DNA from: an uncultured Clostridia bacterium
GTDB lineage: Bacteria; Bacillota; Clostridia; Christensenellales; CAG-314
DNA length: 64,000 nt
NCBI GenBank assembly: GCA_947629985.1
Contig: CANRFV010000003.1
Span: forward strand, 62,001-126,000
Direction: 5' to 3'
Shown in pieces: positions 1-64,000 of the stretch. How positions within the stretch are numbered: position 1 is the stretch's first letter; each line of letters begins with the position of its first letter. The notes beneath the pieces were generated by a model, which was not told the DNA's origin, ran no database searches, and was given only the letters and a program-made list of their open reading frames with translations. The position numbers and the translations under genes are program-made.

Positions 1-325
1 ACACCGCGCCGATACAACCGAGTTGGATCATTGCCGTACTCGATTGAAATATGCTTGTGCCGTAGTGTCCCGCGGGATTGTTGTTTGCCGAGACGGTTAC
101 GTATCCGCAACACATAAGCGGAACAATGGGTAATGCGTCGGGCGCAAAAAGCACGCACATAACCACCAACAGCGCATAGGTGTACCAAACGGGAAGTTCC
201 CAACCGAAAATATTGGCGCATGCCGATATTGCCGCAACAAACGCTATGTAGTACGGCGAATACAAAAAACGCGTTATAAAGCCGACAACTTTGTTATTGC
301 CGATTTTGTCTAACGTAAGTAACAT
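1..325 (-). CDS. Partial membrane protein, 3' end outside window
   Basis: An open frame of 108 codons runs off the left edge of the window. It starts at ATG 325 after an AAAGGAAAT ribosome binding site. The visible part is hydrophobic, with about three membrane segments, for example around residues 27-42 and 47-66. I do not recognise the family. A SigA-like promoter lies upstream, so it starts its own transcript. The C-terminus is not visible, so length and function cannot be judged. Confidence 0.6.
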   Translation of the reverse strand, partial: MLLTLDKIGNNKVVGFITRFLYSPYYIAFVAAISACANIFGWELPVWYTYALLVVMCVLFAPDALPIVPLMCCGYVTVSANNNPAGHYGTSIFQSSTAMIQLGCIGAV

Positions 326-384
326 TGTAAATTTCCTTTCAGGCGCAGGCAACCGATAACTTCGGCTGCGTAAAACTTTAATTT

Positions 385-413
385 ATTATATACAAATTGT
401 CGAAAAATGTAAA
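385..413 (-). promoter_or_regulatory. SigA-like promoter of the partial membrane protein
   Basis: On the minus strand TTTACA (413-408), a 17-nt spacer and TATAAT (390-385) precede the gene starting at 325. Confidence 0.6.
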
Positions 414-608
414 GTTTTGTATATATTTTGCTATGCGCAGGCGATTTTTTTGCATAAATAACGTCGGCGTAAAACGCGCCGACGCACAAATTTGATACAA
501 AATACAAAAAATCGGTTTGCACTTCATTACGAAAAGTTGTGCAGCGCGCGGCATTTCGGCAATAATCGGTTGCTCCTAAGCGGCGCGCAAAGGCAATAGG
601 AACGCGTT

Positions 609-1394
609 TTACAACACTCGGGCAAGAAATTCGCGCGTGCGCTGTTCGCTCGGGCGATTGAATATATCTTCCGGCGCGCCTTGTTCCACTATTACGCCGT
701 CGTCCATAAATACCACGCGTGTGGAAACTTCGCGCGCAAAGGACATTTCGTGAGTTACGATTATCATCGTAAGCCCCTGTTGCGCCAAAGAACGCATTAC
801 GTTAAGCACTTCGCCCACCATTTCGGGGTCCAACGCGCTTGTGGGCTCGTCGAACAGCAACACTTCGGGAGACATGCACAGTGCGCGCGCTATTGCCACG
901 CGCTGTTTTTGTCCGCCGCTGAGTTGGCGCGGTTTTGCCTTGACGTAAGCGCTCATACCCACTGCCGCCAAATTGCGCATTGCAAGTTGTTCGGCGTCGG
1001 ATTTGCTCATTTTAAGCACTTTTCGCGGTCCCAAAGTGCAGTTGGAAAGCACGTTGAGATTGTCGAACAGGTTAAAGGACTGAAACACCATGCCCACCTT
1101 TTGACGGTAACGGTCGGGGTGCTTTGTTTGCGTTATGTCGCCGCCGTGAAACAGTATTTTGCCGCAAGTGGGTTCTTCAAACAGATTGATACACCTTAAT
1201 AATGTGCTTTTGCCGCTGCCCGACGGACCGATAATACAGGTTACGTCTCCCGAAAACACGTCGAAATCTATATCTTTAAGCACAACGTTGTCGCCGAAAG
1301 TTTTGCCCAGATGCTGTACGGATATTACCGCTCGGCAGTCGTTTTGCACGCGGTTTTCTGCGCGCGGCGTATCGGGGGTAAGGTTATTTTTCAC
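609..1394 (-). CDS. Amino-acid ABC transporter, ATP-binding protein
   Basis: This is the ATPase of a polar amino-acid uptake system and would energise the membrane permease encoded just upstream. Visible motifs are Walker [10 protein letters not shown], the signature LSGGQKQR and Walker [12 protein letters not shown], in GlnQ/HisP-type order. The chosen start is GTG 1394, which has a GGGAGG site upstream; it gives 261 aa. The gene overlaps the end of the permease gene by 11 nt, so translation is probably coupled. The operon is led by a lysine riboswitch, so lysine is the inferred substrate. It is the last gene of the three-gene operon. Confidence 0.93.
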
Positions 1395-2136
1395 TGCGCG
1401 CCTCCCTTGCAAACGACTCGGCGTCGAGATTTTGCGAACCGAGTATGCGGAAATTTTTGTTGCCGTCCATTTTGCGCTCTACCAAGCGCAACAACAAACT
1501 TATGCCGAAGGTAAGTATAAAATACACAATGGCAGCAAGCAGGTATGTTTCAAAGGTTTTGAAGGTATCCAAAACGATATCTTTTGCCACAAAAAACAAT
1601 TCGGTAAAGCCGATAACGTTTAGCACCGACGTGTCCTTGATGTTGACGATAAATTCGTTGGTAACGCTTGGCAAAATGTTGCGCAACGCTTGCGGCATTA
1701 CCACGTTGAACATAGTTTGCGAATGGGTAAGCCCTATTGCATGGCAACCTTCAAACTGCCCCTTATCTATGGATATAATGCCGCCGCGCACAATTTCCGC
1801 CATGTATGCGCCCGTATTGATGGACACGATGATCAGTCCGCTTACCGTAACGTTTAGCGTTCTGCCGCCGTTTAGCAGGGCAAATCCCCAAAAGATTACC
1901 ATTGCCTGCACCATCATAGGCGTTCCGCGGAAAACTTCGATGTAGGCGCGCAGCAAATAGTCGCCCGCCCTTTTAAGTACGCGCAAAAATTTGTTTTTGG
2001 GTAGCGGAAGGGTGCGGTAGATACCTATCAATATGCCGATAAGCAATCCCACAAGCGTGCCGATAACCGCCACAAGCATTGTATACCCTACCCCGACCAA
2101 AATGTCGTAATAGTATTTGGTAAGTATTGCGATCAT
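1384..2136 (-). CDS. Amino-acid ABC transporter permease
   Basis: A 250-aa inner membrane permease of the HisM/GlnP type. It has about five membrane segments, and the family EAA-loop region is visible around residues 125-155 ([20 protein letters not shown], with the conserved G and P). It follows the binding-protein gene by 18 nt and overlaps the ATPase gene. With only one permease gene visible it probably forms a homodimer. The lysine riboswitch upstream points to lysine or a close analogue as substrate. Confidence 0.93.
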
Positions 2137-2154
2137 AATTTACAAACCTTTGCT

Positions 2155-3033
2155 TTACTCTACGATATTTTCGCCCGATGACAAATTTATAGCGCGTTGC
2201 ATCATTTGGTCGCGTTGTTCTTGCGTGATCTGCGCGAGAATGGCGTTTACCTGCGCGGTAAACTCGCTGCCCTTTACAATGCCCACCGCAATTGCCGTAT
2301 CGGCGTCGGTTGCGACAAAGCCCGTATCGTTATTGACAAGTTTGACGTATGTAAATTGGGAGTTAGACGCGCAGTTTTCGATGGCGCCGGGTTCTTCGGC
2401 TACGTATGCGTCGATGGCGCCCACATTAAGCGCGTTGATGAGCGCGGGGAAATCCTCCAACGGGGTTTGCGGAACAATTCCGTATTGCGCGGCTTGCGAC
2501 TGCAACGCGGCGTCGTGGAAAGTTCCGTTTTGCGCGGCTACCTTGGCGCCGTTGAAATCGGCAAGCGACTTGGCGTTTACGTAAGCGCCGTCCTTGCGCA
2601 CAACCAGCACAAGGTTGCTTTGGTAATACGGATCGGAAAAGTCGATTTGCTGTTTGCGCTCTTCGGTGGGGCTCATACCGGCAATTATCATATCCACCGT
2701 GCCCGCGTTAAGCGCGGGAATAAGCGCGTCCCATTCCATTTTGACCACGACAAGTTCCTTGCCGAGACTTTCGGCAATTTTGAGCGCGATCATAATATCG
2801 TAACCGTTGGCGTAATTGTTGCGCATTGCGCGGTAATTTGTGTTGTAAATTTGCACGGCATTGTTGCTTGCGTCGCGCTGAGTGTAGTTGAACGGCGAAT
2901 AGGCACATTCCAACCCCACGTACAGTTTGCCGTCTTCCTTGGGCAGCGAGCAGGCGCCGAGCGCAAAAGTAAAAGTAAATACTATTGCAATCAAAGCAAT
3001 TACAAGCAGCGTTTTGTTGATGTTGTGTTTCAT
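2155..3033 (-). CDS. Lysine-type ABC transporter substrate-binding lipoprotein
   Basis: A 292-aa extracytoplasmic binding protein (SBP_bac_3 type). The N-terminus is a lipoprotein signal with hydrophobic core and lipobox LGAC (Cys about residue 28). The family-typical elements are present: VGLECAYSPFNY near the start and DMIIAGMSPTEERKQQIDFS in the middle. GGAG lies 8 nt before the ATG. It is the first gene of the operon, directly downstream of a lysine riboswitch with terminators. That context, rather than the protein itself, supports lysine as the ligand. Arginine or another cationic amino acid remains possible. Confidence 0.92.
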   Translation of the reverse strand: MKHNINKTLLVIALIAIVFTFTFALGACSLPKEDGKLYVGLECAYSPFNYTQRDASNNAVQIYNTNYRAMRNNYANGYDIMIALKIAESLGKELVVVKMEWDALIPALNAGTVDMIIAGMSPTEERKQQIDFSDPYYQSNLVLVVRKDGAYVNAKSLADFNGAKVAAQNGTFHDAALQSQAAQYGIVPQTPLEDFPALINALNVGAIDAYVAEEPGAIENCASNSQFTYVKLVNNDTGFVATDADTAIAVGIVKGSEFTAQVNAILAQITQEQRDQMMQRAINLSSGENIVE

Positions 3034-3197
3034 AATTTTTCTCCGTGATTGTATTTAACCGAAGAGATTTTTACATTACACGGATAACATCTGCGCGCCG
3101 CTTGTTGTTGCCGATTTGTAAACATAAGCCCCTTTGCGCCGCCGCGACAATTGCTTGCCCGCAATAATTTGCCGTGCGTAAGTGCGCAAGGTGTATA

Positions 3198-3242
3198 AAA
3201 TACAAAATCCGCAATACAAGCGGATCGCTGTGCCGTTGCGGA
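3198..3242 (-). terminator. Second intrinsic terminator after the lysine riboswitch
   Basis: On the minus strand TCCGCAA (3242-3236) pairs with TTGCGGA (3214-3208) and is followed by TTTTGTATTTT. It repeats the stem sequence of the first terminator 35 nt upstream. Confidence 0.65.
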
Positions 3243-3244
3243 CA

Positions 3245-3280
3245 AATAAAAATCCGCAACAAGCGGGTGCCATATTGCGG
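3245..3280 (-). terminator. Riboswitch expression-platform terminator
   Basis: On the minus strand CCGCAA (3280-3275) pairs with TTGCGG (3259-3254), followed by ATTTTTATTT. It sits 15 nt after the lysine aptamer, in the place expected for the ligand-dependent terminator. Confidence 0.75.
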
Positions 3281-3294
3281 AAAAATCACAATAT

Positions 3295-3453
3295 AAGATA
3301 GCGCTCCACTTGCGTGACAGTCCGACGCATATTGTGCGCCGTCCCAGCATAGCCGCCTTTCAGACAAAACGACTATACTTCGGTTGCTTTCCCTTTACCG
3401 CCAAGCAGATGTCTGACTGCGTTGGTTTGTCATGAAAGCCACAACCTCTATCG
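3295..3453 (-). ncRNA. Lysine riboswitch (L box)
   Basis: Read on the minus strand, the segment contains the conserved L-box blocks in order: GATAGAGG, AGGGAAAGC, CCGAAG, CTGGG, GGACTGTCACG and GTGGAGCGCTATCTT. The match is to consensus blocks held in memory; covariance scoring was not run. The aptamer begins within about 10 nt of the predicted transcription start and is followed by two terminator stems and the binding-protein gene. High lysine is expected to terminate transcription of the transporter operon. Confidence 0.92.
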
Positions 3454-3465
3454 AATTATGGGTCA

Positions 3466-3494
3466 ATAATAACATACGCGCGCAGTTAAGTCAA
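3466..3494 (-). promoter_or_regulatory. SigA-like promoter of the lysine transporter operon
   Basis: On the minus strand TTGACT (3494-3489), a 17-nt spacer and TATTAT (3471-3466). The start of transcription would fall near 3459, just before the aptamer. Confidence 0.8.
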
Positions 3495-3672
3495 ACGTTT
3501 TGCACTACTTTTGCAAACGAAATTTGCGCGCGCGACTATAATAACATTATTTTTCGTACACGACGATGTTGCCGTTGATTTACGCGCAGTATTGACTATT
3601 ATTGAAAAAAGCGTATACAAACAAACGCCACGCGCACGTATACGTATGCGGCAAAACGGGCGCGTTTACCGA

Positions 3673-3711
3673 CAAAAAAAACGGCGGAGTGCGTATACAC
3701 ACCGCCGTTTT
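3673..3711 (-). terminator. Intrinsic terminator of the zinc-ribbon gene pair
   Basis: Minus-strand stem AACGGCGG/CCGCCGTT with a 14-nt loop, followed by a run of T residues. It lies 14 nt after the stop codon of the gene ending at 3725. The stretch 3500-3670 shows nothing else recognisable. Confidence 0.8.
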
Positions 3712-3724
3712 GTTGCGTTAAAAA

Positions 3725-4105
3725 TTACATTCCGCCGGGAGCCGTGATTATCGCGGCGATGAGCCACATCAACAATCCCGCCCAGATACATATAATCAAC
3801 TGCAATATGCAGCCGACTATACCTACTACCAGCCCCGCTATTGCAAAGCCCTTGCCCGCGGCGTCCGTTTTGCGTATCTGCCCGAGCGCTATGCCCGACA
3901 ATATCACGCCGGCAAGCCCGGTGCCCAAGCCGATATACGGTATAACCATAGAACATATCGACAAAATAAAGCCGACAAGCGCGCAAACGTTAAGTTTGGG
4001 TTTGGATTCGGGTTGACGTACGGTTGCTCCGGCAAAACAACCGCATTTTATGCAAATTTCGGCTTCGTCGGCAATTTCCGCGCCGCAATGCGTACAATAT
4101 CTCAT
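3725..4105 (-). CDS. Zinc-ribbon DUF4190-type membrane protein (copy 2)
   Basis: A 126-aa protein with an N-terminal zinc ribbon (CTHCGAE at residue 4 and CIKCGC at about 18), a short polar linker, and a hydrophobic C-terminal half with about two to three membrane segments. The glycine-rich GKGFAIAGLVVGIVG is typical of the DUF4190 family. The family role is not established. It overlaps the preceding, similar gene by ATGA and shares its terminator, so the two are a translationally coupled tandem duplication. Confidence 0.8.
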   Translation of the reverse strand: MRYCTHCGAEIADEAEICIKCGCFAGATVRQPESKPKLNVCALVGFILSICSMVIPYIGLGTGLAGVILSGIALGQIRKTDAAGKGFAIAGLVVGIVGCILQLIICIWAGLLMWLIAAIITAPGGM

Positions 4106-4479
4106 AATCCTGCCGCCGCCGAACCGCCCAATATCGCCGACAAAATAGAAAAGCCCAACACAACGAGAATGATGGACAAAACAACGCCGATTACCGACAG
4201 TACGATACCGGCTATTGCCAAGCCTTTGCCCGATTGATGGTTTTTGTTGACCTGAACCAACCCCACTATCGAGAAAATAAGTCCCAACGCACCCACGATA
4301 CCGTAAAAACTAAGTATATACGATACAAGCGCAAGTACAAAGCCCGCAATGGCAAAGCCGTTTGTTTTGGCGCTGACGGGATCCATCGTTTGCTCCGTAG
4401 ACTGCACGGCGCAACCGCAAGACGGACATACTACCGCTTGATCGTTGATTTCCGCGCCGCAATGCGTGCAATATTTCAT
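4102..4479 (-). CDS. Zinc-ribbon DUF4190-type membrane protein (copy 1)
   Basis: A 125-aa protein with N-terminal zinc ribbon (CTHCGAE, CPSCGC) and a DUF4190-like membrane region containing GKGLAIAGIVLSVIG. The start is ATG 4479 because GGAGGCAC lies just upstream; an open frame continues further upstream but without a site. The first nine residues closely match those of the next gene, which indicates duplication. Function unknown; it is probably a small membrane protein with a cytoplasmic zinc finger. Confidence 0.82.
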   Translation of the reverse strand: MKYCTHCGAEINDQAVVCPSCGCAVQSTEQTMDPVSAKTNGFAIAGFVLALVSYILSFYGIVGALGLIFSIVGLVQVNKNHQSGKGLAIAGIVLSVIGVVLSIILVVLGFSILSAILGGSAAAGL

Positions 4480-4669
4480 AACACAGTGCCTCCTGAATGT
4501 GATCAATTCTATTATACCGCCACCCGAAAAAATGTCAAGTGCCTTGCAAATTGTTTTGCCGAAAGCGCTCATAAAATATTACAAAAATGTCGTATTGCGG
4601 CATCGTTTGGCGAAATTTCGGCATAAAATGTCCCCAAATTACGTTTTAGAATATAATAATTTACTATAA

Positions 4670-5319
4670 TAAAACCTTGACTTTGCCAATAGGAAAAATA
4701 ACACTTACGCGCTTGCGCGGAAATAACACCGTGAAGCACACCGCAAGCGGAAACAACTCAAATTCCGTCAACAAGCGACGACTTGCGCGGCACTACAGCG
4801 CGGCAAATATATTTAATAAATAAAATACAAAACAGCCAATCACATACCGAGATCGACTGTTTTATTTTAGTAATTATGCCGTCGATTGCGCACGCGTTAT
4901 CGCAACGAATTTATACGAGCAACAAACTGTCTCAACTAAACCCAACCTTGTAAGCACGCTGAGCGAGTGTATCCACTGCAAAATAATCTGCAATGAGTAT
5001 GCCGCACACAATCTTATTATTTGGGCGCGAGTGCTGTTGCAACTATAATCTGTCAACAAACAAGTTTTTAATTAAAATACAACCTTATATATACTCAGAG
5101 CGAGTGTGTTTACTGCAAAACAATCTGCAACGAGCGCACATTGTGCGCGAAGCGAAGCCTTTTTGCAGGGGATATGCGCGTGTTTTCCGTTTTGAATGCA
5201 ATTGCACGAGCGCTCTATCTACTATGCTCTGCGGCATACGAAGCGAAGCCTTTTTGCAGGGGATATGCGAGCGGTATAAGCGACCGACGCACGTGTGGTC
5301 GGCACCGCGTTCGGTCGGA
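4670..5319. repeat. Intergenic mosaic repeat block R1
   Basis: A noncoding stretch built from modules that recur elsewhere. It has remnants of the hairpin array with AATAACAC linkers (4702-4740), the AACAGCCAATC terminator-like hairpin (4831-4863), the CTGAGCGAGTGTATCCACTG module (4957-5005) and a GAAGCGAAGCCTTTTTGCAG module twice (5152 and 5240). It ends in GCACGTGTGGTCGG next to the stop codon at 5321. No gene is supported here. The 190 bases 4480-4669 before it show nothing recognisable. Confidence 0.8.
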
Positions 5320-5320
5320 A

Positions 5321-6244
5321 TTATAAATTACTTATTATTTCGCAAATCTGCCGCAAAGCCAAATTCGCCTCCGGTATGGGGTACAGCGGATATACATGAT
5401 TCATCCGCGCGCCCACGGTAAGCGTACAGCCGTCGTTGCCGGCAATACGATCGTAAAACTTTACCACATCGGGATACATTATTTCGTCCGTGCCCACAAA
5501 CAAATGCACGTTGCTCAGCGCGGCAAAGTTGTTGTAATACAGCGGACTTACAAAGTAACTGTGCATATCGTCGCCGTCCGCCCACAATTTGCCCCACACC
5601 TGCGTTGTGGATATTACCAACATTGCGTCGCTCTTTTGTATAGGCACCATATCGGGGTTGTCGGTTGCCAAATCAACCCAAGGAGACAATGCAACCACTG
5701 CGTCGGGGCGGCGCATACCGTGTTCGATGAGATATTGGTACAGCGACAACGCAAATCCGCCGCCTGCCGAATCGCCCATAAACACGATCTTGCCGTTACA
5801 ACTGTCCGCAATACGCGAATACATCGGCACTATTGCGTTGTACATATGCGTGTAGTTGTAAAACGGCGCCAGCGGATACAGCGGAAAAATTACCCTAACG
5901 CCCGCAGATTGCACCAATTTGTCTGCAAATTTGAAATGGAACGAACGGGGACGGTGAACGTATCCGCCGCCGTGGAAGTAAAACACGGTTGTGCCGACGG
6001 CGTTTTCGCCGTGCGGCGCGTCGGCTCGCTCGAAAGTGTACACATCGGTATTGCCGAAAGCGCTTTGCGTAACGCGAGAGCGAAATTTGCGCAAATCGGG
6101 CATAGCAAAGCGTTGCTCTCCCGCCGCTTTTTGTTTGGCAAATTGCGCTAACGCCTTGTCGGGACGGACGCTGTATTTACGTTTGGACGTCAGGCGCAAA
6201 ATTGCCGAAACGACGCGCGCCTTAAAAGATTTTTTACCTTTCAT
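5321..6244 (-). CDS. Alpha/beta hydrolase (HSL-type esterase)
   Basis: A 307-aa predicted carboxylesterase of the hormone-sensitive-lipase family. HGGGYVH (about residue 91) forms the oxyanion hole and GDSAGGG (about residue 157) carries the nucleophile serine. Later acidic and histidine residues (TDE near 255 and NHVYP near 285) fit the rest of the triad. There is no signal peptide, so it acts in the cytoplasm. The substrate is unknown. The stop codon abuts repeat block R1. Confidence 0.88.
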   Translation of the reverse strand: MKGKKSFKARVVSAILRLTSKRKYSVRPDKALAQFAKQKAAGEQRFAMPDLRKFRSRVTQSAFGNTDVYTFERADAPHGENAVGTTVFYFHGGGYVHRPRSFHFKFADKLVQSAGVRVIFPLYPLAPFYNYTHMYNAIVPMYSRIADSCNGKIVFMGDSAGGGFALSLYQYLIEHGMRRPDAVVALSPWVDLATDNPDMVPIQKSDAMLVISTTQVWGKLWADGDDMHSYFVSPLYYNNFAALSNVHLFVGTDEIMYPDVVKFYDRIAGNDGCTLTVGARMNHVYPLYPIPEANLALRQICEIISNL

Positions 6245-6428
6245 AACTCAATTGTATCGGCGGCGTATAAACAAACGCCGCTTTGTAAATGTTGTATCGA
6301 CGGCGCCGACCGAATGGTAACCGCCGTATATTGCCTAAACCTGCTGACGTAAATTTACAATACGGTTTGCGGCGCGCCGCATAAACGCATTGCCGTAACC
6401 GACGCGCGCCAACTGCGTGTAAATGCTC

Positions 6429-6481
6429 AAAAAAGCGCAAAAATGCGCAAAAAGCGCAAAAATGCGCAAAAAGCGCAAAAA
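6429..6481. repeat. 19-bp tandem repeat
   Basis: About 2.8 copies of a 19-nt unit made of A-runs alternating with GCGC (AAAAAGCGCAAAAATGCGC). It starts directly at the stop codon of the gene ending at 6482. The rest of 6245-6428 shows nothing recognisable. Confidence 0.8.
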
Positions 6482-6847
6482 TCAGTCGCCTTTGCTTTGG
6501 AAATCGTCCGCTTGGTTACCGTCGGACGGTTGTTCGGCGTTTGCAGTGCCGTCCGTATCGTCGGATATAACAGACTGTTGCTGTTGCTTGCTCTTGCGGG
6601 CCTTGACGGCGTCGCGCGTAAGATACACTACGTGTACCACAATAAGCGCGGCATTCATAAACGCCGTGGAATATGCGGGCAAAATTAAGCCGTACACCAC
6701 AAACACCAAGCAACCGATGATGTTGATTATTCGTATCCAGGTTTGCTTGGTCATCAAAAACGAAATGAGAACAAACGCCGAAGCGACGATGCCCAGCCAT
6801 TCGTTTTTCAATATTTCCACAAATGTGGCAGACAAACTATTGAACAT
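6482..6847 (-). CDS. YgjV-like small membrane protein
   Basis: A 121-aa protein with three predicted membrane segments (about residues 15-33, 38-55, 60-78) and a polar, Gln/Asp-rich tail. The spacing and the LISFLMTKQTWIRIINIIG stretch resemble the YgjV family of inner membrane proteins, whose function is not established. ATG 6847 follows GGGAGAT. It is monocistronic and ends in a short tandem repeat. Confidence 0.7.
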   Translation of the reverse strand: MFNSLSATFVEILKNEWLGIVASAFVLISFLMTKQTWIRIINIIGCLVFVVYGLILPAYSTAFMNAALIVVHVVYLTRDAVKARKSKQQQQSVISDDTDGTANAEQPSDGNQADDFQSKGD

Positions 6848-7065
6848 ATTTATCTCCCGTAAATAAATTTGAGCGGTATTAGCCTGTTGCAAAGTAAAAT
6901 TGCCTGCGGCGGCAAGTTTTGCATTGCGGCGCGCGATATTTTACTATGCGAGATGGCGTCTGCGCGCAAGCGCGTAAGTTGTTGTGCGTAGGCGCGATAT
7001 ACGCGTCGGTAAAAGCGTTTGCCTACGCGGACGGCAAAATGTTGAGCAAATAAGCGGCGGCGCCG

Positions 7066-7785
7066 TTACGGCAGGTCGATTTCGAAATAATTCGCTTCGC
7101 CGATGCGGCGCAAATTGTATTTGAGAGCCAAATTTTGCGAAGCGACGTTATCCTTGATGATGTACGCAAAGGGAGTGTTGCCGCTTGCTATTACTTTGTT
7201 GCACAACGCAGTCATAACGCGCAAAGCGTACCCTTTGTGCCTGTGTTCGGGCAGGGTGTAAAGCATACCCAAACTTTGCTCCAAGTGCAGTAAACACCAA
7301 CACACCGGCTTGCCGTCGATATACAGCGCGGCGGAAGGATGTCTGTCCAGACAGCGGCGGACGTCGTCAACATCGGCGTGATAGGGCGTGCCGTCGGAAA
7401 CCGCTTGCGCGTAACGCTTGTCCAACGGACGTATGGCGGAGTCGGGCGCGCAATAAAGCGGCTGTCCGTTCCACACGTACAAATAGCACTCGGTTTTCCA
7501 ATTGAAAAGATAAGCGTCGCTTAACAATCGGGTAACAAAGGGCGAAACGCCGCAAAACTTTACTTTACCGCAAACGCCGCTTACAAATTGCCGCACGAAA
7601 TCGGCGCTGTCCGACTTGATACAGCACTCGCACGCGCCGTTTACGTCGGCGACAAGCGCGTAACTGTTGCCGTCGTTGTAAACCGTAACGCCGTCGGCAT
7701 TGCGACAATACCCCGCAAAAATAAGCGTGTCGGGGTCGGCGTCAAAAAAGTTTACCAGCGCAGACGTTACTTGCAATTGTTTCAT
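7066..7785 (-). CDS. GNAT-family N-acetyltransferase
   Basis: A 239-aa protein whose C-terminal half has the GNAT fold. LYTLPEHRHKGYALRVM (about residues 175-191) is the acetyl-CoA loop with the R-x-x-G-x-A pattern, and NLALKYNLRRIGE near the end is the usual final strand region. The N-terminal half resembles no domain I know but is of the size seen in FR47-like proteins. The acceptor substrate is unknown. No clear ribosome binding site precedes ATG 7785. Confidence 0.75.
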   Translation of the reverse strand: MKQLQVTSALVNFFDADPDTLIFAGYCRNADGVTVYNDGNSYALVADVNGACECCIKSDSADFVRQFVSGVCGKVKFCGVSPFVTRLLSDAYLFNWKTECYLYVWNGQPLYCAPDSAIRPLDKRYAQAVSDGTPYHADVDDVRRCLDRHPSAALYIDGKPVCWCLLHLEQSLGMLYTLPEHRHKGYALRVMTALCNKVIASGNTPFAYIIKDNVASQNLALKYNLRRIGEANYFEIDLP

Positions 7786-7911
7786 AGTTTTTAGATTATA
7801 TCAAAAAATGCGCGCTTTTTCAACCCGTTTGCGCAAATTTAATTGCCGACGGCGCACATAACAGGCGCGCAAAGCCCCCGCAACGCGCCGCATTTGCCCA
7901 TTCGACGCCAT

Positions 7912-7941
7912 TTGACAGCGCAATAGCGGGTATGTTATACT
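7912..7941 (+). promoter_or_regulatory. SigA-like promoter of the tyrosine phosphatase gene
   Basis: TTGACA (7912-7917), an 18-nt spacer and TATACT (7936-7941), 16 nt before ATG 7958. Confidence 0.7.
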
Positions 7942-7957
7942 TAACGGCGAGGTAAAT

Positions 7958-8755
7958 ATGATAATAGAATTACAACAAGCCAACAACGCGCGCGATCTCG
8001 GAGGAATAACCACCGCTTACGGCAAAATAAAGTCGGGCAAACTTATACGCTCGGGCGAATTGAGCCGCATTACGGCAGACGACGTTACAACTCTTGCTCG
8101 GCACGGCTTGCGCCGCATTGTGGATCTGCGCACGGAAAACGAAATCGCAAATAATCCCGACGTGGCTATGCCCAACGTGGAATGGGTAAATATTTCCATA
8201 ATGCACGCCACCACTTTCGGCATAAGTTACGAAAAACTCGACGGACAATCCATTGCGGTAAAATTGCAGGCGGGCATACAGCGTATGCTGAACCGCGGCG
8301 AAGTACCCATCGAACATATGCGCATACTTTACAGACAGTTTGTAAACGACGCTTTCAGCCGAGTTGGGTACGGCAATTTTATCAAATTGCTTGCCAATAA
8401 CCCTGTATACGGCGCAACGCTGTGGCACTGCACGGGCGGAAAAGATCGTTGCGGCACATGCGCGGCGCTGCTACTGCACTGCCTTGGCGCAAGCAGGGAC
8501 GAAATAATGCGCGACTATATGCTTACCAATGCGCAAACTCAAAACAACGCGCACAGTATTCTGGGCAAAGTGCGCCCGTTTGTGGACGACGACAAACTGC
8601 AACTTGTGCAATCTATGCTGTTGGTGGACGAAAGTTATCTGGACAGTTTTTGGGCGGAAATAGAAAACAAATTCGGCAGTGCGGACAACTACATTGCCCA
8701 ATGCGGAGTTACCGCAAACGATATAAACAATTTGCGCAAACTGTACATCGAATAG
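7958..8755 (+). CDS. Protein-tyrosine phosphatase, IphP-like
   Basis: A 265-aa phosphatase of the Tyr_phosphatase3 type. The N-terminal NARDLGGI motif and LIRSGEL are characteristic. The catalytic P-loop HCTGGKDRCGT (about residues 155-165) carries the Cys and Arg of CX5R. DLRTENE supplies conserved acidic residues. The family can dephosphorylate proteins or phosphoinositides; the substrate here is unknown. GAGGTAAAT precedes the ATG. It appears to be a single-gene unit ending in a strong stem-loop. Confidence 0.88.
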   Translation: MIIELQQANNARDLGGITTAYGKIKSGKLIRSGELSRITADDVTTLARHGLRRIVDLRTENEIANNPDVAMPNVEWVNISIMHATTFGISYEKLDGQSIAVKLQAGIQRMLNRGEVPIEHMRILYRQFVNDAFSRVGYGNFIKLLANNPVYGATLWHCTGGKDRCGTCAALLLHCLGASRDEIMRDYMLTNAQTQNNAHSILGKVRPFVDDDKLQLVQSMLLVDESYLDSFWAEIENKFGSADNYIAQCGVTANDINNLRKLYIE

Positions 8756-8846
8756 CGCGGCGGGCGATTGTAGCCTACCGCATATATCAAACAAAACACG
8801 CAAACTCTGCAAAATTAAGCGCGCCGAAACAAGCGCGCAAACAGAC

Positions 8847-8884
8847 GCGGCGCGGCGACGGTAAATTACCTGTCGCCGCGCCGC
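8847..8884 (+). terminator. Strong GC stem-loop, probable terminator
   Basis: A perfect 13-bp stem, GCGGCGCGGCGAC with GTCGCCGCGCCGC, around a 12-nt loop that can itself pair. Only three T follow, so it is an imperfect intrinsic terminator. It lies between two convergent genes. The rest of 8756-9080 shows nothing else. Confidence 0.55.
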
Positions 8885-9080
8885 TTTGCAAAAAGCAAGC
8901 GCGCTTGCGCTGTACGAAATGATGTTAAATTCGATTGAAATTGCATTGTTGCGGGGCAAAACGCCTTCGCAACCTGCGTTGACGAAAATTATACGGAGCA
9001 TAACAGCGCGATTGTACAAAATAAGCCCCTGCCGCGCTTGACGACGGATCAAACGGCAGACGGAAAGACTATTGCAAACG

Positions 9081-10304
9081 CTAACGCTTGAAGGGCAACA
9101 GATCTTCTTCGCCGAACATTTTGTCCGAAACAAGGTCGTTGTTGAGCAAACTTGCGCGCGTGATTGCGTTAAAACCGAATTTTTTGCGTATTTTATCCAC
9201 GGAATACTCCAAGCGGCGCTCCTTTTCTTCTTGAAGATCGAACAGCGACAATTGGTATCCCGTGCCGACCGCGGTAAGCCCCGTTACGCGCACGGAAAGC
9301 GAACGCAACGGCAGGTCGTACTGTCCGCGCCACATCTGCCGCAACAACTGCGCGGCAACGCGATAGACGGAATCCGCAACGTGAGTGGAATCCGTTTTGC
9401 GTTGGCGGCTTTCGTGAGTAAGATCGTTGCGGCGCACGTCCACGCACACCACGTCGCCCTGCAACCCGTACCTACGCATACGCGTCGCCACCATATCCGA
9501 AAGAAAAAACAACACTTTGTCGGCGTCGCGGTAAGTAGTTGCGTCCCGCAACATGGTTATGCCGTGCCCGACGCTCTTTATTTCGCGCCGAGAATCGCAA
9601 TTGCGCACGGGATCTTCGTCCTCGCCGCGCGCAGCCGCGTACAGTTTGTCGCCCACCACGCCGAATTGACGATGCAAAGCAAACAAGTTGGCGTTTGCCA
9701 AGTCTCCGAGAGTGTATATACCCATAGAATTGAGTTTGTTTTCGGTGTGCTTGCCCACAAAAAGCATGGCGGAAACGGGTAATTTCCACACCGTTGTGCG
9801 GTAATTTGCACGCGAAATTACGGTGGTTGCGTCGGGCTTTTTCAAATCGCTGCCCAACTTGGCAAACGTCTTGGTAAAGGACACTCCCACCGAAATGGTA
9901 AGCCCCGTCTCTTCGCGCACTTGCCGACGTATTTTGTCGGCGATTTGTTCGGGCGTGCCGAAAATTTTGCTGTGAGTAACGTCCAGCCAGCACTCGTCCA
10001 AGCCAAAACCTTCCACTTTGTCCGTATAGCGTTCGTAAATTTGCCGCACGCGCTTGGAATAATGTACATAATACTCGAAATGCGGCAATACGCACACCAA
10101 TTGGGGACACTTTTGCTTGGCTTGCCATATCGCTTCGCCTGTTTGCACGCCCATTTGTTTGGCGGCGGTATTCTTTGCCAAAATAATGCCGCTGCGCGTT
10201 TGCGGGTTGCCCGAAACGGCAAGATATTTGCAACGCAGATCGGGATTGACAACCTGCTCTACCGTTGCATAAAAGTTGTTCAAATCGCAATGCAATACGT
10301 CCAT
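9081..10304 (-). CDS. dinB: DNA polymerase IV (Y-family, DinB)
   Basis: A 407-aa translesion polymerase. It begins MDVLHCDLNNFYATVE, which supplies the first catalytic aspartate and the steric-gate region. The second acidic pair is seen in GLDECWLDV (about residues 104-112). A helix-hairpin region (LNSMGIYTLGDLA) and the little-finger domain follow. The C-terminus QLSLFD resembles a beta-clamp binding motif. Its synthesis should be induced by DNA damage, because a LexA-type palindrome sits in the promoter. ATG 10304 has GGGAG upstream. Confidence 0.93.
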   Translation of the reverse strand: MDVLHCDLNNFYATVEQVVNPDLRCKYLAVSGNPQTRSGIILAKNTAAKQMGVQTGEAIWQAKQKCPQLVCVLPHFEYYVHYSKRVRQIYERYTDKVEGFGLDECWLDVTHSKIFGTPEQIADKIRRQVREETGLTISVGVSFTKTFAKLGSDLKKPDATTVISRANYRTTVWKLPVSAMLFVGKHTENKLNSMGIYTLGDLANANLFALHRQFGVVGDKLYAAARGEDEDPVRNCDSRREIKSVGHGITMLRDATTYRDADKVLFFLSDMVATRMRRYGLQGDVVCVDVRRNDLTHESRQRKTDSTHVADSVYRVAAQLLRQMWRGQYDLPLRSLSVRVTGLTAVGTGYQLSLFDLQEEKERRLEYSVDKIRKKFGFNAITRASLLNNDLVSDKMFGEEDLLPFKR

Positions 10305-10322
10305 AAACAAACTCCCGACTAT

Positions 10323-10351
10323 ATAATAGAACAATTGTTCTAATTTGTCAA
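10323..10351 (-). promoter_or_regulatory. dinB promoter with embedded LexA-type SOS box
   Basis: TTGACA (10351-10346), a 17-nt spacer and TATTAT (10328-10323) on the minus strand. The spacer contains AGAACAATTGTTCT (10341-10328). This matches the GAAC-N4-GTTC core of the Gram-positive LexA/DinR site. Bound LexA would block the promoter directly. Confidence 0.85.
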
Positions 10352-10360
10352 GGGTTTTGA

Positions 10361-10399
10361 AAAAAAATAAGCGGAACGTCTGAAAAATTGACGTTCCGC
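10361..10399 (-). terminator. Intrinsic terminator upstream of dinB
   Basis: Minus-strand stem GCGGAACGTC/GACGTTCCGC followed by TTATTTTTTTT. It would stop transcripts arriving through repeat block R2 before the dinB promoter. Confidence 0.75.
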
Positions 10400-10439
10400 A
10401 CGCATTTGGTCGGAAATTTCAACTAAACTCCGCAAACTA

Positions 10440-11122
10440 CGGACCTGCGCCCGCGCGACAGCGCGGCAAATATATGTAATAAATAAAATAAAAAACAGCC
10501 AATCTTATGCCGAGATTGACTGTTTTATTTTGAATAATTAGCCGTCGATTGCGCTTGCGTTAGCGCAACTAATTCATACAAGCAACAAGCAGTCCCAATT
10601 AAACCCAACCTTGTAATCCCACTGAGCGAGTGTATCCACTGCAAAATTATCTGCAACGAGTATGCCGCACCTAACAAGGTGCGGCATACATTTATTTGTT
10701 GAAAGTGCGTTAAGAATTAAACTAAATAGTTAATAAACCAACTAAATCAAATCAATAGTTGCTCCAATTAAACTACCGCAAACTACGGACCTGCGCCCGC
10801 GGCGCGACAGCGCACAAATTCATACGAGCAACAAGCAGTCCCAACTAAACCCAACCTTGTAATCCCGTTGAGCGAGTGTATCCACTGCAAAATAATCTGC
10901 AACGAGTATGCCGCATATAATCTTATTATTTGGGCGCGAGTGCTGTTGCAATTCAAAACAATCTGCAACAAGTGTGCCGCACCTAACAAGGTGCGGCACA
11001 CGAAGCGAAGCCGTTTTGAATGCAATTGCACGAGCGCTACCTCTACCATTCCCTGCGGTATACGAAGTGAAGCCTTTTTGCGGGGGATATGCGAGCGGTA
11101 TACGTGTGGTCGGTGTGTAAAT
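10440..11122. repeat. Intergenic mosaic repeat block R2
   Basis: Contains the CGCAAACTACGGACCTGCGC module twice (10431 and 10779), the AACAGCCAATC/GATTGACTGTT hairpin (10494-10524) and GCGAGTGTATCCACTGCAAA twice (10625 and 10873). Further modules are the ACTAAATAGTTAATA AT-rich module (10722-10760), GTGCCGCACC/GGTGCGGCAC (about 10976-11000) and the GAAGTGAAGCCTTTTTGCGG module. It ends in ACGTGTGGTCGG 9 nt from the stop codon at 11123. No protein gene is supported. Confidence 0.8.
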
Positions 11123-12769
11123 CTATTCGTCCACTTCCGCAAAGCAACTGCCGCCGATAAACTCGCGCAACAGCGAATTGCAGGGTACCCACTTGTCGTC
11201 CATATCTTTGAAATATTTAAGGAACTTGATAAGTCGGTTTGCCGTTATATAATGCGGACTGTCGGGCTTTACTTCCTGCAAGGCGGGCAGAGCGTATTTT
11301 TTGAGTACGCACAGTTCGTAGGTAAGCGCCGAATTGTAAACATAGTTGCACCCTTCCTGATAGGGGTAGATCCACTTAAATTCGCCGCGGCGCACCGACG
11401 GCCACATTTCCAACGTGCGTTCGGCGGATGCTCCGCGATATTTTTTGTCGCGCACGATACGGCGCAGCAAGCGGATATCCGTGTAACTGATGGGGTTGTG
11501 GTAGTCGATATTCATCTGGAACTGCGGAGCGATGTATATTTTGAACTTTTGGTGCTTGGGAATAGCGTACGACAGTTGGTCGTTAAGCGCGTGTATGCCT
11601 TCGATAATGATGGGCGTATCGGGTCCTATGCGCGTGGGAGTGCCTTTTTCGGCGCGTCCGAGTTCAAAGCGGTAATTGGGCAGTTCCGCTTCTTCGCCGT
11701 TGATAAGGGCGGACATATGTTCGTTGAACAATTCCACATCCAAAGATTCGATATGCTCGAAATCCTTTTCGCCGAATTCGTCCAAAGGTATATGTTCGCG
11801 ATCCTTGTAGTACATATCCAGCGAAATGCGCAACGGATTGATGCCGCGCGACATCAGTTCGACGCGCAAACGGTTGGAAAACGTGGTTTTGCCGCTGCTG
11901 GACGGCCCCGCTATGCAAATAAGGCGGGTGTTTTCGATGTCGGAAACGATACGCTCGCCCAAATCGTGCAACATATCGTTGTGCAACGTTTCGTTGATGT
12001 TGATAAAGTCGATATACGAATCTTCGCGAACGTGGTCGTTCAACTTGGAAATAATTTCGGAATTGCACAGTTTTGCCCACTTGTGAGCGCGTTTAAGCAC
12101 CTTGCTGAACGTCGGCTCGTCGTTGAATTCCGGAATTATGCCGCCCGCTTCGTAACGCGGATACTGCGCGATAAAGTGCCCGTCGTAACAAAACAGTTTG
12201 TATTTGTTGATGTACCCCGTGGACGGCACCATATAACCGTACATATAGTTGAGATAATCGCCGCAACGGTAAAAATGGCAGGTTTTTTCGGGACGGTACT
12301 GCAATGCGTCCGCCTTGTCGCGCTGACCTTGCTTTACAAAATAATCGTAAGCGTCGTCCTTGCTCATAGTTGTGCGTTCAAACGGCAAGTCGGCGTCCAC
12401 CAGACGTTGCATTTCCGCCAAAACTTCCGCAAGCATTTTTTTGTCCATAGGCAAGGCGTTGTCCACCATCGAAACCAACAGCGAACGCGATATTGCATAA
12501 CTGATCTTTATTTGATACTGCGGGTACAAATTGTGAAATGCCATTGCCAACAAGTAACGTAAACTCGTTTCGTATACCTTGATGGCGTCGACGTTGGTCA
12601 AGTCGAACAACTCGATGTCGGCGTCGAAATTGACTTCAAACGTCAGTTCGCGCAAGCGATTGTTTACCGTGGCTACAACATATTTTTTGTCGGAATTGTC
12701 AAACAAATCTATTATGCGCGCCTTGTTTTCCAACTGCAATTGTTTGCCTGCAATATTAACTTTGAACAT
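11123..12769 (-). CDS. Uridine kinase-like nucleoside kinase with ThrRS-like N-terminal region
   Basis: A 548-aa protein. The C-terminal part is a uridine kinase/phosphoribulokinase-type P-loop kinase, with GPSSSGKTTFSNRL (about residues 285-298) as Walker A and IEGIHALND as the following core strand. The N-terminal 270 residues have the layout of the TGS and second additional domains of threonyl-tRNA synthetase that are often fused to such kinases in Firmicutes. Expected reaction: phosphorylation of a nucleoside, probably uridine, with NTP. ATG 12769 follows AAAGGAG. Its own promoter lies upstream. Confidence 0.88.
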   Translation of the reverse strand: MFKVNIAGKQLQLENKARIIDLFDNSDKKYVVATVNNRLRELTFEVNFDADIELFDLTNVDAIKVYETSLRYLLAMAFHNLYPQYQIKISYAISRSLLVSMVDNALPMDKKMLAEVLAEMQRLVDADLPFERTTMSKDDAYDYFVKQGQRDKADALQYRPEKTCHFYRCGDYLNYMYGYMVPSTGYINKYKLFCYDGHFIAQYPRYEAGGIIPEFNDEPTFSKVLKRAHKWAKLCNSEIISKLNDHVREDSYIDFININETLHNDMLHDLGERIVSDIENTRLICIAGPSSSGKTTFSNRLRVELMSRGINPLRISLDMYYKDREHIPLDEFGEKDFEHIESLDVELFNEHMSALINGEEAELPNYRFELGRAEKGTPTRIGPDTPIIIEGIHALNDQLSYAIPKHQKFKIYIAPQFQMNIDYHNPISYTDIRLLRRIVRDKKYRGASAERTLEMWPSVRRGEFKWIYPYQEGCNYVYNSALTYELCVLKKYALPALQEVKPDSPHYITANRLIKFLKYFKDMDDKWVPCNSLLREFIGGSCFAEVDE

Positions 12770-12849
12770 CTTTACTCCTTTGCCGCGAGATAATTTGTTG
12801 ATAATTGCGCGGACATACGCGGCAGTTATGTACAACTGTCGGGTATTGT

Positions 12850-12877
12850 ATTATACATTATTTACGGCAAAAGTCAA
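12850..12877 (-). promoter_or_regulatory. SigA-like promoter of the nucleoside kinase gene
   Basis: TTGACT (12877-12872), a 16-nt spacer and TATAAT (12855-12850) on the minus strand. The remainder of the gap up to 13288 holds nothing I can identify. Confidence 0.7.
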
Positions 12878-13288
12878 TACCTATTTCAAGAAAAATTGCC
12901 GTAAAAATAATATTTTTATATACTAAATTTTAGTTTTACGCCCGTAATGCTACAAATATGTTGTGAATACTTGATATTAACGCGATAATGCCGCTGTCGG
13001 CACGGCAAACGCACCGCCGCTTGACGTTGCCCGTAAAATAACAACGCGCAAACACAAACGGCGCCTTTTGAAACGACTTGCAAATCGGCGATGAACTCGG
13101 CGCGGCGTATGCGGAATAATTGCCATTGCAATTTTCAGTTTGCCGCTTTGTTGCTATCGGGACGGCGTTATGCGCGTACATGAGCAAAAACGCCTTAGCC
13201 GTTTGAAACCGCTTGACAAAATGGCGCGGCGTACTTTAAGTGAAATCGACCGTAATGCGCGACGATACGCGCGCAAAATCCGCGCAAG

Positions 13289-13807
13289 TTACGCTTTGAC
13301 GGGTTGGGGATATTCCTGTCCGAAAGTATCTACCCTTATCGATTGGATAACTTGCGGCACATACGGGCAATCGGCGAAATCGGTAAATTCCACCGCTATG
13401 CGATCCACCACGTCCATACCTTCCACCACCTTGCCGAACGCGGCGTACAGTCCGTCGAGATGCGGAGCGTCGGCATGCATAATGAAGAACTGACTGCCTG
13501 CGCTGTCGGGATCGTTTGTGCGCGCCATAGAAAGCACTCCGCGCTCGTGTTTGAGCGAATTGGGCACGCCGTTAAAGGAAAACTCGCCCTTTATTGCGTA
13601 ACCCGGGCCGCCCGTGCCGTTGCCCTTGGGACAGCCGCCCTGTATCATAAAATTGCGTATTACGCGATGAAAAGTGAGCCCGTCGTAAAAGCCGGAATTT
13701 GCCAAAGATATAAAGTTGTTTACCGTGTTGGGCGCAATTTGCGGATACAGTTCCGCCTTGATAACGCCGTATTCACTCATAGTAATGGTTGCTATCGGAT
13801 TGTTCAT
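13289..13807 (-). CDS. Cyclophilin-type peptidyl-prolyl cis-trans isomerase
   Basis: A 172-aa cytoplasmic cyclophilin that would catalyse proline isomerisation during folding. Characteristic motifs are [13 protein letters not shown] (about residues 46-58), GSQFFI (about 103) and [19 protein letters not shown]. There is no signal peptide. ATG 13807 follows AAAGGAGAATATT. It is divergent from the aminopeptidase gene. Confidence 0.93.
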
Positions 13808-13898
13808 AATATTCTCCTTTGAAATATACAAATATTATATCACGTTAAATGCGGCATTTCAAGACGCAATTGCACAATATTTGTCGGTTGTCATTTGT

Positions 13899-13927
13899 TT
13901 GACTATTATCCGACAAGCGGGTATAAT
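13899..13927 (+). promoter_or_regulatory. SigA-like promoter of the aminopeptidase gene
   Basis: TTGACT (13899-13904), a 17-nt spacer and TATAAT (13922-13927). Confidence 0.85.
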
Positions 13928-13972
13928 ATAAGCAAAATTACAAGTGCATATATGCACAAAGGAGCAAACGTT

Positions 13973-15205
13973 ATGCTTAGCCAAAAACAACTTGAAAACT
14001 TTGCCGAACTTGCCGTAAGAGTGGGCGCAAATATGCAGCCCGATCAGGAAGTAGTGATCCGTTGCGACGTTCAATGCAAAGATTTTGCACATCTGATTGC
14101 GCAAAAAGCCTACCAATTCGGCGCAAAATACGTATCTATGCAGTGGAGAGACGAGGTGCTCGGCCGCATAAATATGCTAAACGCAAGCAAAGAGACGCTG
14201 TGCCAAATACCCGATTATCTGGTTGAACAAAGCAAATACTACATCGACAACAAAGTGTGCCTTATTTCCATTTCGGCGGGGGATCCCAACATTATGAAGG
14301 GCTGCGATCCCGACAAACTTGCCGCAGCAAACATCGCTTCGCTGAAAGCCAACAAGGAATTTCGCAACGCCACAATGTCCAACTACCTGCGCTGGACCAT
14401 AGTAAGCATACCCACGCGCGCTTGGGCGCAGCAGGTATTTCCCAACGATGACGCAGACGTTGCCGTAGACAAAATGTGGGACGCGATAGGACACATTATG
14501 CGCCTTGATACCGACGACCCCGTTGCCGCTTGGAGACAGCACATAGCAACCTTGCACCGCAGAGCGGCGTTTCTCAACAGCCACAACTTCGAGTACATAC
14601 ATCTCAAAAACAACAGCGGAACCGACCTTACCGTGGGGCTGGCAACCGACCACGAGTGGATAGCCGCCGAAGAAAAAGGACAGGACGGGGTGCCTTTTAC
14701 CGCCAATATGCCCACGGAAGAAATTTTTACAGCGCCGCACAACCGCAAAATAAACGGCACGGTGGTAAACGCGCTGCCGCTGGTAAGCAACGGCAACGTT
14801 ATTGACGACTTTTGCATAACTTTCCGCGACGGCAAAGTTGTCGATTACCGCGCCGCAGTCGGTTACGAATCGCTTAAAGGCATTTTGTCGTCCGACGAAG
14901 GCGTGCTGTCGCTGGGCGAAATTGCGCTTATAGGCAAAAATTCGCCCATTGCGCAGAGCGGAATACTGTTTTACAACACGTTGTTTGACGAAAACGCAAG
15001 TTGCCACCTTGCATTGGGCGCAAGTTACCCCACCACCGTAAAAGGCGGCAACGATATGACTGCCGAAGAGTTGAGCAAACACGGAATGAACAGCAGTTTG
15101 CAACACGTTGACTTTATGGTGGGAACAAAGGACATAGATATAGACGGAATAGATTACGACGGCAACGTTGTGGCGCTGTTCCGCAACGGCGAATGGGTAA
15201 TTTAG
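13973..15205 (+). CDS. M29-family (AmpS/PepS) metalloaminopeptidase
   Basis: A 410-aa cytoplasmic aminopeptidase of the thermophilic-aminopeptidase type, removing N-terminal amino acids from peptides. The N-terminal FAELAVRVGANMQPDQEV and the metal-ligand segments in the C-terminal half (the HNRKINGTVV, LALGASYP and HVDFMVG regions) match the family. Length is normal. ATG 13973 follows AAAGGAG. A good promoter lies upstream and an intrinsic terminator downstream, so it is monocistronic. Confidence 0.92.
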   Translation: MLSQKQLENFAELAVRVGANMQPDQEVVIRCDVQCKDFAHLIAQKAYQFGAKYVSMQWRDEVLGRINMLNASKETLCQIPDYLVEQSKYYIDNKVCLISISAGDPNIMKGCDPDKLAAANIASLKANKEFRNATMSNYLRWTIVSIPTRAWAQQVFPNDDADVAVDKMWDAIGHIMRLDTDDPVAAWRQHIATLHRRAAFLNSHNFEYIHLKNNSGTDLTVGLATDHEWIAAEEKGQDGVPFTANMPTEEIFTAPHNRKINGTVVNALPLVSNGNVIDDFCITFRDGKVVDYRAAVGYESLKGILSSDEGVLSLGEIALIGKNSPIAQSGILFYNTLFDENASCHLALGASYPTTVKGGNDMTAEELSKHGMNSSLQHVDFMVGTKDIDIDGIDYDGNVVALFRNGEWVI

Positions 15206-15364
15206 GTCATTTCGCCAAACCGGGGCTCATAGCGCGGCTATCTCGGTGCAGATGGGCAAAAGGTGCATTTGCAAACCGTCCGTGATAAGCGCCGCTTGTT
15301 TACGCGCACCGCTATTTAATGCTCCGAACGAAACGATTTATTGGTACAAATCGCATAAAATTAC

Positions 15365-15395
15365 AAACGCTTTGCCGCAGGCAGGGCGTTTTTTT
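15365..15395 (+). terminator. Intrinsic terminator of the aminopeptidase gene
   Basis: AAACGC-TTTGCC/GGCAGGGCGTT stem followed by seven T. Confidence 0.8.
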
Positions 15396-15484
15396 GGCGG
15401 CGGATTGCGCAGAATTGACTGAGATTTGCAATACGTAAGTATAATTTGCGTGCGATTATTCAAACTAAGCGCAGGAGGATCGCT

Positions 15485-16651
15485 GTGCAAAAAGAAAAAT
15501 CGTCGTACAAAGAAGAACGAACAGATCTGATAGTGGGAATAATTACGATCGTTGCCGTACTTGCGCTGTTTGTGTGGCTGATGGTAAGCGTAAGCAACAA
15601 CAGCAAGGCAAATATGGGGCAAATTACGGCGGACGGCACAGTACGGCGCGGCACGGAACAAACGTTTGTTTACTCTGTGGGCAACGCGTCGATAAAGGAC
15701 GGAACGGACGTTATATGGACGGTAAACGGCAAAAAAGTTGCGCAAAGCAAATACGCAAAGGGACAGCCGATATCGATGAAATACACGCCCGATACGTCGG
15801 GCAAAATTACCGTAAAGGCAACCGCGGGCAAATACGGCAAGCAAACCGTAATTGACGTGCAATCGCCGCAAATGACTCTTGTCGCGCCCAACATCACGGT
15901 GGAATACGGCGAAAAGTTGCCCGAATTGCACTACGCCGTAGAAGGACTGCTGCCGGACGAAGAACAAGACTATGTATGCGGCGGACGGTGCAAAGTAAAC
16001 GCCGACAAACTCGACGCGGGCATATATACCGTGGAAATAGACGGCGACTGCTCGTACAAAGATTACGAAGTAACCGCGGTTACGGGCACGGTAACGGTAT
16101 TGCCCAAAAAATTGACCGTAACAAACTGCATACAAAAGGAATACGACGGCTCCAACAAATTGACCGACGCGCAACTGCAAATTGACGGAATACTTGCGCA
16201 GGACGAAGTGTATGCTCAATTTGACGCGCTGTATTTCGACAACAAAAACGTAGGCGACAACAAGCAAATAATGCTTGCCAACGTTCAACTCGGCGGCACG
16301 GACGCCCGCAACTATGTGTTGGAAGGCACGGCGACGGGCAAAATTACGCCCAAATATATTGACCTTGTGGGGCTTAGCGTAAAGGACAAAACTTACGACG
16401 GCAACGTAAAGGCGGAAATAGACAAAATGGGCAAACTTAACGGCGTATGCAAGGGCGACAGCGTGGCGATAGGCGGACTTAAAGTGGATTTCGACAGCGC
16501 GGACGTAGGCGATCGCAAGTACAGCGTAAGCCAAATTACCCTTGTAGGAGCGGACAAGGACAACTACATCGTGCGCGCCGAACAAGGCGACGGCAAAATA
16601 CGCTCGTCCGGTTGGTTTGCGCCCAAGACGCTTGACGCGGACAACGAATAA
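15485..16651 (+). CDS. Membrane-anchored surface protein with MBG/YDG-type domains
   Basis: A 388-aa protein with a short cytoplasmic start, one membrane segment (about residues 18-37) and a large extracellular part. After an Ig-like stretch comes an MBG-type domain beginning ITVEYGEKLPEL. Two YDG-type repeats follow, containing QKEYDGSNKL and KDKTYDGNVKA. Such domains occur in adhesins and other surface proteins. The start is GTG 15485 because AGGAGG lies 6 nt upstream. TTGACT and TATAAT 19 nt apart (about 15416-15446) may be its promoter. It is single and ends in a terminator. Confidence 0.75.
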   Translation: MQKEKSSYKEERTDLIVGIITIVAVLALFVWLMVSVSNNSKANMGQITADGTVRRGTEQTFVYSVGNASIKDGTDVIWTVNGKKVAQSKYAKGQPISMKYTPDTSGKITVKATAGKYGKQTVIDVQSPQMTLVAPNITVEYGEKLPELHYAVEGLLPDEEQDYVCGGRCKVNADKLDAGIYTVEIDGDCSYKDYEVTAVTGTVTVLPKKLTVTNCIQKEYDGSNKLTDAQLQIDGILAQDEVYAQFDALYFDNKNVGDNKQIMLANVQLGGTDARNYVLEGTATGKITPKYIDLVGLSVKDKTYDGNVKAEIDKMGKLNGVCKGDSVAIGGLKVDFDSADVGDRKYSVSQITLVGADKDNYIVRAEQGDGKIRSSGWFAPKTLDADNE

Positions 16652-16724
16652 ACATTGCCGCCATTTGGCGCGCATACTCTGCCGCAAGCAAAATTGCAAC
16701 ATATGCGCCCGATGTGCAGACAAA

Positions 16725-16768
16725 CAACGCCGTTCCTGCATTAAAGCAGTGAGCGGCGTTGTTGTTTT
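16725..16768 (+). terminator. Intrinsic terminator of the YDG-domain gene
   Basis: CAACGCCG pairs with CGGCGTTG around an inner small stem, followed by TTGTTTT. Confidence 0.75.
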
Positions 16769-16786
16769 CGTCGGATTATTATGTTT

Positions 16787-17275
16787 TTACCGTTTGCCGT
16801 GCGGCAAATAGGGGTATTTGTATCGCGGAGTGTCAAGAACTTCGCCCAACACTATTGCGCGCGCAATACGGTCGTAATCGACGTCGAGCCGATCGGACGA
16901 CGGCGCATACGCCAAATCGTGCGCAACGAAACGCACTCCGTCCAGATCGGCGCAACCTTCGTCGTCGACGTCGCCCAACGAACCGATTATTTCGTCGTAA
17001 TGTTCTTCTTCGCCTATGTGCTCATGCGCCTGCGCGTCCCGCACGTGGCGGTCGGGCTGAGTATTTTGCCGCGTTTGCCGCTCTTTGCGCTGTTGCAAAT
17101 CGTGTAAATACTTGCGCTGCGTTTCGGTCAACGTCGTACCGTCGTCGTGGCGAACGACATTTTGTTTAGGCCCGTTGTTTTGCGCAGATTTTTGCTTTTT
17201 GCTCATAGCGATTGCAATTGCAACGATGGCAACGACAATTGCCGCAAACGGTATTATCCCGATAATAAACGGCAT
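16787..17275 (-). CDS. Hypothetical protein with N-terminal membrane anchor
   Basis: A 162-aa protein. Residues 1-24 form one hydrophobic segment followed by a Lys-rich stop and a polar, charged tail rich in Asp, His and Arg. I do not recognise a family. It is 29 nt downstream of floA and probably the last gene of the hpf-nfeD-floA unit, so a role linked to membrane microdomains is a guess from position only. Confidence 0.6.
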   Translation of the reverse strand: MPFIIGIIPFAAIVVAIVAIAIAMSKKQKSAQNNGPKQNVVRHDDGTTLTETQRKYLHDLQQRKERQTRQNTQPDRHVRDAQAHEHIGEEEHYDEIIGSLGDVDDEGCADLDGVRFVAHDLAYAPSSDRLDVDYDRIARAIVLGEVLDTPRYKYPYLPHGKR

Positions 17276-17304
17276 AACTATACACCTACCTTGTTGTTAC
17301 TGCG

Positions 17305-18321
17305 TTATTTTTTGTTATTCTTGCTCGCTTCGGACGCGTCCTGTCCGCCGCTGATCGCATTGCGCATAGCAGTATCCGCCTGAATGTTTTGCATTTGATA
17401 GTAATCCATAATGCCCAAACGTCCGTTGCGGAACGCTTCTGCCATGGCTTTGGGCACTTCCGCTTCCGCTTCCACAACTTTGGCGCGCATTTCCTGTGTG
17501 TGAGCGCGCATTTCCTGCTCGGTTGCGATAGCCATTGCGCGGCGCTCTTCGGCATTTGCCTGAGCGATACGTTTGTCCGCTTCAGCCTGATCCATCTGCA
17601 ATTGCGCGCCGATATTTCTGCCTACGTCCACGTCGGCGATATCGATGGACAATATTTCGTACGCCGTGCCTGCGTCCAGACCCTTTTTGAGAACGGTTTT
17701 GCTGATAAGGTCGGGATTTTCCAAAACTTCCTTGTGGTATTCCGCCGAGCCGACGGTGGTTACGATGCCTTCGCCTACGCGGGCGATGATCGTTTCTTCT
17801 CCCGCGCCGCCGATAAGACGAGAAATATTTGCGCGTACCGTTACGCGCGCTTTAACGCGCAATTCGATACCGTTTTTTGCAATGGCGGAAATTACGGGAG
17901 TTTCGATAACTTTGGGATTTACGCTTACTTTTACGGCGTTGAGAACGTCGCGCCCCGCAAGGTCGATTGCCTTTGCCGACTGCAACGACAAGTCGATATT
18001 GGCGCTGTGCGCCGAAATAAGGGCGTTTACAACGTTACTGATATTGCCGCCCGCCATTACGTGCGATTCCAACTCGGCAATATTTATATCCAAGCCCGCT
18101 TTGCGCGCGCGAATGTATACGTCCACCAACATACGGTATTTTATGCGCCGCATTTTCATACCGATAAGACGTCCCATCGATACGTGCGCGTTACTTACCG
18201 CGGCGATAAACCAAGTGCCTATCGGCAAAAACAACAACAATATTACAAACAGCACCGCAACTACTATCAGCGCGATTGCCCATGCGGGAATACTTACTTC
18301 CGCCAAAAGAGCCATAAACAT
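17305..18321 (-). CDS. floA: Flotillin-like protein FloA (YqfA type)
   Basis: A 338-aa SPFH-family scaffold of functional membrane microdomains. It has an N-terminal membrane-inserting segment (about residues 9-33), the SPFH region with [14 protein letters not shown], and a C-terminal Glu/Ala-rich coiled coil ([18 protein letters not shown]). Length matches B. subtilis FloA. NfeD lies 4 nt upstream, the standard partner arrangement. AAGGAGGAT is upstream of the ATG. Confidence 0.93.
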
Positions 18322-18325
18322 AATT

Positions 18326-18889
18326 TTACATATCCTCCTTACTGTAAATATCTACTACAACACGCTGTCCTTCCACAGCGATAACTTTTACCGCTACGCC
18401 GCTGTCGATAAACCCGTCGCGCGCAACCGCGTCCACAAGGTCGTCGCCGAACTTTACTCGTCCCACAGGGCGCAAGGGCGATTGCGTCGTGCCAACCTGC
18501 CCCACAAGGCGCGAGTAGTCCGCAGTGCCTTCGGTGCGCCCCGAAGGTACGGTAGAATCGACGTGGAAAAGCGCGGTTTTGCCAAGGCGGCTTTTTGTAA
18601 TGAGCAAACCGAACACCCAAAACATAAGCACAAACAGCACCAAAGCAATAAGCACCATATACACCAGCATAAGAGCGTCGCCGCCGCATACCATACGCAC
18701 TACTATGCCTGCGACAACCAACACCACGCCGCTTATTCCGAAAAATCCAAACCCGGGAATAAACATTTCTATGGCGCAAAATATCAAGCCCAACGCAAAC
18801 AGGGCAATAGTCCAGGCGTTCATTTCGGTAAACAGCCGTACGAAACTGCTGTCTGCCGCTTCCGCCAACATAAACAATACGTTTGTCAT
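18326..18889 (-). CDS. NfeD-family membrane protein
   Basis: A 187-aa short-form NfeD protein. It has three to four hydrophobic segments (about residues 25-105) followed by a soluble OB-fold domain, in which [19 protein letters not shown] is the typical start. It lacks the ClpP-like protease domain of long NfeD. It lies between hpf and floA and is expected to act with FloA in membrane microdomains. Confidence 0.88.
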
Positions 18890-18899
18890 AATGACACCG

Positions 18900-19430
18900 C
18901 TATTCCGTATAGGGCTGCAACAGTCCTATCGTGCCGTCCTTGCGACGGTACACCGCCTCGACCGCGCCGGTTTGTTCGTTTACAAACAGATAAAAGTCGT
19001 GATCGACCAATTCCAGATTTTCCGCGGCTTCGATTGCCGACATACGACCGATTTCGAAACGTTTGGTCTTGGCAATGGTAAGCGGAGTAACTTCGACGTC
19101 CGAAACAAATTCGTAATCGCCCGTGCGTTCGGGCATTTTGTACGAACGGTTGAGTTTTTCACGATGTTTTACAAGTTGACGCTCCAACTTGGGCAGACAC
19201 GCGTCTATGTTGTAGTACATTGTGTCGCCGACCACTTCCGAACGAATGTATGTGCCGTGATAATTGATTGAAATTTCCATTTTGCACTGCCTGCCGAGAT
19301 CGGTAAGCAATATTTTGCAGGGTGTGGAAGCGTCGGGAAAATATTTGTCCAAACGACGCGTTTTGTTGGTCAAAATCTGTTCCAACCTGTCTGTTACGCG
19401 ATAATTTTTAGCAACAATTTCGAGTTTCAT
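18900..19430 (-). CDS. hpf: Ribosome hibernation promoting factor, long form
   Basis: A 176-aa HPF/RaiA protein with an N-terminal 30S-binding domain (residues 1 to about 100) and the C-terminal dimerisation domain of the long form (about 120-176, with DHDFYLFVNEQTG and YRRKDGTIGLLQP). It dimerises 70S ribosomes into inactive 100S particles when growth slows. AGGAGG lies 5 nt before the ATG. It heads an apparent operon with nfeD and floA, 10 nt upstream of nfeD. That linkage is less usual. Confidence 0.95.
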   Translation of the reverse strand: MKLEIVAKNYRVTDRLEQILTNKTRRLDKYFPDASTPCKILLTDLGRQCKMEISINYHGTYIRSEVVGDTMYYNIDACLPKLERQLVKHREKLNRSYKMPERTGDYEFVSDVEVTPLTIAKTKRFEIGRMSAIEAAENLELVDHDFYLFVNEQTGAVEAVYRRKDGTIGLLQPYTE

Positions 19431-19514
19431 AATAACCTCCTACAATTGTATTGTGCCTTGCGGCAAAACTTGAAATGTACGTTACGGAAAAGTGCAACAA
19501 CTCTTCCCGTATAT

Positions 19515-19543
19515 ATTATAGCACTAACGCAAAGCAATTTCAA
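19515..19543 (-). promoter_or_regulatory. SigA-like promoter of hpf-nfeD-floA
   Basis: TTGAAA (19543-19538), a 17-nt spacer and TATAAT (19520-19515) on the minus strand. Confidence 0.8.
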
Positions 19544-19579
19544 TACGGTTAAATTGTAAAATTATATACATTTTTGATT

Positions 19580-20412
19580 ATGCCGACCTAAACAAAAATC
19601 TATGTGGCAATCTTGCTTTTCCGCCGTTGGCAAAAAAGTGAGATTGCTTCGCAGTGATATTTTGCCGTTTGGCAATTTTTGCCAACGGCAAAGTGTTATT
19701 TTTTCGCCTGCGGCGAAAAAGTGAGATTATTCGCTATCGCGAATAGTGAGATTGTTTGCTGCGCAAACAGTTGCGGCGTTGTTTATTTGAAACAATTTTA
19801 AGCAATAAAAAAAATTACTGTCGAGAAGTACTTCCCAACAATAATAATTTTCAAATAATGTCGACCTTAACTTTGCCGTCAGGCAAAATAACACTTTTCC
19901 GCCAACGGCGGAAAAATAACACTCGCCGTAGGCGAATATCACTGCCGCAGGCAATATCACTGCGCCGCAAGGCGCACGCTGAGCGAGTGTATCCACTGCA
20001 AAATAATCTGCAACGAGTATGCCGCACCTAATAAGGCGCGGCATACGGTTATTTATTCTAATAACGTTAAACATTAAACTAAATAGTTAATACATCAACT
20101 AAATCAAAGCAATAGTTGTTCAAATTAAACTACCGCAAACTACGGACCTGCGCCGAAGTTTGCGCCCTTGCGGGGGTTGCCGGGGACATGCGACACCCCG
20201 GCGAATGTCGGAATATGTCGCGCGTGCGTTCACGCGCAACTCCCAAGTCCGACTGCGTCGGCGCGATAGCGCGGCAATATAGGTAATCAGCAAAATAAAA
20301 AACAGCCAATCTTATGCCGAGATTGACTGTTTTATTTTAGTAATTATGCCGTCGATTGCGCTCGCGTTAGCGCAGCAGCAAGCAATCGACCGACGCACGT
20401 GTGGTCGGATAT
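19580..20412. repeat. Intergenic mosaic repeat block R3 (most complete copy)
   Basis: Modules in order: hairpin array with GTGAGATT/GTGATATT/GTGTTATT linkers (19640-19770); AT-rich centre with AATAATAATTTTCAAATAAT (19840-19860); inverted hairpin array with AATAACAC/AATATCAC linkers (19868-19975); GCGAGTGTATCCACTGCAAA and the GCCGCACC hairpin (19981-20045). Then come the ACTAAATAGTTAATA module (20077-20120), CGCAAACTACGGACCTGCGC, a GC-rich GGGGTTGCCGGGGAC segment (20156-20275), the AACAGCCAATC hairpin (20301-20332) and GTCGATTGCG-ending GTGGTCGG (20350-20408). It ends 4 nt from the clpC stop codon. No gene. Confidence 0.85.
20301..20332 (-). terminator. Repeat-borne terminator downstream of clpC
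   Basis: Minus-strand AACAGTCAATCT/AGATTGGCTGTT stem followed by TTTTATTTT, 81 nt after the clpC stop codon. The same hairpin occurs at 4831, 10494 and 43324, so the module appears to be a mobile terminator. Confidence 0.75.
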
Positions 20413-22878
20413 TTACTCGCGATCGAATATAATTTCCCCGTTGACGGAATCGACAAGAACGTTGTCGTTGCGGTTTATTTCGCCTGTAAGCATTTTTTCC
20501 GCCAACGCGTCCTCGATATTGCGCTGTATGGCGCGTTTGAGCGGACGCGCGCCGAAATTGCGATCGTAACCCGCTTGGGCAAGCGTAGCGATGGCCCTTT
20601 CGGTAAATTTGAGATTGATTGTGCCTTTGAGACGTTTGTACAGTCTGTAACACATCAATTTGGCTATCTGCACCGTTTCCCGCTCGCCGAGATAGTTGAA
20701 CACCACTATTTCGTCCAGACGGTTGAGAAATTCCGGACGGAAGAAACGTTTGAGCGCGCGTTCTACATTGCCGCGCATTACTTCGTTGTCGTCCCGCGAG
20801 CCGAAACCTACCGAATTGCCCGCGTTGTCCGTAATGCCGATATTGCTGGTAAGAATAATTACGGTGTTGCGGAAATCGACGGTTTTGCCGTGGCTGTCGG
20901 TAAGCCTGCCTTCGTCGAGAATTTGCAACAGCAAATTGAATACGTCGGGGTGGGCTTTTTCCACTTCATCAAACAGTACCACACTGTACGGACGGCGCAG
21001 CACCTTTTCGGTAAGGTAGCCGCTCTCTTCGTATCCGACGTATCCCGGCGGCGCGCCGATAAGTTTGGCAACGGACGTTTTGTCCATATATTCGGACATA
21101 TCTATGCGAATAACTTCGGTGTTGGAGCCGAACAGACACTGCGACAACGCCTTGGCAAGTTCGGTTTTGCCTACGCCCGTAGGTCCTACGAAAATAAAAC
21201 TGCCTATCGGACGGTTGGGGTCTTTAAGCCCCGCACGTTGACGTCTTACCGCACGCGACACAACGCGGACGGCTTCGTCTTGCCCTATTACGCGAGCGGA
21301 CAGTTCTTCTTCGAGATGAAGCAATTTGTCCTTTTCCGCGCGGGACAGTTCGGATACGGGCACGCCCGTCATTTGCGAAATAATGTCGCGCACATGCTCT
21401 GCCGTAAGCACTATCGGCGGCGGATCGCGATGTTGCGCGCTTGCCTGCAATTGTTTAATACGCATTTCGTCGTACTTGCGCTGCCAAAAATCGGCGTACT
21501 CCCAATTGCCGTTGTTGCGGTAAAACTCCGCCTTGTTACGGGCGTCTTCCGTTTGCAACGCCAATTCGTCGTACTGCGGTTGGCTGTTGGCAACGGAAAT
21601 TTTAAGTTTGCTGCACGCTTCGTCTATTACGTCGAAAGCCTTGTCGGGCAGACAGCGATCGGTTATATAGCGTACCGACAGTTGCACCGCTTCGCGTATG
21701 GCTTCGTCGCTGATGGTAATGCCGTGATGCTTTTCGTATTTGCCCTTGACGCCTTTTACTATTTGTACGGCAAGTTCGGGCGAAGGTTCGTCTACCGTTA
21801 TGGGTTGAAAACGGCGTTCCAACGCGGGGTCTTTTTCGATGTACAGCCGATATTCGCGCGTGGTGGTAGCGCCTATTATGTGCAATTCTCCGCGGGCAAG
21901 CGAAGGTTTGAGAATTTCGGCGGCGTCGATAGAGCCGTTGCCCGTTCCGCCTGCGCCCACCATGTTGTGGATCTCGTCTATAAACAAAATTATATCGCCT
22001 TGCTCGACGACCTGCCTGACTATTTCGGTAAGGCGTTCTTCGAAATCGCCGCGGTAACGAGTGCCCGCAAGCATAGACGCGATGTCTAACTGTATCAACT
22101 TTTTGTTCTGCAGTTCGGCAGGCACGCGCTTGTCGGCTATTGCCGCTGCCAATCCTTCGACGACGGCGGTTTTGCCCACGCCCGCTTCGCCCACCAATAC
22201 GGGATTGTTCTTGGTGCGGCGCGTAAGAGTTTGGATAAGGCGCTCGGTTTCGTTGTCTCTGCCTATTATCGGGTCGAATCCGCCCGCCATTGCCTTGGCG
22301 GTCATATCGTAGCCGTAACGCGCAAGCGGATCGCTTTCATCGTCCGCTACCGACGCGTCCGACGTTTTTTCGGCGGTTTTCAAGGCTGCGGCGGCAGGCG
22401 AATACGCACTCCCTTGCCTTTTGCCGTTGGTTTCGGCTAGCCATTCGATTACGGCCTTGCCGAAAACACGGTCTCCGCCCAAATCGGCGACTATGCGTCT
22501 GAACACCGCGTCGGTGGTATACTGACTGCCTTCAAGCATATAACTTATTTTGTCGTAGGCGTAATTGTTGTCCTTGTACGACAACAACGCCAACAACAGG
22601 TGCGTGCAAGTTATCTCTTCGCTGTGCTGAGCCTGCGCGTAAATGTTGGCGGCAACGTAAATGCGCTCGACACCTATGGGGTTGTCCAGCGTTTTGCTGC
22701 CGTCGGTAGACTTGACCCTGTCCAAGGTAAAGTGAAATTCGTTAAGATACTTAGTGGCGTCGTTGGGCACCTGCATCAACGCATACAAAAGGTGATGAGT
22801 TTGCACCGTGGTATGACGCCACTCGGCATAATCCGTTGCCGCGTCTATAACTTGAGTAAGTTGCTTTGATCTGTACAT
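20413..22878 (-). CDS. clpC: ClpC-type AAA+ chaperone/protease subunit
   Basis: An 821-aa Hsp100 unfoldase that feeds substrates to ClpP. It has an N-terminal double Clp_N repeat (residues 1 to about 145), a first AAA domain with Walker A GEAGVGKT (about 204) and a UVR-like middle region. The second AAA domain has GPTGVGKTELAKAL and Walker B VVLFDEVEKAHPD. The NSVGFG loop near residue 690 fits the ClpP-docking tripeptide. No mcsA, mcsB or ctsR neighbours are seen, unlike Bacillus. It has its own promoter and ends against repeat block R3. Confidence 0.94.
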   Translation of the reverse strand: MYRSKQLTQVIDAATDYAEWRHTTVQTHHLLYALMQVPNDATKYLNEFHFTLDRVKSTDGSKTLDNPIGVERIYVAANIYAQAQHSEEITCTHLLLALLSYKDNNYAYDKISYMLEGSQYTTDAVFRRIVADLGGDRVFGKAVIEWLAETNGKRQGSAYSPAAAALKTAEKTSDASVADDESDPLARYGYDMTAKAMAGGFDPIIGRDNETERLIQTLTRRTKNNPVLVGEAGVGKTAVVEGLAAAIADKRVPAELQNKKLIQLDIASMLAGTRYRGDFEERLTEIVRQVVEQGDIILFIDEIHNMVGAGGTGNGSIDAAEILKPSLARGELHIIGATTTREYRLYIEKDPALERRFQPITVDEPSPELAVQIVKGVKGKYEKHHGITISDEAIREAVQLSVRYITDRCLPDKAFDVIDEACSKLKISVANSQPQYDELALQTEDARNKAEFYRNNGNWEYADFWQRKYDEMRIKQLQASAQHRDPPPIVLTAEHVRDIISQMTGVPVSELSRAEKDKLLHLEEELSARVIGQDEAVRVVSRAVRRQRAGLKDPNRPIGSFIFVGPTGVGKTELAKALSQCLFGSNTEVIRIDMSEYMDKTSVAKLIGAPPGYVGYEESGYLTEKVLRRPYSVVLFDEVEKAHPDVFNLLLQILDEGRLTDSHGKTVDFRNTVIILTSNIGITDNAGNSVGFGSRDDNEVMRGNVERALKRFFRPEFLNRLDEIVVFNYLGERETVQIAKLMCYRLYKRLKGTINLKFTERAIATLAQAGYDRNFGARPLKRAIQRNIEDALAEKMLTGEINRNDNVLVDSVNGEIIFDRE

Positions 22879-22908
22879 CTTTACACCTGCCGATACTTAT
22901 ACAATTAT

Positions 22909-22937
22909 ATTGTATCAAACAATGCAAAGTTTTTCAA
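22909..22937 (-). promoter_or_regulatory. SigA-like promoter of clpC
   Basis: TTGAAA (22937-22932), a 17-nt spacer and TACAAT (22914-22909) on the minus strand. No clear CtsR heptad repeat was seen here. Confidence 0.7.
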
Positions 22938-22961
22938 GAGAATAAGCGCTAATTGCGCGGT

Positions 22962-25496
22962 TTATTTTGCGCGGCGGCGCAGTTTACGGCGGACAATTCG
23001 CGAAATTTCGTGAAATACCGTGGGCAACAGCGACAGCGCAAGCGCGGCGGCATACATGGGAGCGGTAAGCGCGGCAAGCCCGAAGATATTTTGCAAAGGC
23101 GGTATAAACGCGACGGCGCACACCATCGCCAACGACAACGCAAAACTTACCGCCATAAAAACCGTTATTCCCTGACGGAATATGCCGCTGCCGTTGCGCA
23201 ACTCCAATACGTAAAACAGTTGCGATACCGACAAGACCAAAAACGCCATTGTGCGAGCGCTTTGCGCGCCGTGGGACATACCGATTGCGTACCCGACAAG
23301 CGTAGCGACGGTAAACAGTATGCCTCCTGCCGCCACGCGCAGTCCGCCGCCGTTGCTGAAAAAGCCTTCGTTTTTGCTGTTGGGCGGACAACGCATTACG
23401 TCCCGTTCCTGCTTGTATATGCCCAACGCCAGCCCCGGCAAACCGTCGGTTACGAGATTTATCCACAGCAACTGCATTGCCGTAAGCGGCGATACGTTCC
23501 AAATCATCAGCGCCAAAAACACCGACAGCACTTCGCCTATGTTGCAAGTGAGTAAATACGTTACCGATTTTTTTATGTTTTGGTAAACGCTGCGCCCCAA
23601 CGACACCGCGTCTACGATTGTGGCAAAGTTGTCGTCGGTAAGTATGATGTCCGACGCGTCCTTGGCTACGTCGGTACCGCTGCCCATTGCGCAACCTATA
23701 TCGGCGGCTTTTAGCGCGGGAGCGTCGTTTACTCCGTCGCCCGTCATTGCCACAACCGCACCCTTGCGCTGCCAGGCGTTTACTATACGCAACTTGTCGG
23801 CAGGCGTTACACGCGCGTAAACGGCGATATTTTCCACCGCGTCGCACAGTTGCGCGTCGCTCCAAGAGTTGAGAGTTTCGCCGTCCACCGCCATATCGTT
23901 ACTGCCCATAATGCCCAAAACTTTGGCAATTTCGCGGGCGGTCTCGACGCTGTCGCCCGTGATCATAACGGGACGTATGCCCGCGCTTTTGCAAGTGGCA
24001 ACCGCTTGGTAAACTTCGTCGCGGGGTGGGTCGGCTATTGCAAACAACGCCGTTACGGTAAGGCGCTTTTCCAACGTTTGCGAGCGCGGAAAACCGTGTT
24101 CCGTCTTGCGCACGGCAAGCGCCAATACGCGCAGACCTTTTTGCGAATATACGCGGCTTGCCGACACGAAATCGGCATAGTTGTCGGCGTGCTTCATCGC
24201 TTGCAAACTGCCCTTTGTTACCGAATAGTAGTCGTTGCCGCACTTGACCACAACCGTCATCAATTTGCGGTTGCTGTCAAAGGGGATCTCGTACAGGCGC
24301 GTAACCGTCGGCACTTTGCGCGCAGCCGACAGCACGGCTATTTCGGTGGGGTCGCCCAACCATTCGCCGCGATCGTTGCGCACGGCGTCGCAACACCAGC
24401 AGTAGGCGTTCAGCGCAAAGTTATCGGCGGAAATATTTTCGGCGGATACGAACGCTTTGCCGTCGAAAATGCCCTTTAACGTCATTTTGTTTTGCGTAAG
24501 CGTGCCTGTCTTGTCCGAACAGATGACCGTTGCGCTGCCCAACGCTTCTACGGCGGTAAGGCGCTTTACCACGGCGTGTCTGCTTGCCATTTGCTCTATA
24601 CCCTTTGCCAACACTACCGTTACCACTGCGGGCAAGCCTTCGGGAATGGCGGCGACAGCCAACGACACGGACGTGAGCAACACGTCGATAAATATCGAAG
24701 TCAGCGTTTCGCCGGCGGTCATGCGCCGTATACCCTTGGCAAAACCTATCGCCAACACGGCAAGACACACGCCCAAACACACCAAACCGATAATTTTGGA
24801 CAGTTGTTTGAGCCTGTGCTGCAAAGGAGTAAGCGTCTGCTGCGAATTTGCCAACATGCCCGCTATCTTGCCCAACTCGGTGCGCATGCCCGTACACAGC
24901 ACCTGCGCGTAACACTTGCCCTTGGTAACCAAACTGCCGCCGAACACCTTGTTTGCGTCCTTGATTGCGTTTGACGAGACGGCTTGTTTGTCCACGGGGA
25001 CGCTTTCGCCCGTAAGCGCGGATTGATTTACAAACAGCCCTTCGGCGGCAAGCACAACGCAATCGGCGGTAATTATATCGCCCGATTCGAACATACAAAT
25101 ATCGCCGGGCACAACGAGACGACTGTCTAATAGAGTGATTTCGCCGTTGCGCACCACCTTGCTCTTGGGCGAAGTAAGGCGTTTGAGCGCCTGCAACGAC
25201 TTTTCCGCGCGATACTCTTGCACGGTGCCCAATACGGCGTTGGCTATTACTATGCCCAATATTATTATCGGCTCCAACATGTCGGACTTTTCCTTGGTGT
25301 AAAGCGCCATGCCGAACGACAGCGCCGCGGCGATGAGCAGTATAATTATCATAACGTCGCCGAACTGACGTATGAATTTGCGCCAAAAACCGTGTTTTTC
25401 GCTGCGCTCGGTTACGTTTTCGCCGTATTCGGCAAGCCGCGCTTGTGCTTCGCCGTCGCTGAGACCGCGTTTGAAGATATTATCGGTAGGTGTCAA
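22962..25496 (-). CDS. P-type ATPase, calcium-transporting type
   Basis: An 844-aa P2-type cation pump. Visible features in order: N-terminal cation ATPase domain, TGES actuator loop, the PEGLP motif in the fourth membrane helix, the phosphorylation site CSDKTGTLTQNKM, MTGDGVNDAPALKAADIG in the hinge, and about six C-terminal helices. This order and PEGLP fit bacterial SERCA/PMCA-like Ca2+ exporters; Na+ or Mn2+ transport cannot be excluded. The start is TTG 25496, because GGAGGGAC lies just upstream and the open frame before it looks noncoding. Confidence 0.9.
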   Translation of the reverse strand: MTPTDNIFKRGLSDGEAQARLAEYGENVTERSEKHGFWRKFIRQFGDVMIIILLIAAALSFGMALYTKEKSDMLEPIIILGIVIANAVLGTVQEYRAEKSLQALKRLTSPKSKVVRNGEITLLDSRLVVPGDICMFESGDIITADCVVLAAEGLFVNQSALTGESVPVDKQAVSSNAIKDANKVFGGSLVTKGKCYAQVLCTGMRTELGKIAGMLANSQQTLTPLQHRLKQLSKIIGLVCLGVCLAVLAIGFAKGIRRMTAGETLTSIFIDVLLTSVSLAVAAIPEGLPAVVTVVLAKGIEQMASRHAVVKRLTAVEALGSATVICSDKTGTLTQNKMTLKGIFDGKAFVSAENISADNFALNAYCWCCDAVRNDRGEWLGDPTEIAVLSAARKVPTVTRLYEIPFDSNRKLMTVVVKCGNDYYSVTKGSLQAMKHADNYADFVSASRVYSQKGLRVLALAVRKTEHGFPRSQTLEKRLTVTALFAIADPPRDEVYQAVATCKSAGIRPVMITGDSVETAREIAKVLGIMGSNDMAVDGETLNSWSDAQLCDAVENIAVYARVTPADKLRIVNAWQRKGAVVAMTGDGVNDAPALKAADIGCAMGSGTDVAKDASDIILTDDNFATIVDAVSLGRSVYQNIKKSVTYLLTCNIGEVLSVFLALMIWNVSPLTAMQLLWINLVTDGLPGLALGIYKQERDVMRCPPNSKNEGFFSNGGGLRVAAGGILFTVATLVGYAIGMSHGAQSARTMAFLVLSVSQLFYVLELRNGSGIFRQGITVFMAVSFALSLAMVCAVAFIPPLQNIFGLAALTAPMYAAALALSLLPTVFHEISRIVRRKLRRRAK

Positions 25497-25654
25497 TGTG
25501 TCCCTCCAATGTGTACTCAGGTAAATTATATGTACAAGCACCCGCAATTAGAATACCGCCCCTGCCCCTGAACGCAAAACCATACGCGCGCGACAAAAAG
25601 TTATGTTATTGCGACGCGCAAATAACAAGTTGTAATTATTTGCGGCGAAAAAGG

Positions 25655-26204
25655 CGTTCCAAACGGCGCAATAAACAAACAAAACAAAAAAAGCAACAGA
25701 AATGTAACAAAAAAGCAAAAAAAAACACATAAATACAACAAAAAACAACCACGAACAAACAAATAAAACAAAAAGCAAACAAAAATTAAACCAATGCGAC
25801 AAAAAACATATAAATACAGCAAAAAAACAACCAAAATAGAAAAAGCAAACAAGAAAAACGAACAAACAACAAAACAAAGCAACAAAAAGCACATACATAC
25901 AACAAAACTGTCGAGAACAACTAACTAAAACTGAAAAAGCAAAGAAATGCAACAAAAAGACAAGATAACACATAAATACAGCAAAAAAACAAACAAGAAA
26001 ACAAACGAAATAGAAAAAGCAAACAAGAAAAACGAACGAATAACAAGCCAATGCGGCAAAAAGCGCATACATACAACCGAAAACTGCCAAAAACAACTAA
26101 ATAGAAAAATCAAAAAAGGCGACAACGCATAAATACAGCAAAAAACAACCACCAACAAACAAATAAAACAAAAAGCAAACAAAAAATCAAACCAATGCAA
26201 TAAA
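25655..26204. repeat. A-rich degenerate tandem repeat region
   Basis: About 550 bases with almost no T on the plus strand, built of roughly six diverged units of 65-105 nt. Each contains a variant of ACATAAATACAACAAAA (near 25730, 25806, 25892, 25970, 26066, 26126), followed by AAACAAATAAAACAAAAAGC-like sequence. Minus-strand frames are open only because T is rare. I do not call a gene. Confidence 0.75.
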
Positions 26205-26243
26205 AAAGCAAAAAAAACGGCAATATCCGTAACGATATTGCCG
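26205..26243 (-). terminator. Intrinsic terminator of the MATE transporter gene
   Basis: Minus-strand CGGCAATATC/GATATTGCCG stem with a 6-nt loop, followed by TTTTTTTTGC. It lies 190 nt beyond the stop codon. Confidence 0.7.
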
Positions 26244-26433
26244 CATTGACGGTTAATTATTAAAGCGCGCGATATTGTGTGCGCCGCGCAACAAATGTGT
26301 TTGCGCTTGCCGTTTCGGCTTTCGCTGCGCGGCAAGCATTTATTGAACATTGCGGCAAAGCGCGGCGGCGCGTGCGCAACTGCAACGCGGCAACAAGCCC
26401 GAATGTGCGCGGAAACGCAAAATTACGCGCAAA

Positions 26434-27915
26434 TCAGTTGCCCAACGTGTGATCTGCATATTGCTGCGCCTTGTAGGCGAACTGCTTGCGGTAATCGCGT
26501 ATGGCAAAGGGCAAATACACAATTACGGACAAAATCTCGGCAAACGGGTAACAAAACCAGATGCCCTGCTGCTGCCACAAATAGTTGAACAAAATTGCCG
26601 ACGGGATCAAAAACAGCAACTGACGGGACAAACTCATAAGCAAACTCGACACGGGGCAGTTGATGCTTTGCAACATATTTATCAACAGTATGCTGAACGC
26701 CGCGGGAATGAACGCTATGCTTATCGCCCGAAATGCGTAAGCGCCCTCCTTTACCAACAAGTCGTTTTCTTGCTGCGAAGCGGTAGGACTTTTGAATATT
26801 GCCATAAGCGCTTCGGGGAAAATTTGAAACAGCAACGTGCCTATTACCATAACGCCCAATGCGATGTACAATCCCAAACGGAAAGCGGAGTTGAAACGCT
26901 GTTTTTCGTTGGCGCCGTAGTTGTAACTCAATATGGGCATGGCGCCCTGCATAAGCCCGAATATCGGCATAAATATAAAGGATTGCACCTTGAAATACGC
27001 CGACAGTACTGTAATGCCGTTTGTGTAACTGCGCAACATTATGTTCATTATTATTGTTACTACCGAACTCATCGCGTTCATAATAAACGCCGGCGCACCG
27101 ATTTTTGCTATGTGCAAAAAATATTGCGTTTGCGGTTTGTAACCCTTAAAACCTATTGAAACGTCCTGTTTTTTGAATATGAATGCCGCTATATCTATTG
27201 CCGCGGCAAGCCATTGACCTATTACCGTTGCCAAAATGGCGCCCAACACGCCCCACTTAAACGCCACGATAAACAGCGCGTCCAACGCAATATTGGTAAG
27301 CGCGCCCGCAAGTTGGCTGATCATCGGGATCTTCATATTGCCCGTGGACTGCAATATGCGCGCGCAAATTATATCGGTAATTACGCCGATACTGCCCGCC
27401 ATATATATGCCGAGATACAGCGCGCCCTGCTCTATTACGTAATTGGCGTCCGACGCGTTTTCGTTGTTGACAAACGCGCGCATAAACGGCTTGGATATTA
27501 CAAACGCCAACGCCGCCATTAACGCCCAAGACGCAATACCCATAAGTATTGCCGACTTTGCCGCCTTGTCGGCGCTTTCGCGGTTGCCTTCGCCGAGTTT
27601 GCGGGCAATATACGCATTTGCGCCCACGCCTATGCCTATACCCAGCGCCACTACCAACATCGTCATTGGCATTACTATGCTTACGGCGTTGAACGAATCG
27701 TTGCCGATGTTGTTACCCACGTAACCCGACACATCGTAATTTATGTTGGTCAAAAACAGCGAGTCCACAATGTTGTACAACGCTTGAACAAGCATAGAAA
27801 ATATTGCGGGCAAACTCATCTGCACAAGCAGTTTTCCTATGCCCGTATTGCGCATTTTGTCCGATTGAAGTCGTACTTCGCTCTCTTGCGGCGCGGCGTT
27901 GGTGCTTTCGTCCAT
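26434..27915 (-). CDS. MATE-family multidrug/toxin efflux transporter
   Basis: A 493-aa membrane protein with about 12 helices. The first MATE repeat begins at residue 27 (GKLLVQMSLPAIFSMLVQAL, then NIVDSLFLT), and the second half repeats the pattern. The family exports organic cations or metabolites in exchange for Na+ or H+; the substrate is unknown. The soluble start of about 25 residues is polar. AAGGAG lies 13 nt from the ATG, rather far. Confidence 0.9.
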   Translation of the reverse strand: MDESTNAAPQESEVRLQSDKMRNTGIGKLLVQMSLPAIFSMLVQALYNIVDSLFLTNINYDVSGYVGNNIGNDSFNAVSIVMPMTMLVVALGIGIGVGANAYIARKLGEGNRESADKAAKSAILMGIASWALMAALAFVISKPFMRAFVNNENASDANYVIEQGALYLGIYMAGSIGVITDIICARILQSTGNMKIPMISQLAGALTNIALDALFIVAFKWGVLGAILATVIGQWLAAAIDIAAFIFKKQDVSIGFKGYKPQTQYFLHIAKIGAPAFIMNAMSSVVTIIMNIMLRSYTNGITVLSAYFKVQSFIFMPIFGLMQGAMPILSYNYGANEKQRFNSAFRLGLYIALGVMVIGTLLFQIFPEALMAIFKSPTASQQENDLLVKEGAYAFRAISIAFIPAAFSILLINMLQSINCPVSSLLMSLSRQLLFLIPSAILFNYLWQQQGIWFCYPFAEILSVIVYLPFAIRDYRKQFAYKAQQYADHTLGN

Positions 27916-28024
27916 ATTCCGAAAATTTCTCCTTACGTAACAAACGGTTGTTCGCGGAACAACCGATACACATTATACCACAGAGCAACCGTTTTAACAA
28001 GCGAATACATACGGTATGCGCCGA

Positions 28025-28053
28025 CAAAAAAAAACGACGGAGCAAGCCGTCGC
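28025..28053 (-). terminator. Intrinsic terminator of thyA-folA
   Basis: Minus-strand CGACGG/CCGTCG stem with a 6-nt loop followed by nine T. It lies 170 nt past the folA stop; the bases between hold nothing recognisable. Confidence 0.7.
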
Positions 28054-28223
28054 ATAAAAAGCAATAAATAATTAACGCTGTTGAGAGATTTATCGGTGGT
28101 TGTACAAAACTTTTTGAACGACTTTTTGTTTTTGCGGCGTTCGCGCCCGTTTTTGGAGCAAGACTGCCGCACTGCCCGCATGCGCGCAAACGTAACGGCT
28201 GCGATTGTGCGAACAAACCCGCG

Positions 28224-28715
28224 CTAAGCGATATCCGTATTGCAATATGTGCAAAAGCGTATCGTAATTCCTCCGTCGCAAACGGGATCGGAACAACTTA
28301 CCTGCCGCCAATTGGGCAGGGCGTCCAAATCGGGAAAGAACGCGTCGGCATTGCCGTCGGCTTCCGCCTTGGTTACGTAAGCATATGCGCACTTGTTCAA
28401 TAATTGCGCGTAAACGCTTGCGCCGCCGCACACAAACACGTCGTCGGTTGAATATTGCGCCGCCAAACGCAACAGTTGCGGTATGTCCGTTGCCGTTATT
28501 GCGCCGTTATATTTTTTGCCGCTGTCGTCCAACACGATATTTACGCGGTCGGGCAACGCGCCGTGCGGCAAACCCGCAAAGGTATTTGCGCCCATTATTA
28601 CCACCTTGCCGACGGTTTTTTCGCGAAAAAATTTCATATCCGCGGGCAGACGGAACAACAGACCGTTGTTTTTGCCTATACCCCACTTGTTGTCCGCAAC
28701 AACTATTATGTTCAT
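28224..28715 (-). CDS. folA: Dihydrofolate reductase
   Basis: A 163-aa enzyme reducing dihydrofolate to tetrahydrofolate with NADPH. The start IIVVADNKWGIGKNNGLLF contains the conserved WGIG-NN. LPADMKFFREKTVGKVVIMG matches the substrate and cofactor region, and CGGASVYAQLL is the second cofactor loop. AGGGG precedes the ATG. It lies 57 nt downstream of thyA, the usual pair that regenerates folate used in dTMP synthesis. Confidence 0.95.
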   Translation of the reverse strand: MNIIVVADNKWGIGKNNGLLFRLPADMKFFREKTVGKVVIMGANTFAGLPHGALPDRVNIVLDDSGKKYNGAITATDIPQLLRLAAQYSTDDVFVCGGASVYAQLLNKCAYAYVTKAEADGNADAFFPDLDALPNWRQVSCSDPVCDGGITIRFCTYCNTDIA

Positions 28716-28772
28716 CTTGACCCCTTTACGGGCAAACGCCCGTTGTAAACTTGTGCTTGGTTTGGTTTGACG

Positions 28773-29603
28773 TCAGATTGCCACTTCGAATTTTTCCGCA
28801 AAAGGTTCGTACTCGTAACCTTCCAAAGCGAAGTCGTCCACGGTAAACTTGTAAAAATCCGTTATCTGTTTGTTGATAACAAAGCGCGGCGCGGGGTGCT
28901 GAGTGCCGCAAATCATCCGCTTGACCTGTTGGACGTGCCTGTCGTAGATGTGCGCGTCGGCAATTACATGCACAAGTTCGCCCACCTGCAAGCCGCTTAC
29001 CTGCGCCAACATATGTACAAGCACGGCGTACTGCACCACGTTCCAATTGTTGGCAACCGCCATATCGTTGGAACGCTGGTTGAGCAACGCGTTCAACTTG
29101 CCGTCGGACACGTTGAAAGTTACCGAATAGGCGCACGGGTACAAATTCATCTCGTGCAAATCGGCATGAACGTACAAATTGGTTATTATGCGGCGGCTGT
29201 ACGGGTTGTTTTTGAGATCGTACAACACCCTGTCCACCTGATCGAAATCGCCTTCCGCATAGTGATGTTTTACGCCCATCTGGTAGCCGTACGCCTTGCC
29301 GATAGTGCCCGATTCGTCCGCCCAACTGTCCCAAATGTGCGAGTGCAATTGGCTAATGTCGTTGCTCTTTTTTTGCCAGATCCACAACAGTTCGTCCACT
29401 GCCGACTTGAAAGCGGTTCGGCGCAACGTAATGACGGGAAATTCCTCGGCAAGATTGTAGCGATTGACTACGCCGAACAGTTTGGTCGTGTACGCGGGCG
29501 TTCCGTCCGCCCAATGCGGACGCACCTTTGCCGAAACGTCGGTTGTGCCGCGAGTTAATATCTCCTGTACGTTGGATACGAAAATTTCGTCTGCTTTACT
29601 CAT
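28773..29603 (-). CDS. thyA: Thymidylate synthase
   Basis: A 276-aa ThyA enzyme that methylates dUMP to dTMP using methylene-tetrahydrofolate. RRIITNLYVH and LYPCAYSVTFNV (catalytic Cys at about residue 158) are present. QRSNDMAVANNWNVVQYA and AHIYDRHVQQ bind dUMP. The length is slightly above the E. coli enzyme. It forms an operon with folA. Confidence 0.96.
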   Translation of the reverse strand: MSKADEIFVSNVQEILTRGTTDVSAKVRPHWADGTPAYTTKLFGVVNRYNLAEEFPVITLRRTAFKSAVDELLWIWQKKSNDISQLHSHIWDSWADESGTIGKAYGYQMGVKHHYAEGDFDQVDRVLYDLKNNPYSRRIITNLYVHADLHEMNLYPCAYSVTFNVSDGKLNALLNQRSNDMAVANNWNVVQYAVLVHMLAQVSGLQVGELVHVIADAHIYDRHVQQVKRMICGTQHPAPRFVINKQITDFYKFTVDDFALEGYEYEPFAEKFEVAI

Positions 29604-29744
29604 TTGTAACTGCCCCGCAAATAAACAAAGTTGATTTTATTTTAGCAAAATACGCCCAAGCAGTCAAATGATGCGCGGCAAGTATTTGTTGAACATTGCG
29701 GCAAATATTTTTCATTTGCCGCTTGCGCAGCGATGGGGCGCAAA

Positions 29745-30305
29745 TTAAGCCCCGACGGAAATTTTCTTTACTACGCGGCAGGGATTACCGACGGCAACGA
29801 CATTTGCGGGGATATCTTTCGTTACTACCGAGCCTGCGCCTATTACCGCATTGTCGCCGATGGTTACCCCCGGCAAAACGGTTACGTTTGCGCCCAGCCA
29901 CACGTTGTTGCCTATTGCGATGGGCTTGTCGTAAAACACGCCTTTTAGGCGCTCGTCGGGATCGACGGAATGGTTGGTGCAAATCAGTTTGCAACCGGGA
30001 CCTATAAGAGCGCAATGTCCGATGTCGATAAAAGCCGTATCGAGAAATGTGCAATCGCAGTTGATCATTGCCATTCCGTGAAAGCGGATATTTTTGCCGA
30101 AACTGCAACGAAATCCGTCTTCGATAAAAACATATTCGTTGTAGCCGCTTACAAGTTCTTTGATAATATCCGTTCTTTTAGGGTCGGACGGTTTGAGATT
30201 GTGAATTTCGTAAAGCATATCCTTTACTTTGCTTTGGAAAAGATACACGTCTTTGTCCCTGCGGTCGAACGGCTCGCCCGCAAGCGCCTTGTCGAGTTCG
30301 GTCAT
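29745..30305 (-). CDS. Maltose/galactoside O-acetyltransferase family protein
   Basis: A 186-aa left-handed beta-helix acyltransferase. The N-terminal Mac domain is present (about residues 1-55), followed by hexapeptide repeats with NHSVDPDER (catalytic His) and IGNNVWLGANVTVLPGVTIG. It would acetylate a sugar using acetyl-CoA; the true acceptor is unknown. I chose ATG 30305 because GGAGG lies 7 nt upstream. ATG 30311 is too close to that site but overlaps the previous stop as ATGA. Confidence 0.88.
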   Translation of the reverse strand: MTELDKALAGEPFDRRDKDVYLFQSKVKDMLYEIHNLKPSDPKRTDIIKELVSGYNEYVFIEDGFRCSFGKNIRFHGMAMINCDCTFLDTAFIDIGHCALIGPGCKLICTNHSVDPDERLKGVFYDKPIAIGNNVWLGANVTVLPGVTIGDNAVIGAGSVVTKDIPANVVAVGNPCRVVKKISVGA

Positions 30306-30307
30306 AC

Positions 30308-30919
30308 TCATTCCTCCACTACTTGTACGGTGTACTTTTCGTCAAGACCGCGCTCTTTCAAAAATGCGTTGAACTCGGCAGAAAGTTGCTCTGCGGAATA
30401 CTCCGCGGCGGTTGCGCCGCGATTTACGCCGTGCGCACGGATATTCGCTTGCGTTTGAGCGTGAAGTTCGTCGAGTTTGCGTGCGGTATCCGCATTGGCA
30501 TTTGCCGCGCCGCGTTTGATGTTTTCGATTACGAGACGGCACTTAGCCCTGAAACCCCTTGTGTGCAAAAACTCGCGGAATTCCTTGTTTTGTTCGGAAT
30601 TTTGTACGGCTTGAATATTTGCCTTGTCTTGTTCGCGTTGACGGCGGGCGTTGTCGCCCATTTGCTCGAACGCCACCTTGAATTTTGCAACGATACCCTT
30701 GGTGTGGCAAAATTCTTCAAATTGTTTTGCTATCTCTTGTTGACTGACCGAATAGTTTGCATTGTCGTTTTCCATTTTCTTTTTTCTCCTTATTTCTATG
30801 ATTTGTTGATTTTTTTGAGAGTGTTTCAGGAGTATCTCAAATTGCTCTGCGTAAGTTTTTGCCGACAGAAATTCGTTAATATCTTCTGCCGTAAGCGCGT
30901 CTTTGTCTTGTTTCATCAT
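30308..30919 (-). CDS. Hypothetical soluble protein with three internal repeats
   Basis: A 203-aa protein without membrane segments or a recognised family. Three diverged repeats share a core of F-x-x-F-x-(H/K)-x-(R/K)-G followed by a charged helix: FEEFCHTKGIVAKF, FREFLHTRGFRAKC and FNAFLKERGLDEKY. AAGGAG precedes ATG 30919. A second good site, AAGGAG, precedes internal ATG 30775, so a shorter 155-aa form may also be made. It lies 7 nt after an ABC exporter permease gene, so it is probably co-transcribed with it. Confidence 0.6.
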   Translation of the reverse strand: MMKQDKDALTAEDINEFLSAKTYAEQFEILLKHSQKNQQIIEIRRKKKMENDNANYSVSQQEIAKQFEEFCHTKGIVAKFKVAFEQMGDNARRQREQDKANIQAVQNSEQNKEFREFLHTRGFRAKCRLVIENIKRGAANANADTARKLDELHAQTQANIRAHGVNRGATAAEYSAEQLSAEFNAFLKERGLDEKYTVQVVEE

Positions 30920-30926
30920 GCTCTCC

Positions 30927-31727
30927 TTAGACTAAACTTGTTTTGTTCAGAATTACATCAGATACCGCTCCAAGTACTACGGCGAACAAAATTCCGCCTG
31001 CGACGCAAACAATTACGTTGAACGCGCCCGAATTTAACGGCATCATCATTGGGATCATTGTAAACAGCAACATTCCCGCCGCCAACGAACCCAAAAGGGA
31101 AAGCCAAAGTTTTTGCTTGCCGACAGTTGCCAAAGTAAGCGCGATAGACACGAATACGAGCGCGAAGAACACTTTGCTTACCATACAGGCGACAATTCCG
31201 CCTACGCTTGCGCCCACCGCCGCCACGTCGAAGGATAGGTTGGCGATCGCACCGCCGATCATTGCGCCGACAAAGTAAAGAACAAACATTCCGACAGTCG
31301 CCGCAAACAGCACTACTGTTTTGGAAAAGACGTAATCGGTCTTGCGGGAGCGGACGGTAAACAGGTTTTTTACATAGCCGCTCCTGAAATCTTCGCCCAC
31401 AAACACGCATACGAATATTGCCGCAAGAAAATACAACAGGTTGATATTGCACATACTCGTCAAGTCCATAGCCATAGCATTTCCGCTTGCCGAACCTATT
31501 GCCTGCCACACGTTGGTAAATGTTTCAACCGTTTCTTCCGCGCCCGTTTGCGGATTTACCGTCGTCCCGCCCATAAATGAGGTCATCACGAGAATAAGAA
31601 TGGGCAGCGCGAGAGATACGCCGAACATAATCCAGACGGTGGGCATTGTGAACATTCGGCGCGCGTCCACTTTCAGCATTGTTTTAAGACGTTGTACAAA
31701 ACCGTTATTGTTAGTGTTGGCGTTCAT
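30927..31727 (-). CDS. ABC-2-type exporter permease (copy B)
   Basis: A 266-aa membrane protein with about six helices and a large extracytoplasmic loop after the first, typical of BcrB/LanE-type permeases. It starts 1 nt after its ATPase gene. FVGEDFRSGYVKNLFTVRSRKTDYVFSK is close to the equivalent segment of the permease at 32644, which shows that the two permease/ATPase pairs arose by duplication. The substrate is unknown; such systems often give self-protection against peptide antibiotics. Confidence 0.85.
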   Translation of the reverse strand: MNANTNNNGFVQRLKTMLKVDARRMFTMPTVWIMFGVSLALPILILVMTSFMGGTTVNPQTGAEETVETFTNVWQAIGSASGNAMAMDLTSMCNINLLYFLAAIFVCVFVGEDFRSGYVKNLFTVRSRKTDYVFSKTVVLFAATVGMFVLYFVGAMIGGAIANLSFDVAAVGASVGGIVACMVSKVFFALVFVSIALTLATVGKQKLWLSLLGSLAAGMLLFTMIPMMMPLNSGAFNVIVCVAGGILFAVVLGAVSDVILNKTSLV

Positions 31728-31728
31728 A

Positions 31729-32631
31729 TTATTTACCCTCCCGCATAAGATTTATGTAATATTCTTCCAGGCTGATTTTTGCCGTTCTTATCTCCGTTAC
31801 GGCAATTCCGCAATCGGCAAACAGATAGTTTGCAACCTTGTCCGCACTTGAACCGTTATATACGCGGATCTCGCCCGTCTGTTCGTCCACGTCCGCTCGC
31901 CCGTACGTCTGTTGCAAAATTGCGCGCGTTTTGTCCGTATCCGCAGTTTTGAGAGCGACATAGGTCGGGCAATCGGCATTGAGTTGTGCCGCGGTCATTT
32001 GTTTGAGCATTTGTCCGTTGCGTATTATGCCGTAATGAGTGGCGATCTTTTCGAGTTCGCCGAGAATGTGCGACGAAATAAGCACCGTGCAGCCGCTGTC
32101 GGCAAGGTCTGTCAAAATTTCACGCATAATGCGCATACCGTCGGCGTCCAAACCGTTGATGGGTTCGTCGAGAACGAGCAGTTTGGGGTTGCCGAGAAGC
32201 GCAAAGGCAATGCCAATACGTTGTTTCATACCCAGCGAGCAGTTCTTGAACTTGTTGCTCGCCGCGCCGTCCATACGCACCAGGTGCAATACTCGGCGTA
32301 TTTCTTCGTTTTCGTTTTTAATTCCGAGATTGGCGGCTTGCAGTTTGAGATTGTTCCATACGCTGTAATCGGAAAAACACCCGGGAGACTCGATCAAAAC
32401 GCCTGTTTGAGAGCGCACTTGTTGATCTCGGTGGCTTTTGCCGAATAATTTTATTTCGCCGCCGCTCGGTTGGAGCAACCCGCAAATAAGTTTTTCGGTG
32501 GTGGATTTGCCGCTGCCGTTTTCGCCGATAAAGCCGTAGATCGCGCCCTGCGGTACGGTCATATTCAAGCCGTCCACCGCGCGCTTTGCGCCGAACGTTT
32601 TGGTTAAATTTACGATTTCGATTGCGTTCAT
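31729..32631 (-). CDS. ABC exporter ATPase (copy B)
   Basis: A 300-aa BcrA-type ATPase. Walker A GENGSGKST (residue about 36), signature SLGMKQRIGIA and Walker B LLVLDEPINGLD are intact. The last 80 residues form the extra domain found in this subfamily. It is highly similar to the ATPase at 33464. It would drive the permease encoded 1 nt downstream. Confidence 0.92.
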   Translation of the reverse strand: MNAIEIVNLTKTFGAKRAVDGLNMTVPQGAIYGFIGENGSGKSTTEKLICGLLQPSGGEIKLFGKSHRDQQVRSQTGVLIESPGCFSDYSVWNNLKLQAANLGIKNENEEIRRVLHLVRMDGAASNKFKNCSLGMKQRIGIAFALLGNPKLLVLDEPINGLDADGMRIMREILTDLADSGCTVLISSHILGELEKIATHYGIIRNGQMLKQMTAAQLNADCPTYVALKTADTDKTRAILQQTYGRADVDEQTGEIRVYNGSSADKVANYLFADCGIAVTEIRTAKISLEEYYINLMREGK

Positions 32632-32643
32632 TTTATTTTCTCC

Positions 32644-33462
32644 TTAATATACGTCTCGGCGATAGAGAATTACCGAGCCGAGTACGTTGTAGACGATCGC
32701 CCAAATTACCGAGCAGGCAAGGCACACGAGAACGGACGTAAAGTTTGCCGAAAGGCACGCGTACACCGACGAACCGTACAAAAAGACATTGAGCGCCGCC
32801 GTATTGCCTACCGCTGCCGCCGCGCCTATTACGGGTATACCCGTACCGAGAACAAAACAAAGCGCGATGGATATGCCGAACTTTTTGCGGAAGATGACGT
32901 TGACAAACGTGTACAAACTTGCCCAGCCGAGACTCATAATGATTTTGCCGATGATTGCGCATACAAGCGAGCCTGCGTTTATTGCAAACGGCAGTCCCGT
33001 TGCCGCGCCCGCAATCATTCCGCCGATAAGATACGTTACGCACATACACACCATCGAAAACGCGGAAACGAGAGTTTTGCTCAGCATATAGTCCTGCTTT
33101 TTGGCGTGGGTGGTAAACAGTTGCTTTACGTACCCGCTCTTGTAATCGTGCCCGATAAATATAGACACCATTATTCCGCCGAAAATAAACACCATATTCA
33201 TATTGGCGTACTGCCCCATATCGCTTATGATATACAACGGACTGTCCGCGGCGATGATCTGCCAAGCGTTTGTAAACATTCCCGCAGTTTCGCCTTCGCC
33301 CATTGCTCCCATAGATACAAGCGCGGGAATAAGCGCCGCAATGACGATAAAAATATAAAAGAGCGGCGTATGGAACAGGCGGTAAAAGTCTACCCCGAGC
33401 ATTCCTTTCAGCCGTGTAAAAACGCTCGGTTTGTCGAATTGCAATTGTTTTGCGTTGTCCAT
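32644..33462 (-). CDS. ABC-2-type exporter permease (copy A)
   Basis: A 272-aa protein with about six membrane helices and the same layout as the permease at 30927. FIGHDYKSGYVKQLFTTHAKKQDYMLSK is the shared cytoplasmic loop. It is 1 nt after its ATPase and 12 nt before the next ATPase gene, so all four ABC genes appear to be one transcript. Confidence 0.85.
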   Translation of the reverse strand: MDNAKQLQFDKPSVFTRLKGMLGVDFYRLFHTPLFYIFIVIAALIPALVSMGAMGEGETAGMFTNAWQIIAADSPLYIISDMGQYANMNMVFIFGGIMVSIFIGHDYKSGYVKQLFTTHAKKQDYMLSKTLVSAFSMVCMCVTYLIGGMIAGAATGLPFAINAGSLVCAIIGKIIMSLGWASLYTFVNVIFRKKFGISIALCFVLGTGIPVIGAAAAVGNTAALNVFLYGSSVYACLSANFTSVLVCLACSVIWAIVYNVLGSVILYRRDVY

Positions 33463-33463
33463 T

Positions 33464-34366
33464 TTACATTGCCTCCTTTCCGCTCATAAGATCGATGTAA
33501 TATTCTTCGAGCCCGATTTTGTGTTTTTTTACTTCGTTTAATGCTATGCCGTTTTGCATAAGAAAAGCGGTTAGTTTGCCCGTATCGTCAATGTCGTAAA
33601 CGCGCATTTCGCCTTGTTCGAACTTGACGTTGCAGCCGTTGCTTCGCAACAAATTTGCCGTAACCTGCATATTGTCGGTTTGCAGCGCAACGTAAACTTG
33701 CGAACGGCTGTCCATTTCCGAGGCGGCAATTTCTTTGATCATCTTGCCCTGACGTATTATGCCGTAATGGGTGGCGATCTTTTCGAGTTCGCCGAGAATG
33801 TGCGACGAAATAAGCACCGTGCAGCCGTAATTGTGCGTGATATCTACAAGAATTTCCCGCATAAGCCGCATACCGTCTGTGTCAAGTCCGTTGATGGGCT
33901 CGTCGAGAATGAGAAGCGCGGGGTCGCCCAATAGCGCCATCGCTATGCCGATACGCTGTTTCATACCGAGAGAACACTTTTTGAATTGCAATTTGGCGTT
34001 ATCTTCCATACGGACGATTTGCAATACGCGCCGTATTTCGCCGACCCGATCCTTTATGCCGAGATTTATTGCCTGCATCATAAGGTTTGTCCACACGCTC
34101 GACGACGGAAAACACCCCGTATTTTCGACAAGAGCGCCCACCCGCACCCGTACGCCTGCGTCGGTATAGGGTTTGCCGAACAACGTGATCTTGCCCTTGT
34201 CGGGAACGAGATGTCCGCAAATGCATTTTTCGGTGGTAGACTTGCCGCTGCCGTTTTCGCCGATGAATCCGTAAATGGCGCCCTGCGGTACGGTCATATT
34301 CAAGCCGTCCAGCGCGTACATTCCGCGGAAACTCTTGGTCAAATTTGTAATTTCTATTGCGTTCAT
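33464..34366 (-). CDS. ABC exporter ATPase (copy A)
   Basis: A 300-aa BcrA-type ATPase with GENGSGKST, SLGMKQRIGIAMALLG and LLILDEPINGLD. It is the first gene of the five-gene exporter transcript and is divergent from the TetR-type regulator at 34665, which probably controls it. GGAGGCGAC precedes the ATG. Confidence 0.92.
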   Translation of the reverse strand: MNAIEITNLTKSFRGMYALDGLNMTVPQGAIYGFIGENGSGKSTTEKCICGHLVPDKGKITLFGKPYTDAGVRVRVGALVENTGCFPSSSVWTNLMMQAINLGIKDRVGEIRRVLQIVRMEDNAKLQFKKCSLGMKQRIGIAMALLGDPALLILDEPINGLDTDGMRLMREILVDITHNYGCTVLISSHILGELEKIATHYGIIRQGKMIKEIAASEMDSRSQVYVALQTDNMQVTANLLRSNGCNVKFEQGEMRVYDIDDTGKLTAFLMQNGIALNEVKKHKIGLEEYYIDLMSGKEAM

Positions 34367-34664
34367 AGTCGCCTCCTTGTTTTGATAACTGTATTGTAAC
34401 GACTTTTTTGTCGAAACACCACAACATAAATTCCGAAAAATGTCGGTTTGTAAAAAGTTTTTCGGGTAAAAAAGGACAAATTTTATTTTATAATTGTGTT
34501 GTGCGGAAAGATATGTTATAATTTACGAAAATACTTGCCTGTAACCGCCTTTTTCGCGCGGCAATGAGACAAAAAGCGTTGGCGTAAAACAAACGGACGG
34601 CGTAAGCCGAGCAAAATCGCGCTTGGCGGCTATAACGCAATAACAGAAAAAAAAGGAGTAAGTA
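34367..34664. promoter_or_regulatory. Divergent control region of ABC exporter and TetR regulator
   Basis: On the plus strand TTGTGT (34494-34499), a 17-nt spacer and TATAAT (34517-34522) form a promoter toward the regulator. Two 14-bp inverted repeats with four-base arms and six-base centres lie nearer the exporter: CGAC-N6-GTCG (34400-34413) and CCGA-N6-TCGG (34433-34446). Their role as operators is a guess. Confidence 0.5.
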
Positions 34665-35264
34665 ATGAACAAGTCCGAAGCGAAATTCCGCAACACCGCG
34701 GTAAAAATGGACGACGCGCTTGTCGCCCTTCTCGAACAAAAGGAATTCAATGATATTTCCATTATAGATATATGCCAAAAGGCGGGCGTAAACCGCTCTA
34801 CTTTTTACGCACATTACGACAATATGTACGATCTGCTTGATGAGACGCAGGAACGCGCCGTTTCGGAATTTTTTACGTCCTTCGGCGCTTCCGTCGACGC
34901 GACGGATTTTTCCAAAATGTCGGCGGACGAATTGATCTTTATCTCGCCGCAATATCTTGTGCCGTATCTTACGTTTGTAAAGAAGAACCGACGGCTGTAC
35001 AAAGTATACAACAATTCGAATGCCTTTTCGATAGGCGAAATGGACAAACGGCTTATTGAAAACATTTTTGTGCCCATTTATGCCAAAAACGGAGTAACGG
35101 ACAAACGCATTGTGGAATATATGTCGCACTACTTTATCAGCGGTATTACGGCAATAACTATGGAATGGGTCAAACACGATTGCGAGGACGATATTTTGTT
35201 TGTTTGCGAAGTGATTTGTATATGCGTTCGTCCGTCTATGAAGGCAACGGGTACAACATTATGA
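34665..35264 (+). CDS. TetR/AcrR-family transcriptional regulator
   Basis: A 199-aa regulator. The N-terminal helix-turn-helix is clear: KMDDALVALLEQKEFNDISI, then DICQKAGVNRSTFYAHYDNM (about residues 33-52). The C-terminal ligand domain is of the TetR_C type seen in Firmicutes. It is divergent from the ABC exporters and likely represses them in the absence of substrate. Its stop overlaps the next start as ATGA, so it is coupled to the membrane protein gene. AAAGGAG precedes the ATG. Confidence 0.88.
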   Translation: MNKSEAKFRNTAVKMDDALVALLEQKEFNDISIIDICQKAGVNRSTFYAHYDNMYDLLDETQERAVSEFFTSFGASVDATDFSKMSADELIFISPQYLVPYLTFVKKNRRLYKVYNNSNAFSIGEMDKRLIENIFVPIYAKNGVTDKRIVEYMSHYFISGITAITMEWVKHDCEDDILFVCEVICICVRPSMKATGTTL

Positions 35265-36181
35265 AAAATCTTTTCGACTTTTTCAAAAAACCGCCGCTGT
35301 GGTTTTTGATTATAATCGCCGCAATCGGAATAGGCGCAACTATCGGCGGGACGCTGTTTCTTACGCGGGAAAATCTGTCCGAATACGTTATGGTGGGCTA
35401 TGCCCTTCTCGGCGTTATGTGCGTTTCCGTCGGCTACTGCATTTACGGATTTGTAAAAACGCTGCCCGATTTGAGCAAACGCGTAATGCAATGGTCGGAA
35501 AACAAGCCGTTTTGGAACAGGCTGTTCCGGGAGTACGGTTTCCGCACGATTTTGTTTTCGGCAGGCTCGTTTGCCGTCAATATCGCGTTTGCCGTGTACA
35601 ACGGGTCCGTCGCCATTGTGATACGCTCGATTTGGTTCGGCGCACTTGCCGCGTACTATATTTTACTCATCGTACTGCGCGGTATCCTTATCGGTTATCA
35701 CGCTATGCGCCAAAAAGCCGTAAAAGCGGGACAAGCGGAAAAAATTACCCTGCTGAAAGACGCGCGCGTTTACCGCATTTGCGGAATTGTTTTGCTACTG
35801 CTGCCCATAGCATTGTCGTTTGCCATTTTGCAAATGGTACGCGCAAACGATTCGTTCGTCCATACGGGAATTACGATTTACGCCTACGCAATTTACGCCT
35901 TTTACAAAATAAGCGTGGCTATATACAATTTTGTTAAAACAAGGCGCGCAAACGAAATGACGGTGCGGGCGGTAAGAAATATAAATCTTGCCGACGCGTT
36001 TGTGTCTATTCTCGCATTGCAGACGGCAATGTTTCGCGAATTTGACGTCGGCGGCACAGTAACTGTGCCAACGATGAACGCCGTTACGGGCGCCGTAGTA
36101 TGCGGTTTGACGGCGATAATCGGCATTTGTATGATCGTAATTGCCGCCAAAAAGACGCGAACAGCCGATAAAAATCAATAA
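35261..36181 (+). CDS. Multi-pass membrane protein, function unknown
   Basis: A 306-aa protein with about eight hydrophobic segments and short charged loops. I do not recognise a family. The ATGA overlap with the TetR gene makes joint expression very likely, so it may be part of the exporter response or sense the same compound. ATG 35261 was chosen for the overlap. Confidence 0.7.
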   Translation: MKNLFDFFKKPPLWFLIIIAAIGIGATIGGTLFLTRENLSEYVMVGYALLGVMCVSVGYCIYGFVKTLPDLSKRVMQWSENKPFWNRLFREYGFRTILFSAGSFAVNIAFAVYNGSVAIVIRSIWFGALAAYYILLIVLRGILIGYHAMRQKAVKAGQAEKITLLKDARVYRICGIVLLLLPIALSFAILQMVRANDSFVHTGITIYAYAIYAFYKISVAIYNFVKTRRANEMTVRAVRNINLADAFVSILALQTAMFREFDVGGTVTVPTMNAVTGAVVCGLTAIIGICMIVIAAKKTRTADKNQ

Positions 36182-36284
36182 TGCCGTCGACAAACCGAAA
36201 TTTGTATCGACGGCACAGTGAAGCGTGTAGGTGTGGAATTTTACAAACCGAGACGAGCCGAGCGGTAAAACGCGCCGCTTTGCG

Positions 36285-37601
36285 TCAGTCGCCCTGCGGA
36301 AAGTTGCAATTTTGCGCAAAAGTAGCCACCACCGCGCGCATTGCGTTATTTGCCTGTTCGCCTTCCAGATAGGCGCGAACTTTGTTTTCGGTGCCGCTTT
36401 TGCGCAATACAATGCGGCAATCGGGGTAAAGCGCCTGTACGCGCCGCACGGTAAAACCGAGACTTTGCTCGTCGGCAAGACGGGCGTTGCCGTCGGTTAG
36501 CGCGATATTTACGGCGGCATACGGCACATCGGTACACTCTTGGGTAAAGGCAAGCAAACTGCCGTGTTCGCGATAAATTTTGCATGCCAACAGCGCGTTT
36601 ACTATTGCGTCCGAGCCGATAGCGTAATCGCTTAGCAAATAATGTCCGCTTTCTTCGCCGCCGAAGTTGAGCCTGTGCGCCACCATCGCGTTGAACACGT
36701 TTACGTCGCCGACGTCGCTGCGCACGAGAGTTATGCCTATATCGGCAAGCGCCTTTTCCACGCCGCCGTTGGTAAGCACCGTGCCGCATACGGTGTTGCC
36801 GTGCAATTTGCCGTTGATATGCAAATACTTGGCAAAGGCGTAAAACATACGATTGTTGCTTACCGGCAAGTCGCCTTCGAATACGGCAAGACGATCGCCG
36901 TCGCCGTCGAACGAAAAGCCGAGATCGTACTGTCCTTCGCGCAATTTGTCCTGCAAAAAACGCGTGTGCGTTGCGCCGCAATCGACGTTGACGCTGCCGC
37001 CGCACTTTTTGTTGCAAAATGCAGATACCTGCGCGCCCGCTTTGCCAAATGCCGCGGGAGCGACCTTGTAAGTTGCCCCGTAACAGCAATCCAAAGCGAT
37101 ACGGCAGCGGCTCAGATCTACCGATACCGAGCGCAGCAAGTCGTCCACGTAAATGTTGTCTATATCGTAAAAAACGGGTTCGTATATTTTGTCGGCGGCT
37201 ACGTGTTTGCCGTCGAGCCCTTCCATCATACGCGACACGGCAAGTTGCTTGGACAAGCACAGTTTTACGCCGTAACGGTCAAATACTTTAAGCCCGTTGT
37301 CCTGCGGCGGATTGTGGCTGGCTGTTATCATTACGCCGTAATCGCCGCCGAACTTGCGCACAAAATGCCCCACCGCATTTGTGGGCAATATTCCCAGATT
37401 TATTACGTTGCCGCCGCCGTCGTAGACGCCCTGCGCCAATGCCGCAAACAAATTTGCGCCCGACAAACGCGTGTCCCGCGCAATTACTATTATCGGACAG
37501 TCGCCCGACAAAGCCAAACTTTTGCCTAACAAAAAGGCAGTGCTGTCTTGCAAGGTACTGCCATACGTTCCGCGTATTCCGTCCGTACCGAAAAAATTCA
37601 T
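36285..37601 (-). CDS. glmM: Phosphoglucosamine mutase
   Basis: A 438-aa enzyme interconverting glucosamine-6-phosphate and glucosamine-1-phosphate for cell-wall UDP-GlcNAc. Motifs in order: FGTDGIRG at the start, the phosphoserine loop ITASHNPPQDNG (about residue 95), the metal loop FDGDGDR (about 237), GGEESGH (about 323) and the phosphate loop RKSGTENKVR. Length is normal. It is monocistronic or first in its unit. Confidence 0.94.
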   Translation of the reverse strand: MNFFGTDGIRGTYGSTLQDSTAFLLGKSLALSGDCPIIVIARDTRLSGANLFAALAQGVYDGGGNVINLGILPTNAVGHFVRKFGGDYGVMITASHNPPQDNGLKVFDRYGVKLCLSKQLAVSRMMEGLDGKHVAADKIYEPVFYDIDNIYVDDLLRSVSVDLSRCRIALDCCYGATYKVAPAAFGKAGAQVSAFCNKKCGGSVNVDCGATHTRFLQDKLREGQYDLGFSFDGDGDRLAVFEGDLPVSNNRMFYAFAKYLHINGKLHGNTVCGTVLTNGGVEKALADIGITLVRSDVGDVNVFNAMVAHRLNFGGEESGHYLLSDYAIGSDAIVNALLACKIYREHGSLLAFTQECTDVPYAAVNIALTDGNARLADEQSLGFTVRRVQALYPDCRIVLRKSGTENKVRAYLEGEQANNAMRAVVATFAQNCNFPQGD

Positions 37602-37648
37602 AACGCAATCTCCGTAATTTTAGTTTATATCTTCGGTACGTTTATTAT

Positions 37649-38140
37649 TTATCTTAACGTCAATTTATATCTGCGTCCGTTATTCGTTTTTTCGACAGGA
37701 ACAAACCCCGCCGACACAAAACACTTTTGCGAACCGATATTGTAATCGTATATGTCGTTTACGTAAATACAGTCGTAGCCCAATTCGACCGCTCGGCGAA
37801 CAAGCGCCGCAACGACTTTTTTGCCTATTCCCCTGTTGCGGTAGGGGGTATCTATAACGATGGGCATATCGTCGCGCCAAAAAGTAACGTCGCCTATCGC
37901 AACGTATTTGCCGTCTTGAAGCAATTGAATAAAGTACAGTTCGCCGCGCTCCTGCAAGTACCTATACATATTGCGCAATTTTCGTAAGTCGTATATTTCC
38001 CTGTTGCCGTCAACAAGATACACGGTTTCTTCGTTGCGATACCAAGGCAATGCAAAAGCGTAATCGCCGTCGAAACGACTTAGGCGCAACGCGTCGTCTA
38101 TTTGTATTATTTGCGGCTGTTCCACACCTGCTATCGGCAT
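37649..38140 (-). CDS. GNAT-family N-acetyltransferase
   Basis: A 163-aa acetyltransferase. PYRNRGIGKKVVAALVRRA (about residues 98-116) is the acetyl-CoA loop (R-x-x-G-x-G/A), followed by the final NIGSQKCFVSAGF segment. The substrate is unknown. It starts 9 nt after thioredoxin reductase and is probably in the same transcript. No strong ribosome binding site is seen before ATG 38140; GTG 38125 is an alternative. Confidence 0.8.
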   Translation of the reverse strand: MPIAGVEQPQIIQIDDALRLSRFDGDYAFALPWYRNEETVYLVDGNREIYDLRKLRNMYRYLQERGELYFIQLLQDGKYVAIGDVTFWRDDMPIVIDTPYRNRGIGKKVVAALVRRAVELGYDCIYVNDIYDYNIGSQKCFVSAGFVPVEKTNNGRRYKLTLR

Positions 38141-38149
38141 ACAAGCGTT

Positions 38150-39055
38150 TTAGTTGCGATCGACGGTTGCCGAATACGCAGCGGCAAACGACCCCGCCTT
38201 GGCGCCGTCGGAACAGGCGGTAACTATTTGTTTGAGCGTGCCGTCGGTTACGTCTCCCGCCGCAAACAGCCCCTTTACCGACGTTTGGCAGCGCGCGTCC
38301 ACCGTTAAATAGCCGTTTTTTTGCAACACGCCGTCGATTTCGATAAAATCGGTTACGGGCTTGGAACCCGTAGCAACGAAAATGCCGTCCACATCCAACG
38401 TGCCGAGCGCTTTGCCGCAATAAATTTGCGCGCCGCGCACTTCGCCGTCGCCTACGATGCCCGTTACGCGCGTGTTGTACAGGGCGCTTACGTTATCGCG
38501 GGACAAAAGGTCGCTTACCGCCTTGGCTTCCGCAGTAAATGCGCCGCCCGATACCGCCACGTACACATGACTGCACACGTCGGCAAGGTAAAGCGCTTCG
38601 CTTACGGCTACGCCGCCGTCGCCCGCAACCAATACGGGACGGTTTTTGTAAAAATTGCCGTCGCACGTTGCGCAATAACTTACGCCGCGCCCGACGTAAT
38701 CGTTTTCGAAGCCCAATTTGTTGTGAGACGTACCCGTTGCCACAACCACCGCGGGAAAAATATACTTTTCCGCGCCCGTATCCACCGCAAAACCGCCTTC
38801 ACAGCGTGTGAGCGACACGACTTTTTTGCGAAGAACGTTTAAGCCCAGATCCTTGGCTTGTTTGGCAAGGTCTTGGGCAAGTTTCCACCCTTCGACGCTT
38901 TGGTAGGACGGAAAGTTTTCTATTTTGTCTATCGTTGCCACCAAGCCGCCCAAACCGTACTGTTCGAACATCGTTACCTTGGCATTGGCGCGCAGAGCGT
39001 ACACCGCAGCCGTCATACCCGCTACTCCGCCGCCGATTATCGCTATTTCTTTCAT
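38150..39055 (-). CDS. trxB: Thioredoxin reductase-like flavoprotein
   Basis: A 301-aa FAD/NAD(P)H disulphide reductase. GGGVAGMTAAVYALRA near the N-terminus binds FAD. VSYCATCDG contains the redox-active CxxC. AGDGGVAVSEALYLAD is the NAD(P)H-binding segment and GLFAAGDVTDG the second FAD motif. Length fits TrxB. AAGGAG precedes ATG 39055. Confusion with alkyl-hydroperoxide or ferredoxin-dependent relatives is possible. Confidence 0.9.
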   Translation of the reverse strand: MKEIAIIGGGVAGMTAAVYALRANAKVTMFEQYGLGGLVATIDKIENFPSYQSVEGWKLAQDLAKQAKDLGLNVLRKKVVSLTRCEGGFAVDTGAEKYIFPAVVVATGTSHNKLGFENDYVGRGVSYCATCDGNFYKNRPVLVAGDGGVAVSEALYLADVCSHVYVAVSGGAFTAEAKAVSDLLSRDNVSALYNTRVTGIVGDGEVRGAQIYCGKALGTLDVDGIFVATGSKPVTDFIEIDGVLQKNGYLTVDARCQTSVKGLFAAGDVTDGTLKQIVTACSDGAKAGSFAAAYSATVDRN

Positions 39056-39188
39056 ATTTCTCCTTGGCACGGCAACATTGTAACGCGTTGCCGAAATCGT
39101 ATCTTGTAAAAAATTGAAATTTTTATTACAGTATTGGCGCAAGCCAAAAATCCCGCCCCATATTGCAAATTGACCGCAACCCAACGCG

Positions 39189-39905
39189 TTAAAAGACCAG
39201 CCAACCGTCCTTTGCCTGCGAGCGCGCGGCAAGTTTGCGGTTGATAAAGCACGACAACTCCCAAGCGCCCCATATCGCCGCCGCAACAAACAGATACCAC
39301 AATATGTACCACCACCAACTTACGGTAAATTGCGGCGCCACTTGCGTGATGAGCGTGGCTTCGATTATGCCCACAAACAAAGTGTTTGCCGACGGAGTGT
39401 CGTATACGTGTACCGCTATTTCGGTATATGCCACGCAAAACGCCACAAACGCGAATACAAGCGCGGCGTCGATCTTTTTTATCCTGATTTGCGTCAACAT
39501 CAACAGTCCGCCCATCAACAAAACGTCGTGCAGTAAAAATCCTTGCATATAGCCCATACCGAGAGCCGCGCCGTGCGTAAGCAATTCGGGACGGAACAAA
39601 AAGCCCGACATATAAATCGCTCCCGCAACAAACGAGCAAATCGCCGCAGTGGTCCTGACGGGACGCCACGGCACAAATACGCCTATTCCGAACAAAAAGT
39701 AAGTAAACGTGCTGAACGCAATGGGCATTTGATCGGGATTGCGCGCAAAAATAACGCTTTCGAACACGAGCATAAAAATTGCCATACACCACAAAATTAT
39801 GCGCGTGATCCATTTGTGCCGCGCAAGAAACAGCAATGCAAAAATTTGCGATACCGTAACCAACAGCGTTAATAATCCTATGTACCAATATTGAGCGCTG
39901 AACAC
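39189..39905 (-). CDS. Seven-helix membrane protein (YwaF/TIGR02206-like)
   Basis: A 238-aa protein with about seven hydrophobic segments, ending in a basic tail. The pattern of FARNPDQMPIAFSTFTYFLFGIG and the later HDVLLMGGLL resembles the TIGR02206/YwaF family, whose function is unknown. This match is tentative. It is a single gene divergent from nothing obvious; 39906-40050 holds no recognised signal. Confidence 0.6.
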   Translation of the reverse strand: MFSAQYWYIGLLTLLVTVSQIFALLFLARHKWITRIILWCMAIFMLVFESVIFARNPDQMPIAFSTFTYFLFGIGVFVPWRPVRTTAAICSFVAGAIYMSGFLFRPELLTHGAALGMGYMQGFLLHDVLLMGGLLMLTQIRIKKIDAALVFAFVAFCVAYTEIAVHVYDTPSANTLFVGIIEATLITQVAPQFTVSWWWYILWYLFVAAAIWGAWELSCFINRKLAARSQAKDGWLVF

Positions 39906-40105
39906 AAGCGTTCTCCTTTGCCTGCGCGCAAACGTCGGTACGCTATTTGCCGCAGGGCGAAATTTGTCGAATAATTACGAAAATATTATATAACATAACC
40001 GTCGGGATATCAAGCGTTAAGCGACATTTACTTTGCGCGCCGCAAATAAAAATCCGCGTCTTCAAGGCGCGGTTTTTCTCCTAGCCTTCAAGGCTTGGTA
40101 CTGGC

Positions 40106-40128
40106 GACCCCGATTTCGGGGTCTTTTT
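40106..40128 (+). terminator. Stem-loop with T-run inside IS200-like end
   Basis: GACCCCGA pairs with TCGGGGTC, followed by TTTTT. It may insulate the transposase from outside transcription, as in other IS200 elements, or be part of the cleavage hairpin. Confidence 0.6.
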
Positions 40129-40153
40129 GTTCGCCCAATTGCCTTTGTCTCTC

Positions 40154-40621
40154 TTACTTACCCGTAAACGGGTCCTTATACTCTTTAATGCTCTTCTTAT
40201 CTGCTATCTGGTCTTCTAATTCTTGGTTCCTTATGTAGTTCTGCACCGCCTTTTTGTTTAGACCTACGGTCGAAACGTAGTAACCTTCTGACCAGAAGTG
40301 TCTGTTGCCATAGTTGTACTTCAAATTCGCATGCTCGTCAAAGATCATTAAACTACTTTTACCTTTCAAATATCCCATAAAAGATGATACGGATATCTTC
40401 GGCGGTATCTTGACGAGCATGTGTATATGATCTGCCATCGCATGCGCTTCTACGATTTCTACTCCTTTGTATTCGCAAAGTCTCCTTATATATTTACCAA
40501 TATCCGACCTTAGCTTTGCATATATGGCTTTTCTACGATATTTTGGAGTAAATACGATATGATACTGGCAATTCCATTTGGTATGTGATAAACTACTGGT
40601 GTCATCATTTTTTGTTGACAT
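40154..40621 (-). CDS. tnpA: IS200-type Y1 transposase
   Basis: A 155-aa HUH single-strand transposase. It starts near KWNCQYHIVFTPKYRRK, the hallmark of the family. The HUH pair is in AMADHIHMLVKIPP, and the catalytic tyrosine in AVQNYIRNQ (about residue 131). Length is complete and the frame intact, so the element may be active. No TnpB is seen next to it. AAGGAGAG precedes the ATG. Confidence 0.95.
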   Translation of the reverse strand: MSTKNDDTSSLSHTKWNCQYHIVFTPKYRRKAIYAKLRSDIGKYIRRLCEYKGVEIVEAHAMADHIHMLVKIPPKISVSSFMGYLKGKSSLMIFDEHANLKYNYGNRHFWSEGYYVSTVGLNKKAVQNYIRNQELEDQIADKKSIKEYKDPFTGK

Positions 40622-40756
40622 AAAACTCTCCTTGTATGGTATTAGACAATTGGGCAATTGTATTATACCACGGAGAGTTTTATTTTTCTTTAACGCTTCC
40701 GCTTTTTCAGGTCTCACCCTTGGAACGGGTGGTTTTAGACGCTTGCAGCGAACAAA

Positions 40757-40788
40757 AGCCCAACCGCACAATTCATACGGTCGGGCAT
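40757..40788 (-). terminator. Intrinsic terminator of the SipL-like gene
   Basis: Minus-strand GCCCGACCG/CGGTTGGGC stem, followed by TTTTG. It lies 28 nt after the stop codon at 40816. Confidence 0.7.
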
Positions 40789-40815
40789 TTGCGTTTGACG
40801 TAATTGTATCGCTTA

Positions 40816-42297
40816 CTAAATGCGATTGAACACCACAATGCGCACGTCCTGCTCCAACGGATTGGTCAACTCCGGATTGACGGCGCACAACTCTTCTTCG
40901 GACAAGTGCATGCCCTTGGCAAGTTGCCACAACGTTTCGCCCTTGTGCGCAAGGCACACTTCTATTGCGGGCAGTTGAGTTTTGTCGAAGGTTTGCTGCT
41001 CTGCCGCCACAATAACCTGACGCATTTCGTCGCGCTGACTTTCCACAAAAATGCACAGCGCGGCTTGGATTTGCACTGCCGAATCGCCGCCGCTTGCGTC
41101 AAAACGGCTTACGCACGCGTACGCGCTGCAATTGCACTTGGCGGTAAGGTAATCCACGTCCACGGTCTGCACAAAAGGCACTTCCGCAGGCACGCCCTTT
41201 ACGCCCGTTTCGGTACTGCACAGCAACGTTGCGTAAATTACGCCTTCCACGCTTGCCTGCCCTTCCGACGAGCGACATTCCGTAACGACGGCGTTGACGT
41301 TTACCGCTGTAATTACGTCCCCGCCCGTTGCAAGGGGCAACGTGGACAACAATTGCCGCTGAGCCACCGTACTGCCGCAAGGCAAAGTTGTGGGGACGCT
41401 TTTGCGTTCGAAAACAAAGTCGCAATCCGCGCCGTAAGCGTCGGTAACGATATCTACCGCCGCAACTTTGGCGGCTTCGACGTACGCCGTTGCGGAAATT
41501 TCCACCGAAAACGCAGTGTTTACTTCGTTTTCGGATATGTCAAGGCGCACTTTGGTGTTTTTGGGAAGGACGCGAAGGCGAATTTGACTGTCGGACAGCA
41601 CCGACGAAGCGTCCAACTCCCTGTCGAAGGCAAAGGGCAGCGTGTCGGTAACGATGTTGCCCTGCGAAATGTATGTAAGACGCACAAAAGCGTCGCCGCT
41701 TACGCGCAAAACGCCGTCCGAGCAGGTGTATTCGGTGGCACACAGCGTGCTTTCGGCAAGCAAAACCGTAGATATGTCGCGGCTTGCGGTAAGGTCGGTA
41801 TCCACCGTAAAGGGCAGGTTAAGCGCGTCCGCCGATTGCAAAAACTCGACGTTTTCGCTTTGGCAATAGGCGTCGTCGCCGTCGGCAAGATAAATTACGC
41901 TATCCGAAACGTACGCGTAGGCACTTACTTCCAACAACAGCGACAAAGTTGCGGTATTGGCGTTTACGTCCACTTTGCTGTCCAACGTTGTTACTTCAAA
42001 GGTAAGTTTGCTGTCGGTATCCAGCGCGTCCGCGTAAATTGTAGCGGTAAAATCGGCATTGTACCCCGAACTTAGTACGCCTGCGCCGTCCGAATACACA
42101 AACTTGATGTTGGTTTTGCCGTAAAAAGACGCTTCGCCGCGACTCGCCTCGTAACTGTTGACAGCGCTGTCCACGCCCACGGACAACACTTCCGCAATGG
42201 CCGTCTTGACGGAAATGCGAACGGTTTGCGCGGTTTGAATTTTTCCCACAAAGCGGCGAGACAGCACAGGCATATTGAGAAATTGCAAATTTGACAT
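40816..42297 (-). CDS. SipL-like spore protein (DUF3794/SPOCS with LysM)
   Basis: A 493-aa protein with repeated beta-rich SPOCS/DUF3794 domains over residues 1-430 and a C-terminal LysM (about 440-490, with HKGETLWQLAKGMHLSEEEL and AVNPELTNP). This is the layout of C. difficile SipL, which links SpoIVA to the forespore during coat assembly. It is a strong hint that the organism sporulates. I chose ATG 42297, with GGGGG upstream, rather than TTG 42312. No SpoIVA gene is in the window. Confidence 0.85.
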   Translation of the reverse strand: MSNLQFLNMPVLSRRFVGKIQTAQTVRISVKTAIAEVLSVGVDSAVNSYEASRGEASFYGKTNIKFVYSDGAGVLSSGYNADFTATIYADALDTDSKLTFEVTTLDSKVDVNANTATLSLLLEVSAYAYVSDSVIYLADGDDAYCQSENVEFLQSADALNLPFTVDTDLTASRDISTVLLAESTLCATEYTCSDGVLRVSGDAFVRLTYISQGNIVTDTLPFAFDRELDASSVLSDSQIRLRVLPKNTKVRLDISENEVNTAFSVEISATAYVEAAKVAAVDIVTDAYGADCDFVFERKSVPTTLPCGSTVAQRQLLSTLPLATGGDVITAVNVNAVVTECRSSEGQASVEGVIYATLLCSTETGVKGVPAEVPFVQTVDVDYLTAKCNCSAYACVSRFDASGGDSAVQIQAALCIFVESQRDEMRQVIVAAEQQTFDKTQLPAIEVCLAHKGETLWQLAKGMHLSEEELCAVNPELTNPLEQDVRIVVFNRI

Positions 42298-42408
42298 GAT
42301 TACCCCCGACAATTAAGTTGATTTCAATGTAATATACGGCGGTGGAAGGCAACTTAGACCTATCAATTTGCAATCGGCTCGGTAACGCGCACTGCGCGCG
42401 AACAATTT

Positions 42409-42651
42409 TTACGCCGAAGTGTGTTCGCGCAGCGCAATTTCGCCGCACACCACGTCGGTATAACTGCAACTTATGCGATCGAAAATGTCGTCGGTAAGTT
42501 TTATTACGAATACGTTTGCGTGCGCTTCGCTTATTACGCCCTTGTAACGCTTTATTTTGTTGCGCCCGCGGTTAAGTTTGACGTCTACACTGCGCCCCAA
42601 CAGCGAATTGACCAAATCGCGAGCGTCGTTGACGGTAATTGCTTTCTTCAC
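42409..42651 (-). CDS. veg: Veg family protein
   Basis: An 80-aa protein matching B. subtilis Veg: LLGRSVDVKLNRGRNKIKRY then GVISEAHANVFVIKL and SYTDVVCGE. Veg is a small highly expressed protein reported to promote biofilm matrix gene expression. It starts at GTG 42651 after GGGGAGA. The spacing to the SipL-like gene is 111 nt, so they need not be one unit. Confidence 0.9.
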   Translation of the reverse strand: MKKAITVNDARDLVNSLLGRSVDVKLNRGRNKIKRYKGVISEAHANVFVIKLTDDIFDRISCSYTDVVCGEIALREHTSA

Positions 42652-42709
42652 AAAGTCTCCCCGAAAATTGTATTATGCTATATTATTGCCACTAAATTGC
42701 CGCATAAAA

Positions 42710-43437
42710 CTCGAAAAATATTGCGACGGCACAGTGCCTGCGGCAGTGTTATTCTTCCACCGTTGGCGGAAGAGTGATATTGTTCGCATTCGCGAACAGT
42801 GTTATTTTGCCGTTTGGCAATTTTTGCCAACGGCAAAGTGTTATTTTTTCGCCTGCGGCGAAAAAGTGATAGTCGCCTATCGGCGAGTGAGATTGTTTGC
42901 TGCGCAAACAGTTGTGGCGTTGTTTAGTTAAAACAACTTTAAGCAATAAAAAAATATTGCCGAAAAATCAAATTTTCGACAATAATAATTTTCAAATAAT
43001 GTCAACCTTAACTTTGCCGTAAGGCAAAATAACACTTTTCCGCTGAAAGCGGAAAAATAACACTCGCCGTAGGCGAATAACACTTACGCGCTTGCGCGTA
43101 AATATCACTGTTCGCGTACGCGAACACAGCGCAAGCGGAAACAACTCAAATTCCGTCAACAAGCGGCGACCTGCGCGGCGCTTGTTGTCCTTGCGGGGGT
43201 TGCCGGGGACATGCGACACCCCGGCGAAGGTCGGAATATGCCGCGCAGGTGTCCTGCGCAACTCCCAAGTCCGACTGCGTCGGCGCGACAGCGCGGCAAA
43301 TATATGTAATAAATAAAATAAAAAACAGCCAACCTTATGCTGAGATTGACTGTTTTATTTTGGTAATTATGCCGTCGATTGCGCTCGCGTTAGCGCAGCA
43401 GCAAGCAATCGACCGACGCACGTGTGGTCGGATATCA
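42710..43437. repeat. Intergenic mosaic repeat block R4
   Basis: Has the forward hairpin array (42745-42915, linkers GTGATATT, GTGTTATT, GTGAGATT), the AT-rich centre (42945-42995), the inverted hairpin array (43010-43130, linkers AATAACAC and AATATCAC) and the GGGGTTGCCGGGGAC segment (43195-43300). It ends with the AACAGCCAACC hairpin (43324-43354) and GTCGATTGCG to GTGGTCGG (43374-43431), 6 nt from the stop at 43438. It lacks the GCGAGTGTATCCACTG and ACTAAATAGTTAATA modules present in R3. Confidence 0.85.
43324..43354 (-). terminator. Repeat-borne terminator downstream of the acidic protein gene
   Basis: Minus-strand AACAGTCAATCT pairs with the AGGTTGGCTGTT side and is followed by TTTTATTTT, 84 nt after the stop codon. 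Confidence 0.7.
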
Positions 43438-43959
43438 CTAAAAATCTTCGTCGTCTTTGTCGTCGGCGTCGTCATCTTTGTCGTCGTCCTTGTCGTCATC
43501 ATCGTCGGCAAAGTCGTCGTCGGCAAAATCGTCGAAATCGTCGGTAATGTCGTCGGGATAATCGTCCAACTCCATTTCGGTATTTTCTTCGTCCTCGAAG
43601 TCGTCGCCGAAATCTTCGTCGTTTTCCAACTCTTCCAACGGAATTATATCTTCTTCGTCGGAATCCTTGGCGTCATCATCGTCCAGATAGGTACGCCAAT
43701 CGTCGTTGTCGTCGTCCAACTCGTTGTTTTCGGCGCGTTTGTACTGCGCAAGGCAATTTTCGCACATCTTTTCGTCCATTCCGATGTACGCCGTACGGCA
43801 CACGGGGCACAATTTAAGCGGTTCGTCGTCGTCGATAATGTCGTCCAGCAACACTATGCGGCTGTCCAAGCCGAGTTCTGCCTTGCAGATATCGCACATA
43901 TCTTCCGATTCGAGAATGTAATTAAGGTCGCAACGCGGACATTTTTTGTATTTGCTCAT
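43438..43959 (-). CDS. Zinc-ribbon protein with very acidic tail
   Basis: A 173-aa soluble protein with two CxxC pairs near the N-terminus (CPRCD, CDIC) and another two (CPVC, CENC), which suggests two zinc ribbons. From about residue 82 the sequence is dominated by Asp and Glu and ends in almost pure D/K/E. Family unknown. Acidic tails of this kind appear on RNA polymerase delta subunits and nucleic-acid mimics, but no homology is claimed. AAGGTG precedes ATG 43959. Confidence 0.7.
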   Translation of the reverse strand: MSKYKKCPRCDLNYILESEDMCDICKAELGLDSRIVLLDDIIDDDEPLKLCPVCRTAYIGMDEKMCENCLAQYKRAENNELDDDNDDWRTYLDDDDAKDSDEEDIIPLEELENDEDFGDDFEDEENTEMELDDYPDDITDDFDDFADDDFADDDDDKDDDKDDDADDKDDEDF

Positions 43960-44181
43960 TTTATTCACCTTGAAATTAGCGTGCATACGTATACGCAAGA
44001 TAGTATATACAACGGCGCGCAACTTATACTAAAATTGCGCCTTACTGTATTGCGCCAATAATTTACCATTATTCCGCTAAATTGTAAACTGTTTTGGACG
44101 ATATTTTGATAAAAAATACAATATAAAATACGCAAATACGTAAAAAAACAGGCAACATTGCGCGTTGCCTGCATTTTGACG

Positions 44182-45348
44182 CTATTTTTCGGCAGATACG
44201 AGCGTTGCCTGCTCTTCTACGGCAAGGTTAAGTTTGGTTGTGCAACCTGCGCGATCCTGACGTTTGAAACGGTACACCGCGTCCGCCGACGGCAAAAATA
44301 CGTAATCGTTGTTGAACGACAGCGTGTACAGCGCGCCCGCCTTGTAAAACAGGCGTTGATCGCCGAAAGTTACCGTTAAGCCTTGTGCATTGTGTATCAA
44401 GTTGGCGTCGCCCATATCCGCGTACTTTTTGCCGACAAGTTTTTCCGCGCGGAAAAAGCCTTCAAAAAGGTAATCGGGGTCGGAAATTTCGTCCTTGACG
44501 CAACTGCGTTGCCATTCGTACCAATCGGTTACTTTGTCGAATTTGCCGCCGACAAGTTGCCCGAGCGTATTTTGAATAACGGCGGCGCCGCATTTGGAAC
44601 AGGTAAGAGTGTTGCCGTGCGCCGTCATGGCAAATTCTTCGCCGCAGGACGGGCATTTGTACAAAATGTGTTCCAGCCCTTCCACAAGATCGGGCACGTC
44701 TATCTGAATACCGTTAGCCAATTGGTAGGCGTAATCGTCGTAAGTTAAATTGCGTATTATACGGTTGTAAATTTCGTCCACGGTTACGGTAGCCACTTCT
44801 TCGGGAGTAACCGCCACGCGGATATCCGTATATACGGGCGTGAAGCGCTTGGTGTTGCTCCAACGCGGTTTGTGCAGATAACCGCCGTGAAAACACACCG
44901 TTACAAGCGGCACTTTAAGCATCTTGATTAGTTTGGCAATGGCGGGTTTGACGGGGTTGAGTTTGCCCACGACCGACAATTTGGCTTCGGGATATATTAC
45001 CACGGGGCGTTTGTGATCCAACACGTACTTGATGTCGCGCACAAGCGACGTATCTACCGTAAATTGCTTTTTGGGCAAAACGCCCATATGCTTGATAAGC
45101 GACGGCCACTGCGCCATTTGCGTAACGGATATTACAAAATTGGCGCATACGGGATACATACACATAATAAGTCCGCCCACATCCGTAAAACCGCAGTGAT
45201 TTGCCACAACTATGTAGGGCGGCTTCAACTGCGCAAATGCGTCGTCGTGTATCAATTTTACGCTTTTGGTAAAATAACGCTTGCCGTAAAAGTTTACCGC
45301 GGCGCCAATAAGCGGCTTTTTTGCCAAAATCGGCTTTTTTACCTTCAT
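44182..45348 (-). CDS. PlsC-like acyltransferase with C-terminal zinc ribbon
   Basis: A 388-aa protein. The acyltransferase domain has NHCGFTD (H-x4-D, about residue 49) and YPEAKLS as the later conserved block, with one possible hydrophobic segment, so it likely works at the membrane on lysophospholipids. From about 225 a zinc ribbon follows (CPSCGEEF, CSKCGAA), then a beta-rich tail. The ribbon is unusual for PlsC. GGGGAG precedes ATG 45348. Confidence 0.8.
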   Translation of the reverse strand: MKVKKPILAKKPLIGAAVNFYGKRYFTKSVKLIHDDAFAQLKPPYIVVANHCGFTDVGGLIMCMYPVCANFVISVTQMAQWPSLIKHMGVLPKKQFTVDTSLVRDIKYVLDHKRPVVIYPEAKLSVVGKLNPVKPAIAKLIKMLKVPLVTVCFHGGYLHKPRWSNTKRFTPVYTDIRVAVTPEEVATVTVDEIYNRIIRNLTYDDYAYQLANGIQIDVPDLVEGLEHILYKCPSCGEEFAMTAHGNTLTCSKCGAAVIQNTLGQLVGGKFDKVTDWYEWQRSCVKDEISDPDYLFEGFFRAEKLVGKKYADMGDANLIHNAQGLTVTFGDQRLFYKAGALYTLSFNNDYVFLPSADAVYRFKRQDRAGCTTKLNLAVEEQATLVSAEK

Positions 45349-45385
45349 ATTTTCTCCCCAAACAGGTAGATTCTGTGAAATATTA

Positions 45386-45415
45386 AACAAAAATCTCTCA
45401 CGGTAAACGTGAGAG
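45386..45415 (-). terminator. Intrinsic terminator after divIC
   Basis: Minus-strand CTCTCACG/CGTGAGAG stem with a 5-nt loop, followed by ATTTTTGTTT. It ends the cysS-yabP-yabQ-divIC unit. Confidence 0.8.
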
Positions 45416-45446
45416 AATGCGTTTAGAGCGGCAAATTACAGGGCGG

Positions 45447-45734
45447 TTACAGACCGTTCTTTTCCAACCAGGAAATGTCGTCCTGCGACAGTCTACCGTG
45501 TTCTTCCGCCCATTTGCGGACGTACTCGTCGGTTTGCAGGTAATCTTTCAGTTCCTGCAACTCTGCGTTGCCTTGTTGCACGTTGTCGATGAGAGTTTGC
45601 AGGCGTTCCATTTTGCTGTTGAGCGACGACCACTGCGTCAGCGTTACCAACAGCATGCACACCAGCAATATCAGTACCAATATCGCCGCGCAAAACAGTA
45701 TCGATGTTCCCTTTTTGTGAAAAATTCTGCCCAT
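45447..45734 (-). CDS. divIC: DivIC/FtsB-type septum formation protein
   Basis: A 95-aa bitopic protein: a short basic start, one membrane helix (about residues 11-33), a coiled coil (LNSKMERLQTLIDNVQQGNAELQELKDYL) and a short C-terminal tail. This is the layout of DivIC/FtsB, part of the division complex with FtsL and DivIB. The position after yabP-yabQ is the usual clostridial and bacillar one. The site before ATG 45734 is weak (GGCGG). Its first 242 nt lie inside the yabQ frame. Confidence 0.85.
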   Translation of the reverse strand: MGRIFHKKGTSILFCAAILVLILLVCMLLVTLTQWSSLNSKMERLQTLIDNVQQGNAELQELKDYLQTDEYVRKWAEEHGRLSQDDISWLEKNGL

Positions 45735-46056
45735 TGTCGTCCGCCGTTAATTTTGTAAACCAATTATACAACAGCGCTGACGCTTTGTCAAGCGTGCGTT
45801 TGCAAGTAAAATAGGCAATTACTGCGCCCATTGCCAACCCCAAAAACACATACAAGCGAAATTCGCCGTTGTTAAGTTCGAGATTGATCTTCCATACGGC
45901 ATACAAAGCCGCAAGCCCCACCGCTGCGTCGCTTACGCATGCCGACAACCGCGTGCGAAATACGCCCGCGCAAAATACAAAGCACGCGCATAATACCACT
46001 CCCGTTACGGCAAACACGGCAAAAACGCACAGTTGCTCGACGCCTTCGCCCAACAT
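45493..46056 (-). CDS. yabQ: YabQ-like sporulation membrane protein
   Basis: An open frame of 187 codons. The first ~100 residues have four hydrophobic segments and fit YabQ, a mother-cell membrane protein needed for spore cortex formation. The identity rests on size, topology and position between yabP and divIC. It starts in a TAATG overlap with yabP. There is no stop codon until 45493, so the last ~80 codons lie over divIC in another frame and encode an unusual polar sequence. Confidence 0.7.
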   Translation of the reverse strand: MLGEGVEQLCVFAVFAVTGVVLCACFVFCAGVFRTRLSACVSDAAVGLAALYAVWKINLELNNGEFRLYVFLGLAMGAVIAYFTCKRTLDKASALLYNWFTKLTADDNGQNFSQKGNIDTVLRGDIGTDIAGVHAVGNADAVVVAQQQNGTPANSHRQRATRQRRVAGTERLPANRRVRPQMGGRTR

Positions 46057-46307
46057 TACTTAAACAACCCCTTTACCGACAAGCCGCTTTGTCTGTACGT
46101 AAGCGACGACAGCGAAGCGGTCTCCAACACGACAACGCCCTGTTCGCGATCCAAACGGACGACGTTAAGGCGGCTGCCCCTGACGGTCAAAACTTTGCCG
46201 TCGAGTTTGAATACCGCTTCGCGCTCGCCGATTTCCACCACCTGCACTACGCCGTTTACGGTAAGCGTGCCGCCGTTGTAAGTTAATGCGTGATTTTTTT
46301 CGGACAT
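46056..46307 (-). CDS. yabP: YabP-like spore coat/cortex protein
   Basis: An 83-aa YabP/YqfC-family protein: NGGTLTVNGVVQVVEIGEREA followed by LTVRGSRLNVVRLD and a C-terminal GLSVKGLFK, as expected. YabP is required for cortex formation in B. subtilis. ATG 46307 follows AGGGGG, which is buried in a stem-loop. It lies 42 nt after cysS and overlaps yabQ by one base. Confidence 0.85.
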   Translation of the reverse strand: MSEKNHALTYNGGTLTVNGVVQVVEIGEREAVFKLDGKVLTVRGSRLNVVRLDREQGVVVLETASLSSLTYRQSGLSVKGLFK

Positions 46308-46338
46308 AAAATCCCCCTGCACTAAATTATGCAGGGGG
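46308..46338 (-). promoter_or_regulatory. Stem-loop covering the yabP ribosome binding site
   Basis: Minus-strand CCCCCTGC (46338-46331) pairs perfectly with GCAGGGGG (46320-46313) around a 10-nt loop; ATTTT and the yabP ATG follow. The stem hides the only ribosome binding site. It could also act as a weak terminator after cysS. Confidence 0.7.
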
Positions 46339-46349
46339 TATGCGTTTTA

Positions 46350-47741
46350 TTATTGTTTTACCGTTATTTCGTAACCGTCGGCGGTATCCTTTACCGCGTA
46401 GCCCTTTTGTGCAATGCTTTCGCGCAGAGCGTCGCTTAGCGCCCAATTTTTTTGTTTGCGGGCGGCAAGACGCTGTTCGGCAAGGGCAATAACGTCGTCG
46501 GGAACGTTTATTTGCTGCTTGACGGGGACGATTTTGTCGAAATCGAGCGCAAAAACTTTGTCGAATTGCAACGCAAGGTTGTAAACGTCCTTGCTGTGGG
46601 GCAATTTGAGCATTGTCCACAACACGCCGATAGCAAGCGGAATGTTAAGGTCGTCGTTTATTGCCTGCTCGAACTTGGTTTTGAACTGCGCTAAAACGTC
46701 CGCTTCGGTTACTGCGGCGCCGTTTTTGTGCGCAAGCAATTGGGCGCACAACTTTTGATAGGCGGTTTTGGCTGCGTCCATCGCTTCCCAAGTAAAGTTG
46801 ATTTTTTGTCTGTATTGCACGTTTAGGCAAAAATATCTGAACACTACGGGATCGTAACCCCTGTTTGCAAGGTCGGTTACCGTATAGGTGTTGCCCAAAG
46901 ATTTGGACATTTTGCCGCCGTCGATAAGCATAAACTCGCTGTGCATCCAATAATTTACCGCTTTGTGCCCCAACCAACACTCGGCTTGGGCTATTTCGTT
47001 TTCGTGGTGAATGGGTATGTGATCTACGCCGCCCGTGTGGATATCGAACACGTCGCCGAGATATTTGCGGCTCATTGCGGTACACTCGATGTGCCAACCG
47101 GGAAAACCTTTGCCCCAGGGACTATCCCACTGCTGCAAATGATTGGGCGCGGCTTTCTTCCACAACGCAAAGTCTACGGGGTGGCGCTTGAACGAATTGA
47201 CTTCCACGCGCGCGCCATGGCGCTGATCTTTGAGATTGATACCCGACAGTTTGCCGTAATCGGCAAATTTTTCTACCGAAAAATAAATTCCGTCGTCGGT
47301 TTGGTATGCGTAACCCTTGTCCAGCAGACTTTGAACTATCGCAATCATTTCGGGAATGTTGTCGGTTGCCTTGGGACACACCGTGGGACGCTTGATATTC
47401 AGCGCGTCGATGTCCTTCATAAATTGATCCGTATAAAACGCGGCAATTTCCAACGGGGATTTGCCCGTTTCGGCGGCGGACTTTTCCATTTTGTCCTCGC
47501 CGTCGTCGGCGTCGCTTACAAGGTGCCCCACGTCGGTTATGTTCATTACCGACTTGACCTTCATTCCGTCGTACTCCAATACGCGCCTGAGTTCGTCCAT
47601 AAATACGTACGCGCGCAAATTGCCGATGTGCGCATACTTGTACACCGTGGGACCGCACGAATAAATACCTACTTGCCCGGGTTTTATCGGCACAAGTTCT
47701 TCCTTTTTGCGTGTGAGCGTGTTGTAAACTCGCAGTTGCAT
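46350..47741 (-). CDS. cysS: Cysteinyl-tRNA synthetase
   Basis: A 463-aa class I synthetase charging tRNA-Cys. The zinc and ATP motifs are present: [20 protein letters not shown] (zinc Cys plus HIGH variant HIGN) and MSKSLGN (KMSKS loop, about residue 268). The C-terminal DALR and anticodon region is of normal length. ATG 47741 follows AGAGGTG. It has its own promoter and heads the cysS-yabP-yabQ-divIC unit, an arrangement not found in Bacillus. Confidence 0.96.
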
Positions 47742-47822
47742 ATACACCTCTTGTACGAAATTGAAACAAAAACGTATTCCGCCCACAAGCGAGCGGCATT
47801 TGCGTAAACTTTGTTTGAAAAC

Positions 47823-47851
47823 ATTTTACCACAAAAACCGCAATGTAACAA
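47823..47851 (-). promoter_or_regulatory. SigA-like promoter of cysS
   Basis: TTGTTA (47851-47846), a 17-nt spacer and TAAAAT (47828-47823) on the minus strand. No T-box leader was recognised. Confidence 0.65.
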
Positions 47852-48012
47852 GCGGATAGAGAGTAAATTATATACTACCGACCAAACAACTGGTTTTAGT
47901 TGTGTCGCAATTTGAGTTAAACTCCGATTGATTTTGTAAAATACCGATTTTTTTACAATAAAACTCTTTGAAAAACTATGTATCAACTAAAATTCAACAT
48001 ATTACACTGCAA

Positions 48013-48957
48013 TCAATTTTGCAAGCCGGCTATGCGCAACGCAAGTTCTTTTTCTTTGTCCGTAAGAAAATCGGAAAATTGTTCAAGAATTTGTTGTGCC
48101 GCAGCGACAGCAAGTCCGCTGTCTATCAATTGTTTTACCGCTTTCAAACGTTCGGTCTTTTCCGTTGGCGAATAATCTTCATCCACATAAACATCTCTGA
48201 CACCGACTTTGGTAAGTTGCTCGTAATATTTGAGAAAAAACTTGAAACCGCTTTCAGCCAAAAGGTGCTTGACGTCAGCGTTCATTTTTTGCGCGGCGAC
48301 ACTTAATTTGTGTTCCGCTTCTTCTTTCGTATTGCGTATTGCTAACATTTCGTTATATTCGCGTCCGAGATTGTTACAGTTTTTCCAAAGCAAAATAATG
48401 CTCCACCAAATCAAAGCCCTTGATACAACCAACGTTACAATACTGATTACGCAAATAGCAATACCTAGTTCGTATAATACTTGGGTATAAAACGCCATTA
48501 AAATTATGACGATTATCTGTACCACCACCAAAAATATAGCGACTATTGTTGCAAAAATTTCAAAAAGTCCGTAACTTATAACAATTTCCATTGTTCGGAA
48601 AGAATGAACGCCGGCCTTGTTTGACCAAGAATTTCTCATCAAATTTGTGGCAAGTTTTGTTATTACATTGCTACTATCCGCATTATCTCGCGGATTCGGA
48701 CAGCCATTACAATATTGTTCGGATTTTTGATAACAATATCCGGAACTGAATACTCCTATTCCAAACAAAGCCATCATTATTAAGTATCCGTACCAATAAG
48801 TTTCAGAAACGCCTATACTTAACTCCACTACAAACATCACAAACCAGGCTCCCGATATTGCAATAGACACAATTAAAGATATGCAATTTAATATCATCAT
48901 CCTTGCAAATCTGTTGTTTACAGTCAATAAATTAGCGGTTTTTAATTCTTGTCCCAT
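48013..48957 (-). CDS. Membrane protein controlled by divergent XRE regulator
   Basis: A 314-aa protein with two helices near the N-terminus (about residues 21-45 and 57-72), a Cys-rich loop (CYQKSEQYCNGC), two further helices (about 130-190) and a long soluble, helical C-terminus. No family is recognised. Base composition is visibly more A+T rich than its neighbours, which suggests acquired DNA. ATG 48957 follows GGAG; the GTG at 48987 is an unlikely alternative. Its promoter holds an operator shared with the XRE gene. Confidence 0.65.
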   Translation of the reverse strand: MGQELKTANLLTVNNRFARMMILNCISLIVSIAISGAWFVMFVVELSIGVSETYWYGYLIMMALFGIGVFSSGYCYQKSEQYCNGCPNPRDNADSSNVITKLATNLMRNSWSNKAGVHSFRTMEIVISYGLFEIFATIVAIFLVVVQIIVIILMAFYTQVLYELGIAICVISIVTLVVSRALIWWSIILLWKNCNNLGREYNEMLAIRNTKEEAEHKLSVAAQKMNADVKHLLAESGFKFFLKYYEQLTKVGVRDVYVDEDYSPTEKTERLKAVKQLIDSGLAVAAAQQILEQFSDFLTDKEKELALRIAGLQN

Positions 48958-49047
48958 ATTATTCTCCGTCTGAATATTATTTTCCACAGCCTTTTATATT
49001 TTCTTTCAGAAAACCATTGGCAAAACATCATCCCATTTTGCGCTGAT

Positions 49048-49076
49048 ATACTACCATAGAATTTTCTATATGTCAA
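49048..49076 (-). promoter_or_regulatory. Promoter of the membrane protein with embedded operator
   Basis: TTGACA (49076-49071), a 17-nt spacer and TAGTAT (49053-49048) on the minus strand. The spacer holds the first ATAGAATTTTCTAT palindrome (49056-49069). Confidence 0.8.
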
Positions 49077-49165
49077 GTATATGTATAGAATTTTCTATAT
49101 ACAATATAATAACAAAATGCACATAGAATTTTCTATAAAAAGAGCGAACTCATAGAAAATTCTAT
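49056..49165. promoter_or_regulatory. Four palindromic operators of the XRE regulator
   Basis: The site ATAGAA-N2-TTCTAT occurs at 49056-49069, 49085-49098, 49123-49136 and 49152-49165. Start-to-start spacings are 29, 38 and 29, a symmetric layout. The outer two sites lie in the two divergent promoters. Autorepression by the adjacent XRE protein is inferred. Confidence 0.85.
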
Positions 49166-49176
49166 ATAATTTTACT

Positions 49177-49398
49177 ATGGACACGAAATTCGAAGAAATT
49201 TTACAAGAATTTTTGTTGCGCCACAACTTGACTCAAACGGCTTTTGCATCGGAATTGAACATCCATCAAAGTCAGGTTAGCGAATGGCTCAAAGGTAAGG
49301 CTAAGCCCGGTTACGATATGCTCAGACGCATAGCGCAAGCATACGGATTGTCCGCAGACTATTTTCTCGGCTTGACCGACTCGGAAAAACCGTTATAA
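49177..49398 (+). CDS. XRE-family helix-turn-helix regulator
   Basis: A 73-aa protein that is almost only an HTH_3 domain: FLLRHNLTQTAFASELNIHQ then SQVSEWLKGKAKPGYDMLRR and AYGLSADYFLGL. It resembles phage Cro/CI-like and small chromosomal repressors. There is no ribosome binding site; ATG lies 6 nt after TATAAT, so the mRNA is probably leaderless. It likely represses itself and the divergent membrane-protein gene through four operators. Confidence 0.88.
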   Translation: MDTKFEEILQEFLLRHNLTQTAFASELNIHQSQVSEWLKGKAKPGYDMLRRIAQAYGLSADYFLGLTDSEKPL

Positions 49399-49549
49399 TT
49401 CTTAAACGACGATTGTATTTGCGACGGATTTTACTAAAAGATCTGTCGCTTTTTTGTTGTGAATATTGATGCCAAGCGCTGTAAAATTGTTGTCGTACGT
49501 AAGCGGAGCGTGTAATTTCGAATGATTTTGCGTTAGTCGGCGCAAATTA

Positions 49550-49578
49550 TTGCAAATATTCGGCGCGTGTGCTAAAAT
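49550..49578 (+). promoter_or_regulatory. SigA-like promoter of serS
   Basis: TTGCAA (49550-49555), a 17-nt spacer and TAAAAT (49573-49578). No T-box motif is seen in the short leader. Confidence 0.65.
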
Positions 49579-49635
49579 ATGATTTGTATCTACTTGCTTT
49601 GGGCAAGAAATATCCAATATTCGAGGCTTATTACA

Positions 49636-50916
49636 ATGATCGATGTAAATTTGATACGCAACGACGCGCAAGCGGTGCATGACAGATATCTCAAACGCGG
49701 CAAAGACATAGATTTTACCGAATTTTTGCAATTGGACGAGCAACGCAAGCGGCTTATTGCCGATACGGAAGCCAAAAAGGCGCAACGCAACCGCGTTTCG
49801 GCGGAAATTCCCAAACTTAAAAAGCAAGGGCTGGACGTAAGCGCCACCATCGCCGAAATGAAGACATTGGGCGACGAAATTGCCGCACAAGACGCCGAAT
49901 TGGACGACGTAAACGCGCGCATAAACGACTTTTTGCTGCGCTTGCCCAACCTTCCCGACGAAGATCTGCTTGCCGGCGGCAAAGAAAACAACCGCCCCAT
50001 TTACACTTTCGGACAAAAGCCGCAGTACGACTTTCAACCGAAAAATCACGTGGAATTGGCTAAAAGTTTGGGCTTGATAGATTACGAGCGCGGCGCAAAA
50101 CTTGCCGGCAACGGCAGTTGGATATACACCGATATGGGCGCGCGGTTGGAATGGGCTTTGCTTAATTACTTTATCGACAGCCACATACAAAGCGGTTACA
50201 CCTTTATGTTGCCGCCGTATATGCTTACCTACGAATGCGGACTTACCGCGGGACAATTTCCCAAATTTGAGGACGACGTATATCAATTGGCAAATGCCGA
50301 AGGCAAAAAATTTATGCTGCCCACCGCCGAGACCGCGCTGGTAAATTTGTTCCGCGACGAAATTTTGTCCGAAAGCGACCTGCCGAAAAAATACTTTGCG
50401 TACTCGGCATGTTTCCGCAGAGAAGCGGGCAGTTACCGCGCAGAAGAACGCGGAATGATACGCGGACATCAATTTAACAAAGTGGAATTGTTCCAATACA
50501 CCACGCCCGATCGCTCGGACGAAGCGTTTGAAGAAATGGTAAATATGGCGTGCAAACTTGTTGAAGGCTTGGGATTGCACTATCAACTGAGCAAACTTGC
50601 CGCGGGCGACTGCTCCGACAGCATGGCGCGCACATACGATATAGAAATTTATATTCCGTCAATGAATATTTACAAGGAAGTAAGTTCCGCATCCAACGCG
50701 CGCGATTACCAGGCACGCCGCGGAAATATGCGTTACAGACGCGCTTCCGACGGCAAACTTGCCTTTGTACACACGCTTAATGCAAGCGGACTTGCCACCA
50801 GCCGCGTGTTCCCCGCTATTTTGGAACAGTTCCAGACGGCGGACGGCTCGGTGCGCGTACCCGAAGCGTTGCGCAAATATCTGGGCGGAATGGATTTTAT
50901 TTGCCCTAAGAAATAG
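49636..50916 (+). CDS. serS: Seryl-tRNA synthetase
   Basis: A 426-aa class II synthetase charging tRNA-Ser. The N-terminal coiled-coil arm covers about residues 30-100. Motif 2 (CFRREAGSYRAEERGMIRGH, about 265) and motif 3 (SGLATSRVFPAILE, about 392) are intact. ATG 49636 has only a distant GAGG. The stop codon is followed after 2 nt by repeat block R5. Confidence 0.95.
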   Translation: MIDVNLIRNDAQAVHDRYLKRGKDIDFTEFLQLDEQRKRLIADTEAKKAQRNRVSAEIPKLKKQGLDVSATIAEMKTLGDEIAAQDAELDDVNARINDFLLRLPNLPDEDLLAGGKENNRPIYTFGQKPQYDFQPKNHVELAKSLGLIDYERGAKLAGNGSWIYTDMGARLEWALLNYFIDSHIQSGYTFMLPPYMLTYECGLTAGQFPKFEDDVYQLANAEGKKFMLPTAETALVNLFRDEILSESDLPKKYFAYSACFRREAGSYRAEERGMIRGHQFNKVELFQYTTPDRSDEAFEEMVNMACKLVEGLGLHYQLSKLAAGDCSDSMARTYDIEIYIPSMNIYKEVSSASNARDYQARRGNMRYRRASDGKLAFVHTLNASGLATSRVFPAILEQFQTADGSVRVPEALRKYLGGMDFICPKK

Positions 50917-50918
50917 AT

Positions 50919-52340
50919 CCGACCACACATATCCGACCACACGTGCGTCGGTCGATTGCTTGCTGCTGCGCTGACGCGAGCGCAATCGACACGTAGTGCG
51001 CATACGCGCCGACGCAGTCGGACTTGGGAGTTGCGCGTGAACGCACGCGCGGCATTGTTTAGACTTTCGGTGGGGAGCCGCCTGCCCCACCATCCCCCGC
51101 AAGGTCGCAAACTTCGGCACCGGTCCGTAGTTTGCGGAGTTTAATTTGAATAACTATTGATTTGATTTAGTTGGTTTAGTAAATATTTAGTTTAATGCTT
51201 AACGTATTTTCAATAAATAGTTGTATGCCGCACCTAACAGGGTGCGGCATACTTGTTGCAGATTGTTTTGCCGGAAACTCACTCGCTCTGAGTGTATATA
51301 AGGTTGAAATTTAATTAAAAACTCGTTAGTTGATAGTATGAATGCAACGGCACTCGCGCATAAAGAAAAAAAGATATAATGCGGCATACTCGTTGCAGAT
51401 TATTTTGCAGTGGATACACTCGCTCAGCGGGGTTACAAGGTTGAGTTTAATTTGGACTGCTTGTTGCTTGTATGAATTTGTGCGCTATCGCGCCGACGCA
51501 GGTCGATAGGGTACCCGCACAATTTGAGTTAGTAATGGGTACCCAATCGGTGCAATAGCACTGATTGGGAAAAGGGCAAGCACCCTGCAAGTGGCACCGA
51601 CTGCGTTATACGCGGTCGGTGCTTGCAAAAGGGTTGCTTGCCCGCTTGTGTGGGAGAAGGAGCGCCCTTGTGTCAGCGGAACCGAGTACGTTATGCGTGC
51701 TTGGTGCTGACAAACAAGCGGCGCGACGAGCGCGTGAACGCACGCGCGGCACTTATTTAGACCTTCGCCGGGGAGTCGCCTATTTAATGCGACGGGCGCT
51801 TTTTAATCCCACTGCGCCCTTACGTGGCTGCGGTCAACACCACACTGTGGTGATTGACTGATCGCGCCACGCCCCTCGCCCCCGCAAGGACGCAAACTTC
51901 GGCGCAGGTCCGCAGTTTGCGGTAGTTTAATTTGAACAACTATTGATTTGATTTAGTTGATGTATTAACTATTTAGTTTAATGCTTAATGTAATTTCAAC
52001 TAGTAATTGTGTGCCGCACCTAACAAGGTGCGGCACACTTGTTGCAGATTGTTTTGCCGTAAACACACTCGCTCAACGTGAAAATAAGGTAGTATTTTAA
52101 TTAAAAACTTGTTTGTTGATAGAATAAATGCAACAGCACTCGCGCATAAAGAAAAAAAGATATAATGCGGCACACTTGTTGCAGATTATTTTGCAGTGGA
52201 TACACTCGCTCAGGGTGCGCCTTGCGGCGCAAAAACAGATGAAAACGAAAAAAAATAAGGTTGTTTCGAGCGTGGAAAATCGATTTCCGCAACATCGAAA
52301 CAACCTTTAATTTTTAGTTAAACGTGTAAAATTGCGAGCG
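50919..52340. repeat. Intergenic mosaic repeat block R5 (largest)
   Basis: It starts with CCGACCACAC twice (50919 and 50933) right after the serS stop, then GTCGATTGCTTGCTGCTGCG and the ACTTGGGAGTTGCGCG segment. A pair of imperfect direct repeats of about 200 bp follows (51233-51440 and 52010-52215). Each carries the GTGCCGCACC-type hairpin and the GTGGATACACTCGCTCAG module in inverted orientation relative to R2. Between them lies a unique hairpin-rich core (51505-51860). No gene is supported. Confidence 0.8.
51505..51860. other. Unique chain of stable hairpins (candidate structured RNA)
   Basis: Consecutive inverted repeats: GGGTACCC twice (51509-51544); CCAATC-GTGC/GCAC-GATTGG (51543-51568); a long stem of about 26 bp with GGGCAAGCA/TGCTTGCCC at its base and GGCACCGAC/GTCGGTGC at its top (51574-51643); CTTG-GTCAGC/GCTGAC-CAAG (51667-51718); GTCAA-CACCAC/GTGGTG-TTGAC (51832-51858). 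No coding frame fits. Function unknown. Confidence 0.55.
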
Positions 52341-52345
52341 ATAAA

Positions 52346-53857
52346 TTAAAGGATTTCAAGGTTCTTTTTGAATACCTTTTTGAAGTCTAACGCTACGCTG
52401 TTGGCGGCGTTAAGTTCCAACGTGGCGTCGCCGTCAACTTCGGTTTTCATTATTACGCTGTCGCCCAACACGTCGCATTGCAGTTCCGAAACGGCACAGC
52501 GTTCGCCGAAATCAAGCGCGATTGCCAACCGCAAAATTACCGCCAATTTGCGCACCGCTTCGACGTCTTCGGGGGTGAGCAAAACGTCGTATTTAGCCCA
52601 CTCGGACAGGTTGATCTCTTCCTTGTTGTACACGTCGGTTACCAGCGCGGCAAAGACGATATCCTTGTGCGAGATACCCCACAAATTGCTGTTGAGTATC
52701 ATATAAGACGTGTGCTTGGCGTGATTGTAAAACTTGAATGTAGAACCGATATCGTGCAACAGCGCGCACACTCTCAGCACCCGTACGTACGCGCGCGGAA
52801 ACTTGTGCAACACGCGCAATTGCTTGAACAGTTGAACGCACAAATTGAAGGTTTGCTCGGCGTGATGCACATCTACGCCCATATGGCGCGCAAGACATTG
52901 CAGGCTGTAACCAAGCGTATCGGAGATGGGACGCTCGATTGTTTGCGGCACTATGTAATTGAACATTACGCCTTCGCGCAAGCCGCAACCGCCCGTTACT
53001 ATGCGCGTGTAACCCATATAATCGACAAAGGCTTTGATTACGGCAAGAGCCGACGGAAATACGTCCGCACGGGCGGAACTTATGCCCTTGATACGGCGCT
53101 TTTTGTCAAGATCCAACGTGCGCACCATATTGTAAACGTAGTTGAAATCTTCGACGTTTATCGGGAAGTTGTGCACCATATCCAACGGGTATTTTTTTAC
53201 TCGGCGGACAATGCGCGCAAGGTTGCGACAACTGCCGCCGACGCCGATAAGTTGCGTTTCGGGGTCGACTTCCTTAAACCACTCTACCTGCTCTAACTGA
53301 CGGCGGACGTATTCGACCATATCGTCGCTGCACTGCTCGGGAGTTTTGTCTGCCGTAACAAACATATTGCTCAGCGTTACCGCGCCGAACTCGAATATGT
53401 GCGTGTGCAGTATTGTACGGCGATTGTAGTATACAAATTTGGTAGAACCGCCGCCGATCTCCATAATAAGCCCGCGCGGAATATCCATAGAGTTGACTAC
53501 GCCTTGGTAAACATAATTTGCCTCTTCGTCTTCGGACACGACGGTTACGCGTATGCCTGTGGCATTGTATATATCGGACAAAAACATGCGTTGATTGCTT
53601 GCCCTACGCACCGCTGCGGTGGCTACGGCAAGTATCTTGTCTACATGCTTGATGGTACATATTTCCTTAAAGGCTTTGAGCGTGGCTATTGCCTGCATTA
53701 TGCGCGTTTGTTTAAGACTGCCGTCCGACTCCGTTTCGCCAAGACGAACAGGCTCGCGACGTTCTTCGGACACGACAAAAAAACTGCTATCGACTACATC
53801 GTAGATGACAAGGCGCGCGGTATTAGACCCAAGATCGATAAGTGCGATTTTTTCCAT
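52346..53857 (-). CDS. ppx: Ppx/GppA-family exopolyphosphatase with HD domain
   Basis: A 503-aa enzyme of the ASKHA fold. ALIDLGSNTARL at the start and MEIGGGSTKFVYY (about residue 140) are the phosphate-binding motifs. A C-terminal HD-type domain has CALLHDIGSTFKF and HAKHTSYMI. Expected activity is release of phosphate from polyphosphate, or hydrolysis of pppGpp to ppGpp; sequence alone does not separate them. It is a single gene, and no ppk is adjacent. Confidence 0.9.
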   Translation of the reverse strand: MEKIALIDLGSNTARLVIYDVVDSSFFVVSEERREPVRLGETESDGSLKQTRIMQAIATLKAFKEICTIKHVDKILAVATAAVRRASNQRMFLSDIYNATGIRVTVVSEDEEANYVYQGVVNSMDIPRGLIMEIGGGSTKFVYYNRRTILHTHIFEFGAVTLSNMFVTADKTPEQCSDDMVEYVRRQLEQVEWFKEVDPETQLIGVGGSCRNLARIVRRVKKYPLDMVHNFPINVEDFNYVYNMVRTLDLDKKRRIKGISSARADVFPSALAVIKAFVDYMGYTRIVTGGCGLREGVMFNYIVPQTIERPISDTLGYSLQCLARHMGVDVHHAEQTFNLCVQLFKQLRVLHKFPRAYVRVLRVCALLHDIGSTFKFYNHAKHTSYMILNSNLWGISHKDIVFAALVTDVYNKEEINLSEWAKYDVLLTPEDVEAVRKLAVILRLAIALDFGERCAVSELQCDVLGDSVIMKTEVDGDATLELNAANSVALDFKKVFKKNLEIL

Positions 53858-54393
53858 AATGTTTACCGTCCTATATCAAAAAACAGCAGACTTGAACAGT
53901 CTGACTTTGTGCCTATTAAGTATAGCATATTCCGAAACAATTGTATAGATGGTTTTGGAAAAAAATATTAAAATTACCAAATTTTTTTTGCTTTGCGGGG
54001 AAATTTTTGCGCGCCAAGCGCAAAAAAATGCGCTTTTGCGTTCAAATAACAGTATTGTGTTAGTTTTGCGAGAACATTTTGCGCGGAAACAACTTTGCAA
54101 CGACATTTTGACGAGCGCAAAGCGACAATTTGCGACATATTGCGCGCCGAATAGCGCGGCAAGCGGCGGCGGTAAACTACGCGTGGGCGCATTGGCAGAC
54201 CAAATCGGTTCGTATTGAAACGAGTATATAATATAAATAAAATATCTCTATATAATAATGTCGATAATAAAACGGAACGCACACAAAGGCAACGATTGCC
54301 GCAAACCCAGTCAAATTGCAGGCAGGCTCGGACGGTGCGGGCAGGGGCGAACGTAGGGCGTGTGTAGGCGCGGGCGCAACAATATGCAACAAG

Positions 54394-54422
54394 TGTGCCG
54401 CACCGTGGGGTGCGGCACACTT
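54394..54422. repeat. Isolated hairpin module R6 downstream of thiT
   Basis: TGTGCCGCAC/GTGCGGCACA stem, the same hairpin as in blocks R2, R5 and R7, with the neighbouring CAACAAGTGTGCC sequence. It is 25 nt from the stop codon at 54447 and may end the thiT transcript. The rest of the gap 53858-54390 is AT-rich and shows nothing else. Confidence 0.65.
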
Positions 54423-54446
54423 GGCACAAAAGCGATCGAAGGCAGA

Positions 54447-55586
54447 TCAGGCAGCCTGTTGCGGTTGCGAAACTTCCGCAATAACGCGGCGCATAGCCTT
54501 GGTGGACAGCGCGGCAAGCCCCACAACAAGCACAATGGCGATATCCGCAAATACAAAGCAATTGTACACAAACGCCCAACTTACGGCGTTGTAGCCGTCC
54601 ATCGCCCAACTGCTGAACACATAGTAACCGGAAATTACGTGCGAAACGTATCTTAGCAAGCCCGCAACAAGCGCGCCCACGGTAAACTCGGCAAGAATGT
54701 GTCCCTTGACGCCGGGGATCTTGCGCGCAATGCCCGCTACGCCCAACGCGCCGAACGCAATGGGGTAATCCAACAGTACCTGCACGGGCTGATAAAATTG
54801 CGGACTTTGAATAAATTGCAACATTCCGTACACCACGCCCACAACAAGTCCGCGGCGAGTGCCGAACATATAACTGTACAAAATGATGGGCAACATGCTG
54901 GCAAAAGTTACGCTTCCGCCCTGCGGCAAACTGAAAAATTTGACATAACTTAGCGCAAACGCCGTTGCAACGCATATTGCGCCGTAAGTAAGGGCGCGAG
55001 CGTCGTAACCGTTGTCGTTGCGGTTGCCGCCAAGTACAGCCAGAGCAACAATAACCGCCACCAACACGCAAGTAACCAGCGGCATTTGCCAACTGCCGTC
55101 CAAAGGTTGAAAATACTCATCAAATGGCACTGTGCAAGCGACTACCACTGCAAAAACAACAAAACCTACCGCCAAACCCAGGCTAACCCATTTGGCACCT
55201 TTCACATTAAACTTTAACAATGACAGACTCACAATCAGTGCCACAGCAACGTAAGCGATCATGCCGACAAACAGCCAATAGTTGTTGTTGACGTCGCCCG
55301 ACCACAGTTGGTAACAAAAGCGCGCAAAGCCCAACAGCAATATCGTTGCGACGGAATAGCCCACTACAATGCCCACGATAGTGCGGCGAGAACGCGCAAG
55401 TTGCTCGTCGCTGCGGTTGCGTATGACTATGGCGTAGATGAGCAAGCCCAACGCCAACGCAATTGTGGCGTACAATGCAAACCCCTGCAACACGTCGCGC
55501 AATGCTTTGAATGTGGCTTTGTCGTAGCCGGCATCATGTTGCGCAAAACTTTTGAGAAGTTGCCACATTTGTTTTAGTTCTTCCAT
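54447..55586 (-). CDS. thiT: Thiamine ECF transporter component ThiT fused to N-terminal membrane domain
   Basis: A 379-aa membrane protein. From about residue 195 it matches ThiT, the thiamine-binding S component of ECF transporters: LTYGAICVATAFALSYVKFF, GSVTFASMLPIILYSYMFG and GVVYGMLQF. ThiT alone is ~180 aa. The first ~190 residues form a further 5-6 helix region I do not recognise. A TPP riboswitch and terminator upstream support thiamine as ligand. ATG 55586 follows AAGGAG. It needs the shared EcfA/EcfT module, not in this window. Confidence 0.88.
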   Translation of the reverse strand: MEELKQMWQLLKSFAQHDAGYDKATFKALRDVLQGFALYATIALALGLLIYAIVIRNRSDEQLARSRRTIVGIVVGYSVATILLLGFARFCYQLWSGDVNNNYWLFVGMIAYVAVALIVSLSLLKFNVKGAKWVSLGLAVGFVVFAVVVACTVPFDEYFQPLDGSWQMPLVTCVLVAVIVALAVLGGNRNDNGYDARALTYGAICVATAFALSYVKFFSLPQGGSVTFASMLPIILYSYMFGTRRGLVVGVVYGMLQFIQSPQFYQPVQVLLDYPIAFGALGVAGIARKIPGVKGHILAEFTVGALVAGLLRYVSHVISGYYVFSSWAMDGYNAVSWAFVYNCFVFADIAIVLVVGLAALSTKAMRRVIAEVSQPQQAA

Positions 55587-55617
55587 ACAAAATTTTCTCC
55601 TTATTGTTTTTTGCCAA

Positions 55618-55650
55618 GAAAAAAAGTCTCCGTGAATACACGCAGACTTG
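55618..55650 (-). terminator. Expression-platform terminator of the TPP riboswitch
   Basis: Minus-strand AGTCT-CGTG/CACG-AGACT stem, followed by TTTTTTT. It sits between aptamer and the thiT start, so it is the probable regulated terminator. Confidence 0.8.
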
Positions 55651-55677
55651 CAAAGAAAACATACCGATATGGTAAAT

Positions 55678-55766
55678 AAGGCGCGCTTCCTTTCGCAAGT
55701 TCTAACTTGATCCAAGTTCAAAGGGACTCTCTCAGCCGATTGCTCGGCACCCCCAGCCACCTAAGT
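55678..55766 (-). ncRNA. TPP riboswitch (THI box)
   Basis: On the minus strand the conserved blocks GGGGGTGCC, GCTGAGAG, CCCTTTGAAC, TTGGATCAAGTTAG and CTTGCGAAAGGAAG occur in the right order and spacing. High thiamine pyrophosphate would favour the downstream terminator and shut off thiamine uptake. Confidence 0.93.
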
Positions 55767-55792
55767 ATAGCAAACTATATGAAAAATGTCAA
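55764..55792 (-). promoter_or_regulatory. SigA-like promoter of the thiT transcript
   Basis: TTGACA (55792-55787), a 17-nt spacer and TATACT (55769-55764) on the minus strand, directly before the riboswitch. Confidence 0.85.
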
Positions 55793-55804
55793 TTGAAACA
55801 ACAG

Positions 55805-56461
55805 AATGATGTTGTTCGCTTGCGCGAAATGCTGCGCAGTTATATTTTGCTGTAAGGCAAATGTTTTGCCTTACAGCAAAGTGAGATTTTTCCGCTTTCA
55901 GCGGAAAAGTGAGATTATTCGCTATCGCGAATAGTGATATTTTTCCGTCTGCGACGGAAAAGTGAGATTGTTTGCTGGGCAAACAGTTGCGGAACCGTTA
56001 ATTGAACCACTTGTTGCAATAAAAAAATAATTGCCGAAGGATAATATCTTTCGGCAATCAAAATTTCAAATAAAGTAGGAATTTGAGTGAGCGTAGCGCG
56101 ATAGCGCACAAATTCATACAAGCAACAAGTAGTCCAAATTAAACCCAACCTTGTAATCCCGCTGAGCGAGTGTATCCACTGCAAAATAATCTGCAACGAG
56201 TATGCCGCATACAATCTTATTATTTGGGCGCGAGTGCTGTTACAATTCAAAACAATCTGCAACAAGCGTGCCGCATCTAACAAGGTGCGGCACACGAAGT
56301 GAAGCCGTTTTGCAGTGAACATGCGAGCGATATCCTTTTTGAGCGCGATCGCACGAGCGGTCTCCGTTTTGAATGCAATTGCACGAGCGCTACCACATTT
56401 TTATTGCGGCATACGAAGCGAAGCCTTTTTGCAGGGGATATGCGAGCGGTATGGTGGTCGG
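55805..56461. repeat. Intergenic mosaic repeat block R7
   Basis: Hairpin array with GTGAGATT/GTGATATT linkers (55815-55990), AT-rich centre, the GCACAAATTCATACAAGCAA and GCGAGTGTATCCACTGCAAA modules (56107-56190), and the GTGCCGCATC/GGTGCGGCAC hairpin (56267-56295). It ends with a GAAGCGAAGCCTTTTTGCAG module (56416) and GGTGGTCGG (56453-56461), 8 nt from the stop at 56470. No gene. Confidence 0.8.
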
Positions 56462-56469
56462 AATCGGGC

Positions 56470-57396
56470 TCAAAATGCCCACGGCAGCACCAGCGCCAGA
56501 CCGAAGCCCGCCGACAAAGATACAAAGTTGGCAACAAGCGAGTACACAAAACATTTCCACACGGGCACGCCGTCCTTGCGCAATACGATACAGTACGTTG
56601 CCGCTTCCACAAGGAAAACCAGCAATTCCAACGGCAGGTATACAAACAGTACCATTATTATGCCCTGAAAATAATCTATCAGGTTTAGCCCTATGTTGAG
56701 CAAAAGTTGCGTTACTACGTTTGTTACGGTTATTGTTACAAGCGATTTGCGACTTGTGAGCCTGAACGCCAACGCCAACAGCAACTCGATGACAACCGTT
56801 GCCGCAAGGCGCACCACAAGCCCGACAATCTCGCCAAAGTAATCGTACGAAATGCGCACTTGTACGGGTAGCGCGCCGTCGCCCGTCTGCAACCATTCGG
56901 ACAAATCTACGGCAAAGTAACTGTTGAGCGCGTAGGTTTTGCACACATCGCTTTCGGCAAAAGTTTGCGTATCGACAAAGTAAAGCAGTATTTTGAAATT
57001 GTCCGGAGGATGGTAACCCCACTCGATCTGCCCGTCGCCTTCCAACGTCCACCACCGTTGCACAAAGTAGTAGCCGTCCTTGTCGGCGTAGTTGACAAAC
57101 AGTTGCCAACAGTATTCGGCGTACTGCGCGTCGGTAAATTGCGACATATCCACTTTGCTGTCGGGGTCGGATGGGTCGTACCACTGCCAAGGTCCGCTGT
57201 ATTTGTCTTCCGAAAGCAAGGTTACTATTACGCCGCCTTGGGGCACACCGTCAAACGTTATTGTGGTATTGGGGTGCGGACCCATATCGGCGTAGGCGGG
57301 CATTGCGCCCAAAACCGCCGCGACAAGCGCCGTTACAATTGCCGCGGCAAGTATAAGTTTGCTTAAATTGTTGCGACGAAAGCGCATATCTGTCAT
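56470..57396 (-). CDS. Secreted/membrane protein of unknown function
   Basis: A 308-aa protein with an N-terminal signal sequence (about residues 12-36, ending AYADMG), an extracellular part of ~140 residues rich in Trp, Tyr and Asp, and four helices in the C-terminal half. No family is recognised. The ATG lies 3 nt after the vWA lipoprotein stop, and the SD (AGGGAG) is inside that gene, so the two are co-translated and probably act together at the cell surface. Confidence 0.7.
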   Translation of the reverse strand: MTDMRFRRNNLSKLILAAAIVTALVAAVLGAMPAYADMGPHPNTTITFDGVPQGGVIVTLLSEDKYSGPWQWYDPSDPDSKVDMSQFTDAQYAEYCWQLFVNYADKDGYYFVQRWWTLEGDGQIEWGYHPPDNFKILLYFVDTQTFAESDVCKTYALNSYFAVDLSEWLQTGDGALPVQVRISYDYFGEIVGLVVRLAATVVIELLLALAFRLTSRKSLVTITVTNVVTQLLLNIGLNLIDYFQGIIMVLFVYLPLELLVFLVEAATYCIVLRKDGVPVWKCFVYSLVANFVSLSAGFGLALVLPWAF

Positions 57397-57399
57397 ACT

Positions 57400-58923
57400 T
57401 TATTCTCCCTTGGCAGACTGCGTTGCCAAAGCGCGCGCCAACTCGGCAAATTCCGCGCGGAACGGGTCGGCTTGGACGTAATCGGCAATGGAATCCAACC
57501 GAGCCAAAACCTGCTCGATATCGGCTTGGGGAGCCTTGTCGGATTGGCGCAGAACAAGCGCAAATTCCGCCACACAACCGATAAACACCGTCTGTGCGGA
57601 AGGTTGCGCCGTAATATCGGCTACCGTAAACGATTTGGTTACGGATTTATTGGTTGCGGCGGCGTCGGGCGTTTTGTAACGCACTTCCACCGCGGCTATT
57701 TGCGCCGCTTGATCCGCCGCGAGAGCGTCGCTACGCAACTCCACTTCGTACAGCGCGGTTACGGTGTGCCCCGAACCGATTTCGCCGGCGTCGGTTTTGT
57801 CGTCGTTAAATTCGTCTTGGCTAAGCAATTTGGTGTCGTATCCCAACAGGCGATAACTGCTTACGACGTCGGAATTGAACGTTACGCCCGCTTTTACGTC
57901 CTTGGCAACTACGTGCATTGTGCCGCCGAACTCCTGAGTAAGCACTTTGCGCGCTTCGTTGACGTCGTCCAGATAAAAATGGTTGCCGTTGCCGTTGTTG
58001 GCAAGAGTTTCCATAGTTTTGTCGTTGGTGTTGAACATTCCCACCCCCAATACGGACAGGGTGATGGGCTTGGAAGCGTTGTTTGCGTGCGACTTTATAA
58101 GGCTTTTTAATGCCGTTTCGTTGGTGGCGCCCACGTTGAAATCGCCGTCGGTGGCAAGAATAACGCGGTTTGTGCCGCCTTCCACAAAGTATTTTTCCGC
58201 AACGGAGTACGCAACGTTTATGCCGCCTTCGCCGTTGGTGGAACCGCTTGCCATAAGGTCCTCTATTACGTGCGCAACGGTAATTTTGTCGGTTTTGACG
58301 CGCGCGCCTTCCAACCGCACGCCTGCGTCCGCCGCGTACGTTACAACAGATACGATGTCGTCGTCGCTAAGACTGTCCAACATCATTACCAGCGACTGCT
58401 GAATGAGCGGCAATCTGTCGGACGACGCCATAGAACCGCTTGTGTCGATAAGAAACACAATATTGTTGGGCTTGCGCGCGGACATATCGACTTGTTCGGC
58501 GGCAACGCCTATTTGCAAAAGTTTGTGCGCGCTGTTCCAAGGGCAATCGGTAATGCAACCGCTGATTGCAAGCGCGTCGTCGCCCGTGGGGCGCGCGTAA
58601 TCGTAATTGAAGTAATTTACGTATTCTTCCAAACGCACCGACGCGGGAGCGACCGTCAAGCCTTCGTTGATTTGACGGCGCATAATGGAATAGTTGGCTG
58701 TGTTGCGATCCATCGAAAAATAACTGTCGGGTTGCGCTGACGCGTTGACAAAGTCGTTTTCCACCACGTCGCCGTATTGGTAATTTTCGCCCAACCAACC
58801 GGACGCGTCCGAAATGTCCAAATCACCGAACTCGCCCGCATTGGGTCCGTACGGATTTGCCGAGCAGGACGCCAGCATTACCGCGCACAATACAAAAACA
58901 ATAACTGTAAGAAATTTTTTCAT
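57400..58923 (-). CDS. vWA-domain lipoprotein (YfbK-like)
   Basis: A 507-aa lipoprotein with lipobox LASC (Cys about residue 20). After the YfbK-type N-terminal region (EYVNYFNYDY) comes a von Willebrand factor A domain with MIDAS FLIDTSGSMASS (about residue 158) and ATDGDFNVG. A C-terminal domain follows. It probably binds another extracellular protein in a metal-dependent way. It lies 74 nt downstream of a putative anti-sigma factor gene, so it is likely in the sigma-factor operon. Confidence 0.88.
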   Translation of the reverse strand: MKKFLTVIVFVLCAVMLASCSANPYGPNAGEFGDLDISDASGWLGENYQYGDVVENDFVNASAQPDSYFSMDRNTANYSIMRRQINEGLTVAPASVRLEEYVNYFNYDYARPTGDDALAISGCITDCPWNSAHKLLQIGVAAEQVDMSARKPNNIVFLIDTSGSMASSDRLPLIQQSLVMMLDSLSDDDIVSVVTYAADAGVRLEGARVKTDKITVAHVIEDLMASGSTNGEGGINVAYSVAEKYFVEGGTNRVILATDGDFNVGATNETALKSLIKSHANNASKPITLSVLGVGMFNTNDKTMETLANNGNGNHFYLDDVNEARKVLTQEFGGTMHVVAKDVKAGVTFNSDVVSSYRLLGYDTKLLSQDEFNDDKTDAGEIGSGHTVTALYEVELRSDALAADQAAQIAAVEVRYKTPDAAATNKSVTKSFTVADITAQPSAQTVFIGCVAEFALVLRQSDKAPQADIEQVLARLDSIADYVQADPFRAEFAELARALATQSAKGE

Positions 58924-58997
58924 AAACGCTCCTTTGTAGGCAAAAGTTGCCCGCTTTGTTTACTTATACAACCGCAAAAACAAGCGTTTTGTCCCGA

Positions 58998-59699
58998 TTA
59001 TTTCAAATTTTTCGTCAATTTGTTTATAATTTGTTCGGCAAGACTGTCGTTGGCGCCCGTCATCGCGCTGACGTAGTAATGGTAATCGTCCAGCCTGAAA
59101 AATGCCGACGTTAAATATTCGCCCTTGTACCTGTCGGCGGTGTAGGTGTAAGCCGACAATTGCCCCTTGCGAAGCGTCGCGTTGTATTCTTCGGCAAAAC
59201 TGCGACACAAATAACCGTTCTTTTCGGCGATGAGCGTAATTTCCACAAAACCGCCGTCCGCCGCGCGCACGCCCAAGTCGGCAACGATATAACGCAAATC
59301 GCCGTCGTCGGCAAAGTAGCCGTAATATTTGTCGTATACCACAGTCCAATCGTCGCCGCCAAACCGCTCTACGGGCAAATACGGCGCGGTTTGACTTGCG
59401 CTGAGCGCTTTGCCGTTGATTTGTCGGGACGTATAATATTGCAATTTGTTATTGTCGTAAAAGTTGCCGTTGAGTATTACGGGAAACACCGCCAGGCACA
59501 CGGCAATCACTGCGCACACGCCGCACATCGCCCATATAAAGCCGCGGCGTTTGCCCGACGGTTTGGCGGACGGTACGGCGCAATTGCTTTGCGCGTTTTG
59601 CGACATAACACTGCGCGCGCGGTCTGCCAGATCGCTGCGATCGGGCAAATTTTGCGCGTAATCATCGAATATTTGTTGTATTTTGTCGTTTCGTTTCAT
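58998..59699 (-). CDS. Putative membrane anti-sigma factor
   Basis: A 233-aa protein with a ~50-residue cytoplasmic start, one membrane helix (about residues 53-74) and an extracellular domain rich in Tyr and Asp. It follows an ECF-type sigma factor gene by 5 nt, the common place for its anti-sigma factor, but no zinc ZAS motif (HxxxCxxC) is seen. The assignment therefore rests on position and topology. The extracellular domain could sense a surface signal and release the sigma factor. Confidence 0.6.
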   Translation of the reverse strand: MKRNDKIQQIFDDYAQNLPDRSDLADRARSVMSQNAQSNCAVPSAKPSGKRRGFIWAMCGVCAVIAVCLAVFPVILNGNFYDNNKLQYYTSRQINGKALSASQTAPYLPVERFGGDDWTVVYDKYYGYFADDGDLRYIVADLGVRAADGGFVEITLIAEKNGYLCRSFAEEYNATLRKGQLSAYTYTADRYKGEYLTSAFFRLDDYHYYVSAMTGANDSLAEQIINKLTKNLK

Positions 59700-59704
59700 C
59701 GGTT

Positions 59705-60268
59705 TTACAACTCCCCGTTGCCGTCGTTTGTCCCGCCGTCAAGCAGAATTTTCAATTTGTTTTCCGCGCTTACTTCCGTTCGGTGTACCGCCGACTTGGA
59801 CCTGCCCGTAAGCGCGGCTATGTCCCGCAAGGTGTAATCGGCAAAATATTTGTAGTAAATTACCTGCCGTTCCTGCTGAGTTAGTTGCTCCATAGCGCTA
59901 CTGACGGTAAGTTGAGCGGCGGAACTGTCGGCAAGAGAACCGCCGTCCGAAATGTTAAGACAGTCGTCTATATTTACGCACAGTTGCCTTTTTTCGCGGC
60001 GAAGCGCGCTGAGCGCGACGTTTTGCGTTATTTTGCATATCCAACCGTAGCCGTTTGTGCCGGGGCGATATTTGCGCGCGCTGTTTACTATGCGCACAAA
60101 ACTGTCCTGCACCACGTCCTCGGCAAGCGCCCTGTCGCGTACGATAGATTGCGCCAGCGACAACATTCGGGCGGAAACAAGGCGCGACAAGTCATCCAAG
60201 GCGTATTGCTTACCCTTGGCTATTTCCGTAATTAACGTATCGATAATGCGGCGCATTGTTTCCGTCAT
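59705..60268 (-). CDS. ECF-type RNA polymerase sigma factor
   Basis: A 187-aa sigma factor of group IV. Region 2 is present (AEDVVQDSFVRIVNSARKYR, about residues 49-68, then GYGWICKITQNVALSALRRE), as is region 4 (QLTQQERQVIYYKYFADYTL, then DIAALTGRSKSAVHRTE). It starts at ATG 60268, exactly where its promoter predicts transcription to begin, so the mRNA is leaderless. Downstream in the same direction lie the putative anti-sigma factor, vWA lipoprotein and membrane protein. Confidence 0.92.
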   Translation of the reverse strand: MTETMRRIIDTLITEIAKGKQYALDDLSRLVSARMLSLAQSIVRDRALAEDVVQDSFVRIVNSARKYRPGTNGYGWICKITQNVALSALRREKRQLCVNIDDCLNISDGGSLADSSAAQLTVSSAMEQLTQQERQVIYYKYFADYTLRDIAALTGRSKSAVHRTEVSAENKLKILLDGGTNDGNGEL

Positions 60269-60274
60269 AATCAA

Positions 60275-60303
60275 ATTATAACAACATTTTTGCCGATTTG
60301 CAA
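60275..60303 (-). promoter_or_regulatory. Promoter giving a leaderless sigma factor mRNA
   Basis: TTGCAA (60303-60298), a 17-nt spacer and TATAAT (60280-60275) on the minus strand; the ATG is 6 nt downstream. This looks like a SigA promoter. An ECF-type autoregulated promoter was not seen. The gap 60304-60613 holds nothing else. Confidence 0.75.
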
Positions 60304-60599
60304 TGCAATATTGACTATTGAACAATTCGACATATATACAACCGCGCAATTTGCCGATTTGTCCCGCGAAAATATCAAAAAAAATACCAAACCGCCGCCG
60401 TTGCCGCCGAAAACGCACCTGCGCGACAAAAGCGACTTGCCGCAGTTGACGTTGCAAAAAACAATTCGTCTGCCGACAACGCCCCCCCCAAAAAACAAAA
60501 GGCGCCGTTTGCAATGCTGCGCGACAAAAATCTACGCGCAACCGCTGCTACGGCGCATAACGTTTGCGCCTTGAACCAACCGCACTCGCAGTAAGGCGC

Positions 60600-60633
60600 A
60601 AAAAATATGTAACGTCAAGCGCGGCGGCTTGAC
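60600..60633 (-). terminator. Intrinsic terminator of the DUF1540 gene
   Basis: Minus-strand GTCAAG/CTTGAC stem with a GC-rich loop, followed by a T-containing tail ending TTTTTT. Confidence 0.6.
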
Positions 60634-60640
60634 GAACCGG

Positions 60641-60790
60641 TTACTTGTGAATGTAATTTTTGCAATAATGCGCCGTTTCGCAGTCGTCGCAAGGCGTAAC
60701 CGTAATTTGCGACAATTGACAGCAACACTGCGCGTCGTTGTGGAACTTGCATGCGCACACGTCGCACATAATTGTTTGTTGATTCTTCAT
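60641..60790 (-). CDS. DUF1540-type cysteine-rich small protein
   Basis: A 49-aa peptide with eight cysteines: CDVCAC near the N-terminus, CCC in the middle, CDDC and a final C before the end. The spacing and length fit the DUF1540 family of small presumed metal-binding proteins common in clostridia. The role is unknown. AGGAGG lies 6 nt before ATG 60790, a very strong site. Confidence 0.85.
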   Translation of the reverse strand: MKNQQTIMCDVCACKFHNDAQCCCQLSQITVTPCDDCETAHYCKNYIHK

Positions 60791-60944
60791 TTTGCACCTC
60801 CTGCACAAAGTATGCGCTTTTTTGACGGCAAAAATACCGTTTGCAAAGCGTCAGACCGTGCCACACGCGGCTATACGGCTACGGCGAAAAGGTTGCGGCG
60901 GATTATCTTACGCCAAACTGAAACTTTTACGGTAATGTACGGCG

Positions 60945-60973
60945 TTGACGGTACGGTTAAATTAGTGTATAAT
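60945..60973 (+). promoter_or_regulatory. SigA-like promoter of rplI
   Basis: TTGACG (60945-60950), a 17-nt spacer and TATAAT (60968-60973). Confidence 0.85.
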
Positions 60974-61018
60974 ATTTGTTATTAAATAACAAAGCGCTTG
61001 CGGCGTAAAGGAGTAATT

Positions 61019-61456
61019 ATGAAGGTATTGCTGTTGCAAGATGTAAAGGGACAAGGCAAAAAGGGCGAAATAATTTCGGTTTCGGACGGGTATGCCAACA
61101 ACTTTTTACTCAAAAAGGGGCTTGGCGTTGTTGCCACCGCCGACAAAATAAATTCTGCCGCCATCCACGAACAGGCAGTATTGAAGCAAAAGGAAGCCCA
61201 ACGTCAAAAGGCGCAAGATGACGCCGACAAACTTAAAGGGCAAACCGTGCGCATTGTCGCTTCTACCGGGGCGCAGGGCAAAATGTACGGCAGCATTACC
61301 AACAAGGAAATTGCCGAAGAACTTACGAAAATGGGCTTTGCCGTGGACAAAAAACAGGTTGTATTGAAAGAGCCCATTCGCGTAAAGGGCAATTATTCGG
61401 TTACGGTAAAACTGTACGCGGAAATATCCGCGAACATTACGGTAACGGTAGACTGA
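61019..61456 (+). CDS. rplI: 50S ribosomal protein L9
   Basis: A 145-aa ribosomal protein. The N-terminal domain [20 protein letters not shown] and [15 protein letters not shown] is diagnostic. A connecting helix and the C-terminal domain ([19 protein letters not shown]) follow. It binds 23S rRNA at the base of the L1 stalk. AAAGGAG precedes ATG 61019. The usual neighbours dnaB and rpsR are absent nearby. Confidence 0.97.
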
Positions 61457-61571
61457 CCGCCCCGCGCGTAAACGCATATTATCTTTGCCGCAAGAACCGT
61501 CAAGCGACAAGCGGCTGTGATTTGTACGCGCGCCGTATCGGCGCCGCCAAACACCCGCAAACGGAGACTGA

Positions 61572-62675
61572 ATGGAAATTGTAAAAGTAACAAAAAGTCT
61601 GATAAAAAAATTTGTCGAGTTTCCCTACCGATTGTACCAAGGCGACGACAAATTTGTTCCGTATATGCAAGCGGATCAAATAAAAACGCTGAAAAAATTA
61701 CTGCTTAAAGACAAAACTTACACCGCCCTTGTCGCCGTGGAAAACAAGCGAATATTGGGCAGGATTTTGTTTACCGTAGACAAAAACAAGCAACTGCACA
61801 CGGACAAATGCGCGTTTTTCAGTATGTTCGAGTGCGTAGACGACCAAAGCGTGTGCAACGCGCTGTTGGACGAAACGGTAAAACTTGCCAAACAAATGGG
61901 CGCACAGTACCTGTCGGGGACGTATTTCCCGTACGATCAGGACAACCGCCGCGGCATACTTGTGTACGGATTTGACGACGCGCCGTTGATATTTACTTCG
62001 TACAACAAGCGATATTACGAAAATTTGCTGGTAAACTACGGGCTGGCAAAACAAACCGACGCGTTGGAATATTCGATAGATATAAACGCGGCGGACTCCG
62101 ATTTGTACAAACGGCTGGACGAGCGCTCGCGCAAAAAGTTCGATTTTCGCGTGGATACGGTGGATTGGAAACACATCGACCGCGACCTTGCCGACTTCCA
62201 CGAAGTAATGCAAATTGCCACCAACGAAATAATCTACCAGGACGCGCCGTCGATAGAAGCGTTGCAGACGATAGTTAAGGAATGGAAACAGTATCTGTGC
62301 AAAGACTACATACTTATTGCGCGCAGTCAAAAAGATAACCGCCCCATAGGAATATTGATGGCTTTGCCCGACTTTTTCGAAGTTTTCCGCAAGATGCGCG
62401 GCAAAACCGATCTGCGCGGATTGGCGGTATTTGTAAAAGAACGCCGCAACATACACGGTTTGCGCGCGATGCTGCAATACGTAATACCGCAGTATCAAAA
62501 TACGGGCGTGATAATTTCGCTGTACTACAAACTGTTTGAAGCGATAAAGGCAAACGGCATTACGCGGGTGGAAGCGGGCACGATAATGGAACACAACGTT
62601 CAATCCAACGAAGTGGTAAAAAGCGTAGGCGGGCAACTTGCGCGCGTGTACCGAATTTATTACAAGGAGATTTGA
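61572..62675 (+). CDS. GNAT-related acyltransferase (YghO-like)
   Basis: A 367-aa protein. It opens with KSLIKKFVEFPYRLYQGDDK, typical of a GNAT-superfamily group that transfers acyl groups (YghO-like). The C-terminal portion, with an IVKEWKQYLCKDYILIARSQ stretch and a conserved RVEAGTIMEHN region, belongs to the same architecture. The substrate is unknown. It is 6 nt upstream of a membrane protein gene, so the two are probably co-transcribed. GGAG lies before the ATG. Confidence 0.75.
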   Translation: MEIVKVTKSLIKKFVEFPYRLYQGDDKFVPYMQADQIKTLKKLLLKDKTYTALVAVENKRILGRILFTVDKNKQLHTDKCAFFSMFECVDDQSVCNALLDETVKLAKQMGAQYLSGTYFPYDQDNRRGILVYGFDDAPLIFTSYNKRYYENLLVNYGLAKQTDALEYSIDINAADSDLYKRLDERSRKKFDFRVDTVDWKHIDRDLADFHEVMQIATNEIIYQDAPSIEALQTIVKEWKQYLCKDYILIARSQKDNRPIGILMALPDFFEVFRKMRGKTDLRGLAVFVKERRNIHGLRAMLQYVIPQYQNTGVIISLYYKLFEAIKANGITRVEAGTIMEHNVQSNEVVKSVGGQLARVYRIYYKEI

Positions 62676-62681
62676 TCGGAT

Positions 62682-63998
62682 ATGACCGAAATATTGGCGT
62701 TTGCCGAACAAAATTCGTCTGCCGAAGTGTGGAAAACGGTCTGCACAGCGCTTGCCATCGTGTTTATGTTTGCCATGCCGGCACTTATATTGTGGCTTAC
62801 GAAAAAATTCAAGTTTTTGAAAACCATCGGCGCAATAGCCCTGTGCTATGCGCTGGGATTTGTTGTGTCGCTTATACCCATACCCTACGACCGCTCTCTT
62901 ACTCAAACGGTGGCTTCGGTGTTGGTTGCCGCCGCAATACCGCTGATTTTGTTTACTTTCGACATTACAAGCGTGCGCAAATTGGCAAAGAAAACGATAA
63001 TTTCGTTTGTGTTGGTAATAGTTTCCACCGTTGCCGTGGCGTGCGCGGCGTATTTTGTCGCCAAAGCGGCAGGCGTGGCTAACGCTTCGCAACTGTCGGG
63101 TATGGCTACGGGGCTGTACATAGGCGGCACGCCCAACCTGGTTGCGATAGGAACGGCGGTGTTCGAAGGCGGAAACGGGTCGGAAGTTATTACCGCCGCC
63201 AACACGTCGGACTTTTTTGTGGGCGGAATTTACTTTTTGCTGATACTTACGGTAATTCGCCCCGTATACCGCAAATTGTTGGGCGACAAACAAATTGCCA
63301 AGCCGCGCAAAAGCAAAGCAACCGCCGCAACCGAACAGGCTGCGGAAACAAGCGGCACTGCGTACTGCGTGCAAACAAGCAACGTACAGGCGGACGGCGC
63401 AAACACAGAAACGCGCACCGCTACCGCCGTCGAAACCGAGTACGATTACAAGTCCATTCCGCGCGACAAAAAGTCCATTGGCAAACTTATCGGCGTAATT
63501 GCCCTTGCGATAGGCTGTTTGGCTGTGGGCGCGGGGTTGGAAATATTGATAAACGACAATATGGACGGCAGTATGTACATAATGATTGCCGTATCGGTGC
63601 TTGGAATTGCGTTCAGTTTTGTAAAACCCATTCGCAACGTGCGGGGATCGTACCAGATAGGGCAATACCTTATACTTATATTTTCGCTGGGATTGTCTAT
63701 GAGCATAGACATAAGCGTGCTTGCAAAAGAGATCTTGCCCACGTTGGCGTTTTTTGCGTGCGTGCAGACAAGTTGCATAATAGTACACTTTGTTTTGTGC
63801 AAAATTTTCCGCATAGACGGCGGAACCGCGCTTATTACCAGCACGGCGGGAATATACGGGCCGCCGTTTATAGCGCCCGTTGCCAACGCTTACGGCGACA
63901 GAGAACTGATTGCGCCGGGCATTATTTGCGGCACATTGGGGCTTGCGGTAGGCAACCTGTTGGGAATAGGCGTTGCAAATTTGTTGGCGCTGCTGTAA
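62682..63998 (+). CDS. DUF819-family membrane protein
   Basis: A 438-aa membrane protein with about ten helices in two halves. The halves are joined by a polar, Ala/Thr/Glu-rich cytoplasmic linker (about residues 205-265). The family motif GLYIGGTPNLVAIG (about 142) is repeated in altered form near the C-terminus as TAGIYGPPFIAPVANAYGDR. DUF819 members are presumed transporters related to bile-acid/keto-acid permeases; the substrate is unknown. The ATG follows AAGGAG 7 nt after the preceding stop. Confidence 0.85.
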   Translation: MTEILAFAEQNSSAEVWKTVCTALAIVFMFAMPALILWLTKKFKFLKTIGAIALCYALGFVVSLIPIPYDRSLTQTVASVLVAAAIPLILFTFDITSVRKLAKKTIISFVLVIVSTVAVACAAYFVAKAAGVANASQLSGMATGLYIGGTPNLVAIGTAVFEGGNGSEVITAANTSDFFVGGIYFLLILTVIRPVYRKLLGDKQIAKPRKSKATAATEQAAETSGTAYCVQTSNVQADGANTETRTATAVETEYDYKSIPRDKKSIGKLIGVIALAIGCLAVGAGLEILINDNMDGSMYIMIAVSVLGIAFSFVKPIRNVRGSYQIGQYLILIFSLGLSMSIDISVLAKEILPTLAFFACVQTSCIIVHFVLCKIFRIDGGTALITSTAGIYGPPFIAPVANAYGDRELIAPGIICGTLGLAVGNLLGIGVANLLALL

Positions 63999-64000
63999 CC

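Follow-up and report, generated by a model that had tools for sequence, protein, structure and literature searches.

Six repeat blocks lie between genes in the 64,000-nt window (the whole stretch of DNA analyzed here), and the CCGACC end is directed away from the adjoining gene in all six, as had been claimed. The blocks and their parts are listed below; the far limit of every block is approximate, and gene names, here and throughout, come from our own reading of the proteins.

4737..5302, minus strand: block R1, whose CCGACCACACGTG end (5290-5302) is separated from the stop codon by 18 nt
5306..5318, minus strand: degenerate end unit CCGACCGAACGCG of block R1, first base 2 nt from the stop codon of the minus-strand gene 5321-6103
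10453..11113, minus strand: block R2, with its CCGACCACACGTA end 9 nt past the stop codon of the minus-strand gene 11123-12769
10360..10413, minus strand: far side of block R2, where CCGACCAAATGCG (10401-10413) leads into a terminator-like hairpin with a T-run (10360-10399, by eye)
19650..20408, minus strand: block R3, with its CCGACCACACGTG end at 20396-20408, 4 nt past the stop codon of the gene 20413-22878, which we take to be ClpC-like
20134..20253, minus strand: core module of block R3, matching covariance model R1 at 93.7 bits
42730..43431, minus strand: block R4, with its end at 43419-43431, 6 nt past the stop codon of the gene 43438-43959
43157-43275, minus strand: core of block R4, matching covariance model R1
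50919..52231, plus strand: block R5
51017-51136 and 51705-51921, plus strand: two core matches to covariance model R1 in block R5
55860..56461, minus strand: block R7, with its short end CCGACCACC starting from 56461, 8 nt past the stop codon of the gene 56470-57396

Block R5 carries two tandem end units (50919 and 50933), located 2 and 16 nt past the stop codon of the serS-like gene 49636-50916. The end-to-stop distances proposed earlier were exact for R2 (9 nt), R3 (4), R4 (6), R5 (2), and R7 (8), but not for R1, where the GTGGTCGG copy at 5290-5302 (minus strand) lies 18 nt, not 2 nt, from the stop at 5321. The window also contains lysine (3291-3458) and TPP (55671-55764) riboswitches, as well as A-rich imperfect repeats with 11-nt phasing (25600-26350) beside the gene 22962-25496.

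The original prediction held that the end always abuts a stop codon in fixed polarity, and named a genome-wide list of distances and orientations as a check. This list was compiled over approximately 513 kb of the 2.37-Mb, 157-contig draft genome (G000), comprising the window and stretches around repeat clusters that were picked by repeat content rather than by gene distance, with genes taken from our own codon-usage caller, of which single calls can err. With tandem units collapsed, 28 of 42 non-coding CCGACCA ends began 0-11 nt past a stop codon and were directed away from the gene, compared with 3.6% (approximately 1.5 of 42) for random points and orientations in 234 repeat-free gaps (≤600 nt). 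A stop codon was on the upstream side in 37 of the 42. The other ends were located at 12-40 nt (4, three of which had a degenerate unit nearer the stop, by eye) or beyond 40 nt (5), faced a START (3), or had no called neighbor (2). The 42 ends include a few apparent chance or far-side copies and omit ORF-internal calls; at one of these, C2:2496/2510, the ORF runs on into the element. Fixed polarity and abutment therefore hold beyond the window for most ends, but the word "always" fails at the genome level. The exact 13-mer occurred in 20 copies in the 2.37-Mb draft, all within the sampled stretches (reversed control, 0), while some weak matches and at least four structure matches (C2:227826, C5:62804, and two on C14) were situated outside the sample.

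A similar placement was observed across the genus. Among 30 loci chosen solely by the score of structure model R1, 24 were readable, and the end lay 0-9 nt past a stop codon in 13 of these; the remainder were at 54-142 nt (6), on the START side (4, one at 8 nt), or at a locus edge (1). A survey of motif sites in G009 (20/20 sites), G008 (11/11), and G007 (8/11), plus two R1-match loci (43 rows), placed 13 ends at 0-6 nt and 3 at more than 6 nt past a stop, 6 at 7-20 nt and 8 at more than 20 nt from the start codon of a gene (the former pointing away), 3 without a neighbor, and 10 within genes. Eleven copies lay 54-187 nt from a stop, behind a terminator or another hairpin element; six came from G014, G015, G020, G021, and G023, and five from Lapin bin65, which is apparently the same as G015.

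The rule is nevertheless broader than a stop-codon rule, because the end also enters last codons, abuts Shine-Dalgarno sequences, or follows terminators. The same CCGACC end adjoins the Shine-Dalgarno sequence of a gene pointing away at L249, L259, L263, L267, and L312 (G008), and a lone end does so at L321 (G009). In these copies, the element stands in antisense orientation ahead of a gene, an arrangement left unexplained by a stop-codon function. The end lies behind terminators at L178 and L199, and behind another hairpin element at L176, L197, L198, L203, and several Lapin loci. Among 23 same-strand in-gene hits (all loci), 11 were no more than 70 nt from the end of the ORF. Four of these sit 17 nt before it, with an ORF tail of PTKR[AG]* (L241, L248, L256, and L268), and the ORF of L251 reads into the element with the tail RTNARGLG*, indicating that an end entering the last codons can provide the stop codon. 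Hairpin families of unrelated sequence were also found 0-20 nt past a stop in a small opportunistic sample (F2, 5/10; F3, 5/6, the sixth place being at a locus edge; F4, 1/4; F5, 2/5). One CCGACCA match in G008 (L260) is apparently the 3′ end of a tRNA with its CCA (by eye), probably a coincidence.

Behind the end, the element takes two forms, A (CCGACCACACGTGCGTCGG..) and B (CCGACCAAACGCGTGCGGAC..GTCCGCACGGTCGG), which we read as homologous. In both, the next parts are a hairpin, then ..CGCCGGGG..CCCCGGC, then a CCCCCGCAAGGG hairpin, and a final hairpin; in some copies, the end leads into a different module (CGCTCGCATATCC..). Covariance model R1, built from a hand-set structure and 8 B-like sequences, yielded 84 matches (81 distinct) over 95 self-chosen sources. 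In their alignment, 96.6% of cells were paired, 22 of 25 pairs were altered on both sides, and the cells altered on both sides numbered 551, compared with 164 in shuffles. The covariation score was 0.673, against 0.170 in shuffled and 0.042-0.093 in slid alignments, with the alignment fitted to the model, which favors the score. The CCGACC end is part of a structured element with a strongly covarying core of 25 bp. This conserved core consists of four helices (P2, P3, a small tetraloop hairpin, and P5) and is 119 positions long, with further sequence in addition. A further helix, P1, starts at the CCGACC end (by eye) and stands outside the R1 model and the covariation figures, and the 3′ end of the element lies near ..TTGAAA (by eye). 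One block folded at z = -5.1. The GU and AC counts in P3 and P5 (18 vs 9) gave no clear sign of RNA over single-stranded DNA, and two blocks searched against Rfam gave nothing above the cut-off.

Two neighboring structures accompany the element. Hairpin arrays separated by GTGTTATT/GTGAGATT are present in the window (19652-19930, 42745-43071, and 55880-55976) and at L055:8233-8320, and the L055 array scored 35 bits against Gut-1 RNA (RF01706), below the gathering score of 50; this likeness concerns the neighboring module and not the element with the CCGACC end. Another structured module, CGCTCGYRYATCCCC..GGCTTCG..TTGCAGATTNTTTTG..GGATACACTCGCT, was observed in the window (51360-51440 and 10622-10927) and at L115 of G018, where it begins directly at the stop codon; it had 56 matches at E ≤ 1 in G000, the weakest being at chance level.

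Matches to R1 were found in 21 of the 25 genomes of the genus, with the highest numbers in G020 (46), G000 (33), G023 (29), G021 (28), and G015 (26), and none in G001, G003, G010, and G017. Under stricter filters, 8 of 199 genomes sampled from the order matched, all of this genus, with no match in the other 101 genera of the sample. A 19-mer search of viral contigs gave 0 matches, and blastn with 240 bp gave none in plasmids and phages. In named genomes, the 19-mer search returned 25 stretches, of which 9 were in MAG Lapin-002 bin65 and 16 in Microbacterium and other distant taxa; the latter are taken as chance (L080, L090, and L097 fall inside genes).

The suggestion that these elements are mobile 3′ untranslated regions was supported as to mobility by this wide occurrence in the genus, by unoccupied orthologous sites, and by near-identical ends (58-68 bp, 95-100% identical) at 16 places in G000, while the 3′ untranslated location is supported by position only. 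Comparison of orthologous loci lacking the element, also put forward in the original prediction, indicated insertion after the stop codon. Five copies located 0-4 nt past the stop (L250, L252, L253, and L244 in G009; L265 in G008) correspond to an orthologous site that is empty in one or more of G006, G008, and G009, with unoccupied spacers of approximately 9-90 nt (both by eye), and the cores of the four G009 copies are 93-97.5% identical (L179 being L252, and L200 being L244). At L254 in G008, the element comes after the stop, and beyond it stand a second CCGACCAAAC and then a terminator-like hairpin; in G009, the orthologous L243 shows a lone CCGACCAAACG with a hairpin of that kind. The element of L262 is present in G008 and G009 and absent from G006. 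Copies occupy different gene ends in different species, and some relatives carry none there: motif and core were absent from 39 of 40 serS, uvrA, and plsX 3′ ends of relatives (200 nt checked), the exception being plsX of G023, and 25 of the 40 had a five-T run within 120 nt. The ends of degV-like genes (G000 C6:13599, G007 L268, and G015:C67:140-152) are occupied in several species at slightly shifted positions, as are those of plsX-like genes (G000 C5:41818 and G023 L173). This repeated occupation may reflect inheritance with turnover, or hot spots.

Recognition of terminators, which had been suggested as a basis for the placement, was not supported: five or more U follow the hairpin in just 20 of 84 copies, the same end is present at Shine-Dalgarno sites and inside last codons, and at L252, L253, and L254 a terminator-like hairpin persists on the far side (by eye). 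A terminator of the element's own was rejected as the cause of placement, since the U run after P2 (20 of the 84 R1 matches, 81 distinct) is not conserved. The suggested RNA-based mobility was not supported either, as G000 had no RVT_1 match; reverse transcription was rejected on this ground, with 4 of 25 genus genomes having one. No intron family appeared in the Rfam scans, which argues against a group II (IIC) intron. Duplication of the gene end was likewise rejected as a general mark: when the last 45 nt of each gene were matched to the intergenic DNA behind it, five of 601 stops scored ≥26 (controls, 7 of 3,002), namely two long repeats elsewhere, L251, and two kinase-like gene ends in G003 and G010. 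Among near/far pairs of CCGACC, the gene end was repeated before the far copy in 2 of 10 (L207 and L200). At the kinase-like gene ends (L125 in G003 and L126 in G010), the last ~26 nt are repeated 43-117 nt downstream.

Our data point, with a probability of roughly 0.55, to non-autonomous mobile elements of this genus that are placed or retained at the edges of coding sequences and probably act there in cis. The CCGACC end faces the coding sequence and usually touches its 3′ limit, at positions ranging from within the last codons to approximately +11 nt of the stop. In the proposed scenario, some activity would place, or some process would retain, structured DNA at these edges in one polarity. 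P1 would then begin within the 15-nt zone reported for ribosome-stalling, stop-proximal REP hairpins of E. coli, and by this analogy the element probably tunes the expression of the upstream gene. Convergent pairs may have the motif at both ends because each gene received its own copy, and the large mosaics of G000 may have arisen by nested insertions and deletions. No mobiliser was found. The position at gene ends can be read in two ways, as placement at insertion or as retention by selection. The similar copies at 0-4 nt favor the former, whereas the use of several kinds of functional edge, also by unrelated families, suggests a host-level cause, which could be selection.

A possible if doubtful alternative is that insertion is random and that copies survive at coding edges because they are harmless there, or because intervening DNA was deleted until selection stopped it. 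Such a process would account for the variety of edges used (stop, Shine-Dalgarno, terminator, and other hairpins), for a boundary reaching even into last codons, and for the contact of unrelated families (F2, 5/10; F3, 5/6) with stops, which points to a host-level cause. It does not readily explain why L250, L252, L253, L244, and L265 all lie at 0-4 nt although spacers of ~9-90 nt were available, four of these five being the G009 copies with 93-97.5% identical cores, and the terminator-like hairpin still present beyond the element in L252 and L253 suggests that little was eaten by deletion. That a genus-wide integration activity, common to several unrelated repeat families, recognizes the edges of translated sequence (stop/Shine-Dalgarno) and inserts in one polarity appears rather unlikely. 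We regard as similarly improbable a REP/REPIN or IS200/IS605-type system, in which a Y1 (HUH) transposase moves hairpin-ended single-stranded DNA. Such a system would fit the dissimilar ends, the lack of a consistent duplication, the hairpins close to either end, the constant orientation, and the Y1_Tnp matches (12 of 25 genomes, with 4 in G000), but no conserved target tetranucleotide precedes the end (90 listed ends, by eye), and G004, G005, G007, G008, and G009, which carry 8-15 R1 matches, had no Y1 match, the drafts without one including incomplete ones (G007, 76%; G009, 89% complete). As a candidate mobiliser, the Y1 transposase was disfavored, since its presence does not track R1 copy number (by eye). 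An IS200-type Y1 transposase gene lies at 40223-40579 of the window, with no CCGACCA end in the surrounding 1.2 kb.

It is highly improbable that the end is a native 3′ untranslated motif, such as a processing signal, rather than part of a mobile element. Lone CCGACCAAACG copies between the stop and a terminator-like hairpin (L234 and L243), or directly past the stop (L269 and, by eye, L239), would suit such a motif, but its absence from 39 of the 40 serS, uvrA, and plsX ends and its rarity in genomes without R1 (G017, 0; G001, 1; G003, 2; G010, 7; up to 42 in R1-rich genomes) argue against it. Given these low counts in element-free genomes, we read the lone copies as probable remnants; they may also be the reverse, that is, the target.

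Placement close to stop codons is already known from REPs, and what is new here is a large, non-REP family in uncultured gut-type Clostridia. REPs are 20-40 bp long with a GTAG or CGTC end. According to PMC3733652, most copies in convergent pairs lie <20 bp from both ORF 3′ ends in the genomes shown, and elsewhere they sit near the end of the upstream ORF and at a variable distance on the downstream side, with GTAG termini often supplying the TAG stop. REPs within 15 nt of a stop are reported to stall ribosomes (as cited in PMC12306157), and of the 4,072 REPs of E. coli, a recent tool described there places only 446 at ≤15 nt from a stop. Terminators very near a stop are described as repressed by the ribosome (PMC4824070). 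Our element shares with the GTAG/CGTC families its structured, multi-copy, and intergenic nature and its proximity to ORF 3′ ends, but differs in its 119-position core with additional sequence and in its 5′ end, which is CCGACCAAACG or a close variant and not GTAG/CGTC. As to REP/RAYT systems, Y1 matches occur in 12 of 25 genomes, and none was found in five carriers, some of them incomplete drafts. IS200/IS605 elements are described as having a target tetranucleotide conserved at the left end (PMC6006769), whereas variable bases precede CCGACC.

Classical MITEs have terminal inverted repeats, in contrast to the CCGACC and ..TTGAAA ends observed here (by eye). EFAR elements of Enterococcus faecalis are miniature insertions of mosaic build, 42-650 bp long, that enter the genome at a stem-loop and remove most of it. 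In our case, a terminator-like hairpin is kept beyond the element in L252, L253, and L254, and none was seen at L265 (by eye). PMC3733652 names EFAR as a MITE. By their description in PMC10969869, BOX, RUP, and SPRITE of Streptococcus pneumoniae are likewise clustered, non-autonomous structured repeats, some nested and some terminator-like; the passages on them there do not mention stop-edge polarity. The element was not found in the literature searched, from which subscription papers were mostly absent.

If the placement arises at insertion, integration can be targeted to translation boundaries, a mode that to our knowledge would be new. If selection is responsible, they offer a natural experiment on the sequence tolerated after a stop codon, covering numerous genes from 21 genomes, each of a different species, with and without the same hairpins at 0-11 nt and including stop-supplying copies. 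Either way, a much larger element joins the structured repeats known, from REPs, to lie close against stop codons. The G000 genome measures 2.37 Mb, compared with 1.2-1.7 Mb within the genus, and has long repeat mosaics between its genes.
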